Virus record (IMG/VR): IMGVR_UViG_3300013115_000612
Location: 44,151-108,150 of that record
Length of the DNA stretch: 64,000 bases
Origin: a virus
Direction: 5' to 3' (one strand)
The notes under the pieces are model-generated. The model was given only the letters and a program-made list of their open reading frames with translations. It did no database searches and had not been told where the DNA came from. The translations under genes were made by a program, and so were the position numbers. Positions 1 to 64,000 of the stretch are shown here, in pieces; within the stretch, counting starts at the first letter, position 1; the number at the start of each line of letters is the position of its first letter.

Positions 1-2
1 AA

Positions 3-1601
3 GCAGAAGAAGTGATTGATAGAATAATTGTTGTTTCAAGCCACTCTAAAAATACCTACGCTTATACCGCTTATGATGCCACAGATAACCACACCAATCA
101 GAGCGTCACTCTCAAGCTAACAAAACCAATTGCAGCAGTCAACTATCCGACTAAGACATATGAGGATTTGCCCGAAGTTGAATTAGAGCTTAAGCCCGAT
201 TTTAACTTTTTAGTTGTAGCTCAAATGGGCCCTAGGAAAAATTTAATGAATACAGTTAAATGGTTTGTTGAAGAATTTCAAGATGAAGAAGTGGGTTTGG
301 TGCTTAAGGCAAATATGATGAAAAATTGTCATATGGATAAGCTTAGAACTCATCAGGATTTAAAGGCCTTTGTTGCACAGCTTAATAAGAGTGATATGAA
401 ATGTAAGATTTATCTTCTCCATGGAGATATGACCGATAAAGAGATGCACAGCTTGTATAATCACCCTAAGATTTCGGCTTTTGTTACATTCGCTCACGGC
501 GAAGGCTTCGGGCTTCCCATTTTTGAAGCAGCATACTCGGGTGTTCCAGTAGTTGCTACAGGTTGGTCCGGACAATTAGATTTTCTCGTTTCGTCCGACA
601 AGAAAGAAAATTTTTATAATGTTTCATATGATTTAGGACCCATTCCAAAAGAAGCTGTTTGGGAAAATGTGGTTCGCGAAGGAACAATGTGGGCTTATCC
701 CCGAGAACAGTCTGCCAAAGAAAAGATGCGCGCCTGCTACGAAGATAATAAAAAGAAACGCCAAGCACGGTGGAGCAAGAATGCCAAACGCTTGCATGAA
801 GAATTTACGCCCGAGAAACAATACGCAGCGTTTGTAGAGGGAATGTTAGGCGAAGCGCCCAAGAAGATTGATTTAGAGGACATCCCTAAGATCTCTATTA
901 TTACTTCGGTATATGACGGAGACGAATATATTCGACCATTTATGGAAGATATTACTCGACAAACGATCTTTAAAGAAAAATGCGAATTAATTATGATTAA
1001 TGCGAATTCTCCTGGAAATGAAGAAGAGACTATTCTAGAGTATCAAGAAAAATATCCCGATAATATTATATACAAAAAGCTTGATGAGGATCCCGGGATT
1101 TATAGTACATGGAACATAGGCATTGAATTGGCCACCGGTGATTATATCACAAACGCAAATTTGGATGATCGTAAAGCTGCTCACTCGTTAGAGCGTCACG
1201 CGACGGAACTGACCACTAATGAAGATGTAGATTTAGTGTACGCAGATATGCTTATTACAGATCAACCTAACGAATTGTATGAGAATAATAATTCTAATGG
1301 TCGCCGATATAACTTTCCCCCCTTCTCTCTGGAAAATCTCAAGATGGTTAATATGCCCCACGCTAGTCCAATGTGGAGAAAAGAGCTACATGACAAGTAT
1401 GGGAAATTTGACGATAAGTATAAATCCGCCGGAGATTGGGAAATGTGGCTCCGAGCAGCATCTCAAGGAAGCCGGTTTAAGAAGATAGAAAATGAAGTTT
1501 TGGGATTATACTATTTCAACCCCACAGGAATCTCCACAAACCCCGACAACTTTGGTTGGAAACAGAAGGAAGAAACAGAGGTTTACGAACGCTATAAATA
1601 A
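3..1601 (+). CDS. GT4-GT2 two-domain glycosyltransferase, 5' truncated by window
   Basis: The reading frame is open to the left edge, so the true start lies outside; a GTG at 12 is only an internal codon in my reading. The first half looks like the C-terminal part of a GT4 (GT-B) transferase: GPRKN near residue 73, counting from that GTG, then the E-x7-E signature EGFGLPIFE at 164-172, which binds the donor sugar nucleotide. From about residue 290 a GT2 (GT-A) domain starts with ISIITSVYDGDEY and continues to TWNIGIELATGDY and an acidic LDD in place of the usual DxD. The protein therefore probably adds two sugars to one chain. It opens a long glycan gene block whose next gene starts 3 bases after its stop. 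Donors and acceptors cannot be read from sequence. Confidence 0.85.
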   Translation, partial: AEEVIDRIIVVSSHSKNTYAYTAYDATDNHTNQSVTLKLTKPIAAVNYPTKTYEDLPEVELELKPDFNFLVVAQMGPRKNLMNTVKWFVEEFQDEEVGLVLKANMMKNCHMDKLRTHQDLKAFVAQLNKSDMKCKIYLLHGDMTDKEMHSLYNHPKISAFVTFAHGEGFGLPIFEAAYSGVPVVATGWSGQLDFLVSSDKKENFYNVSYDLGPIPKEAVWENVVREGTMWAYPREQSAKEKMRACYEDNKKKRQARWSKNAKRLHEEFTPEKQYAAFVEGMLGEAPKKIDLEDIPKISIITSVYDGDEYIRPFMEDITRQTIFKEKCELIMINANSPGNEEETILEYQEKYPDNIIYKKLDEDPGIYSTWNIGIELATGDYITNANLDDRKAAHSLERHATELTTNEDVDLVYADMLITDQPNELYENNNSNGRRYNFPPFSLENLKMVNMPHASPMWRKELHDKYGKFDDKYKSAGDWEMWLRAASQGSRFKKIENEVLGLYYFNPTGISTNPDNFGWKQKEETEVYERYK

Positions 1602-1604
1602 GAT

Positions 1605-2270
1605 ATGAATTCAAAAAAATTAATAACTTTTTCTTTATGGGGGCAAGATCCCAAATATTTAGTAGGAGCCATTAGAAATGCTGAGTTGGCTCAAGAGATA
1701 TATCCCGATTGGATATGTCGATTTTATTTAGGAGCTAGCGTGCCGCTTCCTATTAAATTGCAATTAAAAAAATTAGAGAATGTAGAAATCGTAACAATGG
1801 ATCAATGGGGCGATTGGCGTGGTATGTTTTGGCGTTTTCTCCCTGCCTCTGAGTCAGGAGTAGAGGCTATGATTTCTCGTGACACAGATTCGAGATTAAA
1901 CTTCCGTGAAAAAGCGGCCGTTGATGAATGGCTGGAAAGCGATAAGGGATTTCATATTATGAGAGACCACCCATTTCACAAGTTTCCAGTGCTGGGAGGA
2001 ATGTGGGGAGTAAAGGCAGGAATTCTTCCCAATATGGCTCACATGATTAATCAATTTGCACAAGAAGATAAATATGGCACTGATTATGAGTTTTTTGCTC
2101 AAGTTGTTGTCCCTCATATTCAAAACAATGCGCTTGTTCATGATGAATTTTTTGGTGGAAAGCCTTTTCCCACCCCAAGAGAAAATTATCAATTTGTCGG
2201 TCAAGTCTTCGACGAGAATGAAATAACTGTTGAAGAACACATAGCCGCGCTTCGAGCGCACTCGAAATGA
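1605..2270 (+). CDS. putative glycosyltransferase with RDTDSR motif
   Basis: This 221-residue protein has a GT-A-like look. It starts with a hydrophobic strand (KLITFSLWG), has a predicted beta-alpha N-terminal half, and carries an acidic RDTDSR motif near residue 91 that would serve as the metal-binding DxD. The following segment, with FHIMRDHPFH and GGMWGVKAG, resembles the acceptor loop of polysaccharide glycosyltransferases. The family was not identified more closely. Its stop overlaps the next start by 4 bases (ATGA), so it is probably translationally coupled to the surrounding glycan genes. The role as a transferase is inferred from the motif and the context. Confidence 0.6.
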   Translation: MNSKKLITFSLWGQDPKYLVGAIRNAELAQEIYPDWICRFYLGASVPLPIKLQLKKLENVEIVTMDQWGDWRGMFWRFLPASESGVEAMISRDTDSRLNFREKAAVDEWLESDKGFHIMRDHPFHKFPVLGGMWGVKAGILPNMAHMINQFAQEDKYGTDYEFFAQVVVPHIQNNALVHDEFFGGKPFPTPRENYQFVGQVFDENEITVEEHIAALRAHSK

Positions 2271-3334
2271 AGTTTTTTAATTTAGACTTGCACATATCAG
2301 TTATCGCCGATATAAAGCGCATTTTCACAGATTTGGGACATTCAGTAGACAATTGGAGTATCTCGGGCCACGCTCATTTGATGGGATCTCCCACAGATCA
2401 AGTAGATATAGTCAACCAGCATACTTGGCGCCACCTTGATTCTGAAATGATAGAAGAATTTTATAAGCGCTATGAGTCAGACTTAAAACATTATGATGGA
2501 TTTATTGTTACGCATACTCCGTGTTTCGCGATGCTGTATGAAAAATTTAATAAACCGATCATCACAGTCGCAAGTACACGATACGAAGATCCCTTTTCGA
2601 ATGATATGATTAAGTGGACAAAGTTTAATCGTTATCTGCAAGGGCAAATAGATAAGAATCTAGTCATTCCGGTTGCCAATAATAAATACGACAAAAAATA
2701 TACGCAATTATTTACACAACGAGAGTGGCAGCATATTCCAAGCCTATGTGAATACACAGAAGCTCAATATACAGGCACCACTAATCAATTTTTATATTCC
2801 TCTAAATTTAAACCGCAAATTCAAATCGAAAATTTAATAGAAAAAGAAAGAGCATTTCCCCAAGGATACACTTGGCAGCAATTAGCTGATTATAAAGGCA
2901 TTGTTCATATACCTTATAATATCTCTACTATGTCAATATTTGAGCAATATATGGCAAATATTCCTTTATTTTTTCCGTCCTGGGAATTATTGTATAAATT
3001 ACGCGAAAAACATGGTAACCATGGAGTTCTGTCTGAGACATCCTGGAACCAAATACATCGATTAAGCTCTAATTCGATTCTTTTTCCGGGAATGAAAGAT
3101 CCTAATAATTTTAACAACACCGCCGATATGATGGAATGGGCCAGACTCTCAGATTTTTATGATGAAGATAATATGCCCTATATTCAATATTTTAATTCAT
3201 TCGAACATTTAGGTGAATTATTAAAAACAGTTGATTTAAAAATCATATCCGAAAATATGAAAGAACACAACAAAAAAAGAAAAGAAAAAGTATATGAATC
3301 TTGGAAGGAGATTTTATCAAGGATAGAACAATGA
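2267..3334 (+). CDS. putative glycosyltransferase-like protein, family unknown
   Basis: This 355-residue soluble protein overlaps its upstream neighbour by 4 bases. Its N-terminus (MKFFNLDLHISVIADIKRIF) with a following SGHAHLMG resembles the Rossmann half of GT-B enzymes. The later PYNISTMSIFEQYMANIPLFFPSWELLY is like the donor-binding half, where a conserved E selects the nucleotide sugar. I see no catalytic motif clear enough to assign a family or a donor. The context of flanking glycosyltransferases supports a role in building the same glycan. The C-terminal 35 residues are Lys/Glu-rich and helical. Confidence 0.5.
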   Translation: MKFFNLDLHISVIADIKRIFTDLGHSVDNWSISGHAHLMGSPTDQVDIVNQHTWRHLDSEMIEEFYKRYESDLKHYDGFIVTHTPCFAMLYEKFNKPIITVASTRYEDPFSNDMIKWTKFNRYLQGQIDKNLVIPVANNKYDKKYTQLFTQREWQHIPSLCEYTEAQYTGTTNQFLYSSKFKPQIQIENLIEKERAFPQGYTWQQLADYKGIVHIPYNISTMSIFEQYMANIPLFFPSWELLYKLREKHGNHGVLSETSWNQIHRLSSNSILFPGMKDPNNFNNTADMMEWARLSDFYDEDNMPYIQYFNSFEHLGELLKTVDLKIISENMKEHNKKRKEKVYESWKEILSRIEQ

Positions 3335-4209
3335 AATACATCTGTTATAATTGGATGCCCCTAATGGCCACACAAGGTTTAGATCTGCCACCGCAGTTTT
3401 ATACAAATGCCGGTACCTCTCGACTGCACGACTTGCCTCCCCTCAATCCTGCGAGTTTACAAACAAATGAAACAATTTTTGTTAAAACAGATTATGTTGT
3501 AAATGGATATTTCCAAAATCATTATTTACGGCAAATCAATACAAAATTTAATCTTATTACCGGCGTATCTGCTTATCATCTGGGGAGGGATGGAGGAAAT
3601 GTTTATCAAGCAATTTTGGATCATCCCCACTTAAATAAGTGGATTTGTTCGAATCCTCCAGATATTGATGATGACCGAATCATTCCGATGCCTATTGGTT
3701 TTCAAGAACCAGATCGACAGGGAGGATATCAAGAATTTCTAGAACAAATTCAAGAATGTCGAACTCCTTTCGAGAAGAAAGAAGACGGTGTTTTTTTGCC
3801 TTATCATGATTTGAGCACAAACCCTCAAAGGGCTCAATTATTTCAAAAGCTCAGCCAGTTGCCCTTTGTACATGTACAAACAGAAAAACAAGATTTAATA
3901 GAATATTATGCGAGCTTAGATAAGTATAAATTTGTAATTGGTCTTGAGGGCCGCGGCCCCGATATTCATAGGAATTATGAGACCCTGCTCGTTGGCTCCA
4001 TACCAATCGGTGTTAAAAATGTGATAAAACGCGTATTTGATTATCATCAGGTTGAGAGCGTCTTTTTAAATAATTGGGATGAATTAAATAATAATTTATT
4101 TGACACGTTGCTGCAAGCCGGTTATAATACTACTATAAATGATGATTTTTTAATAATAGACAAGCACGTTTCTCATCTTAAAAAAATGCTTACTAAAGGA
4201 ACACAATAA
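3331..4209 (+). CDS. exostosin-like (GT47-like) glycosyltransferase
   Basis: I start the gene at the ATG at 3331, which overlaps the previous stop as ATGA; a TTG at 3301 would give 10 more residues but lies deep inside the upstream gene. The 292-residue protein has PMPIGF in its middle and a C-terminal half with YHDLSTNPQRAQLF, KFVIGLEGRGPDIHRNYE and LLVGSIPIGVKN. That pattern (a Gly-rich loop, then a conserved E, then a G-S-I-P-I/V turn) is typical of exostosin and related GT-B transferases, where it holds the nucleotide sugar. No signal peptide or membrane span is seen, so it should act in the cytoplasm. Donor unknown. Confidence 0.6.
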   Translation: MKYICYNWMPLMATQGLDLPPQFYTNAGTSRLHDLPPLNPASLQTNETIFVKTDYVVNGYFQNHYLRQINTKFNLITGVSAYHLGRDGGNVYQAILDHPHLNKWICSNPPDIDDDRIIPMPIGFQEPDRQGGYQEFLEQIQECRTPFEKKEDGVFLPYHDLSTNPQRAQLFQKLSQLPFVHVQTEKQDLIEYYASLDKYKFVIGLEGRGPDIHRNYETLLVGSIPIGVKNVIKRVFDYHQVESVFLNNWDELNNNLFDTLLQAGYNTTINDDFLIIDKHVSHLKKMLTKGTQ

Positions 4210-4865
4210 TGCCCGGCCAAATAAATCGAGGTACATTTTTTGGAGATCAAGTTTATAACTTATCACTTAATAAAAATTTTAAAAATTATGTGGAAGTAGG
4301 CACTTGGAACGGTGAAGGGAGCACCAAGTGTTTTATGGATGCACTTCTACAGCGCCACGACGAGTCCGTTCTGTATTCACTAGAAGCGAATATTGAGTTT
4401 TATACTCAGGCGCGGAGCTATTGGGATCCTTTCATGCTTTTAGTGCGCTCCCCCACGCCTAAATTACATTTATTATACGGGCGTATTATTGAAGCAGAAG
4501 AATTGGTATCCGCAGAAGAAGTACAAAATCACTCTCGATTCCACCAGCATCCCTGGCTGGAATGGCGTACTCGAAATATTAAAGAGTATGGCGAGTGTGA
4601 AAATGTTATAGGGCAGCTGCCATCTGAAATTGATGTATTACTATTGGATGGTGGACAGTTCTCAACACGGTCGGAATTCAATAAATTAAAAGATCGAACA
4701 AAGATTGTATTATTAGACGACACACTGTCTTTTAAGACAGAAAAAGCCCGTGAAGATATTTTGGCAGACCCTGATTCGTGGACCGTAATCTTTGATAATG
4801 TCGCGGATCGCCATGGCGTTTTTATGGCATGCCGCAGCGAATTTGCCCACCTCTTGCGAGATTAA
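4209..4865 (+). CDS. class I SAM-dependent methyltransferase-like protein
   Basis: The start ATG overlaps the previous stop (TAATG). Motif I of class I methyltransferases is seen as YVEVGTWNGEGSTKCF at about residues 27-42, followed by a Glu-bearing strand (LYSLEANIEFY), and the acidic strand DVLLLDGGQF near residue 141 corresponds to motif IV. The 218-residue length and the LDGGQFSTRSEF segment recall the Methyltransf_24 group, which often sits beside glycosyltransferases and methylates sugars or sugar precursors. Substrate not known. Placed between an exostosin-like transferase and a protein of unknown family, it probably modifies the same glycan. Confidence 0.6.
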   Translation: MPGQINRGTFFGDQVYNLSLNKNFKNYVEVGTWNGEGSTKCFMDALLQRHDESVLYSLEANIEFYTQARSYWDPFMLLVRSPTPKLHLLYGRIIEAEELVSAEEVQNHSRFHQHPWLEWRTRNIKEYGECENVIGQLPSEIDVLLLDGGQFSTRSEFNKLKDRTKIVLLDDTLSFKTEKAREDILADPDSWTVIFDNVADRHGVFMACRSEFAHLLRD

Positions 4866-4866
4866 A

Positions 4867-5580
4867 ATGAAAACAGCAATTTGTTTCACGGGCACCTGTA
4901 GGAGCTTGGAGCACACACACGAGAACATCAAAAATCTTCTGGTGAACACAACAGGGGCAGATGTATTTTTATTGATAGCCGACAATCCGCATGCGCACAA
5001 AGTACATGAGTATTTTAATTTGCCTCAAACCAAAAAACTTATAATAGAAGAAGAGCCTAGCTATGACTTGACAGGATTACAGTTTCGACCCGGCTGGCCT
5101 CCCCCTACAACAACCACACAAATATACTATAAAATGATCAAATCGCGCCAACGATGTGATGAAGTTTTGAAAGCCTATGAAGAAGAAGAGGGAGAGGAAT
5201 ATGAACGAGTCATATTTTCGAGATTAGACGTTAAATATTTTAATGACGTAGCACCACTTATAGACAAAACCGATCTAAACAATTTATATGTACCGGATTT
5301 TCATAACACTTTCGGAGGCGCTATTGATGGGTATAATGATCGATTTGCAGTAAGCAATAGAAAAAATATGCACATCTATTTTGATGCTGTAGAAAGTGCT
5401 CACCCCTTTGTAGATAGCGGAGGCCGAATCACGGCCGAGACGCTTTTAAAATGGCACTTAACAAACTCCCAGGTGAACGTTATGCACGTACCAGTGCGTT
5501 TCACCCGCGTCCGACCAGACGGTAGTGAAATTGACGAACGCCTTAAGAATTTCCAACCCGGTGTACATCGAGACTCATGA
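4867..5580 (+). CDS. putative glycosyltransferase-like protein (FTGTCRS type)
   Basis: I choose the ATG at 4867, one base after the upstream stop; a longer in-frame form from 4792 would overlap the upstream gene by 74 bases. The 237-residue protein starts with AICFTGTCRSLEHTHENI, then ADVFLLIADNP, and later has RVIFSRLDVKYF near residue 117. The R-x-D motif after two hydrophobic strands is what one expects of GT-A-like proteins found in capsule clusters, where the acidic pair would hold the metal and sugar nucleotide. The protein is soluble. No family name can be given with certainty. Confidence 0.5.
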   Translation: MKTAICFTGTCRSLEHTHENIKNLLVNTTGADVFLLIADNPHAHKVHEYFNLPQTKKLIIEEEPSYDLTGLQFRPGWPPPTTTTQIYYKMIKSRQRCDEVLKAYEEEEGEEYERVIFSRLDVKYFNDVAPLIDKTDLNNLYVPDFHNTFGGAIDGYNDRFAVSNRKNMHIYFDAVESAHPFVDSGGRITAETLLKWHLTNSQVNVMHVPVRFTRVRPDGSEIDERLKNFQPGVHRDS

Positions 5581-6422
5581 ATAAATATTTAGTACTTGGT
5601 TCCTCGGGGCAGATTGGTGCCCCCCTAGTTGAGTTTTTGCGCGCTCGTGATCACGAGGTATATACTTTAGATATTGTTGAAGATAAAGCAGAGGATCTGC
5701 GCTTAGCGCATAACGAGCTTCTTCTCAAATACGCTGCGCAGGCAGACTTTGTATTTTTCTTGGCTTTTGATGTAGGAGGCGCAAAGTATTTAAGCAAGTA
5801 TCAAGATACCTTTAATTTTATACAAAACAATATTCAAATTATGTCAAACACGTTTGAGACCTTGCGGCATCTTAAAAAACCCTTTATTTTTGCATCAAGT
5901 CAAATGTCGGATATGAATCATTCCACATATGGATTATGTAAAGCCATCGGTGAACGCTATACTAATGCGCTGGGGGGACTTAACATTAAATTGTGGAATG
6001 TTTATGGGTATGAAAAAGATTTAGAAAAGTCACATGTTATAACTGACTTTGTTTTAAAAGCTCTGCAAACCGGAACAATAGATATGCTAACAGATGGTCG
6101 TGAAGAACGCCAATTGTTGCATGTAGAAGACTGTTGTCGTGCGCTCTATACACTGAGCACGCAATTTGAAAAAATTGATAAAAGCATAGATTACCATCTA
6201 ACGAGTTTTGTATGGGACTCTATAATGGATGTGGCTGTCCAAGTAGCTTCAAATTATGAAGATATAGTTATAGAACCCGCAACGAGCACTGACTTAACTC
6301 ATGGTAATTGGCGCAAAGAACCACCGGAGCATATTTTGCAATATTGGTCGCCATCTATCACCCTGCAAGAGGGGATCAAGAGGGTTATTAAGGAAATTGA
6401 AAGTGGACTATCAACTAAATAA
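5577..6422 (+). CDS. NAD-dependent sugar epimerase/dehydratase (extended SDR)
   Basis: An extended short-chain dehydrogenase of 281 residues. The N-terminal dinucleotide loop is GSSGQIG (residues 8-14), the catalytic YxxxK is seen as STYGLCKAIGE, and the upstream ASSQM supplies the usual Ser. Later HVEDCCRAL matches the family's C-terminal substrate-domain helix. Enzymes of this type epimerise, dehydrate or reduce nucleotide sugars. The C-terminus (WSPSITLQEGIKRVI) is the expected final helix, so the gene is complete. The 3' end overlaps the GT29-like gene by 20 bases. The substrate is not predictable; it resembles GalE/RmlD-type members in general form only. Confidence 0.75.
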   Translation: MNKYLVLGSSGQIGAPLVEFLRARDHEVYTLDIVEDKAEDLRLAHNELLLKYAAQADFVFFLAFDVGGAKYLSKYQDTFNFIQNNIQIMSNTFETLRHLKKPFIFASSQMSDMNHSTYGLCKAIGERYTNALGGLNIKLWNVYGYEKDLEKSHVITDFVLKALQTGTIDMLTDGREERQLLHVEDCCRALYTLSTQFEKIDKSIDYHLTSFVWDSIMDVAVQVASNYEDIVIEPATSTDLTHGNWRKEPPEHILQYWSPSITLQEGIKRVIKEIESGLSTK

Positions 6423-7149
6423 AGATTTATTAAGCATCTTAAAAGGTAAGAGAGTTGCCATAGTAGGACCCTCTCCACATTTAATGGGACATAATATCGG
6501 CGAATTGATTGATTCTTATGATATTGTATGCCGCGTTAATGAGGTGCACCCCACTGGATATGAAAGTGATTACGGGGATAGAACCGATATTGTATTTCAC
6601 AATTGCGGTGGCGCCTTTATAGATTTCTTTGGCCGACAACTAGTGGCTAAGTCTATTATATCGAAATATCTCAAATTTGTGATATGCCCTTGCGTAAAAA
6701 ATAATGGGAGTGATAATAATTGGTCTACATGGCCTGATGACTATGAGAGTGGGGTTGTTGCTAATTTTAGAAAAATTAATATATTTAATATCCCCTTTCA
6801 CTGGATAGGGATGAAAAACTATAGACAAGTATATAATCTATACAGTGTAGAGCCAAACACCGGCCAAGTAGCAATTTTAATGTTACTGAAGCATCAGGTT
6901 GAAGAATTGTTTATCACGGGATTCTCTTTTTACCAACAAGGAGATATGCCTAGTGACGCGCACCGTCCTGGTCACACCCAACTCGGGCGCGAGAATATTG
7001 CAGTTGGCAATTCAAGTCATTCTCAAAACCCTCAAATGCAGACATTCTCACAGAATATATTAAAGGACTATGGAGAACGTATCGTACTGGACTCTGTTCT
7101 GAATGATTTATTACAGTGTGAACATTCTAACGTAGTAGAGTTGGCTTAA
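6403..7149 (+). CDS. GT29-family sialyltransferase-like glycosyltransferase
   Basis: I start at GTG 6403, which has AAGGAA 8 bases upstream; an ATG at 6301 would overlap the preceding gene by 122 bases. The 248-residue protein shows sialylmotif L at residues 18-62 (VAIVGPSPHLMG, IDSYDIVCRVNE, SDYGDRTDIVFHN) and sialylmotif S from about 151 (PNTGQVAILML, then LFITGFSFY). These motifs bind CMP-sialic acid in GT29 enzymes. The very small motif expected near the C-terminus may be H206-SQNPQ, where the usual Glu is Gln. The next gene encodes a CMP-sugar synthetase, which fits a CMP-nonulosonate donor. No membrane anchor is present, unlike animal sialyltransferases. Confidence 0.8.
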   Translation: MDYQLNKDLLSILKGKRVAIVGPSPHLMGHNIGELIDSYDIVCRVNEVHPTGYESDYGDRTDIVFHNCGGAFIDFFGRQLVAKSIISKYLKFVICPCVKNNGSDNNWSTWPDDYESGVVANFRKINIFNIPFHWIGMKNYRQVYNLYSVEPNTGQVAILMLLKHQVEELFITGFSFYQQGDMPSDAHRPGHTQLGRENIAVGNSSHSQNPQMQTFSQNILKDYGERIVLDSVLNDLLQCEHSNVVELA

Positions 7150-7796
7150 TGAAGATAGTTTCTTTAATTTTAGCCCGCGGCGGCAGCAAGGGAATACCAA
7201 GAAAAAACTTAATCCCACTGAATGGAAAGCCTCTCTTATATTACAGTATTACAAATTCACTAAAAGCAGAGGTAAATGAAACCTGGGTCAGTACAGAAGA
7301 TAGTGAAATGAAAAAGACATCTTTAAGGTATGGAGCAAAAGTGCTTGATCGACCACTTGAGATATCTACGGATACCTCAAAATGTGAGGAAGCTTTGTTA
7401 CATTTTGCCGCTAATGTTGATTTTGATATTTTGGTTTTTATACAAAATACATCTCCGTTGGTTAGCCCCGAAGAAATAAACAATGGCATTAGGAAAGTTA
7501 AATCTGGCGAGTTTGATTCGGTATTCAGTGCTTACTTAGAGCACTGGGTGCCACGATGGTCCACGGATATCACCCCAATTGGGTGGAATACTAGCGCACG
7601 CCCGAGAAGACAGCAAAAGCCAGAAGTATACGTAGAGAATGGAGCCTTTTATATAACCACCCGGCAAAATCTTTTAGAGTCTGGGGTTCGATATAGCGGT
7701 AAGATAGGGATTGTTGAAATGCCGTTTTCCAGGAGTTTTCAGATAGACACAATAGACGAGGCAAGATTAATAGAAAAACTGATGAGGGCAGTATGA
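7149..7796 (+). CDS. neuA: CMP-sialic acid/nonulosonate cytidylyltransferase (NeuA-type)
   Basis: This 215-residue protein matches the acylneuraminate cytidylyltransferase family over its length. The CTP-binding signature LILARGGSKGIPRKNL fills residues 6-21, LNGKPLLYYSI follows, and IQNTSPLV stands for the family's QPTSPLR. It would join a nine-carbon sugar acid to CMP from CTP. It overlaps the GT29-like gene (TAATG) and the NeuB-like gene downstream (ATGA), which together form donor synthesis and transfer. Whether the sugar is N-acetylneuraminate, legionaminate or another nonulosonate is not decided by the sequence. Confidence 0.9.
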   Translation: MKIVSLILARGGSKGIPRKNLIPLNGKPLLYYSITNSLKAEVNETWVSTEDSEMKKTSLRYGAKVLDRPLEISTDTSKCEEALLHFAANVDFDILVFIQNTSPLVSPEEINNGIRKVKSGEFDSVFSAYLEHWVPRWSTDITPIGWNTSARPRRQQKPEVYVENGAFYITTRQNLLESGVRYSGKIGIVEMPFSRSFQIDTIDEARLIEKLMRAV

Positions 7797-8539
7797 TAAT
7801 AGCAGAGATTGGCCTGAACCATATGGGTGTTGAGGCGTACGCCGAATATTATGTAAATCAATTATTAGAAACCTCAGTAGATGCCATTACTTTTCAAATT
7901 AGAGAGCCAGATTTTTATTTGCGAAAAGAGAGAAAAGCTTTTGTTTTAGATATAGAGCTATACCATAAATTAAGTAATAAGATCCAGAGACAAGGTAAAA
8001 GCTTTGGCCTCGCGTTATCCGATATTAGTTTGCTTAGCGACTTAGATAGATCTGTAGATTTTTATAAAATTTTAAGCAAAGACTTTAATGATAAGTTTAT
8101 AAAAGAATTTACGGAAACAACCGAAAAACCAATTTTCATTTCAACGGGCCTTAGCTCGATAGAAAATATTCGTTCGCTTACAGAACAGATCACTCCGGAA
8201 AATAATGCAAGAATTTCTCTGATACACACTCAGTTGAGCCATGATATTTCTGACGTTAATTTAAACTCTATTCTTAAATTAAGAGATTTAACTGGCAATT
8301 CAATTTCTTTTGGCAATCATTGCGAAGACTCTCGTGTGTGCTTTATGTCCCTTCCTTATAATCCACATTCAATTTTTGTATATGTGAAGGGCAATGAAAA
8401 TTTAGAATATCCGGATAATGAACACGCTCTTAAACTTAATGATTTTGGAATATTTTGTGAAGATATGAAAAAACTCATGAATGCAATTGGAGACGGAGAT
8501 AAAAAAGAAATGACTAACCAAATAAGAGGACAAAAATGA
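7793..8539 (+). CDS. divergent NeuB-like aldolase-type synthase, possibly altered active site
   Basis: The 248-residue protein is a shortened relative of the sialic acid synthase barrel. It begins with IIAEIGLNHMG, the NeuB N-terminal strand, but the conserved KFQ is TFQ, the region that should read like DHxxS is EHALKLNDF, and the usual HC-S-YP is IHTQLSHDISD. It has no SAF (antifreeze-like) domain. These changes suggest a different substrate, a non-catalytic partner, or loss of activity; I cannot choose between them. It lies between neuA and an SDR gene and is coupled to both by 4-base overlaps. A better NeuB is encoded at 9217. Confidence 0.7.
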   Translation: MIIAEIGLNHMGVEAYAEYYVNQLLETSVDAITFQIREPDFYLRKERKAFVLDIELYHKLSNKIQRQGKSFGLALSDISLLSDLDRSVDFYKILSKDFNDKFIKEFTETTEKPIFISTGLSSIENIRSLTEQITPENNARISLIHTQLSHDISDVNLNSILKLRDLTGNSISFGNHCEDSRVCFMSLPYNPHSIFVYVKGNENLEYPDNEHALKLNDFGIFCEDMKKLMNAIGDGDKKEMTNQIRGQK

Positions 8540-9192
8540 ATAAAGACAAAAAAGCAATCGTTGTGGCGGGCTCAAGAGGCATCGGGAAAGCAATTGCCGA
8601 TGGAATTCGAGAACTTGGATACGATGTAGAAGCGCTATCCCGCACTGCTTTAGATACATCAAATTTAAAAAACGTTAAAAATTTCCTTGACAAAGGGCCA
8701 GAAACTGATATACTAGTATTAAATACCGGAGGTCCGCCCGCTAAAGATTTTTTTGATATAACGGAGGAAGACTTCAACAAATATTATAATCAGTTATTTT
8801 TAAGTTTCTGTCTTTTGCTACAGAAGGTAAAAATTAGGGATAATGGGTTTGTGTTTTTGGTATCTTCGTATAACATAAAAGAACCAAATCCAAAATTGAT
8901 ATTATCAAATTCTTATAGAATAGCTTTTACTAGTGTTCTAAAATCCGTTTCAAAATTATTTGCAGCGAGAGGGATTAATTGTATAAATATAGCCCCCGGA
9001 CCAATTAAAACAGATAGGCTTTATGCCTTGGTTGAAGACATCAACGTATTAGAAGAAAAGCTGCCACTTAAACGAGCGGCCGAACCTCACGAGATAGGGG
9101 ACTTTGTTAAATCCATTGTCGAAAACAATATTAAGTATTTAAATGGTGTAACAATTAATTTTGACGGTGGACACTCAAACTATATTTTATAG
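8536..9192 (+). CDS. SDR oxidoreductase with atypical active site (nonulosonate cluster)
   Basis: A classical-SDR fold protein of 218 residues. The glycine motif is VAGSRGIGKA at residues 10-19, LNTGGPPA replaces the usual NNAG, and IAPGPIKTDRL precedes the C-terminal NFDGGHS. The catalytic YxxxK reads SYRIAF, so the Lys is missing. This pattern (TGGPPA with a Tyr/Lys-poor active site) is known from a subgroup of SDR proteins resembling beta-ketoacyl reductases. In legionaminate clusters a PtmA-type SDR sits beside neuA and neuB genes, so a role in making the nonulosonate precursor is possible but not proved. Confidence 0.7.
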   Translation: MNKDKKAIVVAGSRGIGKAIADGIRELGYDVEALSRTALDTSNLKNVKNFLDKGPETDILVLNTGGPPAKDFFDITEEDFNKYYNQLFLSFCLLLQKVKIRDNGFVFLVSSYNIKEPNPKLILSNSYRIAFTSVLKSVSKLFAARGINCINIAPGPIKTDRLYALVEDINVLEEKLPLKRAAEPHEIGDFVKSIVENNIKYLNGVTINFDGGHSNYIL

Positions 9193-9216
9193 TATTAATA
9201 TTAGCGATCAATAAAG

Positions 9217-10041
9217 ATGAAAAAAACAAAAATAATTGCGGAAATAGGTATTAATCATAATGGCGATATTGATTTGGCAAAAAGACTAATTGATGCTGCC
9301 GTTGTAGCCGGCTGCGATTATGCAAAATTTCAAAAAAGAACACCCGATATTTGTGTACCAGATCATCAAAAGTCCAAGCTTAGAAAAACGCCTTGGGGCG
9401 AAATTCCATATATCGATTATAAAAAAAAGATAGAGTTTGAAAAAGATGAATATGATGAATTGTTTGATTATGTAAAAGGAAAACCAATAGAAATATTTGC
9501 ATCTGTTTGGGACAAGCCGTCTGTTGACTTTATGAAAACGTATGGAGGCCCTATGAAAATAGGCTCTGCAATGATAACAGATACAGAACTGTGTTCGTAT
9601 GCTAGAAAAAATACGGACTTGTTAATAATATCGACAGGAATGAGCACTGAATCCGAAATTGAAAAATGTGTCGATGCTTGCAGCCCAGATGTGATAATGC
9701 ATACAAATTCTACATATCCCAGTCCCGTTTCAGAACTAAATTTAAATTATATTAATTGGTTATTAGAGAAATGGAATTGTGATATTGGATATAGTGGACA
9801 TGAATATGGTTTAGTGACAACCTACGCAGCCGTAGTAATGGGGTGCAATTGGATCGAAAGGCACCTGACTTTAGATAGAACCATGTGGGGATCTGATCAT
9901 TCTGCATCAGTTGAACCTCATGGCTTTATTAAATTAGTAAAAGGAATAAGAGACATTGAAAGATCAATGGGTCCCCCAGCCTCGCAAAGAGTTTGTTTGG
10001 GAAGCGAGCTTTCAAAAAGAAACAGCTTGAGGAAAAAATGA
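9217..10041 (+). CDS. neuB: N-acetylneuraminate/nonulosonate synthase (NeuB-type, barrel only)
   Basis: NeuB condenses an amino sugar such as ManNAc with phosphoenolpyruvate to give a nonulosonate. This 274-residue protein carries IIAEIGINHNGD at 6-17, YAKFQKRTP at 35-43, FASVWDK, MHTNSTYPSP, IGYSGHE and WGSDHSAS, the last two including the expected metal-binding histidines. Typical NeuB is about 340-350 residues; here the SAF (antifreeze-like) domain is absent, and the protein stops at ELSKRNSLRKK, the normal hinge to that domain. A 24-base gap precedes the gene, one of the few in the cluster; I see no strong promoter there. Confidence 0.88.
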   Translation: MKKTKIIAEIGINHNGDIDLAKRLIDAAVVAGCDYAKFQKRTPDICVPDHQKSKLRKTPWGEIPYIDYKKKIEFEKDEYDELFDYVKGKPIEIFASVWDKPSVDFMKTYGGPMKIGSAMITDTELCSYARKNTDLLIISTGMSTESEIEKCVDACSPDVIMHTNSTYPSPVSELNLNYINWLLEKWNCDIGYSGHEYGLVTTYAAVVMGCNWIERHLTLDRTMWGSDHSASVEPHGFIKLVKGIRDIERSMGPPASQRVCLGSELSKRNSLRKK

Positions 10042-10688
10042 GCAAACTTAAAATTGAGATTGGTGGAGGGGCCCACCCACGCCCTGGATTTGAGCAGTTT
10101 GAGAGTGACGGCGGATTCAATATTATAACTGACGAAATACCATATGAGAACAATTCTATTGATGTGGTTTATATGTCTCATATTATTGAACATATACCGT
10201 TTTATTGTGCTCCTAACGTTTTAATTAAGATACACAAGAAATTAAAACCCGGAGGGTATCTTAGGGTGGTGTGCCCCGATTTAGAACAAATTATTGAGGC
10301 ATATATAAAAAAAGATTATCTTGCTTTTCCAGCTTATAAACACGAGATCTTCATCGACCCCGATGGACTGCTGCCGCCCATCGAGGGTGCTAGCGGAGGA
10401 AGTCTTAGGAATAAATGGGGCGGCATTCATCCTTTGAACGTCAAATTGGGTATTGGTGGACTTTTTCTTAATCAGATTTGCTCGCAGGCGCCTAATGGCA
10501 CGGGAGATTTAGATATATATTCTGGTGGACAGAAGGTTTCTAGCCAATCTCATATAAGTGCTTATGATTTTGAGATGATGCACAACTTGTTGAAATACGT
10601 TGGTTTTTCTAAAATTGATAGAACAGAAATAACTTCTTTTGATACTTGGAATAAACCGGGACAACTAGCGGTAAATGCGCGGAAATGA
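10038..10688 (+). CDS. class I SAM-dependent methyltransferase
   Basis: I start at ATG 10038, which overlaps the neuB stop and has GAGG 6 bases upstream; a longer form from 9993 would run inside neuB. The 216-residue protein has KIEIGGGAHPRPGFEQF (motif I) followed by DEIPYENNSIDVVYMSHIIEHIP, the classical post-I and motif IV region of the Methyltransf_11 group, and LKPGGYLRVVCPD as the following conserved turn. It should transfer a methyl group from SAM; the acceptor, probably a sugar or sugar nucleotide, is inferred from the neighbours only. Confidence 0.8.
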   Translation: MSKLKIEIGGGAHPRPGFEQFESDGGFNIITDEIPYENNSIDVVYMSHIIEHIPFYCAPNVLIKIHKKLKPGGYLRVVCPDLEQIIEAYIKKDYLAFPAYKHEIFIDPDGLLPPIEGASGGSLRNKWGGIHPLNVKLGIGGLFLNQICSQAPNGTGDLDIYSGGQKVSSQSHISAYDFEMMHNLLKYVGFSKIDRTEITSFDTWNKPGQLAVNARK

Positions 10689-10691
10689 AAA

Positions 10692-11006
10692 ATGAAAATT
10701 TTTGTTGACATTGATGAAACTATTTGCAAGTATTTGGGTGAGCGGCATTACCCGAGTGCTATCCCCATAAAAGAAAGAATACTTAGAATCAATGAACTTT
10801 ATGATGAAGGTCATGAAATTACGTATTGGACCGCAAGAGGGGCCCTGACCGGTATTGACTGGCTTGATATTACAAAAAAGCAGCTTAACGACTGGAACTG
10901 CAAGTATCATAAATTAAGCGTTGGCGAAAAGCCTGTATATGACTTATTGATATGCGATAAAGCGATCAATAGTAATGAATATTTTAAAAAAGAAGAGGCT
11001 GAATAG
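10692..11006 (+). CDS. small HAD-superfamily phosphatase-like protein
   Basis: At 104 residues this is a minimal HAD protein. The nucleophile motif is FVDIDETIC (Asp6 and Asp8), the second motif is YWTARG at about 45-50, and the acidic fourth motif is DLLICDKAINS near the end. The pattern resembles short phosphatases of capsule clusters that act on sugar phosphates. It could remove the phosphate from a nonulosonate 9-phosphate or a similar intermediate, but this is inference. The gene sits 3 bases after the methyltransferase stop. No cap domain is present. Confidence 0.72.
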   Translation: MKIFVDIDETICKYLGERHYPSAIPIKERILRINELYDEGHEITYWTARGALTGIDWLDITKKQLNDWNCKYHKLSVGEKPVYDLLICDKAINSNEYFKKEEAE

Positions 11007-11010
11007 CAAA

Positions 11011-11931
11011 ATGTTAGATCTTATTGTCTTTGTAAAGTCTTCAGGAGCCAACGTTAGACTTGATAATTTGTATGACATGGTTAATTCCTTTATTGTTAAA
11101 AATAAAAATTTAAATTATAAATTTTATTTTGCTGTTGACAGCGGGATAGAGAGTTCTCTAACGAATATGTTAAAAGAAATTAATCATGAGGACAAGATTT
11201 TAGATATTGTTACCACCAATAATTCGTGGGCAATTGATTTCAACATCTTTCTTGATACATATAAGAACGCATCAAAATGGTTGTTAATCACTCATGATGA
11301 CGTAGTGTTCGAAAGTGATGATTATTTCAATAGGATTACTGATGCCGTGAAAGGATACGAAGAGCAGATTGGGTGGGTAACTTCTACTAGTGAATATTAC
11401 TATAAATATGAAAGAAAAATGATCACTGATACCTTCCGTCCTGGTTTTTACAAAGATGCCGCCAATTGGGGCGCAATGTTTCAACTTCACACACGCGATT
11501 TAGATAAGCCTGATTATCCCAAAGGACCTGTAAAGATCCATGGACCAATGTCCGCAATTATGATAACAACAATGAAATCAATGCAAAAAATTGGATTTTG
11601 TGAAGATTGGACGCGCTATACTATGCTAATTGATGAAGACTGGTCCTTGGAAGCGCTAAAGAATAATTTATGGAACGTGTGGGTGCCACATATATATCAT
11701 CTACACCCTAATAGAAAAAATTTAAGAAAGGCGAATAATCGTTGGATGGAAGAAGCACACGCCGGCCTAAAGCAAAAATGGGGGTTTGATACAGGTAATC
11801 CCACAACTACAGGATGGGAACAAGGTGTCTCTATCCCTTTAGAGGATTTAAGAAAGATATATGAGAACACCAATATTCCTTGGTCTTCTTATCGAAACAG
11901 CTATGATTGGGAATATCTAGATGATGACTGA
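11011..11931 (+). CDS. putative GT-A glycosyltransferase
   Basis: I start at ATG 11011, 4 bases after the previous stop. The 306-residue protein has a GT-A pattern: LDLIVFVKSSG at the start, an acidic motif WLLITHDDVVFESDD around residue 90 that would bind metal, and FCEDWTRYTMLIDEDWSL, which recalls the ED-W catalytic region of polymerising glycosyltransferases. The C-terminal part is rich in Trp and Asn and ends with an acidic DWEYLDDD. There is no membrane segment. Function as a glycosyltransferase is supported by motif and position but the family is not identified. Confidence 0.6.
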   Translation: MLDLIVFVKSSGANVRLDNLYDMVNSFIVKNKNLNYKFYFAVDSGIESSLTNMLKEINHEDKILDIVTTNNSWAIDFNIFLDTYKNASKWLLITHDDVVFESDDYFNRITDAVKGYEEQIGWVTSTSEYYYKYERKMITDTFRPGFYKDAANWGAMFQLHTRDLDKPDYPKGPVKIHGPMSAIMITTMKSMQKIGFCEDWTRYTMLIDEDWSLEALKNNLWNVWVPHIYHLHPNRKNLRKANNRWMEEAHAGLKQKWGFDTGNPTTTGWEQGVSIPLEDLRKIYENTNIPWSSYRNSYDWEYLDDD

Positions 11932-12508
11932 TTTTTGGAAAAACATTTGGGATACTAAAGGTGATAGCGCCAGCACGGACCTGCTTTTCCTAGATGGCTA
12001 TGAACACTTAAATATTGAATTTAATAGCCAAGACCTTTGTGAGAAGATTGCGCACCTAGGCGAATTTGAATATGGAGAAAAAATCTTAGAGGTAGGCTGT
12101 GGCTGTGGATTTTTGGCTCGCGAATTCCAGATCCATTATGCATACACAGGTGTAGACTATTCAGAATCAATTATTAATAAACACAAACAACTGTTCCCGA
12201 CTCACTGTGTAGAGGTGGCGAATTCGGACAGGTTGCCTTTCGAAGATAATTCCTTCGATAGAGTTTTTTGCTTCGGACTTTTTCAATACCTGCCAAATGA
12301 AGAGCATGCAGCTAAAACAATAAATGAAATGCAACGGGTGTCACGGAATACAGTATTTCTAGGAGATCTTAAGGACTCCACCACTCGTCAAGAACACTTT
12401 GTTTTTCCAAAAGAGAAATTAGATGCCCAAGGCTTTAAAATGTCGGATTGCCTCTATGACGCGTCAGACGTCGAAAGGTATAACGCAGTTTACGGAGGAA
12501 ATAGATGA
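11921..12508 (+). CDS. class I SAM-dependent methyltransferase
   Basis: This 195-residue methyltransferase has motif I at ILEVGCGCGFLAREF (about residues 52-66), the ribose-binding Asp in YTGVDYSES, and LPFEDNSFDRVFCFGLFQYL as motif IV. It overlaps the upstream gene by 11 bases and the SGNH hydrolase downstream by 4. It is the third methyltransferase-like gene of the block, and unlike the one at 4209 it has every motif in standard form. Sugar O-methylation is the likely job, given the neighbours; the acceptor is unknown. Confidence 0.82.
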   Translation: MMTDFWKNIWDTKGDSASTDLLFLDGYEHLNIEFNSQDLCEKIAHLGEFEYGEKILEVGCGCGFLAREFQIHYAYTGVDYSESIINKHKQLFPTHCVEVANSDRLPFEDNSFDRVFCFGLFQYLPNEEHAAKTINEMQRVSRNTVFLGDLKDSTTRQEHFVFPKEKLDAQGFKMSDCLYDASDVERYNAVYGGNR

Positions 12509-13068
12509 TTTGGAATGAAATTTTGTGTTTAGGAGACTCCATCACATATGGGGCCCGCGACCGATATGGTCGCTCTTATCCTGCAGAATTAGGCAAAATT
12601 CTCTTTGAAGAAACTGGAGAATTTTATTATTGCCATAATTATAGTCAATGCGGAGACACTAGTTCAGATCTTCTAAGAAAGGCGTGGAACGCTACCAAAG
12701 GACACAAAGAAGCGAAGTTGGCGATCATTATGATTGGAACCAACGATACTCAAAGTGGCATACCTCCGGAAATTTATCGCGACAATCTCAGACAGATTGT
12801 TTCAATCACTAAGATTCATGGTAAGATACCTATTGTTGCCACTCTTCCGCAGTTGGGATTTACACCTTTATATTTAAAAAATTGTGATTATATTGATTTG
12901 TATAATAAAGTAATTTTAGAGCTATCGAAATCAATGGGCTTTGAAGTATGTGATATGAGTGACACAGAGAAATATTATATTGATAACGTACATTACACAC
13001 ATGAGGGCTATAATTTGCTAGCCCAAAAATTTGCAGATAAAATTTTAAGTTTACAAACAAGGAGATAG
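12505..13068 (+). CDS. SGNH/GDSL hydrolase (putative sugar O-acyl esterase)
   Basis: The 187-residue protein carries all four SGNH blocks: GDSITYG with the nucleophile Ser12, QCGDTSSD with Gly50, IGTNDT with Asn80, and DNVHYT with Asp160 and His163. Members of this fold cleave, or less often transfer, acyl groups on lipids and sugars. There is no signal peptide, so it is likely cytoplasmic or packaged. Next to methyltransferases and sugar-nucleotide enzymes, an acetyl-ester function on the glycan is the simplest proposal. Confidence 0.8.
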   Translation: MIWNEILCLGDSITYGARDRYGRSYPAELGKILFEETGEFYYCHNYSQCGDTSSDLLRKAWNATKGHKEAKLAIIMIGTNDTQSGIPPEIYRDNLRQIVSITKIHGKIPIVATLPQLGFTPLYLKNCDYIDLYNKVILELSKSMGFEVCDMSDTEKYYIDNVHYTHEGYNLLAQKFADKILSLQTRR

Positions 13069-13069
13069 A

Positions 13070-13897
13070 ATGGGTACTGGATATAGTGTAGGAGTAATTG
13101 GCGGAGGCTTTGTGGGTTCGGCCGTCGCCTTTGGATTTGGGAGTAGTAACTCGTATGATTTTGAAGTCAAGGTATATGACTTAGATCCCAACAAGAGCAC
13201 ACATTCATTTGAAGAAACGGTTACGCAATCAGACTTTATTTTTATGTGTCTCCCGACACCTTCGAGAGAAGACATGTCAATTGACCTTTCATACATAGAA
13301 AAGAGCATGGAACAAGTAAGCAAGCTGGTTGATCCGTTTGAACAAACAGTGGTTATTAAGTCCACTGTCATCCCTGGCACCTGTCGTAGGCTATCGAAAA
13401 AATATGGTCTTAACATCGTATCCAATCCTGAATTCTTGACCGAGAGACGGGCAAAATGGGACTTTATTAACGCTGCTCAAGTTGTAATCGGAAGCGATGA
13501 AAAGGATGCCGGCTCCAAAGTAAAGAGCCTTTATGAAAAAAGATTTTCGTCTATGAAATATTTGGTAACTGACAGCACCACTGCCGAATTTGTTAAGTAC
13601 ATGTTAAACTGTTTCTTTTCGGTTAAGTTAAGTTTTATGAATGAAATGTATCAAGTGGGACAGTCTTTTGGAGTAGATTGGGACGATGCGGTCACTGGAT
13701 TAGTATCTGATAGTCGCGTCGGTGATTCACACGTCACCGTTCCTGGCCCAGACGGCAAGTTTGGCTTTGGTGGCCATTGCTTCCCCAAAGATATTAATGC
13801 CATGATTAGATTTGCTGAGCGATTAGGGGTCGATACCAAGGTGTTGAAAGCAGCGTGGGACAAGAATTTAGATATTCGTGAGGAAAACTTGCGATGA
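13070..13897 (+). CDS. UDP-sugar 6-dehydrogenase, short form lacking C-terminal domain
   Basis: UDP-glucose/GDP-mannose/UDP-ManNAc dehydrogenases make uronic acids in two NAD-dependent steps. This 275-residue form shows the N-terminal glycine motif VIGGGFVGSA (9-18), LPTPS (61-65), STVIPGT (98-104), and the central helix with Lys176 and Asn180. The catalytic Cys237 lies in GFGGHCFPKD. It ends soon after, so the family's C-terminal third that closes over the UDP moiety (full length is about 400-450) is missing, with no sign of a frameshift remnant because the next gene starts in an overlap. With the WecB-type epimerase at 14838 it could make UDP-ManNAcA. Confidence 0.85.
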   Translation: MGTGYSVGVIGGGFVGSAVAFGFGSSNSYDFEVKVYDLDPNKSTHSFEETVTQSDFIFMCLPTPSREDMSIDLSYIEKSMEQVSKLVDPFEQTVVIKSTVIPGTCRRLSKKYGLNIVSNPEFLTERRAKWDFINAAQVVIGSDEKDAGSKVKSLYEKRFSSMKYLVTDSTTAEFVKYMLNCFFSVKLSFMNEMYQVGQSFGVDWDDAVTGLVSDSRVGDSHVTVPGPDGKFGFGGHCFPKDINAMIRFAERLGVDTKVLKAAWDKNLDIREENLR

Positions 13898-14841
13898 GAG
13901 TTTTAGTAACCGGTGCAAAAGGAGTTGTAGGCTCTAAATTGAGTGAAACTTTGACGTTAAAAGGCCATAGTGTTTTTGGTGTTGATTTGTTTCACGCTGA
14001 AGAACTCTATGGACACGGACTAGGAAAGGTAAAGAATGACAATTATTTTCGTTGTGATATCGGAGAATACAGGCAGATAAAAGATGTCATCGAATATGTT
14101 CAACCTGAGATTGTATTTAATTGTGCTGCTGAATTTGGGCGCTGGAATGGCGAACACTTCTATGAACAAGTATGGAAAAGCAACGCCATTGGTTTGAAGA
14201 ATATTATTAGGCTACAAGAGCAACACGGATTTAAACTTATACACTGTTCGTCATCCGAAGTGTATGGCGATTATAAAGATGTGATGTATGAAGATGTATT
14301 AGAAAAAATACCGATTAATCAAATGAATGATTACGCAATTTCGAAGAAAGTTAATGAAATGCAAATTAAAAACTCCCAGGTTATGTATGATACTCAAACT
14401 GTACTTATTCGTATTTTTAACACATATGGTCCTGGCGAATGGTATCATCCTTTTAGAAGTGTAAATTGTCTTTTTACGTACAATCTTTTACACAACAGGC
14501 CCATTACGGTTTTCAAGGGGCATACGCGAACGAGTACCTATATCTATGATTGTACTCGAACCATTTCAAACATTATTGATAACTTTAAGAATGGAGAAGT
14601 GTACAACATTGCTAGCCAAAGTCACCATACTATCGAAGAATTAGTAGAGATGATATTAAAAGCCACTGGCGCAGATCCAGGACTTGTTACTTATAAAGAA
14701 CACTTAGAAATTTTGACCACAAAAGATAAATTTGTAGATGCCAAAAAGGCTCGCTCGGATCTGGATCATCAAGATACAGTATCATTAGAGAAAGGCGTCC
14801 AGAAGACCGTTGAGTGGATGAAAGAATATTATAGATTATGA
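13894..14841 (+). CDS. NAD-dependent epimerase/dehydratase (extended SDR)
   Basis: An extended SDR of 315 residues with the dinucleotide loop VTGAKGVVGSKL, the DxxN-like NCAAEFGRW, SSSEVYGDY supplying the catalytic Ser, and NDYAISKKVNE as YxxxK. The C-terminal RTSTYIYDCTRTI and VYNIASQSHHTIEELV fit the sugar-binding domain of GalE/RmlB-like enzymes. It follows the dehydrogenase with an ATGA overlap and precedes wecB with another. It might epimerise or decarboxylate a UDP-sugar, and the precise reaction is not predictable here. Confidence 0.8.
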   Translation: MRVLVTGAKGVVGSKLSETLTLKGHSVFGVDLFHAEELYGHGLGKVKNDNYFRCDIGEYRQIKDVIEYVQPEIVFNCAAEFGRWNGEHFYEQVWKSNAIGLKNIIRLQEQHGFKLIHCSSSEVYGDYKDVMYEDVLEKIPINQMNDYAISKKVNEMQIKNSQVMYDTQTVLIRIFNTYGPGEWYHPFRSVNCLFTYNLLHNRPITVFKGHTRTSTYIYDCTRTISNIIDNFKNGEVYNIASQSHHTIEELVEMILKATGADPGLVTYKEHLEILTTKDKFVDAKKARSDLDHQDTVSLEKGVQKTVEWMKEYYRL

Positions 14842-15911
14842 AAAAAATAGTTCACATTGTAGGAACGCGTCCAAATTATGTTAAAGCAGCACCAGTAATT
14901 AATGCTATTAATTTTGGAACCCAAACGATCATCAACACAGGGCAACATTATGATAAAAGCTTATCGGCGGATATTATAAAGTCTCTAAATATGCGCCCTC
15001 CTGATATAAATCTAAATATCCCGAAAGGTTTAAATGTGTTCGATAGAATCTGCCATTTGCTGACAGATATTGCGCAACAACTGGCGGAAATAAAACCTGA
15101 TATTGTAATATTATATGGAGATGTGGACTCAACATTGGCGGGAGCGCTCGCAGCTACGCGCTTACTCATACCTACCGCCCATGTTGAAGCCGGCTTACGA
15201 AGTTTTGACAATACAATGCCTGAAGAAATAAATAGAAAGATTGTAGACAGATTAGCATCCATGCATTTTGTAACAGAAAAATCAGGAATTACCAATTTAA
15301 ATCATGAAGGTTTTAGCACCAGTGTGCACTTTGTGGGAAATACGATGATTGATTCTTTAGTTGCTGTCATGAATAGTGATTCATATAAAAAGTCTTCTTA
15401 TGAAAACGATGATAATATTTTATTGACTTGTCATCGCCCCTTCAATGTGGATACAGAAGACGCCCTACAGAATATATTAAAAATGTGTCAGTCTATTGAC
15501 GAAAAGATTGTCTGGCCAGTGCATCCCCGGACTGCACATAAAATGCAATCTTCTGAGAACCTATCGCAAGCTTTTAAGGATACTTCTAATTTGGAACTAA
15601 TTGAGCCTCTAGATTACTGTAATTTTTTAAAAATGATGGCAACTAGCCGCCTTGTGATTACAGATTCGGGAGGGATCCAAGAAGAAACAACATATTTAAA
15701 GATTCCCTGTTTAACGATTCGCCCCAACACCGAACGACCGATTACGGTTGAAATTGGAAGCAACATTTTGAGTTCATTTGAAGATGTTTCTTCTTATGTG
15801 GAGATGGCTTACAAGAACGAATATAAGACTTGCACACTTCCCCCTAAATGGGATGGCGCCGCCTCTACACGTATTGCTGAAAAACTTTTAAGTTTTATGG
15901 AGAAAATATAG
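14838..15911 (+). CDS. wecB: UDP-N-acetylglucosamine 2-epimerase (WecB-type, non-hydrolysing)
   Basis: The 357-residue protein is full length and typical: HIVGTRPNYVKAAPVI at 6-21, NTGQHYDKSLS, LYGDVDSTLAG, HVEAGLRSFDNTMPEEINR and TDSGGIQEE near residue 276. The sequence follows the WecB pattern, not NeuC. The likely product is therefore UDP-ManNAc, and free ManNAc for NeuB would need another step. It is preceded by two UDP-sugar oxidoreductase-type genes. The stop lies one base before the sulfotransferase gene. Confidence 0.9.
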   Translation: MKKIVHIVGTRPNYVKAAPVINAINFGTQTIINTGQHYDKSLSADIIKSLNMRPPDINLNIPKGLNVFDRICHLLTDIAQQLAEIKPDIVILYGDVDSTLAGALAATRLLIPTAHVEAGLRSFDNTMPEEINRKIVDRLASMHFVTEKSGITNLNHEGFSTSVHFVGNTMIDSLVAVMNSDSYKKSSYENDDNILLTCHRPFNVDTEDALQNILKMCQSIDEKIVWPVHPRTAHKMQSSENLSQAFKDTSNLELIEPLDYCNFLKMMATSRLVITDSGGIQEETTYLKIPCLTIRPNTERPITVEIGSNILSSFEDVSSYVEMAYKNEYKTCTLPPKWDGAASTRIAEKLLSFMEKI

Positions 15912-15912
15912 A

Positions 15913-16740
15913 ATGAGCGATAGAAGACATATTTCATTTGTAGGCATTAAAAGAAGTGGAAATCATGCAGTACAAAACTGGATTTTACATCAGATCCCAG
16001 AACCTATTTCAGTGATCAATAATCACCAATCTGATGCCGCAAAGCGAATTACTCACCCTGCAGATTTTGATGCACCATCACTGCACACGGGCGCCATGGA
16101 AAACGAATCGGCAATGTACACGTATGAAAATCTAAGCCTTCAAGGAACAGGCCATGGAACTCCAATGCATATTGATGACTTTAAAAAACTACCTCCCTAT
16201 AATTATTTGGCAAATATATTATTGTTGCGCGATCCGTTTAACAACTTGGCTAGTTTATACCAACACGCGCTGCGACGTCCCGGGATGGAGCCCCCTCATA
16301 TAAAGAACTTTATTATGTTGTGGAAAAGCTATGCGCACGAGTTTACAAATAATACCAATTTTTTGACACCCCTCGACACCGCCCTGAAGCCTGGAAAAGT
16401 GTGTATCTCTTATAATGAATGGTTTAAAAGCAAGCCATATAGACGTGGTATATCTCAACAATTAGGATTGTCATTCAATGATAATGGGCTACAATTCGTT
16501 AATGGATTTGGAAATGGAAGCAGTTTTGATGGTGGGCAGCTACAAGGAAACGCCCAGACAATGAACGTTCTTAATCGATGGCGTACCCTCGAAGATCCCC
16601 GAGACTCCAAAACGTTTCCTACATATCCATTTCGGGTCTTGTGGCCAGATGCGCTTAAAATATTAGCTCAAGAACGAGACCTAATGTGGTATGTTCAGAT
16701 GATATTTCCAGAAATTTTTGCAGAAGTAATAAGACAATAA
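15913..16740 (+). CDS. sulfotransferase-like protein
   Basis: A 275-residue protein with the two PAPS-binding regions of sulfotransferases. The first is a 5'-phosphosulfate-type loop, FVGIKRSGNHAVQNW at residues 9-23. The second is the 3'-phosphate region LLLRDPFNNLASL near residue 104. SYNEWF (about 160) also fits. It would move a sulfonyl group from PAPS to a sugar hydroxyl, although the acceptor is inferred only. It has no signal peptide. The gene is separated from the next by 19 bases. Confidence 0.72.
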   Translation: MSDRRHISFVGIKRSGNHAVQNWILHQIPEPISVINNHQSDAAKRITHPADFDAPSLHTGAMENESAMYTYENLSLQGTGHGTPMHIDDFKKLPPYNYLANILLLRDPFNNLASLYQHALRRPGMEPPHIKNFIMLWKSYAHEFTNNTNFLTPLDTALKPGKVCISYNEWFKSKPYRRGISQQLGLSFNDNGLQFVNGFGNGSSFDGGQLQGNAQTMNVLNRWRTLEDPRDSKTFPTYPFRVLWPDALKILAQERDLMWYVQMIFPEIFAEVIRQ

Positions 16741-16759
16741 CAATTATAGGATTTTAAAA

Positions 16760-17140
16760 ATGAAAAACAAAGAAAACACAATGACAACTCTTCTACCAAT
16801 GACCCATGTAGATAAAGGATGGGGCTGGGAACGCTGGATTGTTAATTGTGAAGAATACTGTGGAAAATTATTATTCTTTAACAAAGGAAAACGCTGTTCT
16901 TGGCACTTTCATAAATTAAAGGATGAAGTATTTTATTTACAATCAGGCAAAATGATGATATACTATTCAGATGAAGATGATATTTCTATGGCCAAACAAC
17001 AAATTTTAAAGGCAGGCGAGAACTTTCATGTATATCGCGGCCTGCGACACCAAATGGTAGCTTTGGAGGATTCTGAGCTATTCGAATTTTCAACCCAACA
17101 TTTTGACAGCGATAGCCATAGAGTATTGAAGGGCGACTAA
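16760..17140 (+). CDS. cupin-fold protein, sugar isomerase-like
   Basis: The 126-residue protein has a single cupin barrel: GWGWERWI at 19-26, then CSWHFHKLKDEVFYLQSGKMMIYY in the middle, whose HxHxxxxDE gives the metal site, and a late RHQM. This WGWE-start/HxH type resembles the C-terminal cupin of type II phosphomannose isomerases and related sugar isomerases. It could serve GDP-fucose or mannose supply for the two genes downstream. An in-frame ATG at 16781 is a possible alternative start; I keep 16760 because AGGA lies upstream. Confidence 0.65.
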   Translation: MKNKENTMTTLLPMTHVDKGWGWERWIVNCEEYCGKLLFFNKGKRCSWHFHKLKDEVFYLQSGKMMIYYSDEDDISMAKQQILKAGENFHVYRGLRHQMVALEDSELFEFSTQHFDSDSHRVLKGD

Positions 17141-17176
17141 TGGATATTTATTTAAACTCAGGAGTATATTTTAATA

Positions 17177-18106
17177 ATGACTAAAAAAATCTTAGTAACC
17201 GGCGGCAGTGGAATGGTAGGCGCCGCATTACAATCTATTTTACCAGATGCAATTTATATTTCATCTAAAGACTTTGATTTACGCAACCCTCTTGATGCTG
17301 AAGCCATGTTTGCCATTCATAAGCCGGATTGGGTTATTCATTTAGCTGCGCGAGTCGGAGGAGTCAAGGCTAATTCCGAATATGTGGGAGAGTTTTTCTT
17401 GGACAATGTACTCATAAACACTAATGTTTTAGAATATTCTCGCCGCCACAATGTAGAGAAAGTAGTCTCGTTATTGAGCACTTGTGTATATCCTGACAAA
17501 GCCACTTACCCCTTGACAGAAGATCAGTTTCACAATGGACCACCCCATCTTTCTAATTATGGCTATGCGCATGCCAAGCGCATGATAGAGGTGCAGTCCA
17601 GAGCGTACAGAGAACAATATGGTTGTAATTTTATAACTGCAATTCCCAATAATCTATTTGGAGAAAACGATAATTACGATCTCGAAGACTCACATGTGAT
17701 GCCGGCAATTATGCATAAAATGCTATTGGCCAAACGAAATAAACAAAATATGTTATTATGGGGGGATGGCAGTCCCTTACGCGAATTTACTTATTCGGTT
17801 GACTTGGCTAAGATTTTATTATTGTTGTTAGAAAAGTATGACGAACCCGCGCCAATTAATGTTGGCAACACGGGTGAACACTCGATTAAAGAAGTAGTAG
17901 AGTTGATTGCCAACTTTATGGACTTTGAAGGAGATATCCAGTGGGACACATCTAAACCTGCAGGCCAATATCGCAAACCATCGGATAATTCTAAGTTAAT
18001 AGAATTAGGATGGGCGGCTACAGACTATACCGATTTTGAAGAAGCGTTAGAAAAATCATGTAAGTGGTTTACAGATACATATCCAAATTTAAGAGGTGCG
18101 AAATGA
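17177..18106 (+). CDS. fcl: GDP-L-fucose synthase
   Basis: Fcl converts GDP-4-keto-6-deoxymannose to GDP-L-fucose by epimerisation and NADPH-dependent reduction. The 309 residues show VTGGSGMVG (7-15), LAARVGGVKAN, LSTCVYPD with the catalytic Ser and Cys, YGYAHAKRM (YxxxK) and NLFGENDNY, and the expected length. The AGGAG ribosome site sits unusually far (13 bases) from the ATG at 17177. The stop overlaps gmd (ATGA), giving a two-gene fucose module placed in reverse reaction order. Confidence 0.92.
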   Translation: MTKKILVTGGSGMVGAALQSILPDAIYISSKDFDLRNPLDAEAMFAIHKPDWVIHLAARVGGVKANSEYVGEFFLDNVLINTNVLEYSRRHNVEKVVSLLSTCVYPDKATYPLTEDQFHNGPPHLSNYGYAHAKRMIEVQSRAYREQYGCNFITAIPNNLFGENDNYDLEDSHVMPAIMHKMLLAKRNKQNMLLWGDGSPLREFTYSVDLAKILLLLLEKYDEPAPINVGNTGEHSIKEVVELIANFMDFEGDIQWDTSKPAGQYRKPSDNSKLIELGWAATDYTDFEEALEKSCKWFTDTYPNLRGAK

Positions 18107-19074
18107 AGAAAACAGCCTTTATAACAGGCGTCACGGGTCAAGATGGCTCATACCTTGCCGAGCTATTATTAGACAAGGGTTACCGAGTAGTTGGACTTAA
18201 GAGAAGAACCTCTTTGATTTGTACTGAACGAATTAATCAGGTTTTTGATAATCCTAATTTTCATTTGGAATATTATAGTCTTCACGATCCTGGGGTACTT
18301 TATCGCTTGGTTGACAAATATGAGCCCGACGAAATTTATAACCTTGCCGCCCAATCACACGTTCATGTATCTTTTGATGTGCCCGAAGAAACAGTGGACA
18401 CCATTGCAATGGGCACCTTGCGAATTTTGGAGACAATTCGAAATGCATGCCCCCACGTTCGCTTGTATCAGGCTTCTTCATCTGAAATGTTTGGAGATAA
18501 CCCCGAACACCCGCAGAGTGAATCGACGCGACTGATGCCGGCTTCTCCTTATGCGTGTGCTAAAGTTTTTGCACACCACCTTATAAGAAACTATCGAGAA
18601 TCATATGGGATTCATGCTTCTAGCGGGATTTTGTTTAATCATGAATCACCTCGACGTGGCGAAACATTCGTAACACGGAAGATTACTTTGGCTGCAGCCC
18701 GTATTCGAGCTTGTCGCCAACAGAAACTGTATCTCGGGAATCTAGATGCTAAGCGCGACTGGGGCTTTGCAGGTGATTATGTAGAGGCTATGTGGCTGAT
18801 GCTCCAGCAAGACAAGCCCGATGATTATGTTATTGCCACTGGCGAAACTCATACTGTTAGGGAGTTTTTAGAGGTTGTATTTGAGCAAGCCGGCTTAGAC
18901 GTAAACCAATACGTCGAAATCGATCCTCGCCTATTACGCCCTCACGAAGTGCCACTATTGTTGGGAGATTCTTCCAAGGCTCGTAGAGTACTGAAGTGGG
19001 AACCAAAGGTAGATTTTGTAGGATTGGCCAAAATGATGTTTGAGCATGATTTTGAAAAAGTAGCTTATTTATGA
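18103..19074 (+). CDS. gmd: GDP-mannose 4,6-dehydratase
   Basis: I start at ATG 18103, overlapping the fcl stop; an in-frame start at 18064 would lie inside fcl. The 323 residues follow the family closely: FITGVTGQDGSYLAELLL (5-22), AAQSHVHVSF, SSSEMFG, SPYACAKVF (YxxxK) and LFNHESPRRGETFVTRKI. The enzyme removes water from GDP-mannose to form GDP-4-keto-6-deoxymannose for Fcl. The complete motif set and length indicate a functional enzyme. GDP-mannose must come from the host, because no manC or manB is seen here. Confidence 0.93.
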   Translation: MKKTAFITGVTGQDGSYLAELLLDKGYRVVGLKRRTSLICTERINQVFDNPNFHLEYYSLHDPGVLYRLVDKYEPDEIYNLAAQSHVHVSFDVPEETVDTIAMGTLRILETIRNACPHVRLYQASSSEMFGDNPEHPQSESTRLMPASPYACAKVFAHHLIRNYRESYGIHASSGILFNHESPRRGETFVTRKITLAAARIRACRQQKLYLGNLDAKRDWGFAGDYVEAMWLMLQQDKPDDYVIATGETHTVREFLEVVFEQAGLDVNQYVEIDPRLLRPHEVPLLLGDSSKARRVLKWEPKVDFVGLAKMMFEHDFEKVAYL

Positions 19075-19922
19075 TCCTCGTAACTGGACATAAAGGGTAT
19101 ATTGGTAATAAATTATTTGACAAACTTAACACATTAGGTTATGATGTATGTGGAATTGATTTACACGCTGGAAACCCAGCAGAAAACGGAGACATCAGAA
19201 GAGACCTATTCTCTTACGGCACATCTTGGTATAATCCCCCTCCCGATGTAATATTCCACTTGGCTGCACAACCCAGCGTACAATGGTGCGTTGACAACCC
19301 TTCTGAAGCCCTCTCTCACAACGTGTTAGGCACTTCTAGGGTGTTGGAATTTGCCAAGCAGGTCAACTGTCGGCGAGTAATTTTTGCTAGCTCAGCGGCC
19401 ATTTATGGGAACAATGGTTCACCCGATAGTCCTTATGGAATGCACAAACTTATGTCCGAATATGAATGTAAACTTTATTCAGAATTATACGATATAGACA
19501 CTGTCGCCCTGCGCTATTATAATGTTTATTCTGCAGATCAACCATATGGCGGATCTTATTCTACTGTAATATCTGCTTGGATGGAGATGATTCGCAATAA
19601 TCGTCCATTGAGAATTGACGGTGACGGTTCGCAAACAAGAGACTTTGTTCACGTTGACGATATTGTTGATGCTAATATATTTTGTATGAATTATGAAAAG
19701 AAGTTTTGTGGTCGCCACTATGATGTGGGGACAGGTCACGAAACGTCTCTAAACGATTTAAAAGAAAAGATAGACACACTATTAAGTGTGCGCTGGGAAC
19801 ACAAACCAGCCAGAATTGGAGATATAGCCAATTCAATTGCCGATACTGGACCTTTAGAAGAATTAGGATGGACATCCAAAATTAATATAACTGAAGGGTT
19901 ACAGGATTGTTTTAAGCCATAA
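19071..19922 (+). CDS. NAD-dependent sugar epimerase (GalE-like SDR)
   Basis: The last glycan gene, 283 residues, starts inside the gmd stop. The dinucleotide loop is VTGHKGYIG at 4-12, then FHLAAQPSVQW, ASSAAIYGNNG, SPYGMHKLMSE (YxxxK), and GGSYSTVISAWMEMI with RDFVHVDDIVDA. That last motif is shared by GalE-like and UDP-glucuronate decarboxylase-like enzymes. It is a little short for GalE (about 330), so exact substrate is open. It may feed one of the transferases upstream. Confidence 0.8.
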   Translation: MILVTGHKGYIGNKLFDKLNTLGYDVCGIDLHAGNPAENGDIRRDLFSYGTSWYNPPPDVIFHLAAQPSVQWCVDNPSEALSHNVLGTSRVLEFAKQVNCRRVIFASSAAIYGNNGSPDSPYGMHKLMSEYECKLYSELYDIDTVALRYYNVYSADQPYGGSYSTVISAWMEMIRNNRPLRIDGDGSQTRDFVHVDDIVDANIFCMNYEKKFCGRHYDVGTGHETSLNDLKEKIDTLLSVRWEHKPARIGDIANSIADTGPLEELGWTSKINITEGLQDCFKP

Positions 19923-19934
19923 AGGAGAAATAAA

Positions 19935-20144
19935 ATGGAAGAAATGCAATTATCAAATCAGGCCCTCGGAGCCATTATGCTGGCTCTTCAAGAGTCTTTA
20001 ATGAATCAAACGGATATTGTTCCGATTCTTAAGGGATTTAAGCTAAAAGAAGGCACTGATGGACTCACAGTAATGAATCCTCCCACTGTTCGCTTAGACG
20101 ATACAAATGTTACAGAAGAAGAGCTAGAAACTCTAGTTAAGTAA
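19935..20144 (+). CDS. small acidic hypothetical protein preceding the late-sigma block
   Basis: A 69-residue protein of unknown function with AAGGAG upstream of its ATG. It has a short helical N-terminal half (LSNQALGAIMLALQESLM), a hydrophobic DIVPILKGFKL, and an acidic C-terminal tail (TEEELETLVK). The overlap with the zinc-ribbon gene and the sigma factor two genes further point to late gene control or a related step. I could not place it in a family. It is one candidate for a missing gp33-type co-activator, on size and place only. Confidence 0.6.
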   Translation: MEEMQLSNQALGAIMLALQESLMNQTDIVPILKGFKLKEGTDGLTVMNPPTVRLDDTNVTEEELETLVK

Positions 20145-20410
20145 TGCCCCGATATCGATATAAATGTCATGCCTGTAACGTGGAGCAGATAATATTTCAC
20201 AGAATTGCTGAAATGATCACCACTTGTCCTCTTTGTAAAATAGAGGATAAAATTCAAAAGCTACTCACTACTCCTAACATTAAAACATCTACTGCGGATG
20301 TGCCTAATGTAGAAGTGGGTGCTGTTACTAAAGAACATATCGAAGCCAACCGCGAGATTTTAAAACAACAAATACAAGAAGCAAAAGAGGAAAAATATGA
20401 GCCGTCTTGA
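20144..20410 (+). CDS. zinc-ribbon protein, FmdB-like
   Basis: 88 residues. The N-terminal YRYKCHACNVEQIIFHRI and TTCPLCKIEDKI give two CxxC pairs that should bind one zinc ion, as in FmdB-type putative regulators. The C-terminal half is a Lys/Glu-rich helix (VTKEHIEANREILKQQ and onwards). Start and stop overlap both neighbours by a few bases. A DNA-, RNA- or protein-binding role is likely; the partner is unknown. Confidence 0.75.
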   Translation: MPRYRYKCHACNVEQIIFHRIAEMITTCPLCKIEDKIQKLLTTPNIKTSTADVPNVEVGAVTKEHIEANREILKQQIQEAKEEKYEPS

Positions 20411-20747
20411 AATAATTTTGTCAGCCACGCTGATTTTATCAATTTTTATAAATATAGGTTTGATTGCATATGCCCGGGCAGTTGTGATTCGAATTTTATC
20501 TGTCTCCGAAGAATTAAATGATTTGCAAACAATGATTGGATCTTTTACGACCCATCTGCAAACAGTGTATGAACTTGATTCTTTTTATGGAGACGAGACA
20601 CTAAGAGGGTTATTAGAGCACGCCATTTCTCTCAATGAACAAATGGATACTTTTGATTACATTATCTCGTTAACAGAAGCAGATACCCCATCAACAGAAG
20701 AAGGATTAGATGACGACACCACCCAAGAAGAAGAGAGCCCGACGTAA
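20397..20747 (+). CDS. small membrane-anchored hypothetical protein
   Basis: 116 residues with one N-terminal membrane span (about residues 5-27, IILSATLILSIFINIGLIAYA). A helical middle follows (SEELNDLQTMIGSF), then LDSFYGDETLRGLLEHAISL, and a strongly acidic tail ending in EEESPT. The start has GAGG close upstream. The body would lie on the cytoplasmic side or be lumenal; this is not decided. Overlap with the sigma-factor gene suggests joint expression. No family assignment. Confidence 0.65.
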   Translation: MSRLEIILSATLILSIFINIGLIAYARAVVIRILSVSEELNDLQTMIGSFTTHLQTVYELDSFYGDETLRGLLEHAISLNEQMDTFDYIISLTEADTPSTEEGLDDDTTQEEESPT

Positions 20748-21411
20748 AAATCATTATTTTACCTCGGATCATGAGGAGGCAATAATTCGATATGCAAAAT
20801 CTACTTGCCAACGCGAGCGCACAGAATTATATGTACAATATATTCAGCCGGCCTTTAATGAAATGGTTGACAAGATTGTTTTTACATATAAATTTACTAA
20901 CTTGCCAAATTGTGATTCATTGCGAGATGAGTGCAAAATTTGGTTAATGACCATTTTAGATAAATACGACCCGAGCAAAGGCTCTAAAGCCTTCTCGTAT
21001 TTTTCCGTAATTACTAAAAATTGGTTTATTCACAAAGTTAAACGCCAACAAAAACGCAACAAACGTGAAGTGGATTACGATAATATTTCAAAAGCATATG
21101 AAGAAGAATTTCTTTCAACAAATGACTCTTATATCACCGAGCGTGAAGAAAATGAATTTTGGCAATCCTTCTATAAAGAATTGCAATCGTGGGACGCGTC
21201 CCAGATGAAAGAAAACGATTTAAAAGTTTATCAAGCGATTAATATCCTTTTTGAATCAAAAGAAGAGATTGATATTTTTAACAAGAAAGCTATTTATTTA
21301 TACTTACGAGAGATCACCGGGCTGAACACCAAGCAGATTGTGAATTCTCTTAAAAAGTTTAGAAAAAAATACTATAACTTTAAAGACGACTGGGAAAACG
21401 GAGCCTTATGA
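20710..21411 (+). CDS. gp55: late-transcription sigma factor, T4 gp55-like
   Basis: A 233-residue protein with the sigma-2-like core of phage late sigma factors: LRDECKIWLMTILDKYDPSKGSKAFSYFSVITKNWFIHKVKR, about residues 75-117, matching the region that contacts the host RNA polymerase core. The N-terminus is basic (PPKKKRARRKNHYF). In T4, gp55 directs host polymerase to late promoters with help from the sliding clamp and gp33. A C-terminal clamp-binding peptide is not obvious here (end is FKDDWENGAL). The gene overlaps its neighbours and precedes the structural block that it presumably turns on. Confidence 0.82.
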   Translation: MTTPPKKKRARRKNHYFTSDHEEAIIRYAKSTCQRERTELYVQYIQPAFNEMVDKIVFTYKFTNLPNCDSLRDECKIWLMTILDKYDPSKGSKAFSYFSVITKNWFIHKVKRQQKRNKREVDYDNISKAYEEEFLSTNDSYITEREENEFWQSFYKELQSWDASQMKENDLKVYQAINILFESKEEIDIFNKKAIYLYLREITGLNTKQIVNSLKKFRKKYYNFKDDWENGAL

Positions 21412-21710
21412 AAAATCAAGATTTAGATACTTTGATAAACGAAGCGTTAGGTAACATTCGAGATGATCGAAAATCGGCCAAAGAATTTTTAAATGAGATT
21501 GCTACTCAGATTGCCAAGGATCCCGAACAAAACAAGTATCTAAGTCCAGTTGCCGCAAAACACGTTGAAACAATGCAGCGCTCCAATGAACAGCTTGTGA
21601 AGATTATTGGGTTGAGACAGAAAACTCATACACAGCTAGATATTCTCTCCGACAAAGACAAAGACAGTATTTTTGATATGTTGCAGGGAGATATCGAAGA
21701 TGCCGTTTAA
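21408..21710 (+). CDS. small helical hypothetical protein after the sigma factor
   Basis: 100 residues, highly charged and mostly helical by composition, with EALGNIRDDRKSAKEFLNEIA, HVETMQRSNEQLVKIIGL and a C-terminal LSDKDKDSIFDML. No cysteine and no membrane segment. It starts in the stop of the sigma-factor gene and overlaps the baseplate hub gene. Position suggests a transcription helper or an assembly chaperone. Function not recognised. Confidence 0.6.
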   Translation: MKNQDLDTLINEALGNIRDDRKSAKEFLNEIATQIAKDPEQNKYLSPVAAKHVETMQRSNEQLVKIIGLRQKTHTQLDILSDKDKDSIFDMLQGDIEDAV

Positions 21711-22875
21711 TAGCACAAATGCTTCCTTTGCTCACGAAGCTCTGGCGGCTTCGCAACAAGCTGTACGACAAGCCGTTGCCACGAGTACTGACCCGCAAAC
21801 TTTAACTATGACTGGCGTTGTGATTTCGCAACCTCTTCCTTTGAGCAATGAGGATGTGAGAAATTTTGTAGGGGATCTTCCCGCAGGAGCAGCTGCAGCC
21901 ACTCCAAGTAATAACATTATAGGAAGGTTCTTTTTTAAAGTACGCTTGTTGTCAACGGGAGCTTTCTCCCCTCACGAATATTTGACCAATCCGTGCGAGA
22001 TGACAACAGCCACTGATACTACTTTCGATTGTATCGCGGATTTGATTGCCTTACATACTACGGCTATTTCTGTAGGCGGCTATAATGGAACTAGGCCAAA
22101 AGTTGGCGATCATGTAGAAATAGAATTACACAAACTTACCAAAGGACGAAGTTTTTGGTACAATATTCAAACAGCAACCTTTAAATCTATTCTCGATGGT
22201 TCTGTGCAAAGTAGTCCCGCTGCACGCGAGCTTTCTACTGAATGCGCAAATTTAGCTACAATGTTCGAACACCAAGATATGTCCTTACTAGGTAGCGGCA
22301 CCGGCACGGGAACAACCATGGATCCGAATACTGGTGTAACTACTACACACACACCCGATACAGGTGTTTATCTTCCAACCAATACAGCAATTACAAATGG
22401 CGGACTCCCCGATCACAACTTGATCGGAATTGCTACTGCTGGACACAGAACACAGCCGCGTCTATTGAAAGAAATTGTAGAAGACTGGAATGAGTTAGCT
22501 AGAGCTTTTAATGCCCACTTCGAATCTGAAGGATGGAAGTTGGGAGCCTGGGGAGATCGTACTTTTGATAGACAGGTAGAGCTTAAGCAGAAAGAGTTGA
22601 ACGGTACCGGCAACCCCGCCGCCCGCCCGGGCTCATCTGATCATGGCTGGGGAGTTGCGGTAGATATGCATTATTATGACGCGAACGGAAATAGACACTC
22701 CAAAGACCAGGGCATGAACTGGGATGGAAGAGCATTCTTGTGGTTGAAGGAAAATGCTGGCACCTATATGTGGATGCACCCTTCTTGGGCATGGCAAAAT
22801 GGCAGCAAGCCAGAACAATGGCACTGGGAATCTACTAAGAAAGATCGATTAATTCGCAGAAATACTGTCTCTTGA
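21700..22875 (+). CDS. baseplate hub-like protein with C-terminal VanY/LAS metallopeptidase
   Basis: I start at ATG 21700, overlapping the previous gene by 11 bases. The 391-residue protein has three parts. Residues about 37-170 are beta-rich with GRFFFKVRLLS and KVGDHVEIELHKL, which looks like an OB-type hub domain. Residues 196-250 are a Gly/Thr-rich linker. Residues 286-380 are a D-Ala-D-Ala carboxypeptidase/endopeptidase domain: RTFDRQVELKQ, GSSDHGWGVAVDMH with His315 and Asp322, and PEQWHWE with Glu372 and His375. It would cut cell-wall peptides during infection, replacing the T4 gp5 lysozyme. Confidence 0.82.
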   Translation: MPFNSTNASFAHEALAASQQAVRQAVATSTDPQTLTMTGVVISQPLPLSNEDVRNFVGDLPAGAAAATPSNNIIGRFFFKVRLLSTGAFSPHEYLTNPCEMTTATDTTFDCIADLIALHTTAISVGGYNGTRPKVGDHVEIELHKLTKGRSFWYNIQTATFKSILDGSVQSSPAARELSTECANLATMFEHQDMSLLGSGTGTGTTMDPNTGVTTTHTPDTGVYLPTNTAITNGGLPDHNLIGIATAGHRTQPRLLKEIVEDWNELARAFNAHFESEGWKLGAWGDRTFDRQVELKQKELNGTGNPAARPGSSDHGWGVAVDMHYYDANGNRHSKDQGMNWDGRAFLWLKENAGTYMWMHPSWAWQNGSKPEQWHWESTKKDRLIRRNTVS

Positions 22876-22892
22876 AACACAAAAAGTAAATT

Positions 22893-23879
22893 ATGAGCAA
22901 CACAACACCATTATGGTCTATTTCCGGGTTTACCGCCTCGGTTCAGAATTATGTTCAATCTTTGGCCTCCAGGCTTGAAGAAGGTCAAACGCTACAGTCG
23001 GTACCTGCAAATAGCGGTGTCCTACACACCGAAGTCCAAGAACCAACGGTTAATTTTAATCCTGCACCAAGTCAATTTGAAATTAATCACAAAAATGCTT
23101 ACATTGTTTTAGGCTCAGATCGTCCTGCAGGATTAGCTAGCGGCTATGGTGCCCTGGGCGCTCAAGGTGCCAATACTATTGATTTAGTAGTAGGAAGAAT
23201 GGCCGCGGCCGAAAATGTTGCAGACGGCACCATTGTGGATTCTAATTTTGGTGCAGATGCCGCACGTATTTATATTAGTCAAAAGACCGACGTGGACACA
23301 AATTTTGGATTAGCTGATGGGAACATTGGTTCTATCAAAGGGCATTCAGCTATTGGAATTAAAGCTGATGGTGTGCGTATTATAGCGAAGGAAGGGGTAA
23401 AAATTGTAACCGGGAAATCGGATGCCTTTCGAGGATTTGGTTCGGGTGGAGAGCCCAATTCTTTAGGGGGTACCGTTGAAACTGCACCGCCGATTGAATT
23501 AATTGCCGGCAACAATACAGGAGTAAATGAAGTACCGGGCGTTCCATTTGTGGGAATGGGAGAGACTATCAATTTCTTGCAGGGGATTGCGAGAGGAGAA
23601 AACACACGAGACGCTCTTCGAGAATTATCCGATCTATTAGAAGAAGTGATTGGCGCACTGATGAATTTAACTTTGATCCAGGCGCAATTCAATTCAATTT
23701 TAGGTGTTACTCCTATTTATTGGCATGCTGCAGCGGCTCCTCAAACAGCAATACAGTTTATGTCGAAAGTTCAAATGGCATTATGGCAAACACGGATCAA
23801 CAAGACCATTTGGGAAATCAACCATTTACAGCCGTATGGATACAAGTATATTTGCAGTAAGAATGTGTTTGCCACATAA
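22893..23879 (+). CDS. spike-like structural protein
   Basis: 328 residues. The middle (about 105-180) has short beta-strand repeats such as RIYISQKTDVDTNF, GHSAIGIKADGVRIIAKEGVKIVTG, a pattern that suggests a beta-helix/prism like the C-terminal needle of tail spikes. A Gly/Pro-rich part follows, then a helical segment (ALRELSDLLEEVIGALMNLT). The C-terminus (WEINHLQPYGYKYICSKNVFAT) is not repeated elsewhere. Location between the peptidase hub and a giant protein supports a tail-tip role. No enzymatic motif. Confidence 0.55.
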   Translation: MSNTTPLWSISGFTASVQNYVQSLASRLEEGQTLQSVPANSGVLHTEVQEPTVNFNPAPSQFEINHKNAYIVLGSDRPAGLASGYGALGAQGANTIDLVVGRMAAAENVADGTIVDSNFGADAARIYISQKTDVDTNFGLADGNIGSIKGHSAIGIKADGVRIIAKEGVKIVTGKSDAFRGFGSGGEPNSLGGTVETAPPIELIAGNNTGVNEVPGVPFVGMGETINFLQGIARGENTRDALRELSDLLEEVIGALMNLTLIQAQFNSILGVTPIYWHAAAAPQTAIQFMSKVQMALWQTRINKTIWEINHLQPYGYKYICSKNVFAT

Positions 23880-23893
23880 GTATTAGAGATAGA

Positions 23894-26800
23894 ATGGCAC
23901 AATCAGAATTTTTAAAACTACAAGATAAAAATGGCGATCAGCTTATAGATGAGTGTGGTGATCAGCCAATAGTGCCGGAAGAGCCCCCATGTCCGGATTG
24001 TAAAAAAGATCCATACGCGACAACACCAAATTGGAAAACCCGTAGTGACGATGAACCGTGGCTTAATAAAAAACTTTGTGCTTATCAGGTCACCATTACT
24101 ACAAGCTATACCACCGCAGCTGCTAGTTCGTCGGATTCCGATTCTGCTGCGAATGTATATATTAATAAAAGATTTAAAGAGTATGCTGATACGGCAATAG
24201 AATCGTTAATTGTTAACTTTAATAAAAAATTAGATGCAGATTCTAAGAAGACAGTAAAAGAGTCGCTGGAATACACACGATTTGATCTAAACGTTCGCGC
24301 CAAATCGCGCTTAATATTGCTTTATTCTGTGCCTTCTTACGTTATCGATGCGTTAGAAGAAGAGGATAATAGCGAAGATCCAGAAGATCCGGAAGAAGAA
24401 TTCACCGGTGCAACCGTAACTTATGAACCGGCCGATTCCATGAGCCTTAAAATGTTGCGCATCCGCAAAGCTCTTCATCTTTATAGGCGATACTATGCCG
24501 TTCATCGTTATCAAAAAGGTGGTACCATCGTTCTAGATGGAACCAAGATATACAATATAGAAGATTATGGGGATAATGGTGCGTGGGGAGATTCTCTTAC
24601 GTCGAAGATTTTGCCCGGTATTGATGCTTTTCTTAATTCTAAAGGTCTCGATATCCCTAAAAGTAGTTCTGGCACACGTGGCGGCGGCTTTTTTAAAAAG
24701 AAAATTTCTAAATTAAATATAAAATTTAATGCCGATTATAAAATAATAAGAATAGAGGCCTTTGTAGGTGATTGCAAAGAACCACAGATTTTTAAAGGTA
24801 AAAAATTAAAATCTTTAAATAAAAAAGGCTCTGTTTTCCTGGATAAAACCGCCATGGCCTACTTTGCTCAGATGGATGAGATGCACCGCGCCTTAGTGGC
24901 CCGCGAACCGATGCCGTGGATAGAATTTATACTTAAATTTACGAAGCCGTTGCCGGAAGAAATGTTTAATTATAGGGCCGATGAGAATGAAGACGATCCC
25001 CGGGCCTTGACCTGTGTGGCAGATCGTCTTAAAGAAGACGCCAAACAAATAGGAATGGACATCTTGGATGAATCTTTTAGTATTGGAGATGCCATTGCCT
25101 ACCAGTTTAATAAGAATGTTTGCAAAGAAGATCTTGACGAAGTAGCTGAAGAAGAGGAAGAACTAGGTCTGAGACCTGGATTCCGAGCCCGGAGAAAGCG
25201 GTTCACTAATGCAGTCAATACGGTTCAAGATCCTAATAATCCTGAGAATTCTCAAACCATGGCCGCCTTTGCTAAAGAACAGGCTTATAAAGAACTCCAG
25301 AAAGATCAGCTAAGTTTCGAGCTACTCTGCGCGCAGATGGCCGGCCTAGCCGAAAGTGGCACTATTTCTGTGCAAGATATGTTCGCTACGACTTTCGATA
25401 GAATGAAATTATGTGGATTCCAAGTACTCTTGCTAGACACTATGAAATGTTTAATGAGTGGGATGACATTAGATAAAGCGTTGAGCGCCCTCGTTCAGTC
25501 AGCCTTGTCAGCAATGTCGCTAGAAAATTTTGGTATTTTATTTATAGGGCTGCCTCCGGATAAGCAAGCTCGTTTAGAGGAACTGGTCAAAAGGAACCTA
25601 GCAAGTGGTAAAGCTTTTGAGGAGGCAGCAATACCCCGCCATGGACTTGGAGATACGAGCCTCACCCCGGAAGAAGAGGAAGAAAAAGCTCGCAAAGAAC
25701 GCGTAGCCGAAGCGATGGCCGACGAAAGAGCGGGCGCTAGTGGAGGTGGTGGTGGCACGCTCGGAACTGCTGCAGACATCAAAGCCCGCGAAAACAGCGC
25801 AATTAAGAATTTAGTGTTGAGACCATGGGAGAGCGCCCAAGCTGTTGCCCATGATCGGAAACAACGCCGGAACTCACCAGAAGATGATCAAGCCGAAAAA
25901 AGAACCTTAGCACAGCAGTTCGATTTGCAAAACGCAAAACAAGAATTGGATACTACGCGTGTAATGGAGGCATATATAGCCGCCCTTATAGAAGAGTACT
26001 CTGACGATTTGCTTTTTGTTATCGATATGTTGAACGAATTTCCCGGCGCTCCGCTCATTGCTGGTATTATTGGTTCTTTCGATTGCCCCACTTCCCCTGT
26101 TTTTGAACCAACCGCAATGGATTTTATTAAAAGTGTTGACTTGCCCTTCTGTAGAAGTCCTAAAGATATCCAAGTACCAGTTCTCAAAAATCCTTTTGGA
26201 TGGTACCCGGCCAAAGCCGACTTTGCTGATGCTTTGTTTGAAGCGGTAAAAGTAGCACTCCAGAAAGCTCTTATCAAGATCATGATGGAAATTATGGTAA
26301 AGACATGTCAAATATTTGGAAGGGCCGCTTGCAAGGGCTTAGAAGTGGTGGGAGATTTGGCCATGGAAAAGGCTGCCGGTGGAAATACTGCATTTTCTGA
26401 TCTTGTAAAAGATACAATTTGTGGCCCCGATGCCGATGACGAACAAGTAGCCGACACAATTCAAGATATAATGACATCTTTGGGCCCGGGCGCCGCTGCC
26501 CTTGCCAATACGGAAGAAGCCACTAATTTTACAGAAGACGTGGCCTCCTCGACTACTCAGAGTGAAATGACAAATGCACTTTTGGGCGATTGTAGTGAAA
26601 GCTTTCTAGCTATTGTCGATACGATTATTGAATTTGATTATCCTCAATATCGAGAAGGTCTCCCTAACCGCGAAGCTATCTGTCGATTTTTTACGAATGT
26701 GGGCAATTTAGCACCTCCCAAAGTTAAACAGGATATGAAAGATTTCGCTGATCAGCTTCCTGAAAACGAATTGGTGCCGGCTAATCCGAGCTTATGTATA

Positions 26801-29800
26801 ACTGATGAGCAACAACAAGAATTTTGTGAGTTACGCCAAGAATTATTAGAAGGGCGCGCCACACCCGAACAGATTCGTCGAATGTGTGAAGATGATCAAG
26901 AAGATGACGCATCTGATTTAGCAGAACTTGGCGCTGCAGCCCAAGGAGCCCCTCCCGCACTACCTTCCATAGTATCGCAACCTGGATGTGATGACGGGCT
27001 GATTCCGTTTGAATCAGAAGAGGCAGTAAGCGCTACAACTAAAACTATTGCTAATGGCTTAGAACAATTAAAAGTACAATATGTAAAGGATATGCTTGGT
27101 CATGGCGGGTTTGGCATCTTTAATAGTAGTGATGATTGGGGAATGATGAATTTACTCCTATCAGATACACGCGGAAACGCGCTTACAGTTCACAACACAA
27201 AAGCGAATAGGGGTATTGGACCTGTTATGGATTATATCACTAACGAAAAGTTTACTGCGGCTGACTTTTTTACTCTAGGCTTCAGCATGTTCGTAAAACC
27301 AATGCCGACAATTTATCAACACTCGGCATTGCCCACAAAGGTAGCATCTTGGATGCAAGATACATTGCCAGATGGTTGGGGTAATTTTGAGAGTACTAAT
27401 GATTGGGGCCCCTCATCGGCAGAATATTATTCTTTTAATGAACTGGGCTTCTGGGGATTTTTCGGTCAGGACGTGGATTTGACAGAATTGCGCACTGGAT
27501 ATAATACAGAATTGATTCCTCATTTTGGCTCTACCCTTTCCTTGGGTGGCGCCGAAGTTCCGCCGGCAGATAGCGTGGAAGTATTAAGATTAGGACGCAA
27601 AGCTACTCCCGATTTATCTCTTGCCTTTCAGGATAATGCGAAAGGAGAAACAAAACAAGATAATCCAAGCTGGGAATATGGCTTTGATATTGGACTCTAT
27701 TTGAGTGACCTATATGAGCCTTCAACGCTTAAGTATTCAGCACTAGAATTACAAGCTGGCCCTCGAACTCGAATATCCACCGGACCCACCATTGGCGCCG
27801 CCCCGGAAGCTTCATTACAACAATTTGATAAGATTGTGAATGTTCCTAATAATAATTGTCGAGTGGTTATTTCGGATTGGGAGAATAAAAACCCTCCAGC
27901 AAACATACCCATTGCCGCGGCCCTGATGGGGCCCACTGCTTTGGCCGCGGCCGCGATAGCCACAGCCGCACAGAATATGCTTGACGATAAACCCACTATA
28001 GAAACAAAATATGAATTTTTTGCTGTTGATGATACTTTAGATAATATAAAATTTTCGTCATATCCTAAGTTATTAGCAGCCTTCCAATATCAAAGTGACT
28101 ACCCCCCACAGTTAATTTTGCTACAAGAACTCATTGAACAGGCTAACGATGGTACAGTTATCACTATTGAAACTTTAAAAGCGGACTATGATCAAGATAA
28201 TGCGAATATCGCCGCCGAAGTTCGCGAGATGTTGGAATACAACGAAGACGCTTTTAAATTTGGCGCCTCATTTGAAACTTTATCACAATCAGATTTTGAT
28301 TATTTGGATCCGGACACTGGAGAAGAATATAATTTTGATAATGATGAGAAAGTATTAGGAGTTAGCCGAAATCAATGGAACAATGAGCAAAATGGCACAC
28401 CTGAAGATACTCGGGTTTTTTATCTCGATCCAAATCGAAAAGGATACAAAGGAACCTATAATAATCCTCCGCTCTATATTAAGCCGCTCAAAAACAAAGG
28501 CTGGATGGGTTTTATAGATGCTATTTTCCCTAATTTTTCAGAATGTAAAAACGCTAATACTGATTTTGTAGATTTTGGCTTAATTAAAGAGCGCGTCCAA
28601 GATACTTATGACAAGATTCCTGAAGATATGCGCATGAAGCAAAGCGCTGAATGTGCGATAGAGCTTCCGTATCATCGAATTCTGGAGCGCGCCGCTAAAT
28701 CTGGTATTGAGGCACTTATATCAGCCACGCTACAGATTTTTATTAGCACTCATTTTGTTAAATGCATGCCAATGTTCAGCTATTTAAAGCCCTCTTTCCC
28801 TCAAAATTATAGCAATCTTTATATTAGTTATATGGTGGAAGCTTTAGAAACAGCACTTAAAGACGCACAAGGCCCGTTTGCTGAGGCTTTTAATACTTTT
28901 AAAGATAATGAATTTTGGTATGCGTTTTTAGAGCAAAGCGTACAGCTTTATGGTCGTCTAGTAGACGCTGGCACTATTGTTGATGTCCCTGCCAATATTC
29001 AAGGAGCCACAACACAATTAAATAATATGCAAAGCGTATATGAATACCCCACCAAGGAAGATTTAGTGCAAGCAATTAAACTTGGAGATGAACCGTGGTA
29101 TCAGATCTTTAATCTTCCGGGTTATCGATCTGAAAAAAACCTTGAAGCGGTTCAAGCCACAGAAGACGTAGCGAAATTAATCTTAGGGGAACTTTTTAAA
29201 CGAGAAATTGAAGAATTATCCTCTAAATATGCCGATAATCTAGAGATGATTGGTTCGCCCGTAGTTTATGAAAAGCTTCCATATTGGTTTGTTTCTGAGG
29301 CGTGTTATACCGGTGGCGCTGGTCTTAATTTGAAAGGCAAGATTATAGAAGACATTTCGGACACCGACTTAGAAACACGCACTGCTCCCTTCTATACTAA
29401 CGGCGGCGAACTTTATGTAGATGCCCTAAAAGACCCTGAATCTACCTTTAAAACAGGAGAAGATTATGTAGGCTATTATCATACACATACGGATGAAAAC
29501 GGAGAAAAGGTTTTTATGATGGGCAAAGAACATCTCCTTAGCCCGCATGATATTTTGGCGCCCTATGTTAATAAAGTAAAAATGATAGATGGCGATGGCA
29601 ACCGCATTGGCGATATTGCAGATTATGGATCCATCGTCTCCAGAGTCACTCTACCTTTTAAGATAGAGAAGTATATTAGTATCGACGGCCGAAAGCTACC
29701 ACCTTCGGCTGCCGTTACCGAGATCAAGCAAAATGATGATACAACAAACCTGTCTGAGCACTATCCCGGTACGCTAGAAATAATTTATCGCGATGACGAA

Positions 29801-30592
29801 CAAAAGATTCCGGCAGGTTTAAAGGGTCACTTAGGAGTTCGCCATGGCTTAGAATTATCTTATGCAGTAGATACCACTTACTACACTATAACAAATGTAG
29901 AAATAGACGCTTTAGATGTATCGATTGCAGATTTCACTATTGCAGAGCCCGACAGTAAGCTTTTGTTGTGCTTGATCAATAAACTAATAGAAGATGAAAA
30001 ATTTAGAATGCTGACTGAATATATATTTCCTGTCAACAAGTTCACTGCGCTAACCGCCGTCTATAACGATATGGCACTTTTTCTCTCTATCGGACAAAAC
30101 ATCTATGAAGAACCGGACAATCCCGAGGCAGAAAGCACCGGCACCTACGCAGCCGGTTTCGACACCAAACCAGGACTTAGATTTGATTCTGAGGGGTATG
30201 CTTTGGAAATAGAAGGTTTGGGAGAAGAAGAACCCCTTCCTGACCCAAACGGATTTGTAGGTGGAAATGACGGATGGGCAGATTATAAAAAGAGAAAGCG
30301 ATGGAATTGGCTCCCAAGTCGAGTTGAGTGGGATCAGTGGGATCAAATAATCTTAAGAAAGTCCAAGAAAACTATTAAAAATATGTTTAAGACTTACTAC
30401 TATGCGAGAGACTTTAAAGCAGGAGACCCGCTTCTAGATGAAAGCCCCTCTGAGACATCTAAGAGGCTTTTGAAGAATTATTTTGTGCCTGAACCTTATG
30501 GAAAACAGCTTGTCGGTGTCGGCAAGCGTAAAAAACTTGTACCCAACCCATTTGGAAAGTCAGACAAAGAGTGTCGGAAAACCGACGAGTAA
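23894..30592 (+). CDS. giant virion structural protein (2232 residues)
   Basis: One uninterrupted reading frame of 2232 residues between the spike-like gene and gp25. Visible parts: an acidic, Cys-bearing start (PPCPDC near residue 34); an Ala/Glu/Arg-rich helical stretch near 590-690 with a GGGGG hinge around 618; an Ala-rich hydrophobic run at about 1335-1360; and around 1860 a His-rich element GYYHTHTDENGEKVF that could bind a metal. The C-terminal 90 residues are basic. No known domain could be named. Placement suggests a baseplate or tail-tip component of large mass. The absence of stops shows the length is real, not a fusion artefact of frameshifts. Confidence 0.75.
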   Translation: MAQSEFLKLQDKNGDQLIDECGDQPIVPEEPPCPDCKKDPYATTPNWKTRSDDEPWLNKKLCAYQVTITTSYTTAAASSSDSDSAANVYINKRFKEYADTAIESLIVNFNKKLDADSKKTVKESLEYTRFDLNVRAKSRLILLYSVPSYVIDALEEEDNSEDPEDPEEEFTGATVTYEPADSMSLKMLRIRKALHLYRRYYAVHRYQKGGTIVLDGTKIYNIEDYGDNGAWGDSLTSKILPGIDAFLNSKGLDIPKSSSGTRGGGFFKKKISKLNIKFNADYKIIRIEAFVGDCKEPQIFKGKKLKSLNKKGSVFLDKTAMAYFAQMDEMHRALVAREPMPWIEFILKFTKPLPEEMFNYRADENEDDPRALTCVADRLKEDAKQIGMDILDESFSIGDAIAYQFNKNVCKEDLDEVAEEEEELGLRPGFRARRKRFTNAVNTVQDPNNPENSQTMAAFAKEQAYKELQKDQLSFELLCAQMAGLAESGTISVQDMFATTFDRMKLCGFQVLLLDTMKCLMSGMTLDKALSALVQSALSAMSLENFGILFIGLPPDKQARLEELVKRNLASGKAFEEAAIPRHGLGDTSLTPEEEEEKARKERVAEAMADERAGASGGGGGTLGTAADIKARENSAIKNLVLRPWESAQAVAHDRKQRRNSPEDDQAEKRTLAQQFDLQNAKQELDTTRVMEAYIAALIEEYSDDLLFVIDMLNEFPGAPLIAGIIGSFDCPTSPVFEPTAMDFIKSVDLPFCRSPKDIQVPVLKNPFGWYPAKADFADALFEAVKVALQKALIKIMMEIMVKTCQIFGRAACKGLEVVGDLAMEKAAGGNTAFSDLVKDTICGPDADDEQVADTIQDIMTSLGPGAAALANTEEATNFTEDVASSTTQSEMTNALLGDCSESFLAIVDTIIEFDYPQYREGLPNREAICRFFTNVGNLAPPKVKQDMKDFADQLPENELVPANPSLCITDEQQQEFCELRQELLEGRATPEQIRRMCEDDQEDDASDLAELGAAAQGAPPALPSIVSQPGCDDGLIPFESEEAVSATTKTIANGLEQLKVQYVKDMLGHGGFGIFNSSDDWGMMNLLLSDTRGNALTVHNTKANRGIGPVMDYITNEKFTAADFFTLGFSMFVKPMPTIYQHSALPTKVASWMQDTLPDGWGNFESTNDWGPSSAEYYSFNELGFWGFFGQDVDLTELRTGYNTELIPHFGSTLSLGGAEVPPADSVEVLRLGRKATPDLSLAFQDNAKGETKQDNPSWEYGFDIGLYLSDLYEPSTLKYSALELQAGPRTRISTGPTIGAAPEASLQQFDKIVNVPNNNCRVVISDWENKNPPANIPIAAALMGPTALAAAAIATAAQNMLDDKPTIETKYEFFAVDDTLDNIKFSSYPKLLAAFQYQSDYPPQLILLQELIEQANDGTVITIETLKADYDQDNANIAAEVREMLEYNEDAFKFGASFETLSQSDFDYLDPDTGEEYNFDNDEKVLGVSRNQWNNEQNGTPEDTRVFYLDPNRKGYKGTYNNPPLYIKPLKNKGWMGFIDAIFPNFSECKNANTDFVDFGLIKERVQDTYDKIPEDMRMKQSAECAIELPYHRILERAAKSGIEALISATLQIFISTHFVKCMPMFSYLKPSFPQNYSNLYISYMVEALETALKDAQGPFAEAFNTFKDNEFWYAFLEQSVQLYGRLVDAGTIVDVPANIQGATTQLNNMQSVYEYPTKEDLVQAIKLGDEPWYQIFNLPGYRSEKNLEAVQATEDVAKLILGELFKREIEELSSKYADNLEMIGSPVVYEKLPYWFVSEACYTGGAGLNLKGKIIEDISDTDLETRTAPFYTNGGELYVDALKDPESTFKTGEDYVGYYHTHTDENGEKVFMMGKEHLLSPHDILAPYVNKVKMIDGDGNRIGDIADYGSIVSRVTLPFKIEKYISIDGRKLPPSAAVTEIKQNDDTTNLSEHYPGTLEIIYRDDEQKIPAGLKGHLGVRHGLELSYAVDTTYYTITNVEIDALDVSIADFTIAEPDSKLLLCLINKLIEDEKFRMLTEYIFPVNKFTALTAVYNDMALFLSIGQNIYEEPDNPEAESTGTYAAGFDTKPGLRFDSEGYALEIEGLGEEEPLPDPNGFVGGNDGWADYKKRKRWNWLPSRVEWDQWDQIILRKSKKTIKNMFKTYYYARDFKAGDPLLDESPSETSKRLLKNYFVPEPYGKQLVGVGKRKKLVPNPFGKSDKECRKTDE

Positions 30593-30615
30593 GTACTTAT
30601 GTATGGATATAAAGA

Positions 30616-30984
30616 ATGTCATCACTTAGTGTAAAACTGCCATTAACCAAAGATTCAGGTAACGGGTTTACCATGAATAAAAGCATCGTTGGGATGATTA
30701 AGCAAAATTTTAAAATGCTTTTGCTCACAGTCCCAGGCGAAAGAGTAATGGAACCCAACTTCGGTGTAGGTCTAAAGACGTTTTTGTTCTCTAATTACTA
30801 TGAAGGCTTGGAAAGTCAGATATCTCAGAGAATTAGAGAACAAGTAGCAACCTACATACCGACCATAACAGTAAAAAACATTCAGTTTTTAAAAAGCAAT
30901 ATTGATGTCAACACTTTAGGAATTAGAATTACGTATGAAATACCAGCTATCGGACTTCAAGATTTACTTGAATTCACTATTTAA
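30616..30984 (+). CDS. gp25: baseplate wedge protein, T4 gp25/GPW family
   Basis: The 122-residue protein is a clear member of the gp25 family. It has LTVPGERVMEPNFGVGLKTFLF at residues 37-58, RIREQVATYIPTITV and a strand-rich C-terminus (TLGIRITYEIPAI). Gp25 forms part of the baseplate wedge at the sheath junction of contractile tails and is shared with type VI secretion. This is one of the two best landmarks for a myovirus. It sits directly before the gp6-like gene. Confidence 0.9.
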   Translation: MSSLSVKLPLTKDSGNGFTMNKSIVGMIKQNFKMLLLTVPGERVMEPNFGVGLKTFLFSNYYEGLESQISQRIREQVATYIPTITVKNIQFLKSNIDVNTLGIRITYEIPAIGLQDLLEFTI

Positions 30985-30999
30985 TTTGAGGTTTTTTTA

Positions 31000-32796
31000 A
31001 TGGCAGACGATCAGAAAAAGATTTTACCTATCGACTATACCCATAGGGAGTTCCATACAATCCGGAATGACTTGATGGAAATTGCCGAAAGGTTTTATCC
31101 GGATACTTTCCAAGATTTTAGCGAGGCCTCTTTTGGTAGTATAATGTTGGATGCGGTAGCTTATGTGGGCGACCAGCTTTCACTCTATTTAGACTATAAT
31201 GTCAACGAATCCTTTTTAGACACCGCTTACCAGCGCTCTAACATTCTGCGCCACGGCCGCGTGCTTGGTTATAAAGACCCCGGACGCCCATCGACTTATG
31301 GACAAGTGGCATTATTTATAATGGTACCGGCATCATCTACCGGTATCGGCCCTGATAGACGCTATATTCCTATTTTGAAACGAGGAAGTAAATTTACTTC
31401 CCAGACCGGTCTAAGCTTCGTTTTATTAGAAAATGTAGACTTTGCCGATCCTAAAAATCCTATGGTAGTGGCACAAAGTGATGCTTCTACAAATGCTCCC
31501 ACTCAATATGCAATTAAGGCTTATGGAAATGTGGTATCAGGCCAGTTTGCACAAAAGCAACTTTCAATTGGTCCTTACCAAAGATTTTTGAAGAGAAAGG
31601 TCGGCGCCGATAATATATCTGAGATTATCTCAGTAACTGATTCAGAAGGAAATGAATATTTTGAGGTAGACTATTTGGCTCAAGATATTGTTTTTAAAGA
31701 AGTTGCAAATGATAATTTCAAAAACGATAATGTTCCTTCTGTGTTGAAGCCACTGTTAGTCTCTAGAAAATTTGTTGTTGAAACCGATAGGAGCACTACC
31801 TCCATACAGTTTGGAAGCGGTAAGGCCGGCCAAACTGATATTGTTGCTGCGCCGCAAGAAGTAGCGCTTGAGGTGTTCGGTAAAGATTATATTTCGACCA
31901 CCACATTCGATCCTTCACGCCTCTCTAATAGCGACAGTTTTGGAATAGTACCCTCTAATACTACATTAACAGTTGTATATCGAGTTACCAACCCTACTAA
32001 TTCAAATGTTGCCGTGGGCGGAATCAATACTGTCTCGAATGCCTTATTGTCCTTTGAAAATCGCCCGTCGTTAGCTACGACTACAGTAAACCAAATTCAG
32101 GTCTCACTAGAGGTGCTCAATGAGACTCCTATCGTGGGAGATGTTACTAATCCCTCTAGTGGCGAGCTAAAGCGCAGGATTTTTGACACGTTTCCTACAC
32201 AAAATAGAGCTGTTACCCAATCGGATTATGAAAATCTTGTCTATCGAATGCCTTCTAAGTTTGGCTCTGTGAAGAGGGTTTCGGTTCAAAAAGATCCAGA
32301 CTCTCTTAAGCGAAATCTTAATTTGTATGTGATTTCGGAAGATTCATATGGAAAGCTTATTGCTACTAATATGGTTATCAAGAACAACATAAAAACATGG
32401 CTTAATCAATATAGAATGATCAACGATACTGTTGATATTTTAGATCCCTATATAGTTAATCTCGGGATTGATTTTGTTGTAAAAACTCAAGCCGGCTCTG
32501 ATAAATTTGATGTATTAAACCGGTGTATAAACACACTCGCGGGCAAATATGGGGAAGGCTTTTTTATTGGCGAACCCTTTTATATTAGTGAAATATATGA
32601 AACACTCAAGCAGGTAAAAGGGGTGCTGGATGTGATAAAAGTTAAATTAACTAATAAAGTGGGCGGAAGTTACGCCGATACGATTTTGGAGATTAATGAT
32701 AACCTTTCTCCGGACGGCTCTTATTTACTTGTTCCCAATAATGTAATTTTGGAAATAAAATTTCCCACCCAAGATATCCGAGGAAAAACTAGATAA
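31000..32796 (+). CDS. gp6: baseplate wedge protein, T4 gp6-like (baseplate J)
   Basis: 598 residues. The N-terminus has YTHREFHTIRNDLMEIAERFYPD, then EASFGSIMLDAVAYVGDQLSLYLD and the TAYQRSNILRHGRVLGYK segment typical of gp6/baseplate J. RAVTQSDYENLVYRMPSKFGSVKRV marks the conserved C-terminal arm. It builds the wedge ring that holds the tail fibres. It follows gp25 by 15 bases, as is common in myoviruses, and overlaps the next gene by one base. Confidence 0.88.
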   Translation: MADDQKKILPIDYTHREFHTIRNDLMEIAERFYPDTFQDFSEASFGSIMLDAVAYVGDQLSLYLDYNVNESFLDTAYQRSNILRHGRVLGYKDPGRPSTYGQVALFIMVPASSTGIGPDRRYIPILKRGSKFTSQTGLSFVLLENVDFADPKNPMVVAQSDASTNAPTQYAIKAYGNVVSGQFAQKQLSIGPYQRFLKRKVGADNISEIISVTDSEGNEYFEVDYLAQDIVFKEVANDNFKNDNVPSVLKPLLVSRKFVVETDRSTTSIQFGSGKAGQTDIVAAPQEVALEVFGKDYISTTTFDPSRLSNSDSFGIVPSNTTLTVVYRVTNPTNSNVAVGGINTVSNALLSFENRPSLATTTVNQIQVSLEVLNETPIVGDVTNPSSGELKRRIFDTFPTQNRAVTQSDYENLVYRMPSKFGSVKRVSVQKDPDSLKRNLNLYVISEDSYGKLIATNMVIKNNIKTWLNQYRMINDTVDILDPYIVNLGIDFVVKTQAGSDKFDVLNRCINTLAGKYGEGFFIGEPFYISEIYETLKQVKGVLDVIKVKLTNKVGGSYADTILEINDNLSPDGSYLLVPNNVILEIKFPTQDIRGKTR

Positions 32797-34343
32797 TGGG
32801 AATTAAAAGATATACAGCGAATGCCGATACTACGATTGTTAACGCATTTAAGCCTAGCTTAGAAATTCGAGGTACCGGCTCTAATATGGGCGAAGCTGAT
32901 GTTATGGAGATTTTCTCTATTTATGGGCGCCAATCAGTCTCATCTTCGAATTCAACAGGCTCACAAGAACTTTCACGAATTTTGGTTAAATTCCCGATGG
33001 ATGGAATTACAACTGATCGTAGTAACGGTGTTGTACCAGCTAGCGGAAGTGTAAGTTTCTATTTGAGATTGTTTAATGCCAAGACATCTAAGACAGTCCC
33101 ACGCGAATTTACTTTGGTTGCGCGCCCAGTTTCAGGTACATCGTGGCAGGAAGGCATTGGCCTTGATTTAGAAGGCTACAAAGATGAGGTTAAAGGCAAC
33201 ACCGGCGCCAACTGGATTTCTTCTTCAAAGGGCAAGCCTTGGGGGCTAGTCGGTGGTGATTATTATACTGGCTCTGGAGACACTTATACACAAAAATTTG
33301 GCACCGGGTTAGGAGATTTAGAAATTGATATTACTCAATTAGTAGAGCAGTGGATCAACGGGGATTATGCCAACTATGGAGTGGGCGTCCACCTCACAGC
33401 TAGCCAAGAAGCTTATTTTTCTGGATCCACTGCCGGCGCCGTTGGAATGGCCAGCGGAAATGTTCTTGCGTTACCAGACGGTGCGACGGAATCTTATTAT
33501 ACTAAGAGATTTTTTGCGCGCGGCACACAATTTTTCTTTAAAAAGCCTGTAATTGAAGCACGTTGGAATTCTGCGCGCAAAGATGGCCGCGGCGACTTCA
33601 TGTATAGTAGCTCTTTGGCTCCAGCCGCAGATAACCTTAATACACTTTATTTGTATAACTATGTCCGCGGACAACTAACCGATATACCTTCAGTAAGCAC
33701 TGGCGCGATTTACGTAAAGCTTTATTCAGGCTCAGCGGCCCCTACAGGAAGCAGTCTACTTCTCCACGATTCAAAATATAATGTAACAGGCGGACATGTC
33801 ACTACCGGCATTTATTCGGCTTCGTTATGTTTGACCGCTGGAGCAAGTCCCCTCAAGAATGTTTTTGATGTGTGGCACGATGATGGTGTGGTTGAATTTT
33901 TTAGTGGCTCGATTAAACCAAAATTATTATTAGCTAACCAAACAGTAGAAACTCCTGTTTATTTTATGAAGATAACAAATCTACAAGACAAATATAGAGA
34001 AAACCAATCAGCCCGCATGCGTTTGTTTGTGAGAAATAAATTCTGGAGCCCCACTATTTATACTAAAGCAACGCAAGGCGTCGAAAGTTCTACGATTCAA
34101 AGCGCTTCTTACGAAGTTTATAGAATCTTAGATGGCTTTACCGCTATTCCCTACGGTACTGGCAGCGATCTTCACACAATGTTATCGTATGACGTTTCCG
34201 GCAATTATTTTGATTTTGATATGAGTTTGCTAGAGCCAGGATATGCTTATGGGTTTAAATTTTCATTTTACGACCCTGCACTAAGCACTTGGCTTGAACA
34301 GCCATATGTGTTTAAATTTAGAGTAGAGGATTATGAGTATTAA
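32796..34343 (+). CDS. baseplate/tail structural protein with DNRLRE-like region
   Basis: A 515-residue Ser/Gly-rich beta protein. Near residues 170-200 the stretch GDLEIDITQLVEQWINGDYANYGVGVHL resembles the DNRLRE beta-sandwich motif found in extracellular proteins. The remaining sequence alternates short strands and SGS turns and has no catalytic motif. Placement right after gp6 is where T4 has gp7, but I do not see sequence evidence for that. It overlaps the giant gene behind it by 11 bases. Best read as a wedge-linked structural protein. Confidence 0.6.
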   Translation: MGIKRYTANADTTIVNAFKPSLEIRGTGSNMGEADVMEIFSIYGRQSVSSSNSTGSQELSRILVKFPMDGITTDRSNGVVPASGSVSFYLRLFNAKTSKTVPREFTLVARPVSGTSWQEGIGLDLEGYKDEVKGNTGANWISSSKGKPWGLVGGDYYTGSGDTYTQKFGTGLGDLEIDITQLVEQWINGDYANYGVGVHLTASQEAYFSGSTAGAVGMASGNVLALPDGATESYYTKRFFARGTQFFFKKPVIEARWNSARKDGRGDFMYSSSLAPAADNLNTLYLYNYVRGQLTDIPSVSTGAIYVKLYSGSAAPTGSSLLLHDSKYNVTGGHVTTGIYSASLCLTAGASPLKNVFDVWHDDGVVEFFSGSIKPKLLLANQTVETPVYFMKITNLQDKYRENQSARMRLFVRNKFWSPTIYTKATQGVESSTIQSASYEVYRILDGFTAIPYGTGSDLHTMLSYDVSGNYFDFDMSLLEPGYAYGFKFSFYDPALSTWLEQPYVFKFRVEDYEY

Positions 34344-37300
34344 AAAACTTTTTGGCTCTGTGGAAGATGGCAGAAATTACCTTTCCGATACAGACCAGAA
34401 AGAAGCATTCAAAGATGTAGAATCGGAACGCAATTTAGAACAGCTTAAAGAAAAGCAATCTAATTTCGTTCCGCAAGTCGATTATTCTGATCCTAGGTTC
34501 TTTGCTCGCTTTGGATCTGCCTACTACTATTATAAAGGCGCGATGGAGCGCATTACGGATTATTATCCTTATGATGGTTCGGATGCCGAAATCAATGGCT
34601 TCTACAATAAGCTTTTAGATGTAGAAAAATACATTTTCAACAACTTGTATCCACGCACGAACGGATATGTTGAGTTAGGCGAGGCCACAACTACGTCACT
34701 TAGCAAGCTTAGCGGCGGATATGCCACTCCCACTACCAAAGAATATATCACTCTCAAGGGCGGCCCGAACGCCATCGACTCCGCTGGTTCATTAGTTAAA
34801 GCTAGCAACAATCCATACTCAGACAAGTTTCAATATTCAAATGTATACGACACTAGCATTTATACCACAGCGGGACTTCCTTCCGATTATGGTGTAGGAA
34901 CACGCCAATCAAATCTTCAATGTAATTTTGATACTGGTGTGTCTATCGAATTTTGGTTAAAGAAACCCACTTTTGGAACGTGTCCCGAAACTGTCTTTGA
35001 TTTATGGACAAGCGGCTCACAGAGCGGCTCAGTAGATTATGGGAGAATCACCGTCGAGCTTACAGGCGCCTCTGGCGTCAGTCCTTTCTTGCTGACGGTG
35101 CAGTCAGGAAGTGCAGTATCCATCGAACCCGGAATGACGGCGGCAGGTATTTTTCAGCAATCGATTGGCTCTGGTATAACAGCCGCCTCACTCGATACCT
35201 GGACTCATGTGGCGCTGGTGATGTACAATACTGGTTCTGATTTCGCTTCAAAATTATATATTAACGGCGGACTAAACGACACCTATGTAACTGGATCTAC
35301 GACTATAAATCAACTTAAGCAAAAAGATACTTTTGCGCGCATCGGTGCATTATTGACCGCTCCATCTGGCGCTGCAGCCACCGCCGACAGCGCCGTTGCT
35401 GATTACGATGGGATTAATAAACTTAGTGCCTCGATGGATGAGTTCCGATTTTGGAAAGAAAAGCGCTCCGGAGAAGACATTGGGCGCTATTGGTTTTCCC
35501 AGGTAAGGGGCGGTACAAACACAGATATTTCTAACACGACCCTTGGTGTCTATTACAAATTTAACGAGGGCATAACGGAAACCAGCAGTGTTGATAGCAA
35601 TGTTTTGGACTATGCCGGCCGTATCACCAATGGCGTATGGACGGGCTATGGAACCAACTCTCGAAGTACCGGCTCTGCTATGATAGAGTCCAGTGCTTCC
35701 GCACAAGAATATAAAGATCCTATTATATATTCCTCACACTCCTCAGTATCTAATTTGAAGTCTGAATTGCTGGCTACTGGATCATATCATGATGCACAAA
35801 ATAATTCAATGTTTCGAAATTATGCCCCATCTTGGATTATCGAAGAAGCAGAGCAATTGGGCAACAATAATCTAGATGTTGTCTCACACATTGTAGGCAC
35901 TTATTTTGATAGAGTTCACCTGCTTTCACAACAGGTGCCCAAGTTGAGAGGTATAAATTATACTAGTGCTTCTTCTGAACCAGTTCCATTCGCCCAACAC
36001 TTACCACAATCATTAGGTCTTTATACTCCCGAAATCTTTATCGACGCAAATGTGATGGAGAGATTCTTAAATAGAAACAATGACATGTTGTTTGAAAATG
36101 ATTTAGATGAAACCAAAAATCTGATCTACCTTAATCTTTATAATAATCTAGCTAATATTTTTAAATCGAAAGGCACCGAAAGATCTTTGCGAAATGTTCT
36201 TCGATGTTTTAACATTGACGAACAGATTGTTAAAATAAATACTTATGCTAAAAATACAACCTTCCCGCTCAGCAACAATTATGAACAAGTAATAGAAAAA
36301 GTTTCTTATGCTAATTTCGACAAGAAAGAAAATCGAACTGCGGTAATTTATCAACGTGCTGATAGTACAAATCCGAATAGCCGAGGTTATATACCGACTG
36401 GATCTAAACCCGGTAGCGAAGGAGGAACTGAATACGCCAACTACGAAATGCAATATGGTTGTACAATCGAAGGACAGATAATGTTCCCGCATTGGAGTGT
36501 AGACTATTCCGACAACCAACGCGATTATACCACCGTCTCTCTTTTTGGAGGGATTACTCCTTACACCTCGTCGGCCGATGGTCTTACTGGGGCTGACACA
36601 AGTGCCAACTATCCGGATTATACCAATTTTCAAGTTCAAGCCATCAAGACCGGTCCAAATTCTAAAGATGTATACTTTAAACTAACATCTTCTGCTCCTG
36701 CTTACGGTGTCCCCGAGCAATTTCCCACATTAACCAGTAGTGTTTTCTCGAATGTGTATGATAACACTACCTGGAATCTTTCGGTACGAGTTAAGCCCAA
36801 GCTTGATGGACCTATTACTACTGTCTCAGGCGCTTCAGTAACCCAATATGACGTAATATTTGAAGGAATTAATATTGATTTAGGGACTATCGAAAACAGC
36901 TTTACTGTGGGAGGTGTCGTTAGCGCTGCGACAGGCAGCGCTTCTGACTTCTTGACGCGCCCAAAGCGACTCTATGTTGGTGCCCAGCGAACTAATCTTA
37001 CTGGCCCCGTAGTACACAAATCAGATGTTCTTGTTGGTTCGCTGCGCTATTGGGCCAAAGCCCTGAATACCGGCAGCTTGAGCCAGCATGCGCACGATAT
37101 TGATAACTATGGAATTTCAGGTTCTTATCAAAGTGTGGCGGCTATTGACACTGCCAACAAGAGTGCCGATGTTTTAAACCTCAACACACTAGCTTTAAAT
37201 TGGGCTTTTAATCAATTAAGTTCTTCCAACTCTACGGGCGTCTTTGTGGTGCCTGATATAAGCTCTGGCTCAACATCGTTGGCTACGGATTATGGGCCCA

Positions 37301-40300
37301 TGGGTACTATCACTGGCTATCAGCATAACGGTTATGGATACGATTTTCCGAATAGCAGTACCGATGCAATTGAGAAGAGACTCACCAATACGTTTAAATT
37401 TATTTCGCCCGAAAGAGCGACGTCCGCCGACGCAATTCAAATTTTATCTGAAGACGACAAGGTCTTTGGGATTACAGAGACAGTACCAAATTATGTCTAT
37501 ACTGTTGAAAAAAGCATGTATCGCGCGGTTTCTGAAGAGATGCTTGATTTCTTTGCAGGAGTTGTGGACTTTAATAATGTTATAGGCGCTCCAGTTAATC
37601 GTTATCGCGGCCGTTATAAATCATTAGAAAAACTGCGAGAGATCTTTTTCCGCAAAGTAACAAAAACAAGCCAAGTTGAGAAGTTTGTTGAATATTATAA
37701 ATGGTTCGACGACGCCATTGGGCACATCATGGCTCAAATGGTTCCGGCCTCATCCGATTTTGTTGCGGATGTTTATAATACAGTTGAGAGCCATGTCCTT
37801 GAGCGTAATAAATATCAAACCAAGTATCCAAGCTTGGAGACCAAACAAAACCATCCCGAAGCTCAAATGGAGGGTGTTGGCGGCCTAGGAATTACTTACA
37901 AAAACTATTCTAGCCCAGTGCCAGCCTCTCCTCGTAATACCAATCAAAATATACAGTATTGGCTTAAAAAAGCAAAACGCTCTGAACCAGAAATTACCTC
38001 GGGTAATCCCACAATTGATACGCAAAGAGAAAATATGCGTCAAATTATTAATACTGCGCCCCGAGCATCGACAAAGCCCGGCGAATTAATGACTTCCGGC
38101 ATCGCCGGATCCGGAACGAAGTATTTTCAGGATTTCTATCCTCAAAGAAATTATCAAAAGCTTTATAAATTAAAATCTTATGATGCCGATGCTTCCATTC
38201 ACGGAGGGGTAAACTTCAGCAAAGATCAAAATATTCAGTATACCTATAACTCTCTATATCCTTTTGGTCCTGTTAGTACCGAAGAGAACCGATTTATTCC
38301 TTTGAACGTTCTTGTTGGATTAACCTCTGATCTGGTATCCATACAAGATTTTGAAGATGATCGAGAGTTACGCAGAAAAGTAAAAAGAGTTTTCAAAGTG
38401 CAGTCTGCACGGCGGTGGTATCAAGATGAGGGATATAGTGATGTAAAATCCTCTATGGCCTTCCCTTTTAATATAATGAGTTCATCCCTAAACTCTGGAT
38501 ATAACAAAGAAGTACAAACAAAAGTTGGCGCCAACATTGAAATTACAAACTTGCACAATGATACTTACGGCCAAGCGATGGGCACCCCCATGCAAGGGCC
38601 CTTTACCGAAAAATACGTAGGAGGACACCAATCACGTCACATCACTTATAATTCAGGCGCAACAGATACCTACCTCACACGTCCTGAAGCCTGGAAGCTT
38701 TTATTGGGACAGTGCGCAGATCAAGGCTCCGGCGCCATTGGCATGGCTTCTCCTACCTATCCTTATCCTGATATTGGAGCCCCCCCAAGTTCTGCTTATG
38801 GTCGTATTGATTTTACTTCTAATCCGATTACTGATAATTCTGTGACAATAAGCGATGGAGACACTAGTCTTACATTTACAATTCCCTTTATGAATACATA
38901 CGCTACTCATCACGCGGATCAGGTCAGAAGCTATATTGTTATCGGCGGAGACAATTCCTCTAGCTACGGCAATCCGACTTTAGCAGAACCTCAATATTTT
39001 GATATTGACGCAGGAACTTATTCATGTTGGATATCGGGAAGCATCCCTATGACTGGCAACGGAAACCTTATTATCATGGGTGTGAACCACGCCACTTTTA
39101 ATTTTAGCCTGATTGATGATGGGTCAACTCCCCCAGGATCCTCCCCGGCATCTAAATTGAGACTTACACAACAGTGGCTCAACGGCGCATCCGCGGGCTC
39201 TACAGTGAATTCTTATTGGACTACTGACAACAAAGAAGTGCCTTTAGGGCAGTGGAATCACGTGGCGGTTACATGGGATGCTACTACAACCGGCAGTACC
39301 GAGCCCGTATTTTTTGTAAATGGAGTGCAGGTCGATTCTTCGCGCGATGGAAGTGCCGTGCCGACAGCCGCTGGATCTACTTTAAGACTTGCATTGAAAG
39401 CCCGCAGCGGTCTTCCTTCTGGAAATCCGAAAGTTACATGTTTAATAGGTGGTTATAATGCATCAAATGCAATTAGTGGCGCCATGGATGAGGTCTCCAT
39501 ATGGCAATTAAGCATGAGTGCCGATCAAATTAGTGAATTATATGCTACGGGAAGTGTAACTGATCTGATGCAACATTCTGTATATACGAGCAACAATTCC
39601 AATCTTAGAGCATGGTATCGAATGGGCGACGATCCCAATGATGCTATTGATGGCACAGGAGTTTATGACCTGGGAACCAACTCTATAGTCGACCAAACCG
39701 GCAGATATAACGGCACTCCTGGCGAAGACATGACCGTAGATTTTGCCACAAATGTTATAACAAGCTCGGCAACAGGAGATAATATAGCCTGGACACGCGG
39801 AGGCAACACTAATGCTACTGCCGTTAATTTGACTACAGCTATCAATGCTCAAAGCTTTAATATAGTAGCTAGTAACCCCGAAGGTGACGCAGAAACTATT
39901 ACGGTATCTAACACTAAATATGGAGTTCCGACCTCCACTAAAAAAGAGGCCCGCGGAAGTCTTGGAAACGTAAGCCTATCAAGAGTCGGCTCTCGTATCA
40001 GCGTAGAAGGCATGCAAGGCGGAAGCGATCCACAAATTATAAACTTTAATGCTCCTCGCGCAACTTATTATCGTGAAGAATTAGCTAAAAGACCAGTTAA
40101 CATTCGCAACATTCAAATGACCACTGGGTCCACTATTATTGGAAATTACCAAAACAACTATGAAGTTGTTAGCACGGTTGGAGCTTTCGCTAATCCGCGA
40201 GATTTCATCGAAAATCAGCCCACGCTGCCTTCTGTGATTACTACTAAAACCAACTTGAATCGCGGCGGAGCCAATCGTTTTACGGGAAGAACTGGGCAAG

Positions 40301-43300
40301 CAGTATTAAACTATTTAACGCTTGATCGAGCATCTGGTAGTCATTACGATTTTGAGCTTGATTATGGCATAACTGATAACAGTGGCTCTTATGCCAATAA
40401 GTCGGTTATCATCACGCGCTTCGGAGCCCCCGGCTCTCGCGAGACCATGGCAAGAGGATACCAAGACTTCAAGTCTTCCGAATTCTCAGCATACAATGCC
40501 ACCCCTTATAGAAACTTAAGCGTTTTAAATGCAGGACAATCAAATGAAATAGACGCCCAAACTAAAGTGGGGGGTTTTGGCTATATTGTAAACGATCTTC
40601 ATAACAGGCCTTTTGGTTTAAACCAACACTTAACACGCCACACCGCACGCTTTGGACGTGACGATATGGCAGTAACAGGCACAACTTTCGCTACAGACGG
40701 TCCAGGCGCCTCCTACAATCAATTGCCCGGATTTCACAAGGTACATCGAAACGTCAAGAGAAGACTTGAAACCATAGGAGACGGTTCACAGGTAACGGCT
40801 AGTGTATACGATAACTGGTATGTTAGACATCAAATCCCACGATCAGATATGCAATATACATGGATTACCGCATCTTTGGTAAGCAACAATGATCATTTTG
40901 GTTACTTGCCTGCCAGTTACGAAGTAAGCACTTCGGCAGGATACACGGAACCTTATAATTTTGTGAGCGCCAGCGATTTTGGAATCTACCAATACACCGG
41001 TTTCGGTGGTGGACTCTGGCGATTAGGCGCCACTAAGAAGATGGTTCAAAATTACTATACCATCGGTGTTGATGCTGATTTTTTACCCTTAGACTTTGCT
41101 GGGATGAATACTATTATATATGACCACTTTTCTGCAAGTTCTAATGTGCTCGGGTTGCGCTCACCGGAGAGTGTTTACGACTATAATCTCTATGACCCAC
41201 CCCAGACTAGGTTTTATTTCAACACTACTGTGATCACAAACGCGGGATTGATTAATCCAGGCATCCCGGGCTGGCTATGGGGCGCTCCGATTCCCAAGGG
41301 CGCATTCGACGCGCGCGCATTTAACCTGTTGAACCTTCACCGTAATGGCCCTTACGGATGGCCAATCTTTAAGCAGATTGATTATAACAATCCTCTCACT
41401 CGTTATGAACGCCGCAATAATCAGATTTCAATCTTAATGGCCGATTCTGGCGCTTATGGTACCGATTTCAAAACTTTCGACTTAAGTCCAGTTTCAATGC
41501 GCGCACACCCTGGCAAGATCAACTTTGATAATAATTCTCAAGATATGACTATTGTGGCTAGTCATAACAACGCGAGAATCTTTTTTAAGGAAGCTGAACT
41601 TAACGATCTTGTGAATATTAACTATTCTGATATTGTAACTCCCTTTGAGCAAATGCTTGACGTCACGACTATGGGAGACAGGTATAGCACCAATTGGATT
41701 ATGTATAGTCAACAGTTATACCCATCAGAGAGAAATGAGTTTGAAAGCTATATCACTAAGAGAACTGGATATAACAATAAATTCTGGCGTTCAACACAAG
41801 CGCAGCGTATCGATCAAGCTCAAGGTGACGGTGTTCCTCCGTTGCGAGGCGGAACCCTTATCCCTAATTCGTGGGGATGCCCGTGGCTCGCTCCCCTTCC
41901 GGATCAGCGCGCCGCAGCAGGCATGTATGGTGGCAACTATATTCAACTTACACAATCATCATGGCCATTAGATCCTGTTAAGGATTTTCTCACGCGTCCT
42001 CAAGCTACTCGGCACCCACGCTTAGGTGCCGGCTCGCCGGCTTCCTACAGAGAGGGCGGTATTAAGTTTAGAAACTCAGGCTCCGGCGAGCTTCAGAATC
42101 AATATATTATGCCGGCATTTCGGCCCTCTTATTTAGCATATGTGGTTGGTGTTGGAGACTTTGGCTCGCCCGGTGCGCTATATTCTCGTAAACAAACACT
42201 AGGCTCTTACAAATCCGTTGTAAGTCCCTATGGCATTGTGCTGCCTAGCACGGGCGCCCTATCTTCTGCACTAGATCCTCGCGAACAAATTGAGACTTTT
42301 GCAGGAGAGGCAGTTTGGGATTGTCCCACTTATGCCGGCATTAACATTCAAACTGGAAGCACCTTTACTTTCCAATCTCAAAGTTCCGATCCTTGGTTTA
42401 GCGATTACGAGACATTCCAGTACGATTTGAAACTAGCAGCGAAAGACTATTCTATTGTACCGGAATTCCGCATTAGCGAGCATATTGCGGATTTTAAGAA
42501 ATATGGATTATTCGGTGCACATAATAGTGATATTTTCGAAATTCCCGGTACCGGCATTAATAGTGCAAAGAGCAGCAGCTTCTACCGCGATTATTCTAAT
42601 TCTGAATTTATGAAGGGCTTTTTAAATATTAAAGAAGATTCCGGTATTTTACCACGCGAGATAGAAATCGAATGTGAAGCAGCCATTAGATTTAATCCTT
42701 ATAAAGGATTTTACCCCGTTCAGCGCTCATTAGATCTTGTATCCCAATGGTCTAGTTCCTATGCAGACGGGATCACTGTAACCGTTGATGGAGATGGCAC
42801 AACCTCGATGGGCCCAACAATTGGTTCCAGTAGTTTCGGACAGAAGTTGCTTACCGATATGGGGCTCTATATTAGACCTATGATCGCGCCTCTCTTTGCG
42901 CCCGGTATTCTCTACAATTCTATTAAGTCTGGAATGGCGGTAGATTATCCTGTTGTCACAGACGATACAAAGATATTGCGCTGGCCGTTTTTCTCTGCGT
43001 CTATCGACACCTCCGGGGTCGCCGACACGATTAAGGGACCAGAGAAGCGAGATACTTGGGCTTTGACAATCAACCCAAATACCTTAAAAGTTAGCGCTAA
43101 CGATACTAACGGATATGATGGAAAGTCTTTCTTTGATAAGAGACTTCCATTTGAAACCATGATCAAGCCTGAAGGTCAGATAGATGGGATGCAATTCATT
43201 GATATGGAATCAAATATTTCTTGTTCAGCTTTGACAACTGCTTCATTTGCTAGTCCTGCTGTCGATGATAATTATACTTTAATGGCTAGCAATTATTTTG

Positions 43301-45516
43301 CCGAGATTGGGAACTTTTTCCTTAAAGATTCTCACTATACTAAATTAGAATCAGATATTATTGCTGATAAGCTTAAATTTGAGAGCGGGAGCGTGTATGC
43401 AGCGCGCATTAAACTTAAGAGATCCTATATCGGCGCACGTACATATGAAAATGAAATCGATTCCGGCGGGTTTACCTTTGCTGCTAATGGAACCCAAGGC
43501 CGATGGCGCCTCTTTGGCGGCGCCGGCCAAGAGATTGATGATCTACCATATCCTTCCGGTGCTTATTTTCCTGTGCCTCAAGATCCAACTCGACAAGACG
43601 GCTTTAGAGAGAGTTTCACCCTTTACAGTCGACCAACTGCCTTTGGCCCGCCAATAGCCGCTTTGCGCAAGACAGGATCAAATGCGCATGTTCCCAATGA
43701 TACCACGGTTGCGCAACTCGAAACCGCGATTAGCGAACAAACGGGTAATTACCCTCACGATTCTATTAATGGGTTTAACTGGGCGTTTACTCCCCCTTAC
43801 TATGATGGAGAATCATGGGCAGATGTTATTTTCCGACCTGATTCCACTAAAGAATATAGTGTCCAAGATATCTTAGCCGATTCTAAAGTACGCTACTGGC
43901 GCCATGACGCCGGAGGTCCCCATGGCGCGGATTCGTTAGGCTTCGTGGGAAACCTTTCCGGAGCTTATATTGGTTTGTCCCGCGGTATTTATGATGGAGA
44001 AAATATTAACCGTAATGCGATGCAAATATCTGCTAGTATTAATTTGTTTGGATTTGAACAAGTGCCATTTACCGAAAGAGATGCTTTCGGGAACGTGGTA
44101 ACTACCCGCGACACCACGACAGGAACTCGATGGGTTCTCCAGCCTAAATTTGAAACCCCGCACTTAAACTTTAATGATGCTTATAACCAAGCACAAATGC
44201 CTATTTATGGTTCTGCTTCTGTGCCAATTGGGATTTGGCACCAATTTGGCAAAATCCCCACAAATCCAGAGGTAGGAATTTTCTTAGAGATTGACGATAT
44301 ACCAGAACAATGGCAAAAATATCACTATGATATGTTTTATTATGACAGCATCTATAATGATAATAATGCGGCCTCTTTTGTGGCGGGCAAAACACCATTT
44401 AGATCATTGACTGATGTTTTTGGATTCAAGTCCAATAGTAAATCTAAACGTCTAGGAGAATTGGCCGATTCGCAAACACTTAGAGAGGCTATTGTGGCTA
44501 TCCCATATTATACGGAACAAACCCCTGGTGATTATAGTTTGACTACCGAGAAGACCGCCCGAACCCAGTATACTAAAAAATTCATTAGTATTCCCAAGGA
44601 AAGAATACAAGCCGCAGCCGAAGAGCAAGTGGGTTCTCTAGAAGGAGATTCTTTGGACACTGCGGGGTCTTCGATTAGAAAGCTTTTACAGAAGATGGAT
44701 CGCTACGTCCTTCCTCCGCAATTTGATTTTAAATCTAATAAAAACATTGATCCTATTGCTATGTATATTATAGAATTTGAATACAAACTAGACAAAGACG
44801 ATTTGTCCTATATTTGGCAAAATATGGCACCGAGAGATTATAAGAAGCTTTCATTCCAGAAATCATCTGTAGCCCACGAATTGATGGACACAGAATTATT
44901 ATCGGGGCATAATATTCTTGAGAGCGAAAATTTACGCTGGATGGTGTTTAAGGTTAAACAAAAATCGCAAGCCTTTTATGATGATTCTGTGGTCGCACAA
45001 ATCGGACAGACAACTAGAGACGCCTTTATTCAGCAACGCCGAAGAACCGAGCAAGGCTATAATCTAAATTACAACTGGCCTTATGACTATGTATCTTTTG
45101 TTGAGATGGTTAAAGTAAACGCCAAGGTGCTTTATGGCGGCCGCAGCACCGGTGTTCAAGGAGAACGAGTGCCTGCTGGTCAAAACGAACGTGTTCCTGT
45201 CTTAGAAACGCCAGCGCGCGAAGGGTCGCGAACTCTTCCGAGAGCGGCAGCAATAAATGAACAAGTAGCGGAAAGAGTACGAGCCCTCCCCCGGAGAGCA
45301 CGACGCCGCGCCGCCCGCGGAGCCAGAGGCCGCCAAGCGACTCTTCCGCTTGCCGATCAACAAACACGAGCAACTGCTCGTCGCCAGGGGCGCCGGCGTA
45401 ACAACACTAATACCACACGCCGCGCAACTAATCCGACTCGCACGCGAAGAACTCGCCGCGGCAGAGGCGGTGGCGGTAATCGCGGCGGAGGTGGCCGCGG
45501 CGGCGGAGGTTATTAA
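34333..45516 (+). CDS. giant tail protein with LamG-like domains and RGG-type C-tail (3727 residues)
   Basis: The largest gene of the window. LamG/concanavalin-like sandwiches are seen at about 203-386 (FWLKKPTFG, TWTHVALVMYN, DEFRFWKEKRSG), about 707-923 (TWNLSVRVKPK, RLYVGAQRTNLTG) and about 1555-1780 (GTYSCWISG, WNHVAVTWDA, DEVSIWQL). Such domains bind glycans. The middle is rich in Tyr, Asn and Gly. The last 125 residues change sharply: a basic tail with RRARRRAARGARGR and a final GRGGGGNRGGGGRGGGGY. GC content rises there. A role in host attachment or baseplate enclosure is inferred. There is no stop or frameshift in 11.2 kb. Confidence 0.78.
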   Translation: MSIKKLFGSVEDGRNYLSDTDQKEAFKDVESERNLEQLKEKQSNFVPQVDYSDPRFFARFGSAYYYYKGAMERITDYYPYDGSDAEINGFYNKLLDVEKYIFNNLYPRTNGYVELGEATTTSLSKLSGGYATPTTKEYITLKGGPNAIDSAGSLVKASNNPYSDKFQYSNVYDTSIYTTAGLPSDYGVGTRQSNLQCNFDTGVSIEFWLKKPTFGTCPETVFDLWTSGSQSGSVDYGRITVELTGASGVSPFLLTVQSGSAVSIEPGMTAAGIFQQSIGSGITAASLDTWTHVALVMYNTGSDFASKLYINGGLNDTYVTGSTTINQLKQKDTFARIGALLTAPSGAAATADSAVADYDGINKLSASMDEFRFWKEKRSGEDIGRYWFSQVRGGTNTDISNTTLGVYYKFNEGITETSSVDSNVLDYAGRITNGVWTGYGTNSRSTGSAMIESSASAQEYKDPIIYSSHSSVSNLKSELLATGSYHDAQNNSMFRNYAPSWIIEEAEQLGNNNLDVVSHIVGTYFDRVHLLSQQVPKLRGINYTSASSEPVPFAQHLPQSLGLYTPEIFIDANVMERFLNRNNDMLFENDLDETKNLIYLNLYNNLANIFKSKGTERSLRNVLRCFNIDEQIVKINTYAKNTTFPLSNNYEQVIEKVSYANFDKKENRTAVIYQRADSTNPNSRGYIPTGSKPGSEGGTEYANYEMQYGCTIEGQIMFPHWSVDYSDNQRDYTTVSLFGGITPYTSSADGLTGADTSANYPDYTNFQVQAIKTGPNSKDVYFKLTSSAPAYGVPEQFPTLTSSVFSNVYDNTTWNLSVRVKPKLDGPITTVSGASVTQYDVIFEGINIDLGTIENSFTVGGVVSAATGSASDFLTRPKRLYVGAQRTNLTGPVVHKSDVLVGSLRYWAKALNTGSLSQHAHDIDNYGISGSYQSVAAIDTANKSADVLNLNTLALNWAFNQLSSSNSTGVFVVPDISSGSTSLATDYGPMGTITGYQHNGYGYDFPNSSTDAIEKRLTNTFKFISPERATSADAIQILSEDDKVFGITETVPNYVYTVEKSMYRAVSEEMLDFFAGVVDFNNVIGAPVNRYRGRYKSLEKLREIFFRKVTKTSQVEKFVEYYKWFDDAIGHIMAQMVPASSDFVADVYNTVESHVLERNKYQTKYPSLETKQNHPEAQMEGVGGLGITYKNYSSPVPASPRNTNQNIQYWLKKAKRSEPEITSGNPTIDTQRENMRQIINTAPRASTKPGELMTSGIAGSGTKYFQDFYPQRNYQKLYKLKSYDADASIHGGVNFSKDQNIQYTYNSLYPFGPVSTEENRFIPLNVLVGLTSDLVSIQDFEDDRELRRKVKRVFKVQSARRWYQDEGYSDVKSSMAFPFNIMSSSLNSGYNKEVQTKVGANIEITNLHNDTYGQAMGTPMQGPFTEKYVGGHQSRHITYNSGATDTYLTRPEAWKLLLGQCADQGSGAIGMASPTYPYPDIGAPPSSAYGRIDFTSNPITDNSVTISDGDTSLTFTIPFMNTYATHHADQVRSYIVIGGDNSSSYGNPTLAEPQYFDIDAGTYSCWISGSIPMTGNGNLIIMGVNHATFNFSLIDDGSTPPGSSPASKLRLTQQWLNGASAGSTVNSYWTTDNKEVPLGQWNHVAVTWDATTTGSTEPVFFVNGVQVDSSRDGSAVPTAAGSTLRLALKARSGLPSGNPKVTCLIGGYNASNAISGAMDEVSIWQLSMSADQISELYATGSVTDLMQHSVYTSNNSNLRAWYRMGDDPNDAIDGTGVYDLGTNSIVDQTGRYNGTPGEDMTVDFATNVITSSATGDNIAWTRGGNTNATAVNLTTAINAQSFNIVASNPEGDAETITVSNTKYGVPTSTKKEARGSLGNVSLSRVGSRISVEGMQGGSDPQIINFNAPRATYYREELAKRPVNIRNIQMTTGSTIIGNYQNNYEVVSTVGAFANPRDFIENQPTLPSVITTKTNLNRGGANRFTGRTGQAVLNYLTLDRASGSHYDFELDYGITDNSGSYANKSVIITRFGAPGSRETMARGYQDFKSSEFSAYNATPYRNLSVLNAGQSNEIDAQTKVGGFGYIVNDLHNRPFGLNQHLTRHTARFGRDDMAVTGTTFATDGPGASYNQLPGFHKVHRNVKRRLETIGDGSQVTASVYDNWYVRHQIPRSDMQYTWITASLVSNNDHFGYLPASYEVSTSAGYTEPYNFVSASDFGIYQYTGFGGGLWRLGATKKMVQNYYTIGVDADFLPLDFAGMNTIIYDHFSASSNVLGLRSPESVYDYNLYDPPQTRFYFNTTVITNAGLINPGIPGWLWGAPIPKGAFDARAFNLLNLHRNGPYGWPIFKQIDYNNPLTRYERRNNQISILMADSGAYGTDFKTFDLSPVSMRAHPGKINFDNNSQDMTIVASHNNARIFFKEAELNDLVNINYSDIVTPFEQMLDVTTMGDRYSTNWIMYSQQLYPSERNEFESYITKRTGYNNKFWRSTQAQRIDQAQGDGVPPLRGGTLIPNSWGCPWLAPLPDQRAAAGMYGGNYIQLTQSSWPLDPVKDFLTRPQATRHPRLGAGSPASYREGGIKFRNSGSGELQNQYIMPAFRPSYLAYVVGVGDFGSPGALYSRKQTLGSYKSVVSPYGIVLPSTGALSSALDPREQIETFAGEAVWDCPTYAGINIQTGSTFTFQSQSSDPWFSDYETFQYDLKLAAKDYSIVPEFRISEHIADFKKYGLFGAHNSDIFEIPGTGINSAKSSSFYRDYSNSEFMKGFLNIKEDSGILPREIEIECEAAIRFNPYKGFYPVQRSLDLVSQWSSSYADGITVTVDGDGTTSMGPTIGSSSFGQKLLTDMGLYIRPMIAPLFAPGILYNSIKSGMAVDYPVVTDDTKILRWPFFSASIDTSGVADTIKGPEKRDTWALTINPNTLKVSANDTNGYDGKSFFDKRLPFETMIKPEGQIDGMQFIDMESNISCSALTTASFASPAVDDNYTLMASNYFAEIGNFFLKDSHYTKLESDIIADKLKFESGSVYAARIKLKRSYIGARTYENEIDSGGFTFAANGTQGRWRLFGGAGQEIDDLPYPSGAYFPVPQDPTRQDGFRESFTLYSRPTAFGPPIAALRKTGSNAHVPNDTTVAQLETAISEQTGNYPHDSINGFNWAFTPPYYDGESWADVIFRPDSTKEYSVQDILADSKVRYWRHDAGGPHGADSLGFVGNLSGAYIGLSRGIYDGENINRNAMQISASINLFGFEQVPFTERDAFGNVVTTRDTTTGTRWVLQPKFETPHLNFNDAYNQAQMPIYGSASVPIGIWHQFGKIPTNPEVGIFLEIDDIPEQWQKYHYDMFYYDSIYNDNNAASFVAGKTPFRSLTDVFGFKSNSKSKRLGELADSQTLREAIVAIPYYTEQTPGDYSLTTEKTARTQYTKKFISIPKERIQAAAEEQVGSLEGDSLDTAGSSIRKLLQKMDRYVLPPQFDFKSNKNIDPIAMYIIEFEYKLDKDDLSYIWQNMAPRDYKKLSFQKSSVAHELMDTELLSGHNILESENLRWMVFKVKQKSQAFYDDSVVAQIGQTTRDAFIQQRRRTEQGYNLNYNWPYDYVSFVEMVKVNAKVLYGGRSTGVQGERVPAGQNERVPVLETPAREGSRTLPRAAAINEQVAERVRALPRRARRRAARGARGRQATLPLADQQTRATARRQGRRRNNTNTTRRATNPTRTRRTRRGRGGGGNRGGGGRGGGGY

Positions 45517-45518
45517 TT

Positions 45519-46640
45519 ATGGCTAAATTTTTAAATAAAAAAGAACAAGTTATCGATTTTAAGCTGACTAATTATGGTCATTATTTATTATCGATTGGCA
45601 AAATGAAGCCTGTCTATTATGCGTTCTTCGATGATAATGTTTTATATGACGGAGAATATGCTGGAATTACCGGTAGCCAAAACAGCATCCATGAAAGAAT
45701 TAAAGATAACACTCCGTATTTGGAAGGACTTACTCATTTCACAAATATTGACGCTGAAATTCTGAAAGTATCCGAAGGCACTACAGACGGCACCGGCGTG
45801 CCCGTTCTTGAGGACGATCAAGGGCGCCAGTCCAAGTTTTATTTTGCATCGGATCTTACCGCTATAATGCGCGAGCCAAAAGTAGAAAACTTAAAAGCTT
45901 CTTCAATGATTGGAGATGCTGCTTTGGATGGGGATAAACAAAAAGCCGCCGCTTGGAAGGTAGTCTCATTGCAGGGGCAAATTTCTGCTTCCTCTCAAGT
46001 GGATGCTAAAAATGATATTCGTATCCCTCAATTAGATATTCAATTAAATTATGTTAAAAAAATCATTAGTTCGGAAATCGATGCCAACCCCACAGATATT
46101 CGCGATTTGATGGATAATGTTGGAGGCTTTGTTGATAACAAGGCAATTACATTAGAAATGGACAATTTGATGATTTATGCCGAAGAGGTTAATACTGAGC
46201 TATTTACTGAAAATTTTGATATTGAAGTGTTTAAAGTTGAGGCCGGCGATTATGGCTGCAGTGGTTCTCTTCATCCCGCCACCGGAAAGTGTGTACCGAA
46301 TTCATCAGGCGAGGGAGGAGTATATACAGGTTCATATGCCGACTCTTTCGATAGAAAATATTTTGAGAAAAAAGCCTCACAAATAGTTAATAATATGATG
46401 ATCTCCCCCACACCTATAGAAAATATAGGACAAGTATTAACTACGGGAAGTGTAGAATATTATTTTGATGTTAAAAGAGATAGTGAAATAGACGCAACAA
46501 CTGCATGCAAGAGCGCAGAAATATTTAATAGATCATCTTATTATATCGATCTTGACTTTGATTGTGATATGGAAGATGAAGATTTCAGTATATTAGATAT
46601 TTATGGTAGAGTAACGGAGTCCGAGATATGCCCGACTTAA
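45519..46640 (+). CDS. structural protein with LTxYGxxLLxxGK N-terminal module
   Basis: 373 residues. The N-terminus (FLNKKEQVIDFKLTNYGHYLLSIGK, then YYAFFDDNVLYDGEY) matches in layout the N-termini of the proteins at 55026 and 56164, where it reads FLDNxGxIILDAxLTDxGRxRL. It is probably a docking module for baseplate or fibre parts. A short Cys pair (YGCSGSLHPATGKCVP) is found near residue 247. The middle is a charged mixed fold, and the C-terminus is acidic and rich in Tyr. The gene starts 3 bases after the giant gene. Confidence 0.65.
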   Translation: MAKFLNKKEQVIDFKLTNYGHYLLSIGKMKPVYYAFFDDNVLYDGEYAGITGSQNSIHERIKDNTPYLEGLTHFTNIDAEILKVSEGTTDGTGVPVLEDDQGRQSKFYFASDLTAIMREPKVENLKASSMIGDAALDGDKQKAAAWKVVSLQGQISASSQVDAKNDIRIPQLDIQLNYVKKIISSEIDANPTDIRDLMDNVGGFVDNKAITLEMDNLMIYAEEVNTELFTENFDIEVFKVEAGDYGCSGSLHPATGKCVPNSSGEGGVYTGSYADSFDRKYFEKKASQIVNNMMISPTPIENIGQVLTTGSVEYYFDVKRDSEIDATTACKSAEIFNRSSYYIDLDFDCDMEDEDFSILDIYGRVTESEICPT

Positions 46641-49600
46641 ACATTAAAGGAAGCACACTAGATAATTTTGGTGAGCATTTGCCCACCCCTATTATTGAAT
46701 ATGTGGGCATTCGCGCCGACAAACTTGAAGTCCAAGTTTCTTTGTATTTTGATTTCACGGATCTTGAAAAAGATACAGTTACATTTTTAGAATATTTCAC
46801 CGAGATAACAAAAGCTCCGCTGTATGTAACTGTTGCTTATGTGATTGGTGATACCTACGCACAAGCCGTCATCGACAAGACCCAACCGGATATTTTTAAA
46901 GAACTATATATGACGCCCGGATCCGTTTGTGCTGGCGCACAATTTGATTTCAAGGATGGTTCTCGGGGGTGTGCTACATATTCGAATTATAATACCGTTT
47001 TTTTCGATGACGCTAGCGGAGCGGGAGACTGGATCGTTTCGGATCAAAACTTTTATACTGATGATGATAAAAAAATAGTACAATATACCACGACCCTTAC
47101 CTTAGATTTTGAAGTCGGAAACAAAAATTTTGATATTAATAATTTAGACAACAATATCTTTATAGCTCCTGCGACAGGCACTGATAATAGTCTAGCTGAT
47201 GAGTTTGGCGGTGCCATCACAGTTTTTGCTTTTTCTTCGTGGTACGATCTCGCTTCACCGGAATTCTCGGGCTGGAACCCGGCCACAAGTCAACAACCTT
47301 TTCCTGTTAAAGAAATTGAAATAGACGATGGCTATAGGAAGCTGCCGACCTTTTATATGGATTTAATGCCCCCGCTTGCTCGTCAGCAAGTATCTGATAT
47401 TTCTTATCAACAAGTTTTTAAAGACGGAAACGCATACACAGATCCCGAAGTTCTCTTTGCAGATGCGGCCGGCATCGTTTATAATCATACTCCTATTTTA
47501 TCTATTAATGGAAAATACTATAAACAAGACGGCTACACACTGGAACAAATAGTAGAAGATTTTAGTAGTCTTATATCAGCCTCTGCTATCTTAGACGAGC
47601 CTACCACCCAATTAGAATCGATTTTAAATGATTTAGCCTCGACGCTCGAAATCTACGGAGAATCTAGCGAGCTTTTAATTCGTCTTAACTTGATCCGTAT
47701 CGCCTTTCCAGAAAAATCGACTGCCACCGAAGTAGGAAGATTTTATGAATTGGTTAAAACTCGATTCTTTAATGCTGAACAGGGAGTAGCAAGCGGTACT
47801 CAAGTCTTCGAACAACTAGTTCATACATCTAAAGTTCGTGATTTGCGTACTGTGCTACATGGCACATATACTCCTACTGACCAATCAGAGGTGCCTGTTA
47901 TTTACGGTCAGAATAGAGGATTTAACGAAGGATTGGTGACTTCTTTAAAAATCTGGGAGTATGGAGCAGACGAGCAATCCGATAGCTCGGTTTTTCTTAG
48001 AAATGGTTTTTGGTTTTTTGATATGGAGTCCGCAACGGAGAATTATAGCAATCTAGGCCGCGTGTTCTCTATGTCCGGACTCAAAGCTAAATACGGCCCA
48101 GAAATAATTGCGGCCTCTTTTAAGGTCAAAGAAGCACGCGTCAAAAAATGGATTTTTAGCGGAGATCCCCAGCGGCCGCAGGTACCTCGGAATTTAGAGG
48201 GGTATGTAGAACAATATCCCTCGGTAACCGAAATCCATGAAAGCTATCTAGATTGGGTATCGACTATCACGAGTGAAATTGATTACGTGGGGTACACCAA
48301 TGCACCAATCTCACATAAATACATTCCGCAGACGTCCAAAATAAAGATGGAAACTAATAGCGCGTTCCCTGATCAAATGACAGAGACCGGCATCTATTTT
48401 TCAACTGTCGCCCCAACGATAAACCCACAAACTGGCAAGCCAGCGTCCGTCGATCCGTGGGAGGGCGTCTCTCATTATCTATCGTATCTTTTATTAAGAG
48501 GAGTAGATGCTTTGGCTGACAGCCAGCTAGACAATTCATATGGACTAATGACTTTCCAATTTCAAGATATAGAAAAAAGCTTTGAGTCCCAGGCCGGTTC
48601 GAAAGCCCATAAGGATAAGGATATAGTTTATTCATTCGAAGTTGATGTGGAAGACACCGGCAAGGTAATCATTCAAGCGTTAACTGCTTCATATATAGAC
48701 TTGTTTGAAAACGAACTAAAACCTTATTATAACTTTGCGAGCGAAAATTGCAGCTATAATAATGTCGATGGAAAATTCAATTCTTTTTTCACGGAAGGAG
48801 TAATGAATTATTACAGCAATGTAGACAAAGATCGCACTCCGTGGGTTTTGGCCGCGGCCCAATTCATCACTTTTCGCGATATGACCACCAATGCCTATGG
48901 AGGAGATATCGAAACGATGACCGAGGCAGCCCGTTCTATTGTCGGAAAAATAAACCCGGTTAATGGAAATCTGGAAGACTTAACTGTATTTTATAACAAC
49001 TATAAAGAATTTGCCGACTTGTATTTAGAAGAAGGAGATGTTTATAAAATAGTAGAGGCGATGGAGGATGTCACCACTTACCAATTTGGCCAAAAGAATG
49101 TGTCCCATGGCGATAATACCGTAGTACAATACTTCCCTCTCCCGGATCCCGTGCCAATTACTACAGACGCGCTAACGGCACCTACGGGATGCCAAATTGC
49201 ATCATGTCCATCCGGTCAAGAACTTCGGCTTCCTACTGAAGAAGGATGTTACTGTGATGACTCGAATATCACGACCGTGATAGAGCGCACTATCACGGCC
49301 TGGGACAACTCAAACACCCAGTACGAATACGGCTCAACCGCCTATAGACAGTCCGAGACCTTGCCTGACTTTGTCGACCGCATGCATGGATATTTCAAAG
49401 ATATACTCCGAGGCTGTGTTGATTGCAGCCAGCGCGAGATCTCACATACGACCCATATCAGTCTGTCAGAAGAGTCCAAACACCGCCACGGACTTGAATG
49501 GGATCAGGTTTATGTCGCGGCCTCAACCGAGTGGTTGGAGAAGTCTTGGCGAGAATACTATGATGAGATCGAGAGCGTGCTCTTGTGGTCCTCCGAGAGA

Positions 49601-49774
49601 GAAGAGCATAAAGATGCTTTGATTCTTTGGTGTCAATGGGCTTGGAATAACTGTCACTTAACCAGCCATGGCCGCACTGCCACAGGCGTAAACTGGGAGC
49701 AGTACATAGATGGTAGCTCATCTACCACCTTGGAAGCCGGCCCTGGCTGGGGCTATGGCTTGAAAAGTTCGTAA
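46628..49774 (+). CDS. large structural protein (1048 residues)
   Basis: This gene overlaps the previous one by 13 bases. The protein starts with LNIKGSTLDNFGEHLPTPIIEYVG. Its composition is acidic and Tyr/Asp-rich, with several helical stretches (ALADSQLDNSYGLMTFQ, IVGKINPVNGNLED). Near residues 855-880 a compact cysteine element CQIASCPSGQELRLPTEEG with a further CYC gives four Cys in about 22 residues, like a small disulfide knot. The C-terminal 150 residues carry many Trp and Glu. No family known to me; a baseplate or fibre-linked part is the best guess. Confidence 0.6.
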   Translation: MPDLNIKGSTLDNFGEHLPTPIIEYVGIRADKLEVQVSLYFDFTDLEKDTVTFLEYFTEITKAPLYVTVAYVIGDTYAQAVIDKTQPDIFKELYMTPGSVCAGAQFDFKDGSRGCATYSNYNTVFFDDASGAGDWIVSDQNFYTDDDKKIVQYTTTLTLDFEVGNKNFDINNLDNNIFIAPATGTDNSLADEFGGAITVFAFSSWYDLASPEFSGWNPATSQQPFPVKEIEIDDGYRKLPTFYMDLMPPLARQQVSDISYQQVFKDGNAYTDPEVLFADAAGIVYNHTPILSINGKYYKQDGYTLEQIVEDFSSLISASAILDEPTTQLESILNDLASTLEIYGESSELLIRLNLIRIAFPEKSTATEVGRFYELVKTRFFNAEQGVASGTQVFEQLVHTSKVRDLRTVLHGTYTPTDQSEVPVIYGQNRGFNEGLVTSLKIWEYGADEQSDSSVFLRNGFWFFDMESATENYSNLGRVFSMSGLKAKYGPEIIAASFKVKEARVKKWIFSGDPQRPQVPRNLEGYVEQYPSVTEIHESYLDWVSTITSEIDYVGYTNAPISHKYIPQTSKIKMETNSAFPDQMTETGIYFSTVAPTINPQTGKPASVDPWEGVSHYLSYLLLRGVDALADSQLDNSYGLMTFQFQDIEKSFESQAGSKAHKDKDIVYSFEVDVEDTGKVIIQALTASYIDLFENELKPYYNFASENCSYNNVDGKFNSFFTEGVMNYYSNVDKDRTPWVLAAAQFITFRDMTTNAYGGDIETMTEAARSIVGKINPVNGNLEDLTVFYNNYKEFADLYLEEGDVYKIVEAMEDVTTYQFGQKNVSHGDNTVVQYFPLPDPVPITTDALTAPTGCQIASCPSGQELRLPTEEGCYCDDSNITTVIERTITAWDNSNTQYEYGSTAYRQSETLPDFVDRMHGYFKDILRGCVDCSQREISHTTHISLSEESKHRHGLEWDQVYVAASTEWLEKSWREYYDEIESVLLWSSEREEHKDALILWCQWAWNNCHLTSHGRTATGVNWEQYIDGSSSTTLEAGPGWGYGLKSS

Positions 49775-49789
49775 AAGGAGAAAATTTAA

Positions 49790-50317
49790 ATGCCTAAAAT
49801 GATACAAATTAGTTCTTTGATGCGAAACAAGATAGTTATCAAAGGTCGACCCCTGAGAAAGAGTAGCGCGATATCGAACACTAAAATTGAAATGGCAAAT
49901 GATATTTTTGTCAATACTGGTGCCCTGGTCCCAGGAGCAGCAGAGAATGCGAACGTAGCGAAGATGTCTCAAAATGTTTTAGCAGTTATCGGATGTAGTA
50001 TTGATTCCACCACCGACAGAGATTTTTCTCTGTTAACTCAACAAACTGATACCGAAGTCATTCAAAACCCTAATATTATTGATGAGACCAAATGGGCCGA
50101 ATTAAAAAATGAAAAGATCACGGCGCTAGATAAGTTTCCAAGTGTAGATGATAACTTCTTTAAACCTGATTATCCTATTTCTATAACTGCCAAAGACCAA
50201 TGGCTGTCTCCGCCTCAAGCGAAAGAAGTAATAAAAAATTCTAGTGAGGTTGTTAAAGACATTTTAAGGATCAACTTGAAGACTCCTTATAAAAGAACAT
50301 TACCCCAATTTAAGTAA
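49790..50317 (+). CDS. hypothetical protein of tail block
   Basis: 175 residues with an AGGAG site 10 bases before the ATG. The protein has a basic N-terminus (MIQISSLMRNKIVIKGRPLRK), a loop with NTGALVPGAAENANVAKM, and a helix-rich second half (PQAKEVIKNSSEVVKDILRINL). No motif was recognised and there are no membrane segments or Cys clusters (one Cys). The position in the tail block, directly after the 1048-residue protein, suggests a chaperone or small structural part. Confidence 0.5.
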   Translation: MPKMIQISSLMRNKIVIKGRPLRKSSAISNTKIEMANDIFVNTGALVPGAAENANVAKMSQNVLAVIGCSIDSTTDRDFSLLTQQTDTEVIQNPNIIDETKWAELKNEKITALDKFPSVDDNFFKPDYPISITAKDQWLSPPQAKEVIKNSSEVVKDILRINLKTPYKRTLPQFK

Positions 50318-50332
50318 AAAGGATGGTGTATA

Positions 50333-50962
50333 TTGCCAGCAAAATTTGAGTATATAAAAGGCGGCGCCATAGCTGAAATACCGTGGTTTCCCGCTGATCC
50401 TTTGCTGCTAAATAATTGGAAAGCAGAGGCTATTGATTTAATTGAAAACAGTTCGTATGATTTTTGGGTCTGCGGCGGCGCCCTGGAGAAGTGGTTTTCT
50501 TGGGATGTTGATGTGGTGTTAACGGGGGAACTGCAAGATTTAGCCGAACTCAAAGATCTTTTAGATAATATAACACAATTAGGCTTTAATCATCGGCAAT
50601 TGGTGGATCTATATTGGTGTGATGATTATAGAAAGCCTTTCGAGTCTGGACCATGCAAACACCTACAGCTTGCATGTGATGCGTATGCCGAAACTGGAAG
50701 GTGTACTCTTGAAGAATGTCTAATACAAAAAAGTATAGAAGTTATCCTCCCTACTGCAGCTATTATAAAAAATGGACGGCAAGTGTGGAGCGCCCCCGCC
50801 AATTCCATCGATGTAGGGCATTCATTGTGCAAATATCAAGCGCGCTCTCCGTCTGTCAAACAGATAAAAAGAATTGAAAGTGGAACTATTTATAAAGGCA
50901 CCCCCCGTCGTATTACGCGAGATTTAGATTTTAGAGATATAATCTACTGGTCACACCAGTAA
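50333..50962 (+). CDS. nucleotidyltransferase-fold-like protein, TTG start
   Basis: The frame starts at TTG 50333 with AAAAGGA about 10 bases upstream; there is no Met anywhere in the 209-residue protein, so no ATG start is possible in this frame. Residues 46-64 read VCGGALEKWFSWDVDVVLTG: two glycines followed by D58-V-D60, the pattern of the nucleotidyltransferase fold, with D92 in QLVDLYWCDD as a possible third metal ligand. Such proteins transfer nucleotides to RNA, antibiotics or proteins. Finding one within tail genes is odd. I rate the fold as likely and the activity as unknown. Confidence 0.55.
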   Translation: MPAKFEYIKGGAIAEIPWFPADPLLLNNWKAEAIDLIENSSYDFWVCGGALEKWFSWDVDVVLTGELQDLAELKDLLDNITQLGFNHRQLVDLYWCDDYRKPFESGPCKHLQLACDAYAETGRCTLEECLIQKSIEVILPTAAIIKNGRQVWSAPANSIDVGHSLCKYQARSPSVKQIKRIESGTIYKGTPRRITRDLDFRDIIYWSHQ

Positions 50963-50982
50963 GCAAGGAAACCCCCCCCAAC

Positions 50983-52197
50983 ATGACAAAACAATGGTAC
51001 CAGCAGCCTGCTAATAATAACGGGTGTACTTCTCCAAAAGTGCCGTGCACAACTTCGGGGTGCAGCGGGTGCTGCTTTCCCCAACAGAACACCAATGGAA
51101 AGTGTAGTGATGGCTCTACTCCTCTCCAGCACGGTACCAATGGTAATAGTGGCAAAACCGCGATGTCTGGCTGGTGCAATTCGCAGGGTTTAGTTGATTG
51201 CAATACTCAGGGATGTACCACTAAATGCTGTACTAACTTACAGAATACCCAAGGTAAATGTGGTGATGGTTCCTATCCTCCACAAGCAAGCGCTGCCACC
51301 GAGCCTAGTCCGGAACGAGATTTGTATGGCGGATATCCCGACATCGATCTTTATAACCAGACTCCCACTGCATATGGCACTCTTTATTTGCTAAAAGATT
51401 TCGGAGGAAATTTGGGGGCCGGCAGCTTTGATATTGATTGGATGACAACAGATTTATACAGTTATACTACTGTGAAAGCTCCCCTTGAACAAGGCGCCCC
51501 TTCCGCAAGCCCAAGCGCAGTTCCCTCGGTTTTTGCCTCTTTGGCAGGAGTGGGAGAGTTTCGCGGCGCCGAAGTGGCCACAAGCCAAGTGTTGAATGAT
51601 TATCTGGAGGCGGATCCGCATATACATCCTGGTTTAATAATAGGCGCGAGCTTGGCATACACCCCGGGCGCGTCAAATGCAGGGTGGGAAGATAACGGGT
51701 TAGATGAGACTGGCGTCCTGTATGGGATAATTTTTCTTGGCGACAACGCGAGCCCCGCCGGAAATCTGGAAGAATGGCCTGAGCCTTTCGATTGGGATGA
51801 GTATAACGCTTATATAAATGCGCGCGGATACAGCCCATGGGCGGTGTATGTGACGTCCGGCGGCCAATATGAGTACCTGGAGGCTCCTTATTTATTCTAT
51901 GATAGGACACTAGAGCTACCCTACTTATCCTATAAATTTGGCTATGGCGATCCACAGGATCCACAAAATACCTATGACACGTCAGGCATGGCCTCATATA
52001 TCAAGGCCTTGACAGACTGGACAATCGAAACGCTTGCTGGACAAATTGTAGCAGATGAAATTCCCAATCAAATTATCAATAATGTTATTGATTATGGCTC
52101 CATCAAAGCAAGTCAGTTGAGTAGCTTCGAGACTACCGAGGCTCTGCAAAGCGGCATTGAATCAACCACTTACACACAGGATTCTGAGGGCACCTAA
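50983..52197 (+). CDS. tail-block protein with two N-terminal cysteine-rich repeats
   Basis: 404 residues. All twelve cysteines lie in the first 93 residues as two copies of a six-Cys unit. Copy 1 has Cys 15, 22, 27, 30, 31 and 41; copy 2 has Cys 65, 73, 78, 82, 83 and 93, with the shared ending NTxGKCxDGSxPxQ. The rest is Ala/Gly/Tyr-rich and cysteine-free, with DWTIETLAGQIVADEIPNQIINN near the end. The Cys spacing suggests a disulfide-stabilised mini-domain at the virion surface. The start is ATG 50983, after a run of 8 C. Function not known. Confidence 0.6.
   Translation: MTKQWYQQPANNNGCTSPKVPCTTSGCSGCCFPQQNTNGKCSDGSTPLQHGTNGNSGKTAMSGWCNSQGLVDCNTQGCTTKCCTNLQNTQGKCGDGSYPPQASAATEPSPERDLYGGYPDIDLYNQTPTAYGTLYLLKDFGGNLGAGSFDIDWMTTDLYSYTTVKAPLEQGAPSASPSAVPSVFASLAGVGEFRGAEVATSQVLNDYLEADPHIHPGLIIGASLAYTPGASNAGWEDNGLDETGVLYGIIFLGDNASPAGNLEEWPEPFDWDEYNAYINARGYSPWAVYVTSGGQYEYLEAPYLFYDRTLELPYLSYKFGYGDPQDPQNTYDTSGMASYIKALTDWTIETLAGQIVADEIPNQIINNVIDYGSIKASQLSSFETTEALQSGIESTTYTQDSEGT
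51022..51285 (+). repeat. tandem six-cysteine repeats in coding sequence
   Basis: Two diverged copies, about 51022-51132 and 51172-51285, encode units with spacing C-x6-C-x4-C-x2-CC-x9-C and C-x7-C-x4-C-x3-CC-x9-C. They end in nearly the same GKCxDGSxPxQ. The protein spacing is kept while the DNA has drifted, which indicates selection on the fold. Confidence 0.75.
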
Positions 52198-55007
52198 TGC
52201 CTATTTTTACAAAAGAAATCGAGCTTATTGATGCTAATGCCTTCTCGGGTTCTATGGAATCCCTCCGCAATGAATTAGGAATTTATTGGGAAACGGAGAC
52301 AACTCCAAACGGCACCGTTGTTACTACTTTTAAAAGGGGACTAGAGGGTTCTATTGACTATACGCTAGACCAGAATAGTCAGATTTCATATAAGATCCTG
52401 GCTCTCGGGGGGATCACCTCACACTCAGAACGATTGCGCTATGTAGAATTACAACCCGCATTTCAGGTAACAGCTTCCACTGACAAAATTGTTCCTAATT
52501 TTAAAATTCCTGGTCGATTCTATGGCAATGAAGCTAAAATTCGAAGCGATAGTGAGTGGAAGGCTTATCTTTTAGGTGGCACTTATGGAGAAAAAACTTA
52601 TCCTGGAATATATTCTACGGAGGTGTTTGACGATTATGGCACCTCTTATGGGCTGCCTTATGGCTTGGCCGAATTTAATTCCTTATATGGGCTAACTGGT
52701 GGCGGCTATCGGTCATCTTCCATTGTTTATCATTATAATCAACATTTGCCCAAATTTGAGTCATGGGCTGCAACTACCAGCACAATCTTGCTACCTAATA
52801 TAGCCCAAATGGGGCTGTTGAGCGAAACAAGCGCCAGTATTTTTCCTATAAGCGAAGTTGTTACGCGCGATGGAGAATATCCGGAGAGCTTAGAGACAAT
52901 CTTACAAACGTCACTGACCGGTGTGCTACCGCACACTTATTATACTGTTGATCTGTCCGAGCCTAACAAGTATGTCGATGTGACGAAAAACTTGCGAGAC
53001 TATTTGGAGGCACTTCCCTTATATCCTTTGAGTGATAAAACTGTCAGTACTATAAGTATTGGAAGCAACAACCTGCTTTATAACAAAGATTCAAGCAATC
53101 TGATTTTTGATGATATAGCCGGCGGAGACGCAAGGACTATTTTAGGGAATTACCCTATGTATACCTCTATAGATTTTTATAGACCTGATGATGAAGGCAC
53201 CTCTTTTCGAGATATCTTTAATGAAACCGATTTTTCTTCCGAATTATTAAGCCTGTTAGCTGCTGTGTTTGAGAGAAACAGTACTGAAAAAACTTATGTA
53301 ACGAAAGTCAAGCAAGACACCATATCGAACAAAGAGCTTAATGAAACAGAAACGGTGAGTTCGACCGGCATCCGGGTTTTGGATGCAGTGGATGCTTTGA
53401 CTAGCGGCTATACTTTAATGGGGGATCTTGCACCACTAAATGTCAGAAGCCTTCTTGTACCAGGGTTGGCTGCTGCAGAAGCCGGCGGAGACCAATTTGC
53501 CGAGGGCGCCCTTAGTTTGGATCCCTTATCAAATAGTACGCGTTTTTTAAATTCTTACACCACCCTTACCACACTGACGCGGTTATTGTCATTGCTCGAT
53601 AGTGACTATGCAACTGGAGACATCGCTGCAGATTTAAACCATTTCGAGAGTAACATACCAGGCAAAAATGGAATGTACACACTTCTACAAAAAGCCGGTA
53701 CCCCCAATTATAAAGAGACAATAGCCTATAGACTTGAAAAGACAGATGCTCTCGGCAATGTTCAAAATGTGTGGTTCTACAATGAGTCCCCCAATAGCTC
53801 CCGTGACACCGGAGAGGGATTGTTCCAATATTGGGACTCACAAGTAAAGTATGGAGAGACTTATACATATAATATTTATGCGTATGTGATGATCACAGGA
53901 ATGAAATACCGAATGGCAGACTTGCGAATTGGAAAGAACATCGGCACCGGTAGCATAGTAAACAGCTCTGCGGATAAGTTTTGCGTCCAATTTCAAGACC
54001 CCACCACAGGAGAGATAGCAGAACAGCTTTTTGCTAGCAGTGATAGCAAATGGAGTGACTATAGTGGTGTACAATACCATGGCGTGTATAATGAACTGGC
54101 TACCGATAATACTTTCTCTACTAATGCTGAAGCCTTGTCGACATATCCTTATTTGGCCGACTTTAATCTTTATTATGAGCCTACACTTCAAATCTTACAA
54201 ATCCCCGTCACCTCTAATACTGTGACGATTTTAGACAACCCAGCGCCGGGTTTGGATGTTGTGCCTTTCCAGGTGATCGACAATTCACAAAAGATCGGAT
54301 TCTATATTCAAGCCGAAGTTTATCAGCCTGCGGACACTTTTCCTACTATTATTCAAACATCAGATGAGACATACAAGACTAACTATTTGGCATCTACTGG
54401 GTTGTCGGAGAGCGATGAAATTGGAAGGCCTCCAGTTTCAGATCAGGCTTTTATTCAAATATTTCGAAGAGATACAAAACCAGCTACTTATAAAGATTTC
54501 AACAACCATCTTTATAAGACAATCTCTTTAAAAATTCGCGGTGACGTTTCTACCGACATGTCGTATTACCAACCCAGTAAAGCATTTCACGATACAATAG
54601 AGACTAATAAAAAATATTATTATGTGATGCGGTTATTGAACGCGCATCAAGAGCCCGGATCTCCTTCGGCTATAATTGAGGCTGAATTGGTGGATGATGG
54701 TGGCTATAAATATGCGCTCTTTAAAGAGTTGTTTGAAGAAGATCTTGCAGACGAAGTTTTTGTCAATCCTTCGATTAAATTTAAAAAGCTTTTTCAAATT
54801 ATTCCAAATTTTCAACAACTCGCTTTGGATACCAGTAATGTAGATTTCACTCAGACTGCGGAAAGTCAAATCAGCGCACTATCCGTAGGGGCCCCGGGGA
54901 TGGAAGAATCAATTTTCGATCAGAAATTTAAAATTAGATTGACTTCTAAAAAAACAGGCAAGAAAATTGATTTAAATTTAACCTTTAATTTAACGGAAGA
55001 AGTATAA
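52197..55007 (+). CDS. large structural protein with FN3-like features
   Basis: A 936-residue protein that begins at an ATG overlapping the upstream stop (TAATG). It is rich in Tyr, Thr and Ser. The N-terminal half alternates strands and Gly-Tyr loops (YGLPYGLAEFNSLYGLTGGGY). Around 505-590, SLxYRLEKTDALGN and GETYTYNIYAYVMITG are typical of fibronectin-type beta sandwiches. The final 60 residues have a helix-strand ending (KFKIRLTSKKTGKKIDLNL). Likely a fibre or decoration of the baseplate; no direct homolog is recognised. Confidence 0.55.
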   Translation: MPIFTKEIELIDANAFSGSMESLRNELGIYWETETTPNGTVVTTFKRGLEGSIDYTLDQNSQISYKILALGGITSHSERLRYVELQPAFQVTASTDKIVPNFKIPGRFYGNEAKIRSDSEWKAYLLGGTYGEKTYPGIYSTEVFDDYGTSYGLPYGLAEFNSLYGLTGGGYRSSSIVYHYNQHLPKFESWAATTSTILLPNIAQMGLLSETSASIFPISEVVTRDGEYPESLETILQTSLTGVLPHTYYTVDLSEPNKYVDVTKNLRDYLEALPLYPLSDKTVSTISIGSNNLLYNKDSSNLIFDDIAGGDARTILGNYPMYTSIDFYRPDDEGTSFRDIFNETDFSSELLSLLAAVFERNSTEKTYVTKVKQDTISNKELNETETVSSTGIRVLDAVDALTSGYTLMGDLAPLNVRSLLVPGLAAAEAGGDQFAEGALSLDPLSNSTRFLNSYTTLTTLTRLLSLLDSDYATGDIAADLNHFESNIPGKNGMYTLLQKAGTPNYKETIAYRLEKTDALGNVQNVWFYNESPNSSRDTGEGLFQYWDSQVKYGETYTYNIYAYVMITGMKYRMADLRIGKNIGTGSIVNSSADKFCVQFQDPTTGEIAEQLFASSDSKWSDYSGVQYHGVYNELATDNTFSTNAEALSTYPYLADFNLYYEPTLQILQIPVTSNTVTILDNPAPGLDVVPFQVIDNSQKIGFYIQAEVYQPADTFPTIIQTSDETYKTNYLASTGLSESDEIGRPPVSDQAFIQIFRRDTKPATYKDFNNHLYKTISLKIRGDVSTDMSYYQPSKAFHDTIETNKKYYYVMRLLNAHQEPGSPSAIIEAELVDDGGYKYALFKELFEEDLADEVFVNPSIKFKKLFQIIPNFQQLALDTSNVDFTQTAESQISALSVGAPGMEESIFDQKFKIRLTSKKTGKKIDLNLTFNLTEEV

Positions 55008-55025
55008 TTACTCACGAGAACCAAT

Positions 55026-56099
55026 ATGTCATTCTTAGATAATGCCGGCACTATCATACTCGACGCAATCCTTACAGATGTGGGTCGCCAACGATTGGCT
55101 CAAGGAAACTTCCAAGTCACCAAGTTCTCATTAGGTGATGATGAGATTGATTATAAGCTATACATAGCGCCTATTGCTAATAATGATCCTCCGGCTTGGA
55201 CCTCCTTTAGCGATCCGGCTGGATATCTTATTCTTTCGCAATCTTGTTTTGAAGCGCTTAATAACACAAGCGCCACTATAAACTACGGACTTACTTCCTT
55301 TGAAAGAAATGATCTTCTTTATTTGCCTGAATTAAAAATTAATTATTCTGGCTCTGCTAGTACAAAGGGTAACACAGGACAGCCTCATGAACACCCGGGT
55401 ATAGCGCGCCCAGTTAGTGGATCGGTTTTTTATTTGGCAGTTAATGGTGAAACTAGCAAAAAATTGAAATCTGCGCTTGGAAGTACTAATTATATATTAG
55501 AGAGCTTAGGATATAATAAAACAAAAATCGTAATTGAATCCGGAATCACCACTGACCAACTGGCCGGCAATTTAGAAAATTCGCGAGCATTCATTGTACA
55601 GCCGGCTGTGTTAGACACTTATTACTATGTTCATGTAGACAGTCGTTTTTTTGTCAACATTATAGGCTCCGGCGCCGATGCAGTTTTTAAGAACAGAACC
55701 AATGGTGAATTAGAGATGAATTTTAAAACTTTTAAGCCACATACGAGAATATCGATAACTAGCCCGCTCGATAAATTTGATTCTTATATGGTAGCAGCGG
55801 GACCAAATAGAGTTTATAGTACCAACAATACGGGACCATTGACGGATCGTTCTATTTCTGCTATTGCTGGACCTCGCGGAACTGTTATGGCTTTGGGGCT
55901 CACTATCGTAAATGAGATAGGCGGTAGTTCCGGAACCACACGAAATCAAAAATATACTATTTTTGGAAAAAATGATCAAATATTATTTGGTGGAAGTGAT
56001 AAATACGATTATATAGATACGACTATTTATGTTAAAGGCGCAACAACCGGCGCCCAAGTTCAAATTCCTTTGAGAATAATACGCTATGCTGGCACATAA
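55026..56099 (+). CDS. paralogous tail protein A with FLDNxGxIILDAxLTD module
   Basis: 357 residues. The N-terminus FLDNAGTIILDAILTDVGRQRLAQGNF and the later SLGDDEIDY are shared with the next gene. The GxxxNRVYSTNNTGP and ISAIAGPRGT stretches are also shared with it (ISAISGPRGT). The two proteins are therefore paralogs from a tandem duplication. The mid part is beta-rich with HVDSRFFVNIIG, which has its match as SVDSRFINGVWG. No catalytic motif. Probably a fibre-tip or baseplate part; the shared module may bind a common partner. Confidence 0.65.
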   Translation: MSFLDNAGTIILDAILTDVGRQRLAQGNFQVTKFSLGDDEIDYKLYIAPIANNDPPAWTSFSDPAGYLILSQSCFEALNNTSATINYGLTSFERNDLLYLPELKINYSGSASTKGNTGQPHEHPGIARPVSGSVFYLAVNGETSKKLKSALGSTNYILESLGYNKTKIVIESGITTDQLAGNLENSRAFIVQPAVLDTYYYVHVDSRFFVNIIGSGADAVFKNRTNGELEMNFKTFKPHTRISITSPLDKFDSYMVAAGPNRVYSTNNTGPLTDRSISAIAGPRGTVMALGLTIVNEIGGSSGTTRNQKYTIFGKNDQILFGGSDKYDYIDTTIYVKGATTGAQVQIPLRIIRYAGT

Positions 56100-56163
56100 C
56101 AAACTAACTATTTATGGTAAAACAAATAAAATACACACTATTTATACAAGAGAGGAAAAATAA
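56100..56163 (+). promoter_or_regulatory. 65-bp intergenic region with repeated ACTATTTAT, possible regulatory
   Basis: This is one of the longer gaps in the structural block. It holds ACTATTTAT at 56107-56115 and again at 56137-56145, 30 bases apart, plus an AT-rich run, and GAGG before the ATG at 56164. It could contain a promoter or a messenger processing site, but there is no good match to a known consensus on the + strand. The inverse of the second copy reads TATAAATA on the minus strand, where no gene follows. Confidence 0.25.
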
Positions 56164-57171
56164 ATGGCTTTTTTAGACAATTCTGGCGACATAATCCTTG
56201 ACGCAGTATTAACCGACACCGGCCGCCGCAGGCTATCCGAAGGGAACTTTCAAATTCGAAAGTTTGCGCTTGGAGACGACGAGATACAATACAACCTTTT
56301 TGACAAAAACAACCCGTCAGGCTCAGCATACTACGATTTAGAGATCTTACAGACACCCGTAGAAGTCGCCCACACTAAAGCTTCTGAAATTCAATATGGA
56401 CTTCTCACTTTAACTAACAACAATTTGTTATACATGCCCTCTTTGGCCTTAAACGAGCTAACAACCCAGTCCGTATTAAAATACCAAAAAGTCCTATATG
56501 TTGCAGTAAATGTTGAAACAAGAAACAAAATAGTAAACTCCTCTAATGTCGATGAAAAATATGTATTAATGTCCAACATCCGGAATCCTACTCGCGCTGT
56601 AGTGGTTGAATCCGGAATCAACACAACAGACCTTAAAGGCACCCCTGCTAACCGCACGGCCTACTTGCAGAGTACGAACCTCATAGACTCAAGTTTTACG
56701 GTATCGGTAGATTCTCGATTTATTAATGGAGTGTGGGGGACCGGGCCAGCTTCCACTTTTTCTAATAATACCGATGGCGCCCCTAATGTGGCGTTTGGAC
56801 CTCTTGTGAACGCGCGCGGCCCAGGCACCTCTAGAGGACTCGTCAACTTTCAAACTTATGCCGCTAATACAGTAGATGATTTGGTGTCTTACTATGCTTC
56901 TCAAGGAGCGAACTTGGACACCCTTATTTCGGCTATCTCGGGTCCACGAGGAACCGCAGCCAAATTAAACTTTAATGTACCTGATGATTTGCGAGAATTA
57001 GCAGGGGGAACTAGAGCTACCGAGTGGACTAAATACGGACAAGTGGCGCAAAATGTATTTAGTACTGGTCAGCTATATGATATTATTGACACTTTCACCC
57101 TAATAGCCGGCTCAAATACAAATGCTTCAATCCAAGTACCCTTAAGACTTATCCGGTACGTAAGTGGCTAA
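56164..57171 (+). CDS. paralogous tail protein B with FLDNxGxIILDAxLTD module
   Basis: 335 residues, paralogous to the upstream gene. It opens with FLDNSGDIILDAVLTDTGRRRLSEG, has FALGDDEIQYNLF, and shares SVDSRFINGVWG and ISAISGPRGT. Both proteins end with IPLRxIRY-like strands (QVPLRLIRYVSG here). GAGG lies 9 bases upstream of the ATG. The copy lacks a His/Pro-rich loop found in A and has its own loop (GPLVNARGPGTS). Retained twice, the pair may form hetero-oligomers or serve two positions in the baseplate. Confidence 0.65.
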   Translation: MAFLDNSGDIILDAVLTDTGRRRLSEGNFQIRKFALGDDEIQYNLFDKNNPSGSAYYDLEILQTPVEVAHTKASEIQYGLLTLTNNNLLYMPSLALNELTTQSVLKYQKVLYVAVNVETRNKIVNSSNVDEKYVLMSNIRNPTRAVVVESGINTTDLKGTPANRTAYLQSTNLIDSSFTVSVDSRFINGVWGTGPASTFSNNTDGAPNVAFGPLVNARGPGTSRGLVNFQTYAANTVDDLVSYYASQGANLDTLISAISGPRGTAAKLNFNVPDDLRELAGGTRATEWTKYGQVAQNVFSTGQLYDIIDTFTLIAGSNTNASIQVPLRLIRYVSG

Positions 57172-57187
57172 ATCACGGAGATATTAA

Positions 57188-58270
57188 ATGCCCCAAAATT
57201 ATCAATTATTAAACCCCAACACAGATCGCACGACTACCAAGACGTTGTTGCATGAGGCGATCCCCGTCACAGGCGCTATTTTAAGTGCCACCTACGGAAC
57301 TTATCCAAACGAGGGTAATATCAAGAACTATACTCATGGAATGTTTCAATCGGTATATGATTATCCTTATTTAAGTTCTTCAGCAAATCACATCTTTGAT
57401 ATTACAATGGGATACGACGAAAGCTCTGTCTTATCGCAGTCTTCACACACGGCGGTGATGATGCAAAAGAAGAAAATTAACATTTATAATCAGATGTCGC
57501 AGGTATTGTTGGGATATACCGGCTCAAATAACGAAGTTGAAATTTTTGAAAGTGATTTAGACTATGGTGACAATGATCGCCAGATGAGAGAATGCTTTTT
57601 CGTTAATTTCTCTCGGCTTCTTAGTAAAGATCAAATTAAACCGGGCACCTTCTCTATCACCCTTGGTTCTGGCTCATGGGCTGCTCCATATAGTGTCGGC
57701 GGCGGTGGGCGCCTCACCTTGACTGATAGATCGGCTTCCCTGACACAAGGAACCAAGAATACTCCCGGTGGAACTTATGGAGTTCTTTATTCGGGTAGTA
57801 ATGCTGATTCGCGCTGCGGATTAGTGTTTTATGAAGCAGCAATTGTAGTCCTCTCGGCTTCGTGTTGGATGTCCGGCGCTACAGAGACCTCGCGCGCAGA
57901 CTTTTACAATCTGGACTACACCGAGCGTTCTACTACAGGCTCCATGATCTCTTCATCGATTTCCGGAAACTGTGATGCCCTCCGACATAGAATTTATGAC
58001 CTCTCTTATAACAACACAACCGAGATCAATTCTACCATTTATTTCTGTAGGGCTCCTCATAATAGTTTCAACTATAGTTCGAACCCGACCTACACGACAA
58101 GCGGCAAGATTAATGTGAAAAACGTCGCCTCTGATCCGCCGGTGTCTTATATTACTACTGTTGGGCTTTATAATGCACAGAATGAACTCCTCGCTGTGGC
58201 CAAGTTATCGGAACCGCTCAAGAAGGATCCTTCAAACGAGATTACGCTGCGAGTAAGATTGGACTACTAA
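57188..58270 (+). CDS. tail protein with VGLYNxxNELLAVAKLS C-terminal motif
   Basis: 360 residues. Ser/Thr/Tyr-rich, with strand-turn pattern and a loop of Gly (SVGGGGRLTLTDRSASLT). It ends with YITTVGLYNAQNELLAVAKLSEPLKKD and RVRLDY, a form that the next gene repeats. SFNYSSNPTYTT is likewise shared. No Cys clusters beyond a few single residues and no catalytic motif. The gene starts 16 bases behind tail protein B. It appears to be a structural protein of baseplate or fibre. Confidence 0.6.
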   Translation: MPQNYQLLNPNTDRTTTKTLLHEAIPVTGAILSATYGTYPNEGNIKNYTHGMFQSVYDYPYLSSSANHIFDITMGYDESSVLSQSSHTAVMMQKKKINIYNQMSQVLLGYTGSNNEVEIFESDLDYGDNDRQMRECFFVNFSRLLSKDQIKPGTFSITLGSGSWAAPYSVGGGGRLTLTDRSASLTQGTKNTPGGTYGVLYSGSNADSRCGLVFYEAAIVVLSASCWMSGATETSRADFYNLDYTERSTTGSMISSSISGNCDALRHRIYDLSYNNTTEINSTIYFCRAPHNSFNYSSNPTYTTSGKINVKNVASDPPVSYITTVGLYNAQNELLAVAKLSEPLKKDPSNEITLRVRLDY

Positions 58271-58271
58271 A

Positions 58272-59699
58272 ATGTCCTTCAAGAAGTTTGGACAAAATGA
58301 TATCCTTATAAATACAATGATGGCAGAGCCTCATTGTGAATTCTTCATTTATGATGGGGATATCTTTTATAACAATACACCGAGCAAAGCCGGCACTTCT
58401 ACTGCAGGCGGCGGCGGTTCTGCTGTGTCTGAAGTTCGTATGGTATCCCCCGGCAGTATTAGCTTGTATGAGTACAATATTGATCGACCAGATACAAGCG
58501 GGGATGATAAGATTATCGGTGAGGCCGGCCCTCACTCTAGAGGAGGCGGCTCTTATACCCAGGCTGTCGCCGATCTTGGACCAGAACCCCAGACATTTGT
58601 TCAATATACTGGACGCATCTATCCTTGGATTTCCAAAGACAGCGCCGGCGCAAGCTGGAAAACAGTTAATGCTACCGGTTATGCTACCGAATATATGTAT
58701 GGTGATGTTCTAACCGGAACCTATCCTCTCTCCGCCTCAATAGTGCGCAAATATATAGTCGGCGGTTCTACAGGTCCCACTTTTGGCGCGGTGGGGGAGA
58801 CGTCTGGCTCCGGCGCCGACGAGGTATCCATCGAGGGCAAGTTAACAGCATTAGGAGATGGTCCTTCTGGTTCTCTCGATAGGCACTTCTATAGTTTAAA
58901 AGGTCGTTTAAATTTTTATGGCATTCGAAGTGCGCACTATAAAGTTTCTGCTTCTCTAGGATCGGACTCGTGGAACAAAAATGAACAGACCTTAAATTTA
59001 ATCGCCATTCCATCAATAGCCTTTGGCTCTCAAATCAAGCCCGGAACGGTCTCTTTAAAATGGTATTATGACGGCGGCCTGATTGGAGAACTTCAAGACC
59101 GTCGACAAAACGGAGAATTAATTCAAGTTTCCGCTTCCACAGGGTATACAGCTAATAATAATAAAGTTGCAGGAGTTATTATGTACGATGAGGGATACAT
59201 TGTCTTAACTGGCTCGTGGGCTTTAAATGCGGCTGCTATCCCATTACAGACGGCCGTGAATTCCTCTCCCACATGGCTTTATTTTGGTGTCGGTGCGAAT
59301 GATGGACTTAATCAAAGTAACACTGGGACTAATTTTGCAAAAGCTTCTTTTAGCTTATCTTTCAAGGGGCAGACGAAAACACAAGTAATGACACTGTTTA
59401 CGCATGCTAAGCGTGGAGAAGCCAATTTCTCTAATAACCCCACATATTTAAAGTATGGACAAGACAAACTACAATATACCTCTTCACAAGTTTATGAAGA
59501 AAATCCTGATCAATTCCTTGCCAACACCGTCAGTTCGAGTTATAATGATTATGAGGCTCCGTTTAAACGGAGTGTGTATATTTCCAAAGTGGCAGTCTAT
59601 GATGAGAATAAGAATATGATCGGCGTTGCAACGTTAGCAAATCCAGTTCTCAAAGAAGAAGATCGAGACTACTCCTTTAAATTAAAATTGGATATTTAA
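58272..59699 (+). CDS. tail protein, larger paralog of the preceding one
   Basis: 475 residues. The last 120 residues line up with those of the preceding protein (ANFSNNPTYLKYG, YISKVAVYDENKNMIGVATLANPVL, KLKLDI). The N-terminal half differs, with a poly-Gly stretch (AGGGGSAVSEV), GAGPHSRGGGS and LNFYGIRSAHYKVSASLGSD. It is the last gene of the structural block. Its stop overlaps the RuvC-like gene. Shared C-terminus and different body suggest a common anchor carrying different heads. Confidence 0.6.
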   Translation: MSFKKFGQNDILINTMMAEPHCEFFIYDGDIFYNNTPSKAGTSTAGGGGSAVSEVRMVSPGSISLYEYNIDRPDTSGDDKIIGEAGPHSRGGGSYTQAVADLGPEPQTFVQYTGRIYPWISKDSAGASWKTVNATGYATEYMYGDVLTGTYPLSASIVRKYIVGGSTGPTFGAVGETSGSGADEVSIEGKLTALGDGPSGSLDRHFYSLKGRLNFYGIRSAHYKVSASLGSDSWNKNEQTLNLIAIPSIAFGSQIKPGTVSLKWYYDGGLIGELQDRRQNGELIQVSASTGYTANNNKVAGVIMYDEGYIVLTGSWALNAAAIPLQTAVNSSPTWLYFGVGANDGLNQSNTGTNFAKASFSLSFKGQTKTQVMTLFTHAKRGEANFSNNPTYLKYGQDKLQYTSSQVYEENPDQFLANTVSSSYNDYEAPFKRSVYISKVAVYDENKNMIGVATLANPVLKEEDRDYSFKLKLDI

Positions 59700-60274
59700 T
59701 GATACTTGGTGTGGATATTTCCACCAGCATCACAGGTTTTGCGATTGTTACCGATAACGTGCTGGTATATTATGACTCTATTGATTTGCGAAAATACAAA
59801 GGCTTTTTCGCTAAGACAATCGCTATAAAAGAAAAGATACTGGACATTTTCGAAATGTACCAGCTTAATAACGATGACAAGATGACTGGAGATTCTGAGT
59901 TTCCTATTCAGCACATCTATATTGAGCAATCTCTCCATATGTTTATGGGAGGCCGCTCATCAGCTAAAACACTTTCAACACTCACGCGCTTTAATGGCGT
60001 CGTAGCGTGGCTTCTCTTCGAACTATTTGAAATCGAACCACAATTTATCGGCGCTTCGTCTGCTCGCAAGCAAGTCGGCATTAGAGTTCCGAGAGGTGAG
60101 AAAGCAAAACAAGTTGTTTTGAAATATTTACTTGACAACGAACCCACTTTTAAGATACAATATACAAGTAAGGGCAATCCCAAACCTGAATCTTATGATC
60201 GGGCGGATGCAATTATAATCGCGAGAGCGGGAGATATAATTGAGCGAGAAAAAGAAACACAAGATTCTGTGTGA
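59699..60274 (+). CDS. RuvC-like Holliday-junction resolvase
   Basis: 191 residues. The retroviral-integrase-fold acidic residues are visible: Asp6 in MILGVDIST, Glu76 in IYIEQSLH, and Asp167 and Asp170 in SYDRADAIIIA. GGRSSAKTLSTLTRFNG fits the substrate-binding helix. RuvC-type enzymes cut branched DNA; in a large phage this helps recombination and DNA clearance before packaging. In T4 the equivalent job is done by the unrelated endonuclease VII. The start is at the stop of the tail gene (TAATG), and the last 35 bases overlap the primase gene. Confidence 0.85.
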   Translation: MILGVDISTSITGFAIVTDNVLVYYDSIDLRKYKGFFAKTIAIKEKILDIFEMYQLNNDDKMTGDSEFPIQHIYIEQSLHMFMGGRSSAKTLSTLTRFNGVVAWLLFELFEIEPQFIGASSARKQVGIRVPRGEKAKQVVLKYLLDNEPTFKIQYTSKGNPKPESYDRADAIIIARAGDIIEREKETQDSV

Positions 60275-61175
60275 TGTATTAGGATATTCACATACAAATG
60301 GTTCCGAAACACTTTTCAAATGCCCTGCGTGCGATCACCACAAGCTTAAACTCTCTGTTAACATCCGCAAGAATGTTTTTAAGTGTTGGGTATGTGATTA
60401 TCGTGGTCGTAATATTCGCCGGCTGGTTCGTCGTTTTGGAACGTTTGTTCAACTACAGCGATGGGAAGAACTCACGGGTCGCCACGATCTCGATAGATTT
60501 GCTGAGCTATTTGATGATAGCGTTCGTGTGGACCCTCAGCCCACTTTGGATCTTCCAGAAGAATTTGTAAGTCTCGCCAGCAATGTGCCGGCAACTGGTG
60601 TATACGCTTATAAATACTTGTACTCACGCGGTATAACAAAGGCCGAGATTCTTAAGTGGAAGATAGGTTATTGTTTCAGCGGCGAGTATCGCAACCGCAT
60701 TATCATCCCGTCCTTTAACGATGACGGCAATGTCAGTTATTTCATCGCGAGATCCTATAACGGAGATTCATACAAGTATAAGAATCCCAGAGCATCTAAA
60801 GACATTGTGTTCAATGAGCTATATATTGATTGGAACGATGACTTGACAATCGTGGAAGGGGTGTTTGATGCCATTACTGCCGGAAACAGCGTACCTATTT
60901 TGGGGTCCACTCTGCGATCTGACTCCGATCTCATCCGCAAAATCGTGTACAACGATACACCAGTCTTCGTTGCACTCGACCCCGATGCGCGAGAAAAAGA
61001 GAACAGGATTATTGAGACGCTTCTTAAATACGATGTCGAACTTTACAAGATTGACGTGAGTGGTTACGAGGACGTGGGCTCCATGCCGAAAGAGGTTTTC
61101 CGAGAGCGAAAACAAAAAGCAGAATTCATAGATAGAGACGACTATTTACTCATGAATTTACTCTCGGCAGTATAA
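60240..61175 (+). CDS. DNA primase (zinc ribbon plus TOPRIM), T4 gp61-like
   Basis: 311 residues from a TTG start at 60240, which has GGGAG about 5 bases upstream; there is no earlier Met. The zinc ribbon uses C28, C31, C49 and C52 (FKCPACDHHK and FKCWVC). The TOPRIM core follows with LTIVEGVFDA (Glu206) and VFVALDPDA (Asp247, Asp249). These build the site that makes RNA primers for lagging-strand synthesis. A short repeat of its 3' end appears at 62554, encoding the same last residues with one D-to-E change. The protein ends FIDRDDYLLMNLLSAV. Confidence 0.86.
   Translation: MSEKKKHKILCDVLGYSHTNGSETLFKCPACDHHKLKLSVNIRKNVFKCWVCDYRGRNIRRLVRRFGTFVQLQRWEELTGRHDLDRFAELFDDSVRVDPQPTLDLPEEFVSLASNVPATGVYAYKYLYSRGITKAEILKWKIGYCFSGEYRNRIIIPSFNDDGNVSYFIARSYNGDSYKYKNPRASKDIVFNELYIDWNDDLTIVEGVFDAITAGNSVPILGSTLRSDSDLIRKIVYNDTPVFVALDPDAREKENRIIETLLKYDVELYKIDVSGYEDVGSMPKEVFRERKQKAEFIDRDDYLLMNLLSAV
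61125..61175 (+). repeat. direct repeat, copy A: primase 3' end
   Basis: The last 51 bases of the primase gene match 62554-62604 at 44 of 51 positions. All but one difference, the first base of a Leu codon (CTC/TTG), sit at third codon positions, and the encoded 16 residues differ by one conservative change (D to E). The repeats flank a cassette of about 1.4 kb. Confidence 0.85.
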
Positions 61176-61180
61176 ACCGC

Positions 61181-61209
61181 TTGACATTTACAGATAGATC
61201 GCTTATAAT
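61181..61209 (+). promoter_or_regulatory. sigma-70-type promoter, TTGACA-N17-TATAAT
   Basis: TTGACA at 61181-61186 and TATAAT at 61204-61209 with exactly 17 bases between, a perfect match to the bacterial housekeeping consensus. It lies in the 40-base gap after the primase. Start of transcription would fall at about 61216, the A of the next ATG. It should be read by unmodified host polymerase, which is typical for early phage genes. Confidence 0.8.
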
Positions 61210-61215
61210 AAGAAT

Positions 61216-61485
61216 ATGAAAGTAACAGCACTAAGGTGTAACAATTGCAACACCCTAATTTATTCTCGTACTCGTCACGATATGAGAGGCTGCCGGTGTT
61301 GGAAGAACGATTACGATAACATCGGAATTGCAATTGACGGCGGGTTCGACTATTGCAAGGTTCACGCCAGTCCAAAATCAGACTATGATTTTATTGCCGA
61401 GTATGATCTTGGAGAGGTTGACAGGAAAACGCTTTATCAAGATTGGAACACTCGAACCGATAATTATGGGATGATTACAGAATGA
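61216..61485 (+). CDS. small Cys-containing hypothetical protein (cassette gene 1)
   Basis: 89 residues, starting MKVTALRCNNCNTLIYSRTRHD, with CNNC and CRCW plus a later Cys that together look like a zinc site. The middle, IGIAIDGGFDYCKVHA, is a recognisable conserved element of small phage proteins of unknown function. The ATG lies at the predicted transcription start, so the messenger would be leaderless or nearly so. Overlaps the next gene by 4 bases. The first 11 bases are the same as at 62615 and 63296. Confidence 0.65.
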   Translation: MKVTALRCNNCNTLIYSRTRHDMRGCRCWKNDYDNIGIAIDGGFDYCKVHASPKSDYDFIAEYDLGEVDRKTLYQDWNTRTDNYGMITE

Positions 61486-62060
61486 ACGAAGAAAACGACT
61501 TTAGACTTGTGAGAGCTTTCCCGCTCCTTTATGCAGATAGGGGCGGCTCTAAGCAATCAACGCTCATGTGTTGGGGCTTCTCGTGCGGCGATGGCTGGTT
61601 TGATCTTATCTGGGATCTCTCAGAGAAGCTTGAGCCGATCATCAAGAAGTTTGTTGATGAAAATCCAAACCTTGAATGTTCGAATTGCGGCTGCAAGAAA
61701 GACAGACACTATGCTTGCAAGACCCGCAATCCCGGCAGGTGCCTATCGGTTCACGTCGATCCGGATTCAGATGAGGAGCCCCCTGGCAACTATTATGCTT
61801 GCTTCTGTGATAGTTATGTGTCAAGTCATCCAAGGGCTGTTCAGGTGAAAGAGAAGTTCGGATCGCTTAGGTTCTATATGACATCAGAAAACGACGAGAT
61901 CCGCAGCCTAATCGGCGAAGCCGAAGCAAAATCGTGTGAAACCTGCGAGGAATGCGGAGATCCCGGCAAAGAAAGAGACACAAGTTGGATCCGAACGCTC
62001 TGCGACGGATGCTATGAGAATTGGGAGCAGATCCGAGCAGCGAGATGGAGCAAAGAATGA
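61482..62060 (+). CDS. conserved phage zinc-ribbon-like protein (cassette gene 2)
   Basis: 192 residues. Cysteine-rich in several places: LECSNCGCKKDRHYACKT, YYACFCDSY, SCETCEECGDPG and LCDGCYENW. CGDGWFDLIWDLSEKLE and VQVKEKFGSLRFYM are parts of a family widely seen as a hypothetical protein in phages. Several metals may be bound. The gene is coupled to both neighbours by 4-base overlaps. A role in host takeover is possible, given the promoter in front; nothing shows it directly. Confidence 0.65.
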   Translation: MNEENDFRLVRAFPLLYADRGGSKQSTLMCWGFSCGDGWFDLIWDLSEKLEPIIKKFVDENPNLECSNCGCKKDRHYACKTRNPGRCLSVHVDPDSDEEPPGNYYACFCDSYVSSHPRAVQVKEKFGSLRFYMTSENDEIRSLIGEAEAKSCETCEECGDPGKERDTSWIRTLCDGCYENWEQIRAARWSKE

Positions 62061-62302
62061 AACCAACACTTGAGTCTGGTGATATCATAATCCGTCGCGC
62101 AAGTAATGGTTGGATTGTATTTGTAGAATCAGAGCACGAGCCAGATCACTTTATCACTCTCCTTTATGAAATCCCCGACACTGAATTCGGGGAACAAGAG
62201 TGCTTTATGAACCTTTTAGGAGCAGAGTTCCCAGAGCAATTTCAGTCAAAACATCGTGGCGGTATTCAAATGGAGTTGCGAACCAAGGGACGAGAGCATT
62301 AA
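62057..62302 (+). CDS. small hypothetical protein (cassette gene 3)
   Basis: I start at ATG 62057, overlapping the upstream stop; a longer form from 62021 would lie inside gene 2. The 81 residues read as a compact acidic alpha/beta protein (DIIIRRASNGWIVFVESEHE, LLYEIPDTEFGEQ) with no known motif. The GGGIQMELR-type end is polar. Probably expressed from the promoter at 61181 along with its neighbours. Function unknown. Confidence 0.55.
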   Translation: MKPTLESGDIIIRRASNGWIVFVESEHEPDHFITLLYEIPDTEFGEQECFMNLLGAEFPEQFQSKHRGGIQMELRTKGREH

Positions 62303-62329
62303 GAAAAATATTGAAGTGATTGAAGAATA

Positions 62330-62551
62330 ATGAGCGAGAACACCAAAAAAGAAGATTGGCAGAGACTAGAAATCACAGATGTGATCGACAATCCTGACGG
62401 AACTTCAACATTAGTTTTTGAACTCGAAGACGAGTTCAGAGAGTGGTTCAAGAAATCATTCGGATTAAAAAGGTGGAGCGACAAAAGGTTCGAGAAGGTG
62501 TTTCTTGAAGCAATTAGAGGCTATATAGAGAGGGAGACCGGAAAAGATTAA
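62330..62551 (+). CDS. small hypothetical protein (cassette gene 4)
   Basis: 73 residues after a 27-base gap, with a weak ribosome site (GAAGAA). The protein has a strand-turn-strand start (RLEITDVIDNPDGTSTLVFELED) and an amphipathic helical end (DKRFEKVFLEAIRGYIERE), recalling small phage proteins of unknown role. It ends 2 bases before the displaced primase 3' end. No catalytic motif. Confidence 0.55.
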   Translation: MSENTKKEDWQRLEITDVIDNPDGTSTLVFELEDEFREWFKKSFGLKRWSDKRFEKVFLEAIRGYIERETGKD

Positions 62552-62553
62552 TC

Positions 62554-62604
62554 TTTATCGATAGAGAAGACTATTTATTGATGAATTTACTCTCGGCAGT
62601 GTAG
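62554..62604 (+). pseudogene. remnant of a second, diverged primase 3' end
   Basis: The frame from TTT 62554 to TAG 62604 encodes FIDREDYLLMNLLSAV then stop, the same 16 residues as the primase C-terminus except D to E. There is no start codon before it and the rest of a primase gene is absent. Nearly all base differences from copy A are at third positions, so this copy diverged while still part of a working gene. Its TAG is merged with the ribosome site TAGGAGAG of the next gene. The match stops sharply on both sides. Confidence 0.85.
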
Positions 62605-63310
62605 GAGAGCCCCGATGAAAGTAACCAAATCAAAACTAAAGCAGATTATTAATGAAGAACTGGGACAAGAACTCCAAGAACTTTATATCCCTTTTATTGG
62701 CGGGAAACTTCCCGAGAAAGAATATGCAATCCGTAGGAAGCAGTTGGACGCCATTGGCGATATGGCAAATGACCTAAGCGCGGAAGAGGAAGAACAATTC
62801 TTAAGGTACGCGAGCCGGTTGGTAGCACCCAAGGAGGAAGGGGAAGGCTTTGTCCTGCTGAGCGACAGGATAGAAGCTGGTCTTCTAGGACAATTGTTTC
62901 AACAACTGAGGCGCCTTCTGTATGACCGTCACCCTAAACATAAAGCACAGAGTCTTATGAACCGTTTTGATCAAAACGCAGATCGGTTGTCCAAAGAGTT
63001 GGGCGGACTAGCCCAAGAAATAGCCGATCAGAAAGCTGATGCTGCGGCAAGAGAAAAGGCCGCCCGGGAAGAAAGGTATGAGAGGGAACAACGAGAAGAA
63101 GAAGAAGAAAAAGCAAGAGCGCGAAATAGGAGAGACGCAGAAGAAGCCCGTTCGGCGCAGGAGTACCTGAGTATGTCCGATGCAGAACGTACTCGACTGC
63201 GCAAGCGGTCAGGATCGTCGTCCCACCGCGTTAACCCCGGCTTTGCAGGCTCAGGAAACATGGGCTATGGAGAATCACTCGATAGGAGAATCCCAATGAA
63301 AGTAACCAAA
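62602..63310 (+). repeat. 28-base leader/start repeat (62602-62629 and 63283-63310)
   Basis: TAGGAGA, then two variable bases, CCC, then ATGAAAGTAACCAAA occurs at both places with 25 of 28 bases identical. Each copy contains a ribosome site followed by ATG and the MKVTK start. The second copy is inside the 62615 gene and is read in frame. Confidence 0.8.
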
Positions 63311-63673
63311 GCACAACTTCAAGAGATCATCCTTGAAGAGCTTACAATCGCTTTAGACGAGCTTGGCGCTGGCAAAGGCGCCGGCATGAGCCTGCGCGCT
63401 GCCCAACTCGGTGGAACCGGACACGGCAAGCGCGATGAAGACGAAGAATACGTCGATCCCGAAGTCGATCCTTATGAGAAAGCGCTGGAAGCTCCGTTGG
63501 CCGAAGAAGAGGATGACGAGTGGATTCAAGACGCAGAGAAAGATATTAAAAAGCGCGGCACCGAGGGTGTCTGCACTGGGGATAAATTTGGTGGTCCCAC
63601 ATGCAAGCCTGGAACGAAACGATACAACTTAGCAAAGACGTTCCGGAAGATGGCGAAAGACCGCAAAAAATAA
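62615..63673 (+). CDS. charged coiled-coil protein with repeated MKVTK..IIxEEL leader, fused or dual-start
   Basis: 352 residues with an N-terminal amphipathic helix MKVTKSKLKQIINEELGQEL. Residues about 140-190 are an Arg/Glu/Ala coiled-coil. At residue 228 (ATG 63296) the leader recurs as MKVTKAQLQEIILEELTIAL. It is preceded by its own AGGAGA ribosome site, so a second protein of 125 residues may be made from the same frame. The C-terminal part is acidic and ends with a lysine-rich helix with CTGDKFGGPTCKPG. In T4, internal head proteins carry a short amphipathic N-terminal targeting peptide; a similar role here is speculation. Confidence 0.65.
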   Translation: MKVTKSKLKQIINEELGQELQELYIPFIGGKLPEKEYAIRRKQLDAIGDMANDLSAEEEEQFLRYASRLVAPKEEGEGFVLLSDRIEAGLLGQLFQQLRRLLYDRHPKHKAQSLMNRFDQNADRLSKELGGLAQEIADQKADAAAREKAAREERYEREQREEEEEKARARNRRDAEEARSAQEYLSMSDAERTRLRKRSGSSSHRVNPGFAGSGNMGYGESLDRRIPMKVTKAQLQEIILEELTIALDELGAGKGAGMSLRAAQLGGTGHGKRDEDEEYVDPEVDPYEKALEAPLAEEEDDEWIQDAEKDIKKRGTEGVCTGDKFGGPTCKPGTKRYNLAKTFRKMAKDRKK

Positions 63674-63677
63674 AAGC

Positions 63678-63706
63678 TTGACTCTTGCTTGACAATGAGT
63701 TATACT
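63678..63706 (+). promoter_or_regulatory. sigma-70-type promoter, TTGACT-N17-TATACT
   Basis: TTGACT at 63678-63683 and TATACT at 63701-63706 with a 17-base spacer lie in the gap before the nuclease gene. One mismatch per hexamer. Transcription would start near 63713, giving a leader of about 20 bases that includes GGAGGG. Confidence 0.65.
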
Positions 63707-63731
63707 ATAAGAGTATCTATGCGGAGGGTAC

Positions 63732-64000
63732 GTGAAGTTTGCACATATAAGTGATACTCATATCAAAAATCTGAAGTATCATTATGAATATCGAGTCATT
63801 TTTGAGCAGTTGTATGAAACGCTGCGGGAACAAAAAGTCGATTACATTATACACTGTGGGGATATAGCCCACACCAAGACCCAGATCTCACCAGAGTTTG
63901 TTGAGATGTGTTCTGATTTTTTTCGCAGTCTCGCTGAGATTGCACCAACCTATATCATTCTAGGAAACCATGACGGCAACCTAAAGAACAGCAGTCGTCA
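63732..64000 (+). CDS. gp47: SbcD/Mre11-type nuclease, T4 gp47-like, 3' truncated by window
   Basis: The reading frame runs from GTG 63732 to the window edge (89 codons) with no stop. It has the metallophosphoesterase signatures of the family: FAHISDTHIKNL at the start, YIIHCGDIAHTKT, and YIILGNHDGNL. These Asp, His and Asn residues hold two metal ions. In T4, gp47 works with gp46 as a nuclease complex in recombination and host DNA breakdown. GGAGGG lies only 3 bases before the GTG, which is close. Confidence 0.88.
   Translation, partial: MKFAHISDTHIKNLKYHYEYRVIFEQLYETLREQKVDYIIHCGDIAHTKTQISPEFVEMCSDFFRSLAEIAPTYIILGNHDGNLKNSSR

Follow-up and report, generated by a model that had tools for sequence, protein, structure and literature searches.

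We examined a 64,000-nucleotide stretch of phage DNA (the window), near the right end of which a primase gene is followed by a small cassette and then by a second copy of its own 3' end. The features of this locus are listed below, with coordinates counted from the first letter of the window.

60240..61175, plus strand: DnaG-type phage primase with a TTG start, ending in copy A (PHROG 47 DNA primase, E 1.1e-43; relatives in 80 loci)
61125..61175, plus strand: copy A, the 51 bases with which the primase gene now ends (sequence comparison)
61181..61209, plus strand: putative sigma-70 promoter of the cassette, TTGACA-17-TATAAT, 12/12 consensus (sequence match)
61216..61485, plus strand: o1, 89 aa, DUF7695 (Pfam PF24749, E 2.5e-10)
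61482..62060, plus strand: o2, 192 aa, Cys-rich accessory protein with relatives in other phage records and bacterial genome-bin contigs
62057..62302, plus strand: o3, 81 aa, no family match, its start overlapping the o2 stop; found by protein scan in the window phage (two records) and the L096 contig
62330..62551, plus strand: o4, 73 aa, no family match; also in the L096 contig (100%) and in L097 (85%)
62543..62556, no strand: 14-bp perfect palindrome AAAGATTAATCTTT, which covers the stop codon of o4 and runs into copy B (palindrome search)
62554..62604, plus strand: copy B, a 51-base primase 3' end without the primase body, out of frame with o4 (sequence comparison)
62569..62600, plus strand: 32 bases of copy B that hold the cassette/L002 switch of L096 (three-way comparison)
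62615..63673, plus strand: leader gene (MKVTKSKLKQIINEEL...), the first gene after copy B (sequence, comparison with relatives)
63678..63706, plus strand: site resembling a promoter (10/12) upstream of the SbcD-like gene, close to the right-hand limit of the variable region (promoter search)
63732..64000, plus strand: start of a putative SbcD-like metallophosphoesterase gene; right neighbour in relatives

We then compared the two copies of the primase end. Copies A and B share 44 of 51 bases, and the likeness fades outside the 51-base repeat on both flanks. BLAST recovered the repeat when the 1.2 kb upstream was searched against the region downstream (E 1.7e-13), and a separate repeat search reported it as well. 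As an initial sequence-only reading had stated, most changes fall at third codon positions (six of seven); the seventh is a synonymous first-position Leu change, and the encoded ends differ by a single amino acid, D to E. An assembly artefact is unlikely, because the same stretch occurs in two other IMG/VR records (L051, 100%; L001, 99.96% over 9761 bp), and because one diverged contig, L096, also has the cassette together with copy B.

The same reading had proposed that copy B diverged within a live primase gene. Indeed, at all seven sites where the copies differ, the base of copy B occurs in the intact primase of at least one of eight relatives compared; among these relatives, copy B has no private base at the seven sites, whereas copy A has two (sites 3 and 27). 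Copy B matches the primase end of L005 at 50 of 51 bases, and the primase/leader-gene junction of L005 aligns in one piece with copy B and the start of the next gene (window 62554-62658, 105 bp, 94%). These comparisons support the view that copy B is the end of what appears to have been a live primase. Furthermore, the relatives anticipated by that reading, with the primase placed directly before a gene of the 62615 type, were found: in L002, L005, L006 and L046, a like leader gene follows the primase stop within about 12 bases and no cassette is present, the leader type being common and the body different. Thus, relatives do not all carry both copies and the same four genes, and the direct junction in these four phages supports the interpretation that copy B and the leader gene probably represent the old junction, and copy A and the cassette the addition. 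The claim that a foreign primase 3' end recombined here together with its cargo held in part: the cassette is evidently an addition, and recombination at the primase end was found in L096 (see below), whereas the foreign origin of copy A is suggested by a modest excess of changes relative to L002 in the final 60 bases of the primase (8/60 against 17/476; p=0.0036 by Fisher's test), for which the boundary was picked after looking.

Between the copies lie, as described before, a full-consensus promoter and the four ORFs. tblastn against 50,697 phage records gave no match for o1, o3 and o4, and 14 records for o2, all under 60% identity, with 33% for the top-ranked; no annotated phage record with close DNA similarity to 56000-64000 was found. 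A structure model of o2 (mean pLDDT 77, 48 residues under 50) had no PDB match at E <= 0.001, and its PADLOC matches (E about 0.03) were not considered meaningful. The start of o3 also matches L097. Perfect palindromes of 14 bp or more number eight in the window, including the one at the end of o4.

Besides the window phage, a single phage contig carries all four genes, L096 (IMGVR_UViG_3300007504_000120), so that the cassette with copy B is present in two phages. Its homology to the window by BLAST begins at 61204, the -10 box, upstream of which it has TTGACA-17-TATAAT as well (read by eye) with an unrelated spacer. L096 and the window differ at 101 positions over the whole cassette, and yet they share 382 identical bases (62219-62600) that reach into copy B, a run whose length was matched in none of 20,000 permutations. 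Beyond this point L096 resembles the cassette-free L002, with 336 identical bases; from copy B on, these two differ only at offsets 6, 15, 352, 353 and 358 of 363. Since the window and L096 differ at offsets 48 and 51 of copy B, the switch is confined to offsets 16-47. The location of this switch within 32 bases of the primase remnant indicates, by sequence comparison, that at least one crossover has taken place in copy B; either the window phage or L096 may be the recombinant. To the left of the shared part, the L096 contig extends for only about 620 bp and includes neither a primase nor the left junction; its left-hand gene led to four further contigs, in the fetched stretches of which the window queries found no match.

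On these grounds, we consider it likely that the cassette is a recently exchanged, moron-like accessory operon and that the copy B remnant now provides a homology arm for its exchange. The promoter and o1-o4 would have entered between the primase and the leader gene adjoining it in close relatives; the incoming DNA would have supplied the primase 3' end at the left, now copy A, while the right join would have been made 51 bases upstream of the resident primase stop, leaving the resident end as copy B. The o4/copy-B joint has no visible homology to primase, and it must therefore have been illegitimate in origin. Because copy B is real primase sequence, it could now act as a homology arm, and the cassette could be exchanged with a related phage by one crossover in the 51-base end and another, not located, in or before the primase, leaving the downstream genes undisturbed. 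The agent may be the phage's own RecA-type recombinase; a RecA-family protein is encoded in the phage record holding L051 (E 5.3e-36). Recombination between A and B might delete the cassette again. Mosaic joints in phage genomes rarely retain traces of their making. In these uncultured phages, a joint and an exchange that later passed through it are resolved to within 32 bases, supporting homologous recombination at short sequences from gene ends as one of the ways in which phages exchange cargo.

The sequence-only reading had further suggested a cargo-swap mechanism at a fixed site, with other cargo to be expected in the same place. We thus surveyed the locus in relatives. Of the 77 loci in which the primase end is complete, 68 gave a tblastn match to the SbcD-like gene, and the gap between it and the primase varies from -5 to 5005 bp (median 1182); the 156 ORFs of the gaps fall into 79 families, of which 52 are singletons, redundant records being included in the count. 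The locus is therefore a variable insertion site, and other cargo does occupy it. A general swap mechanism did not emerge, since among the 77 loci a clear second primase-end copy was present only in the window phage's own two records, and the within-locus repeat search gave only short matches elsewhere. In L063, 15 exact bases touching the primase end (E 0.008) proved to be a ribosome-binding-site-plus-ATG string and not a remnant. Pattern scans of IMG/VR, covering [ML][ND]LL..-type ends and exact matches, yielded orphan ends in three of 70 checked matches (counted without L003, whose primase end is intact), all of them copy B tied to the window cassette, and no further ones. An ungapped scan that used the primase end belonging to each locus (76 of the 77; L067 was too short) gave borderline matches in L009 (31/51), L073 and L075 (30/51 each). 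For L009 and L073, none of 100 letter shuffles of the end reached the score in its own region, and yet these were the best of 76 loci and showed little protein likeness; they might at most be very decayed remnants. The leftover primase end thus seems confined to the window cassette, and because no other hot-spot cargo has a clear remnant, gain and loss at this site mostly go another way.

The best surviving alternative, which we regard as rather improbable, is that one illegitimate insertion left copy B as a passive scar, that the L096/L002 switch reflects a chance general exchange, and that the remnant has no role in cassette movement. The occurrence of the remnant with one cassette only would fit this, as would other exchange blocks inside the cassette (355 identical bases from 61743), which indicate that exchange is not confined to copy B. 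However, only one switch at the right end is mappable, and it lies in the remnant, which is the first sequence on that side that cassette-bearing and cassette-free phages have in common. A homing-type transfer, in which an HNH endonuclease formerly adjoining the genes would have cleaved the target, the cassette then being copied in during repair along with a flanking piece of primase, is very unlikely. L097 does have an endonuclease of the HNH type (phrog_3322 endonuclease, E 8.9e-20; phrog_3118 HNH, E 2.2e-7; no Pfam match) and a tmRNA next to its o2-, o4- and o3-like genes, but family searches found no endonuclease in the window cassette, none was apparent among the ORFs of the roughly 620 bp left of the L096 cassette (one of which was family-searched), and the L097 record has no relative of the window primase at E <= 0.001. 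Slightly less credible still is site-specific integration with the primase 3' end as attachment site, in which case A and B would be the hybrid sites produced by an integrase supplied in trans. Islands integrated at gene ends are flanked by such direct repeats of a gene 3' end, as is this insert, but the copies differ at 7 of 51 sites, family searches of o1-o4 gave no integrase or recombinase match, and the repeat is not clearly used by other cargo in the 68 surveyed gaps. Least probable of all is that copy B has been retained because it serves the downstream gene as a leader or regulatory element, for instance to preserve translational coupling. Its stop codon does overlap a ribosome-binding-site-like stretch of that gene, but a search of 279 blocks revealed no unusual synonymous conservation of the primase end (0.565 vs 0.504 in the body, 71 blocks being as high), and copy B lies inside the 382-base block identical in the window and L096, with no sign of selection of its own.

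This kind of arrangement is already known, and one mycobacteriophage case is a near-exact precedent. Genes 67/68 of Island3, compared with Brujita, include an inserted gene whose last part repeats, in related form, about 60 bp from the 3' end of the gene upstream, corresponding to 18 C-terminal residues (PMC3029335); Brujita has one recombinant copy and no insert, from which its authors infer recombination between the about 50-bp sequences (PMC3029335). Our locus likewise has a diverged second copy after the insert, close relatives with a single copy and no insert, and a recombinant copy with its switch inside the repeat, here borne by a cassette-bearing phage and not an empty one. It differs in having an operon of four genes with a predicted promoter as the insert; in the position of the remnant, which follows the last gene out of frame; in the wide hot spot that the locus forms; and in a second cassette carrier whose remnant connects it to another downstream module. 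Morons are DNA with its own promoter between two genes that adjoin in relatives (PMC3029335, PMC1524935). The cassette resembles them in its position between otherwise contiguous genes and in its predicted promoter, but it comprises four genes and not one, no plus-strand terminator-like site was found in 59600-64000, and its G+C content is unremarkable (44.6% vs a window mean of 41.2, sd 3.1). With no integrase, recombinase or endonuclease match in its genes, the cassette also departs from site-specifically integrated elements and from homing-endonuclease cassettes. PeSLs have reportedly been described (Arbiol 2010, Comeau 2014) as mobile regulatory cassettes of T4-type phages. Such cassettes undergo modular shuffling at early promoters (PMC4503421), and the left edge of the shared sequence at the -10 box is similar, whereas the right-hand homology here is the end of a coding gene, with no plus-strand terminator stem-loop found at the exchange point.

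The genes of the surrounding hot spot often start with a common leader that resembles a capsid-targeting sequence; at 62615, a second in-frame leader copy begins with the ATG at 63296. Among 52 distinct gap leaders, P3, where the pattern allowed I, L or V, is I in 49, V in two and L in one, and P1, which was free, is E in 50 and Q in two. A gp21-type protease (Peptidase_S77) is encoded in the records of L051 (E 3.1e-31) and L002 (E 2.7e-31), so that a leader with an L/I-X-E site and such a protease co-occur in the same phage. The leader letters differ from those of T4. This concerns the hot spot and not the cassette, o1-o4 having no such leader. T4 internal-protein genes carry a capsid targeting sequence (PMC3012670, PMC9026906), and the hot spot appears similar in its diverse proteins, short common leader, L/I-X-E type site and protease. 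Tentatively, the cassette may carry its own integration arm, 51 bases of a conserved neighbour's end, with which ordinary phage recombination would move it into, and back out of, relatives having the primase/leader-gene junction; the hypervariable locus involved would otherwise store diverse capsid-targeted (injected) proteins.

We then examined the repeated primase end and the small genes enclosed by it. The source virus record comprises 108150 bases, and two further IMG/VR records hold the same phage (L051, 100%; L001, 99.96% over 9761 bp). The primase gene and the promoter that follows it are listed below.

60240-61175, plus strand: primase gene, ending in a 51-base stretch found again at 62554-62604.
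61181-61209, plus strand: perfect sigma-70 promoter, predicted from its consensus match, between the two copies of the primase end.

The end in use (copy A) and the second copy without a primase body (copy B) share 44 of 51 bases, with similarity falling away at both edges, and the match was also recovered by a repeat search and by BLAST (E 1.7e-13). Six of the seven differences lie at third codon positions and one at a first position, with D to E as the one amino-acid change. As described in the sequence-only reading, the copies enclose four small genes, o1-o4, whose neighbours overlap or almost touch. A family search identified o1 as a DUF7695 protein, while o2, o3 and o4 had no hit in Pfam or NCBIfam (E <= 0.1); in PHROGs, the best match of o2 reached E 0.02 only, and o3 and o4 had none. 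A 14-bp perfect palindrome (62543-62556) lies exactly on the joint of o4 and copy B; the window has eight palindromes at least 14 bp long.

The proposal that copy B diverged within a live primase gene was supported, as its state at all seven differing sites occurs in the intact primase of at least one of eight relatives compared; two states of copy A (sites 3 and 27) are absent from all eight. Furthermore, four relatives (L002, L005, L006 and L046) carry a gene starting MKVTK or MKITK within about 12 bases of the primase stop, and copy B precedes a gene of the same type. Indeed, copy B equals the L005 primase end at 50 of 51 bases, and L005 aligns unbroken to 62554-62658 (94%). Because of these junctions, the L005 match and the site states, copy B is best read as a sample of a working primase end still in its original position, with copy A and the cassette as the probable newcomer. 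The primase differs from that of L002 by 17 changes in 476 bases, against eight in the final 60 (Fisher p 0.0036, with the boundary picked after looking), a modest sign that a left joint lies near 61120.

To place the locus among its relatives, the best 80 of 108 loci from a primase scan were retained, 77 with the primase stop and 68 also with an SbcD-like gene to its right. In these 68 the distance between the two has a median of 1182 bp, with extremes of -5 and 5005 bp, and the gaps yielded 156 selected ORFs in 79 families, 52 of them singletons, with redundant records of one phage counted. Two relatives, L003 and L004, are cargo-free (gap 71 bp; primases 92 and 89% identical to ours). Among the 80 loci, o1, o2 and o4 were found in none but the two records of the window's own phage. 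These were likewise the only ones with a clear primase-end repeat among the 77 loci with a complete end. When each locus was scanned without gaps for its own primase end, scores were mostly close to the control; the highest others were L009 (31/51) and L073 and L075 (30/51), against controls of 24-25. The L009 and L073 scores were reached by none of 100 letter shuffles, but both segments are the best of 76 loci and have little protein likeness to the end; either may be a decayed remnant. When IMG/VR was scanned with two degenerate primase-end patterns, 67 of the 70 matches checked were preceded by an in-frame primase body (the L003 match, an intact end, lies outside these 70). The three body-less ends were all copy B, in the window phage's two records and the contig of a second carrier, L096. 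The primase end shows no special synonymous-site conservation (0.565 vs 0.504; 71 of 279 blocks equally high). From the locus survey, the repeat scans and the body-less ends, the suggested cargo swap at a fixed site thus holds in part: variable cargo at this site is general, but on present evidence only this one cassette comes with a duplicated end.

Scans with o1-o4 gave one more contig with all four genes, a single 17193-bp record of which L085, L094, L096 and L101 are parts. Its BLAST homology to the window begins at the -10 box and continues through o4 and copy B. The 1405 aligned columns contain 101 differences, yet two runs are fully identical: 382 bases at 62219-62600, a length reached in 0 of 20000 permutations, and a stretch of 355 bases starting at 61743. 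Beginning with copy B, L096 differs from cassette-free L002 only at offsets 6, 15, 352, 353 and 358 of 363, and from the window at offsets 48, 51 and further on. Since L096 thus matches L002 after offset 15 and the window until offset 48, its change of partner lies within offsets 16-47 (62569-62600), inside the primase remnant. This comparison provides direct sequence evidence that the copy-B remnant has served as a crossover site; the recombinant could be either the window phage or L096. Between 61743 and 62600 the two carriers form a mosaic of identical blocks alternating with more diverged patches, pointing to repeated recent exchange between carriers.

In the simplest course, a single illegitimate joint would have put o4 upstream of the final 51 bases of the resident primase, and the cassette would then have spread by homologous recombination; the phage encodes a RecA-family protein. 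The left crossover presumably fell in or before the primase and the right one in the 51-base end, as seen once, in L096. Recombination between copies A and B is predicted to excise the cassette. According to PMC3029335, the 3' end of Island3 gene 67 is present again at the end of gene 68; Brujita, without gene 68, carries a single recombinant copy of that end, and the authors infer recombination between ~50-bp sequences. This is the same kind of event, and we therefore count the cassette as a further case of a known type. The definitions of a moron (PMC3029335, PMC1524935) and a PeSL (PMC4503421) fit the cassette in part only. Among the literature matches listed, no titles or abstract openings described a primase-end case, which does not prove absence.

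Genes like o2 were also found on seven contigs of bacterial genome bins and in seven further virus records; in none of the latter, which include fragments, did this primase have a relative (E <= 0.001). In L097, o2-, o4- and o3-like genes adjoin a tmRNA and an HNH-type endonuclease. These occurrences indicate, at the sequence level, that o2/o3/o4-type genes span phage groups. Phage tmRNA genes lie beside o2-like genes at L097:1074-2054, L086:2245-2615 and L089:2241-2612, and in L097 the endonuclease comes after.

Genes of the gap often start with M-K-[VI]-T-K-x-x-L-K-x-I-I-x-E-E (62615-62662 in the window). This leader occurs 60 times in 87.7 kb of gap and 35 times in 664.7 kb outside, 13 times denser in the gap with redundant records counted; o1-o4 are without it. 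In the strict pattern the residue right after the site must be E or Q; a looser one puts no constraint on P1 and accepts I, L or V at P3. Under the latter, 50 of 52 distinct gap leaders had E at P1 and 49 had I at P3, and outside the gap 32 of 35 had E at P1. A second leader-gene cluster lies to the right of the primase end at a distance of ~3.5-5.7 kb (e.g. L008, L014, L023, L056) and accounts for 33 of the 35 distinct outside matches, two of them weak. T4 gp21 is described as cleaving after L/I-X-E (PMC9026906). A Peptidase_S77 protease is encoded in the records of L051 and L002; none was found in the 17-kb record of L096 or in three unrelated records tried. The shared leader is a likely capsid-targeting sequence with an I-x-E site, in a phage with a gp21-type protease, and by leader density, site and protease the hot spot looks like a T4-style internal-protein locus. 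In T4 the P1' residue is usually small, whereas it is E in the leaders here. Five leader strings had no match in the literature searched.

The ORF at 62615-63673 holds two in-frame leader copies (62615 and 63296), each preceded by a ribosome-binding-site-like stretch, an arrangement shared by L096:2520-3530. The ORF may encode a single fusion protein or comprise a pair of nested genes. Right of the primase in L006, 7363-9015 encodes a 550-aa Zeta-toxin-like protein (Pfam E 1.4e-5) with a different leader type, MKLLMENWNKFLSEEE, resembling MKLLLEHWNRYLQEEE at G010:122477.
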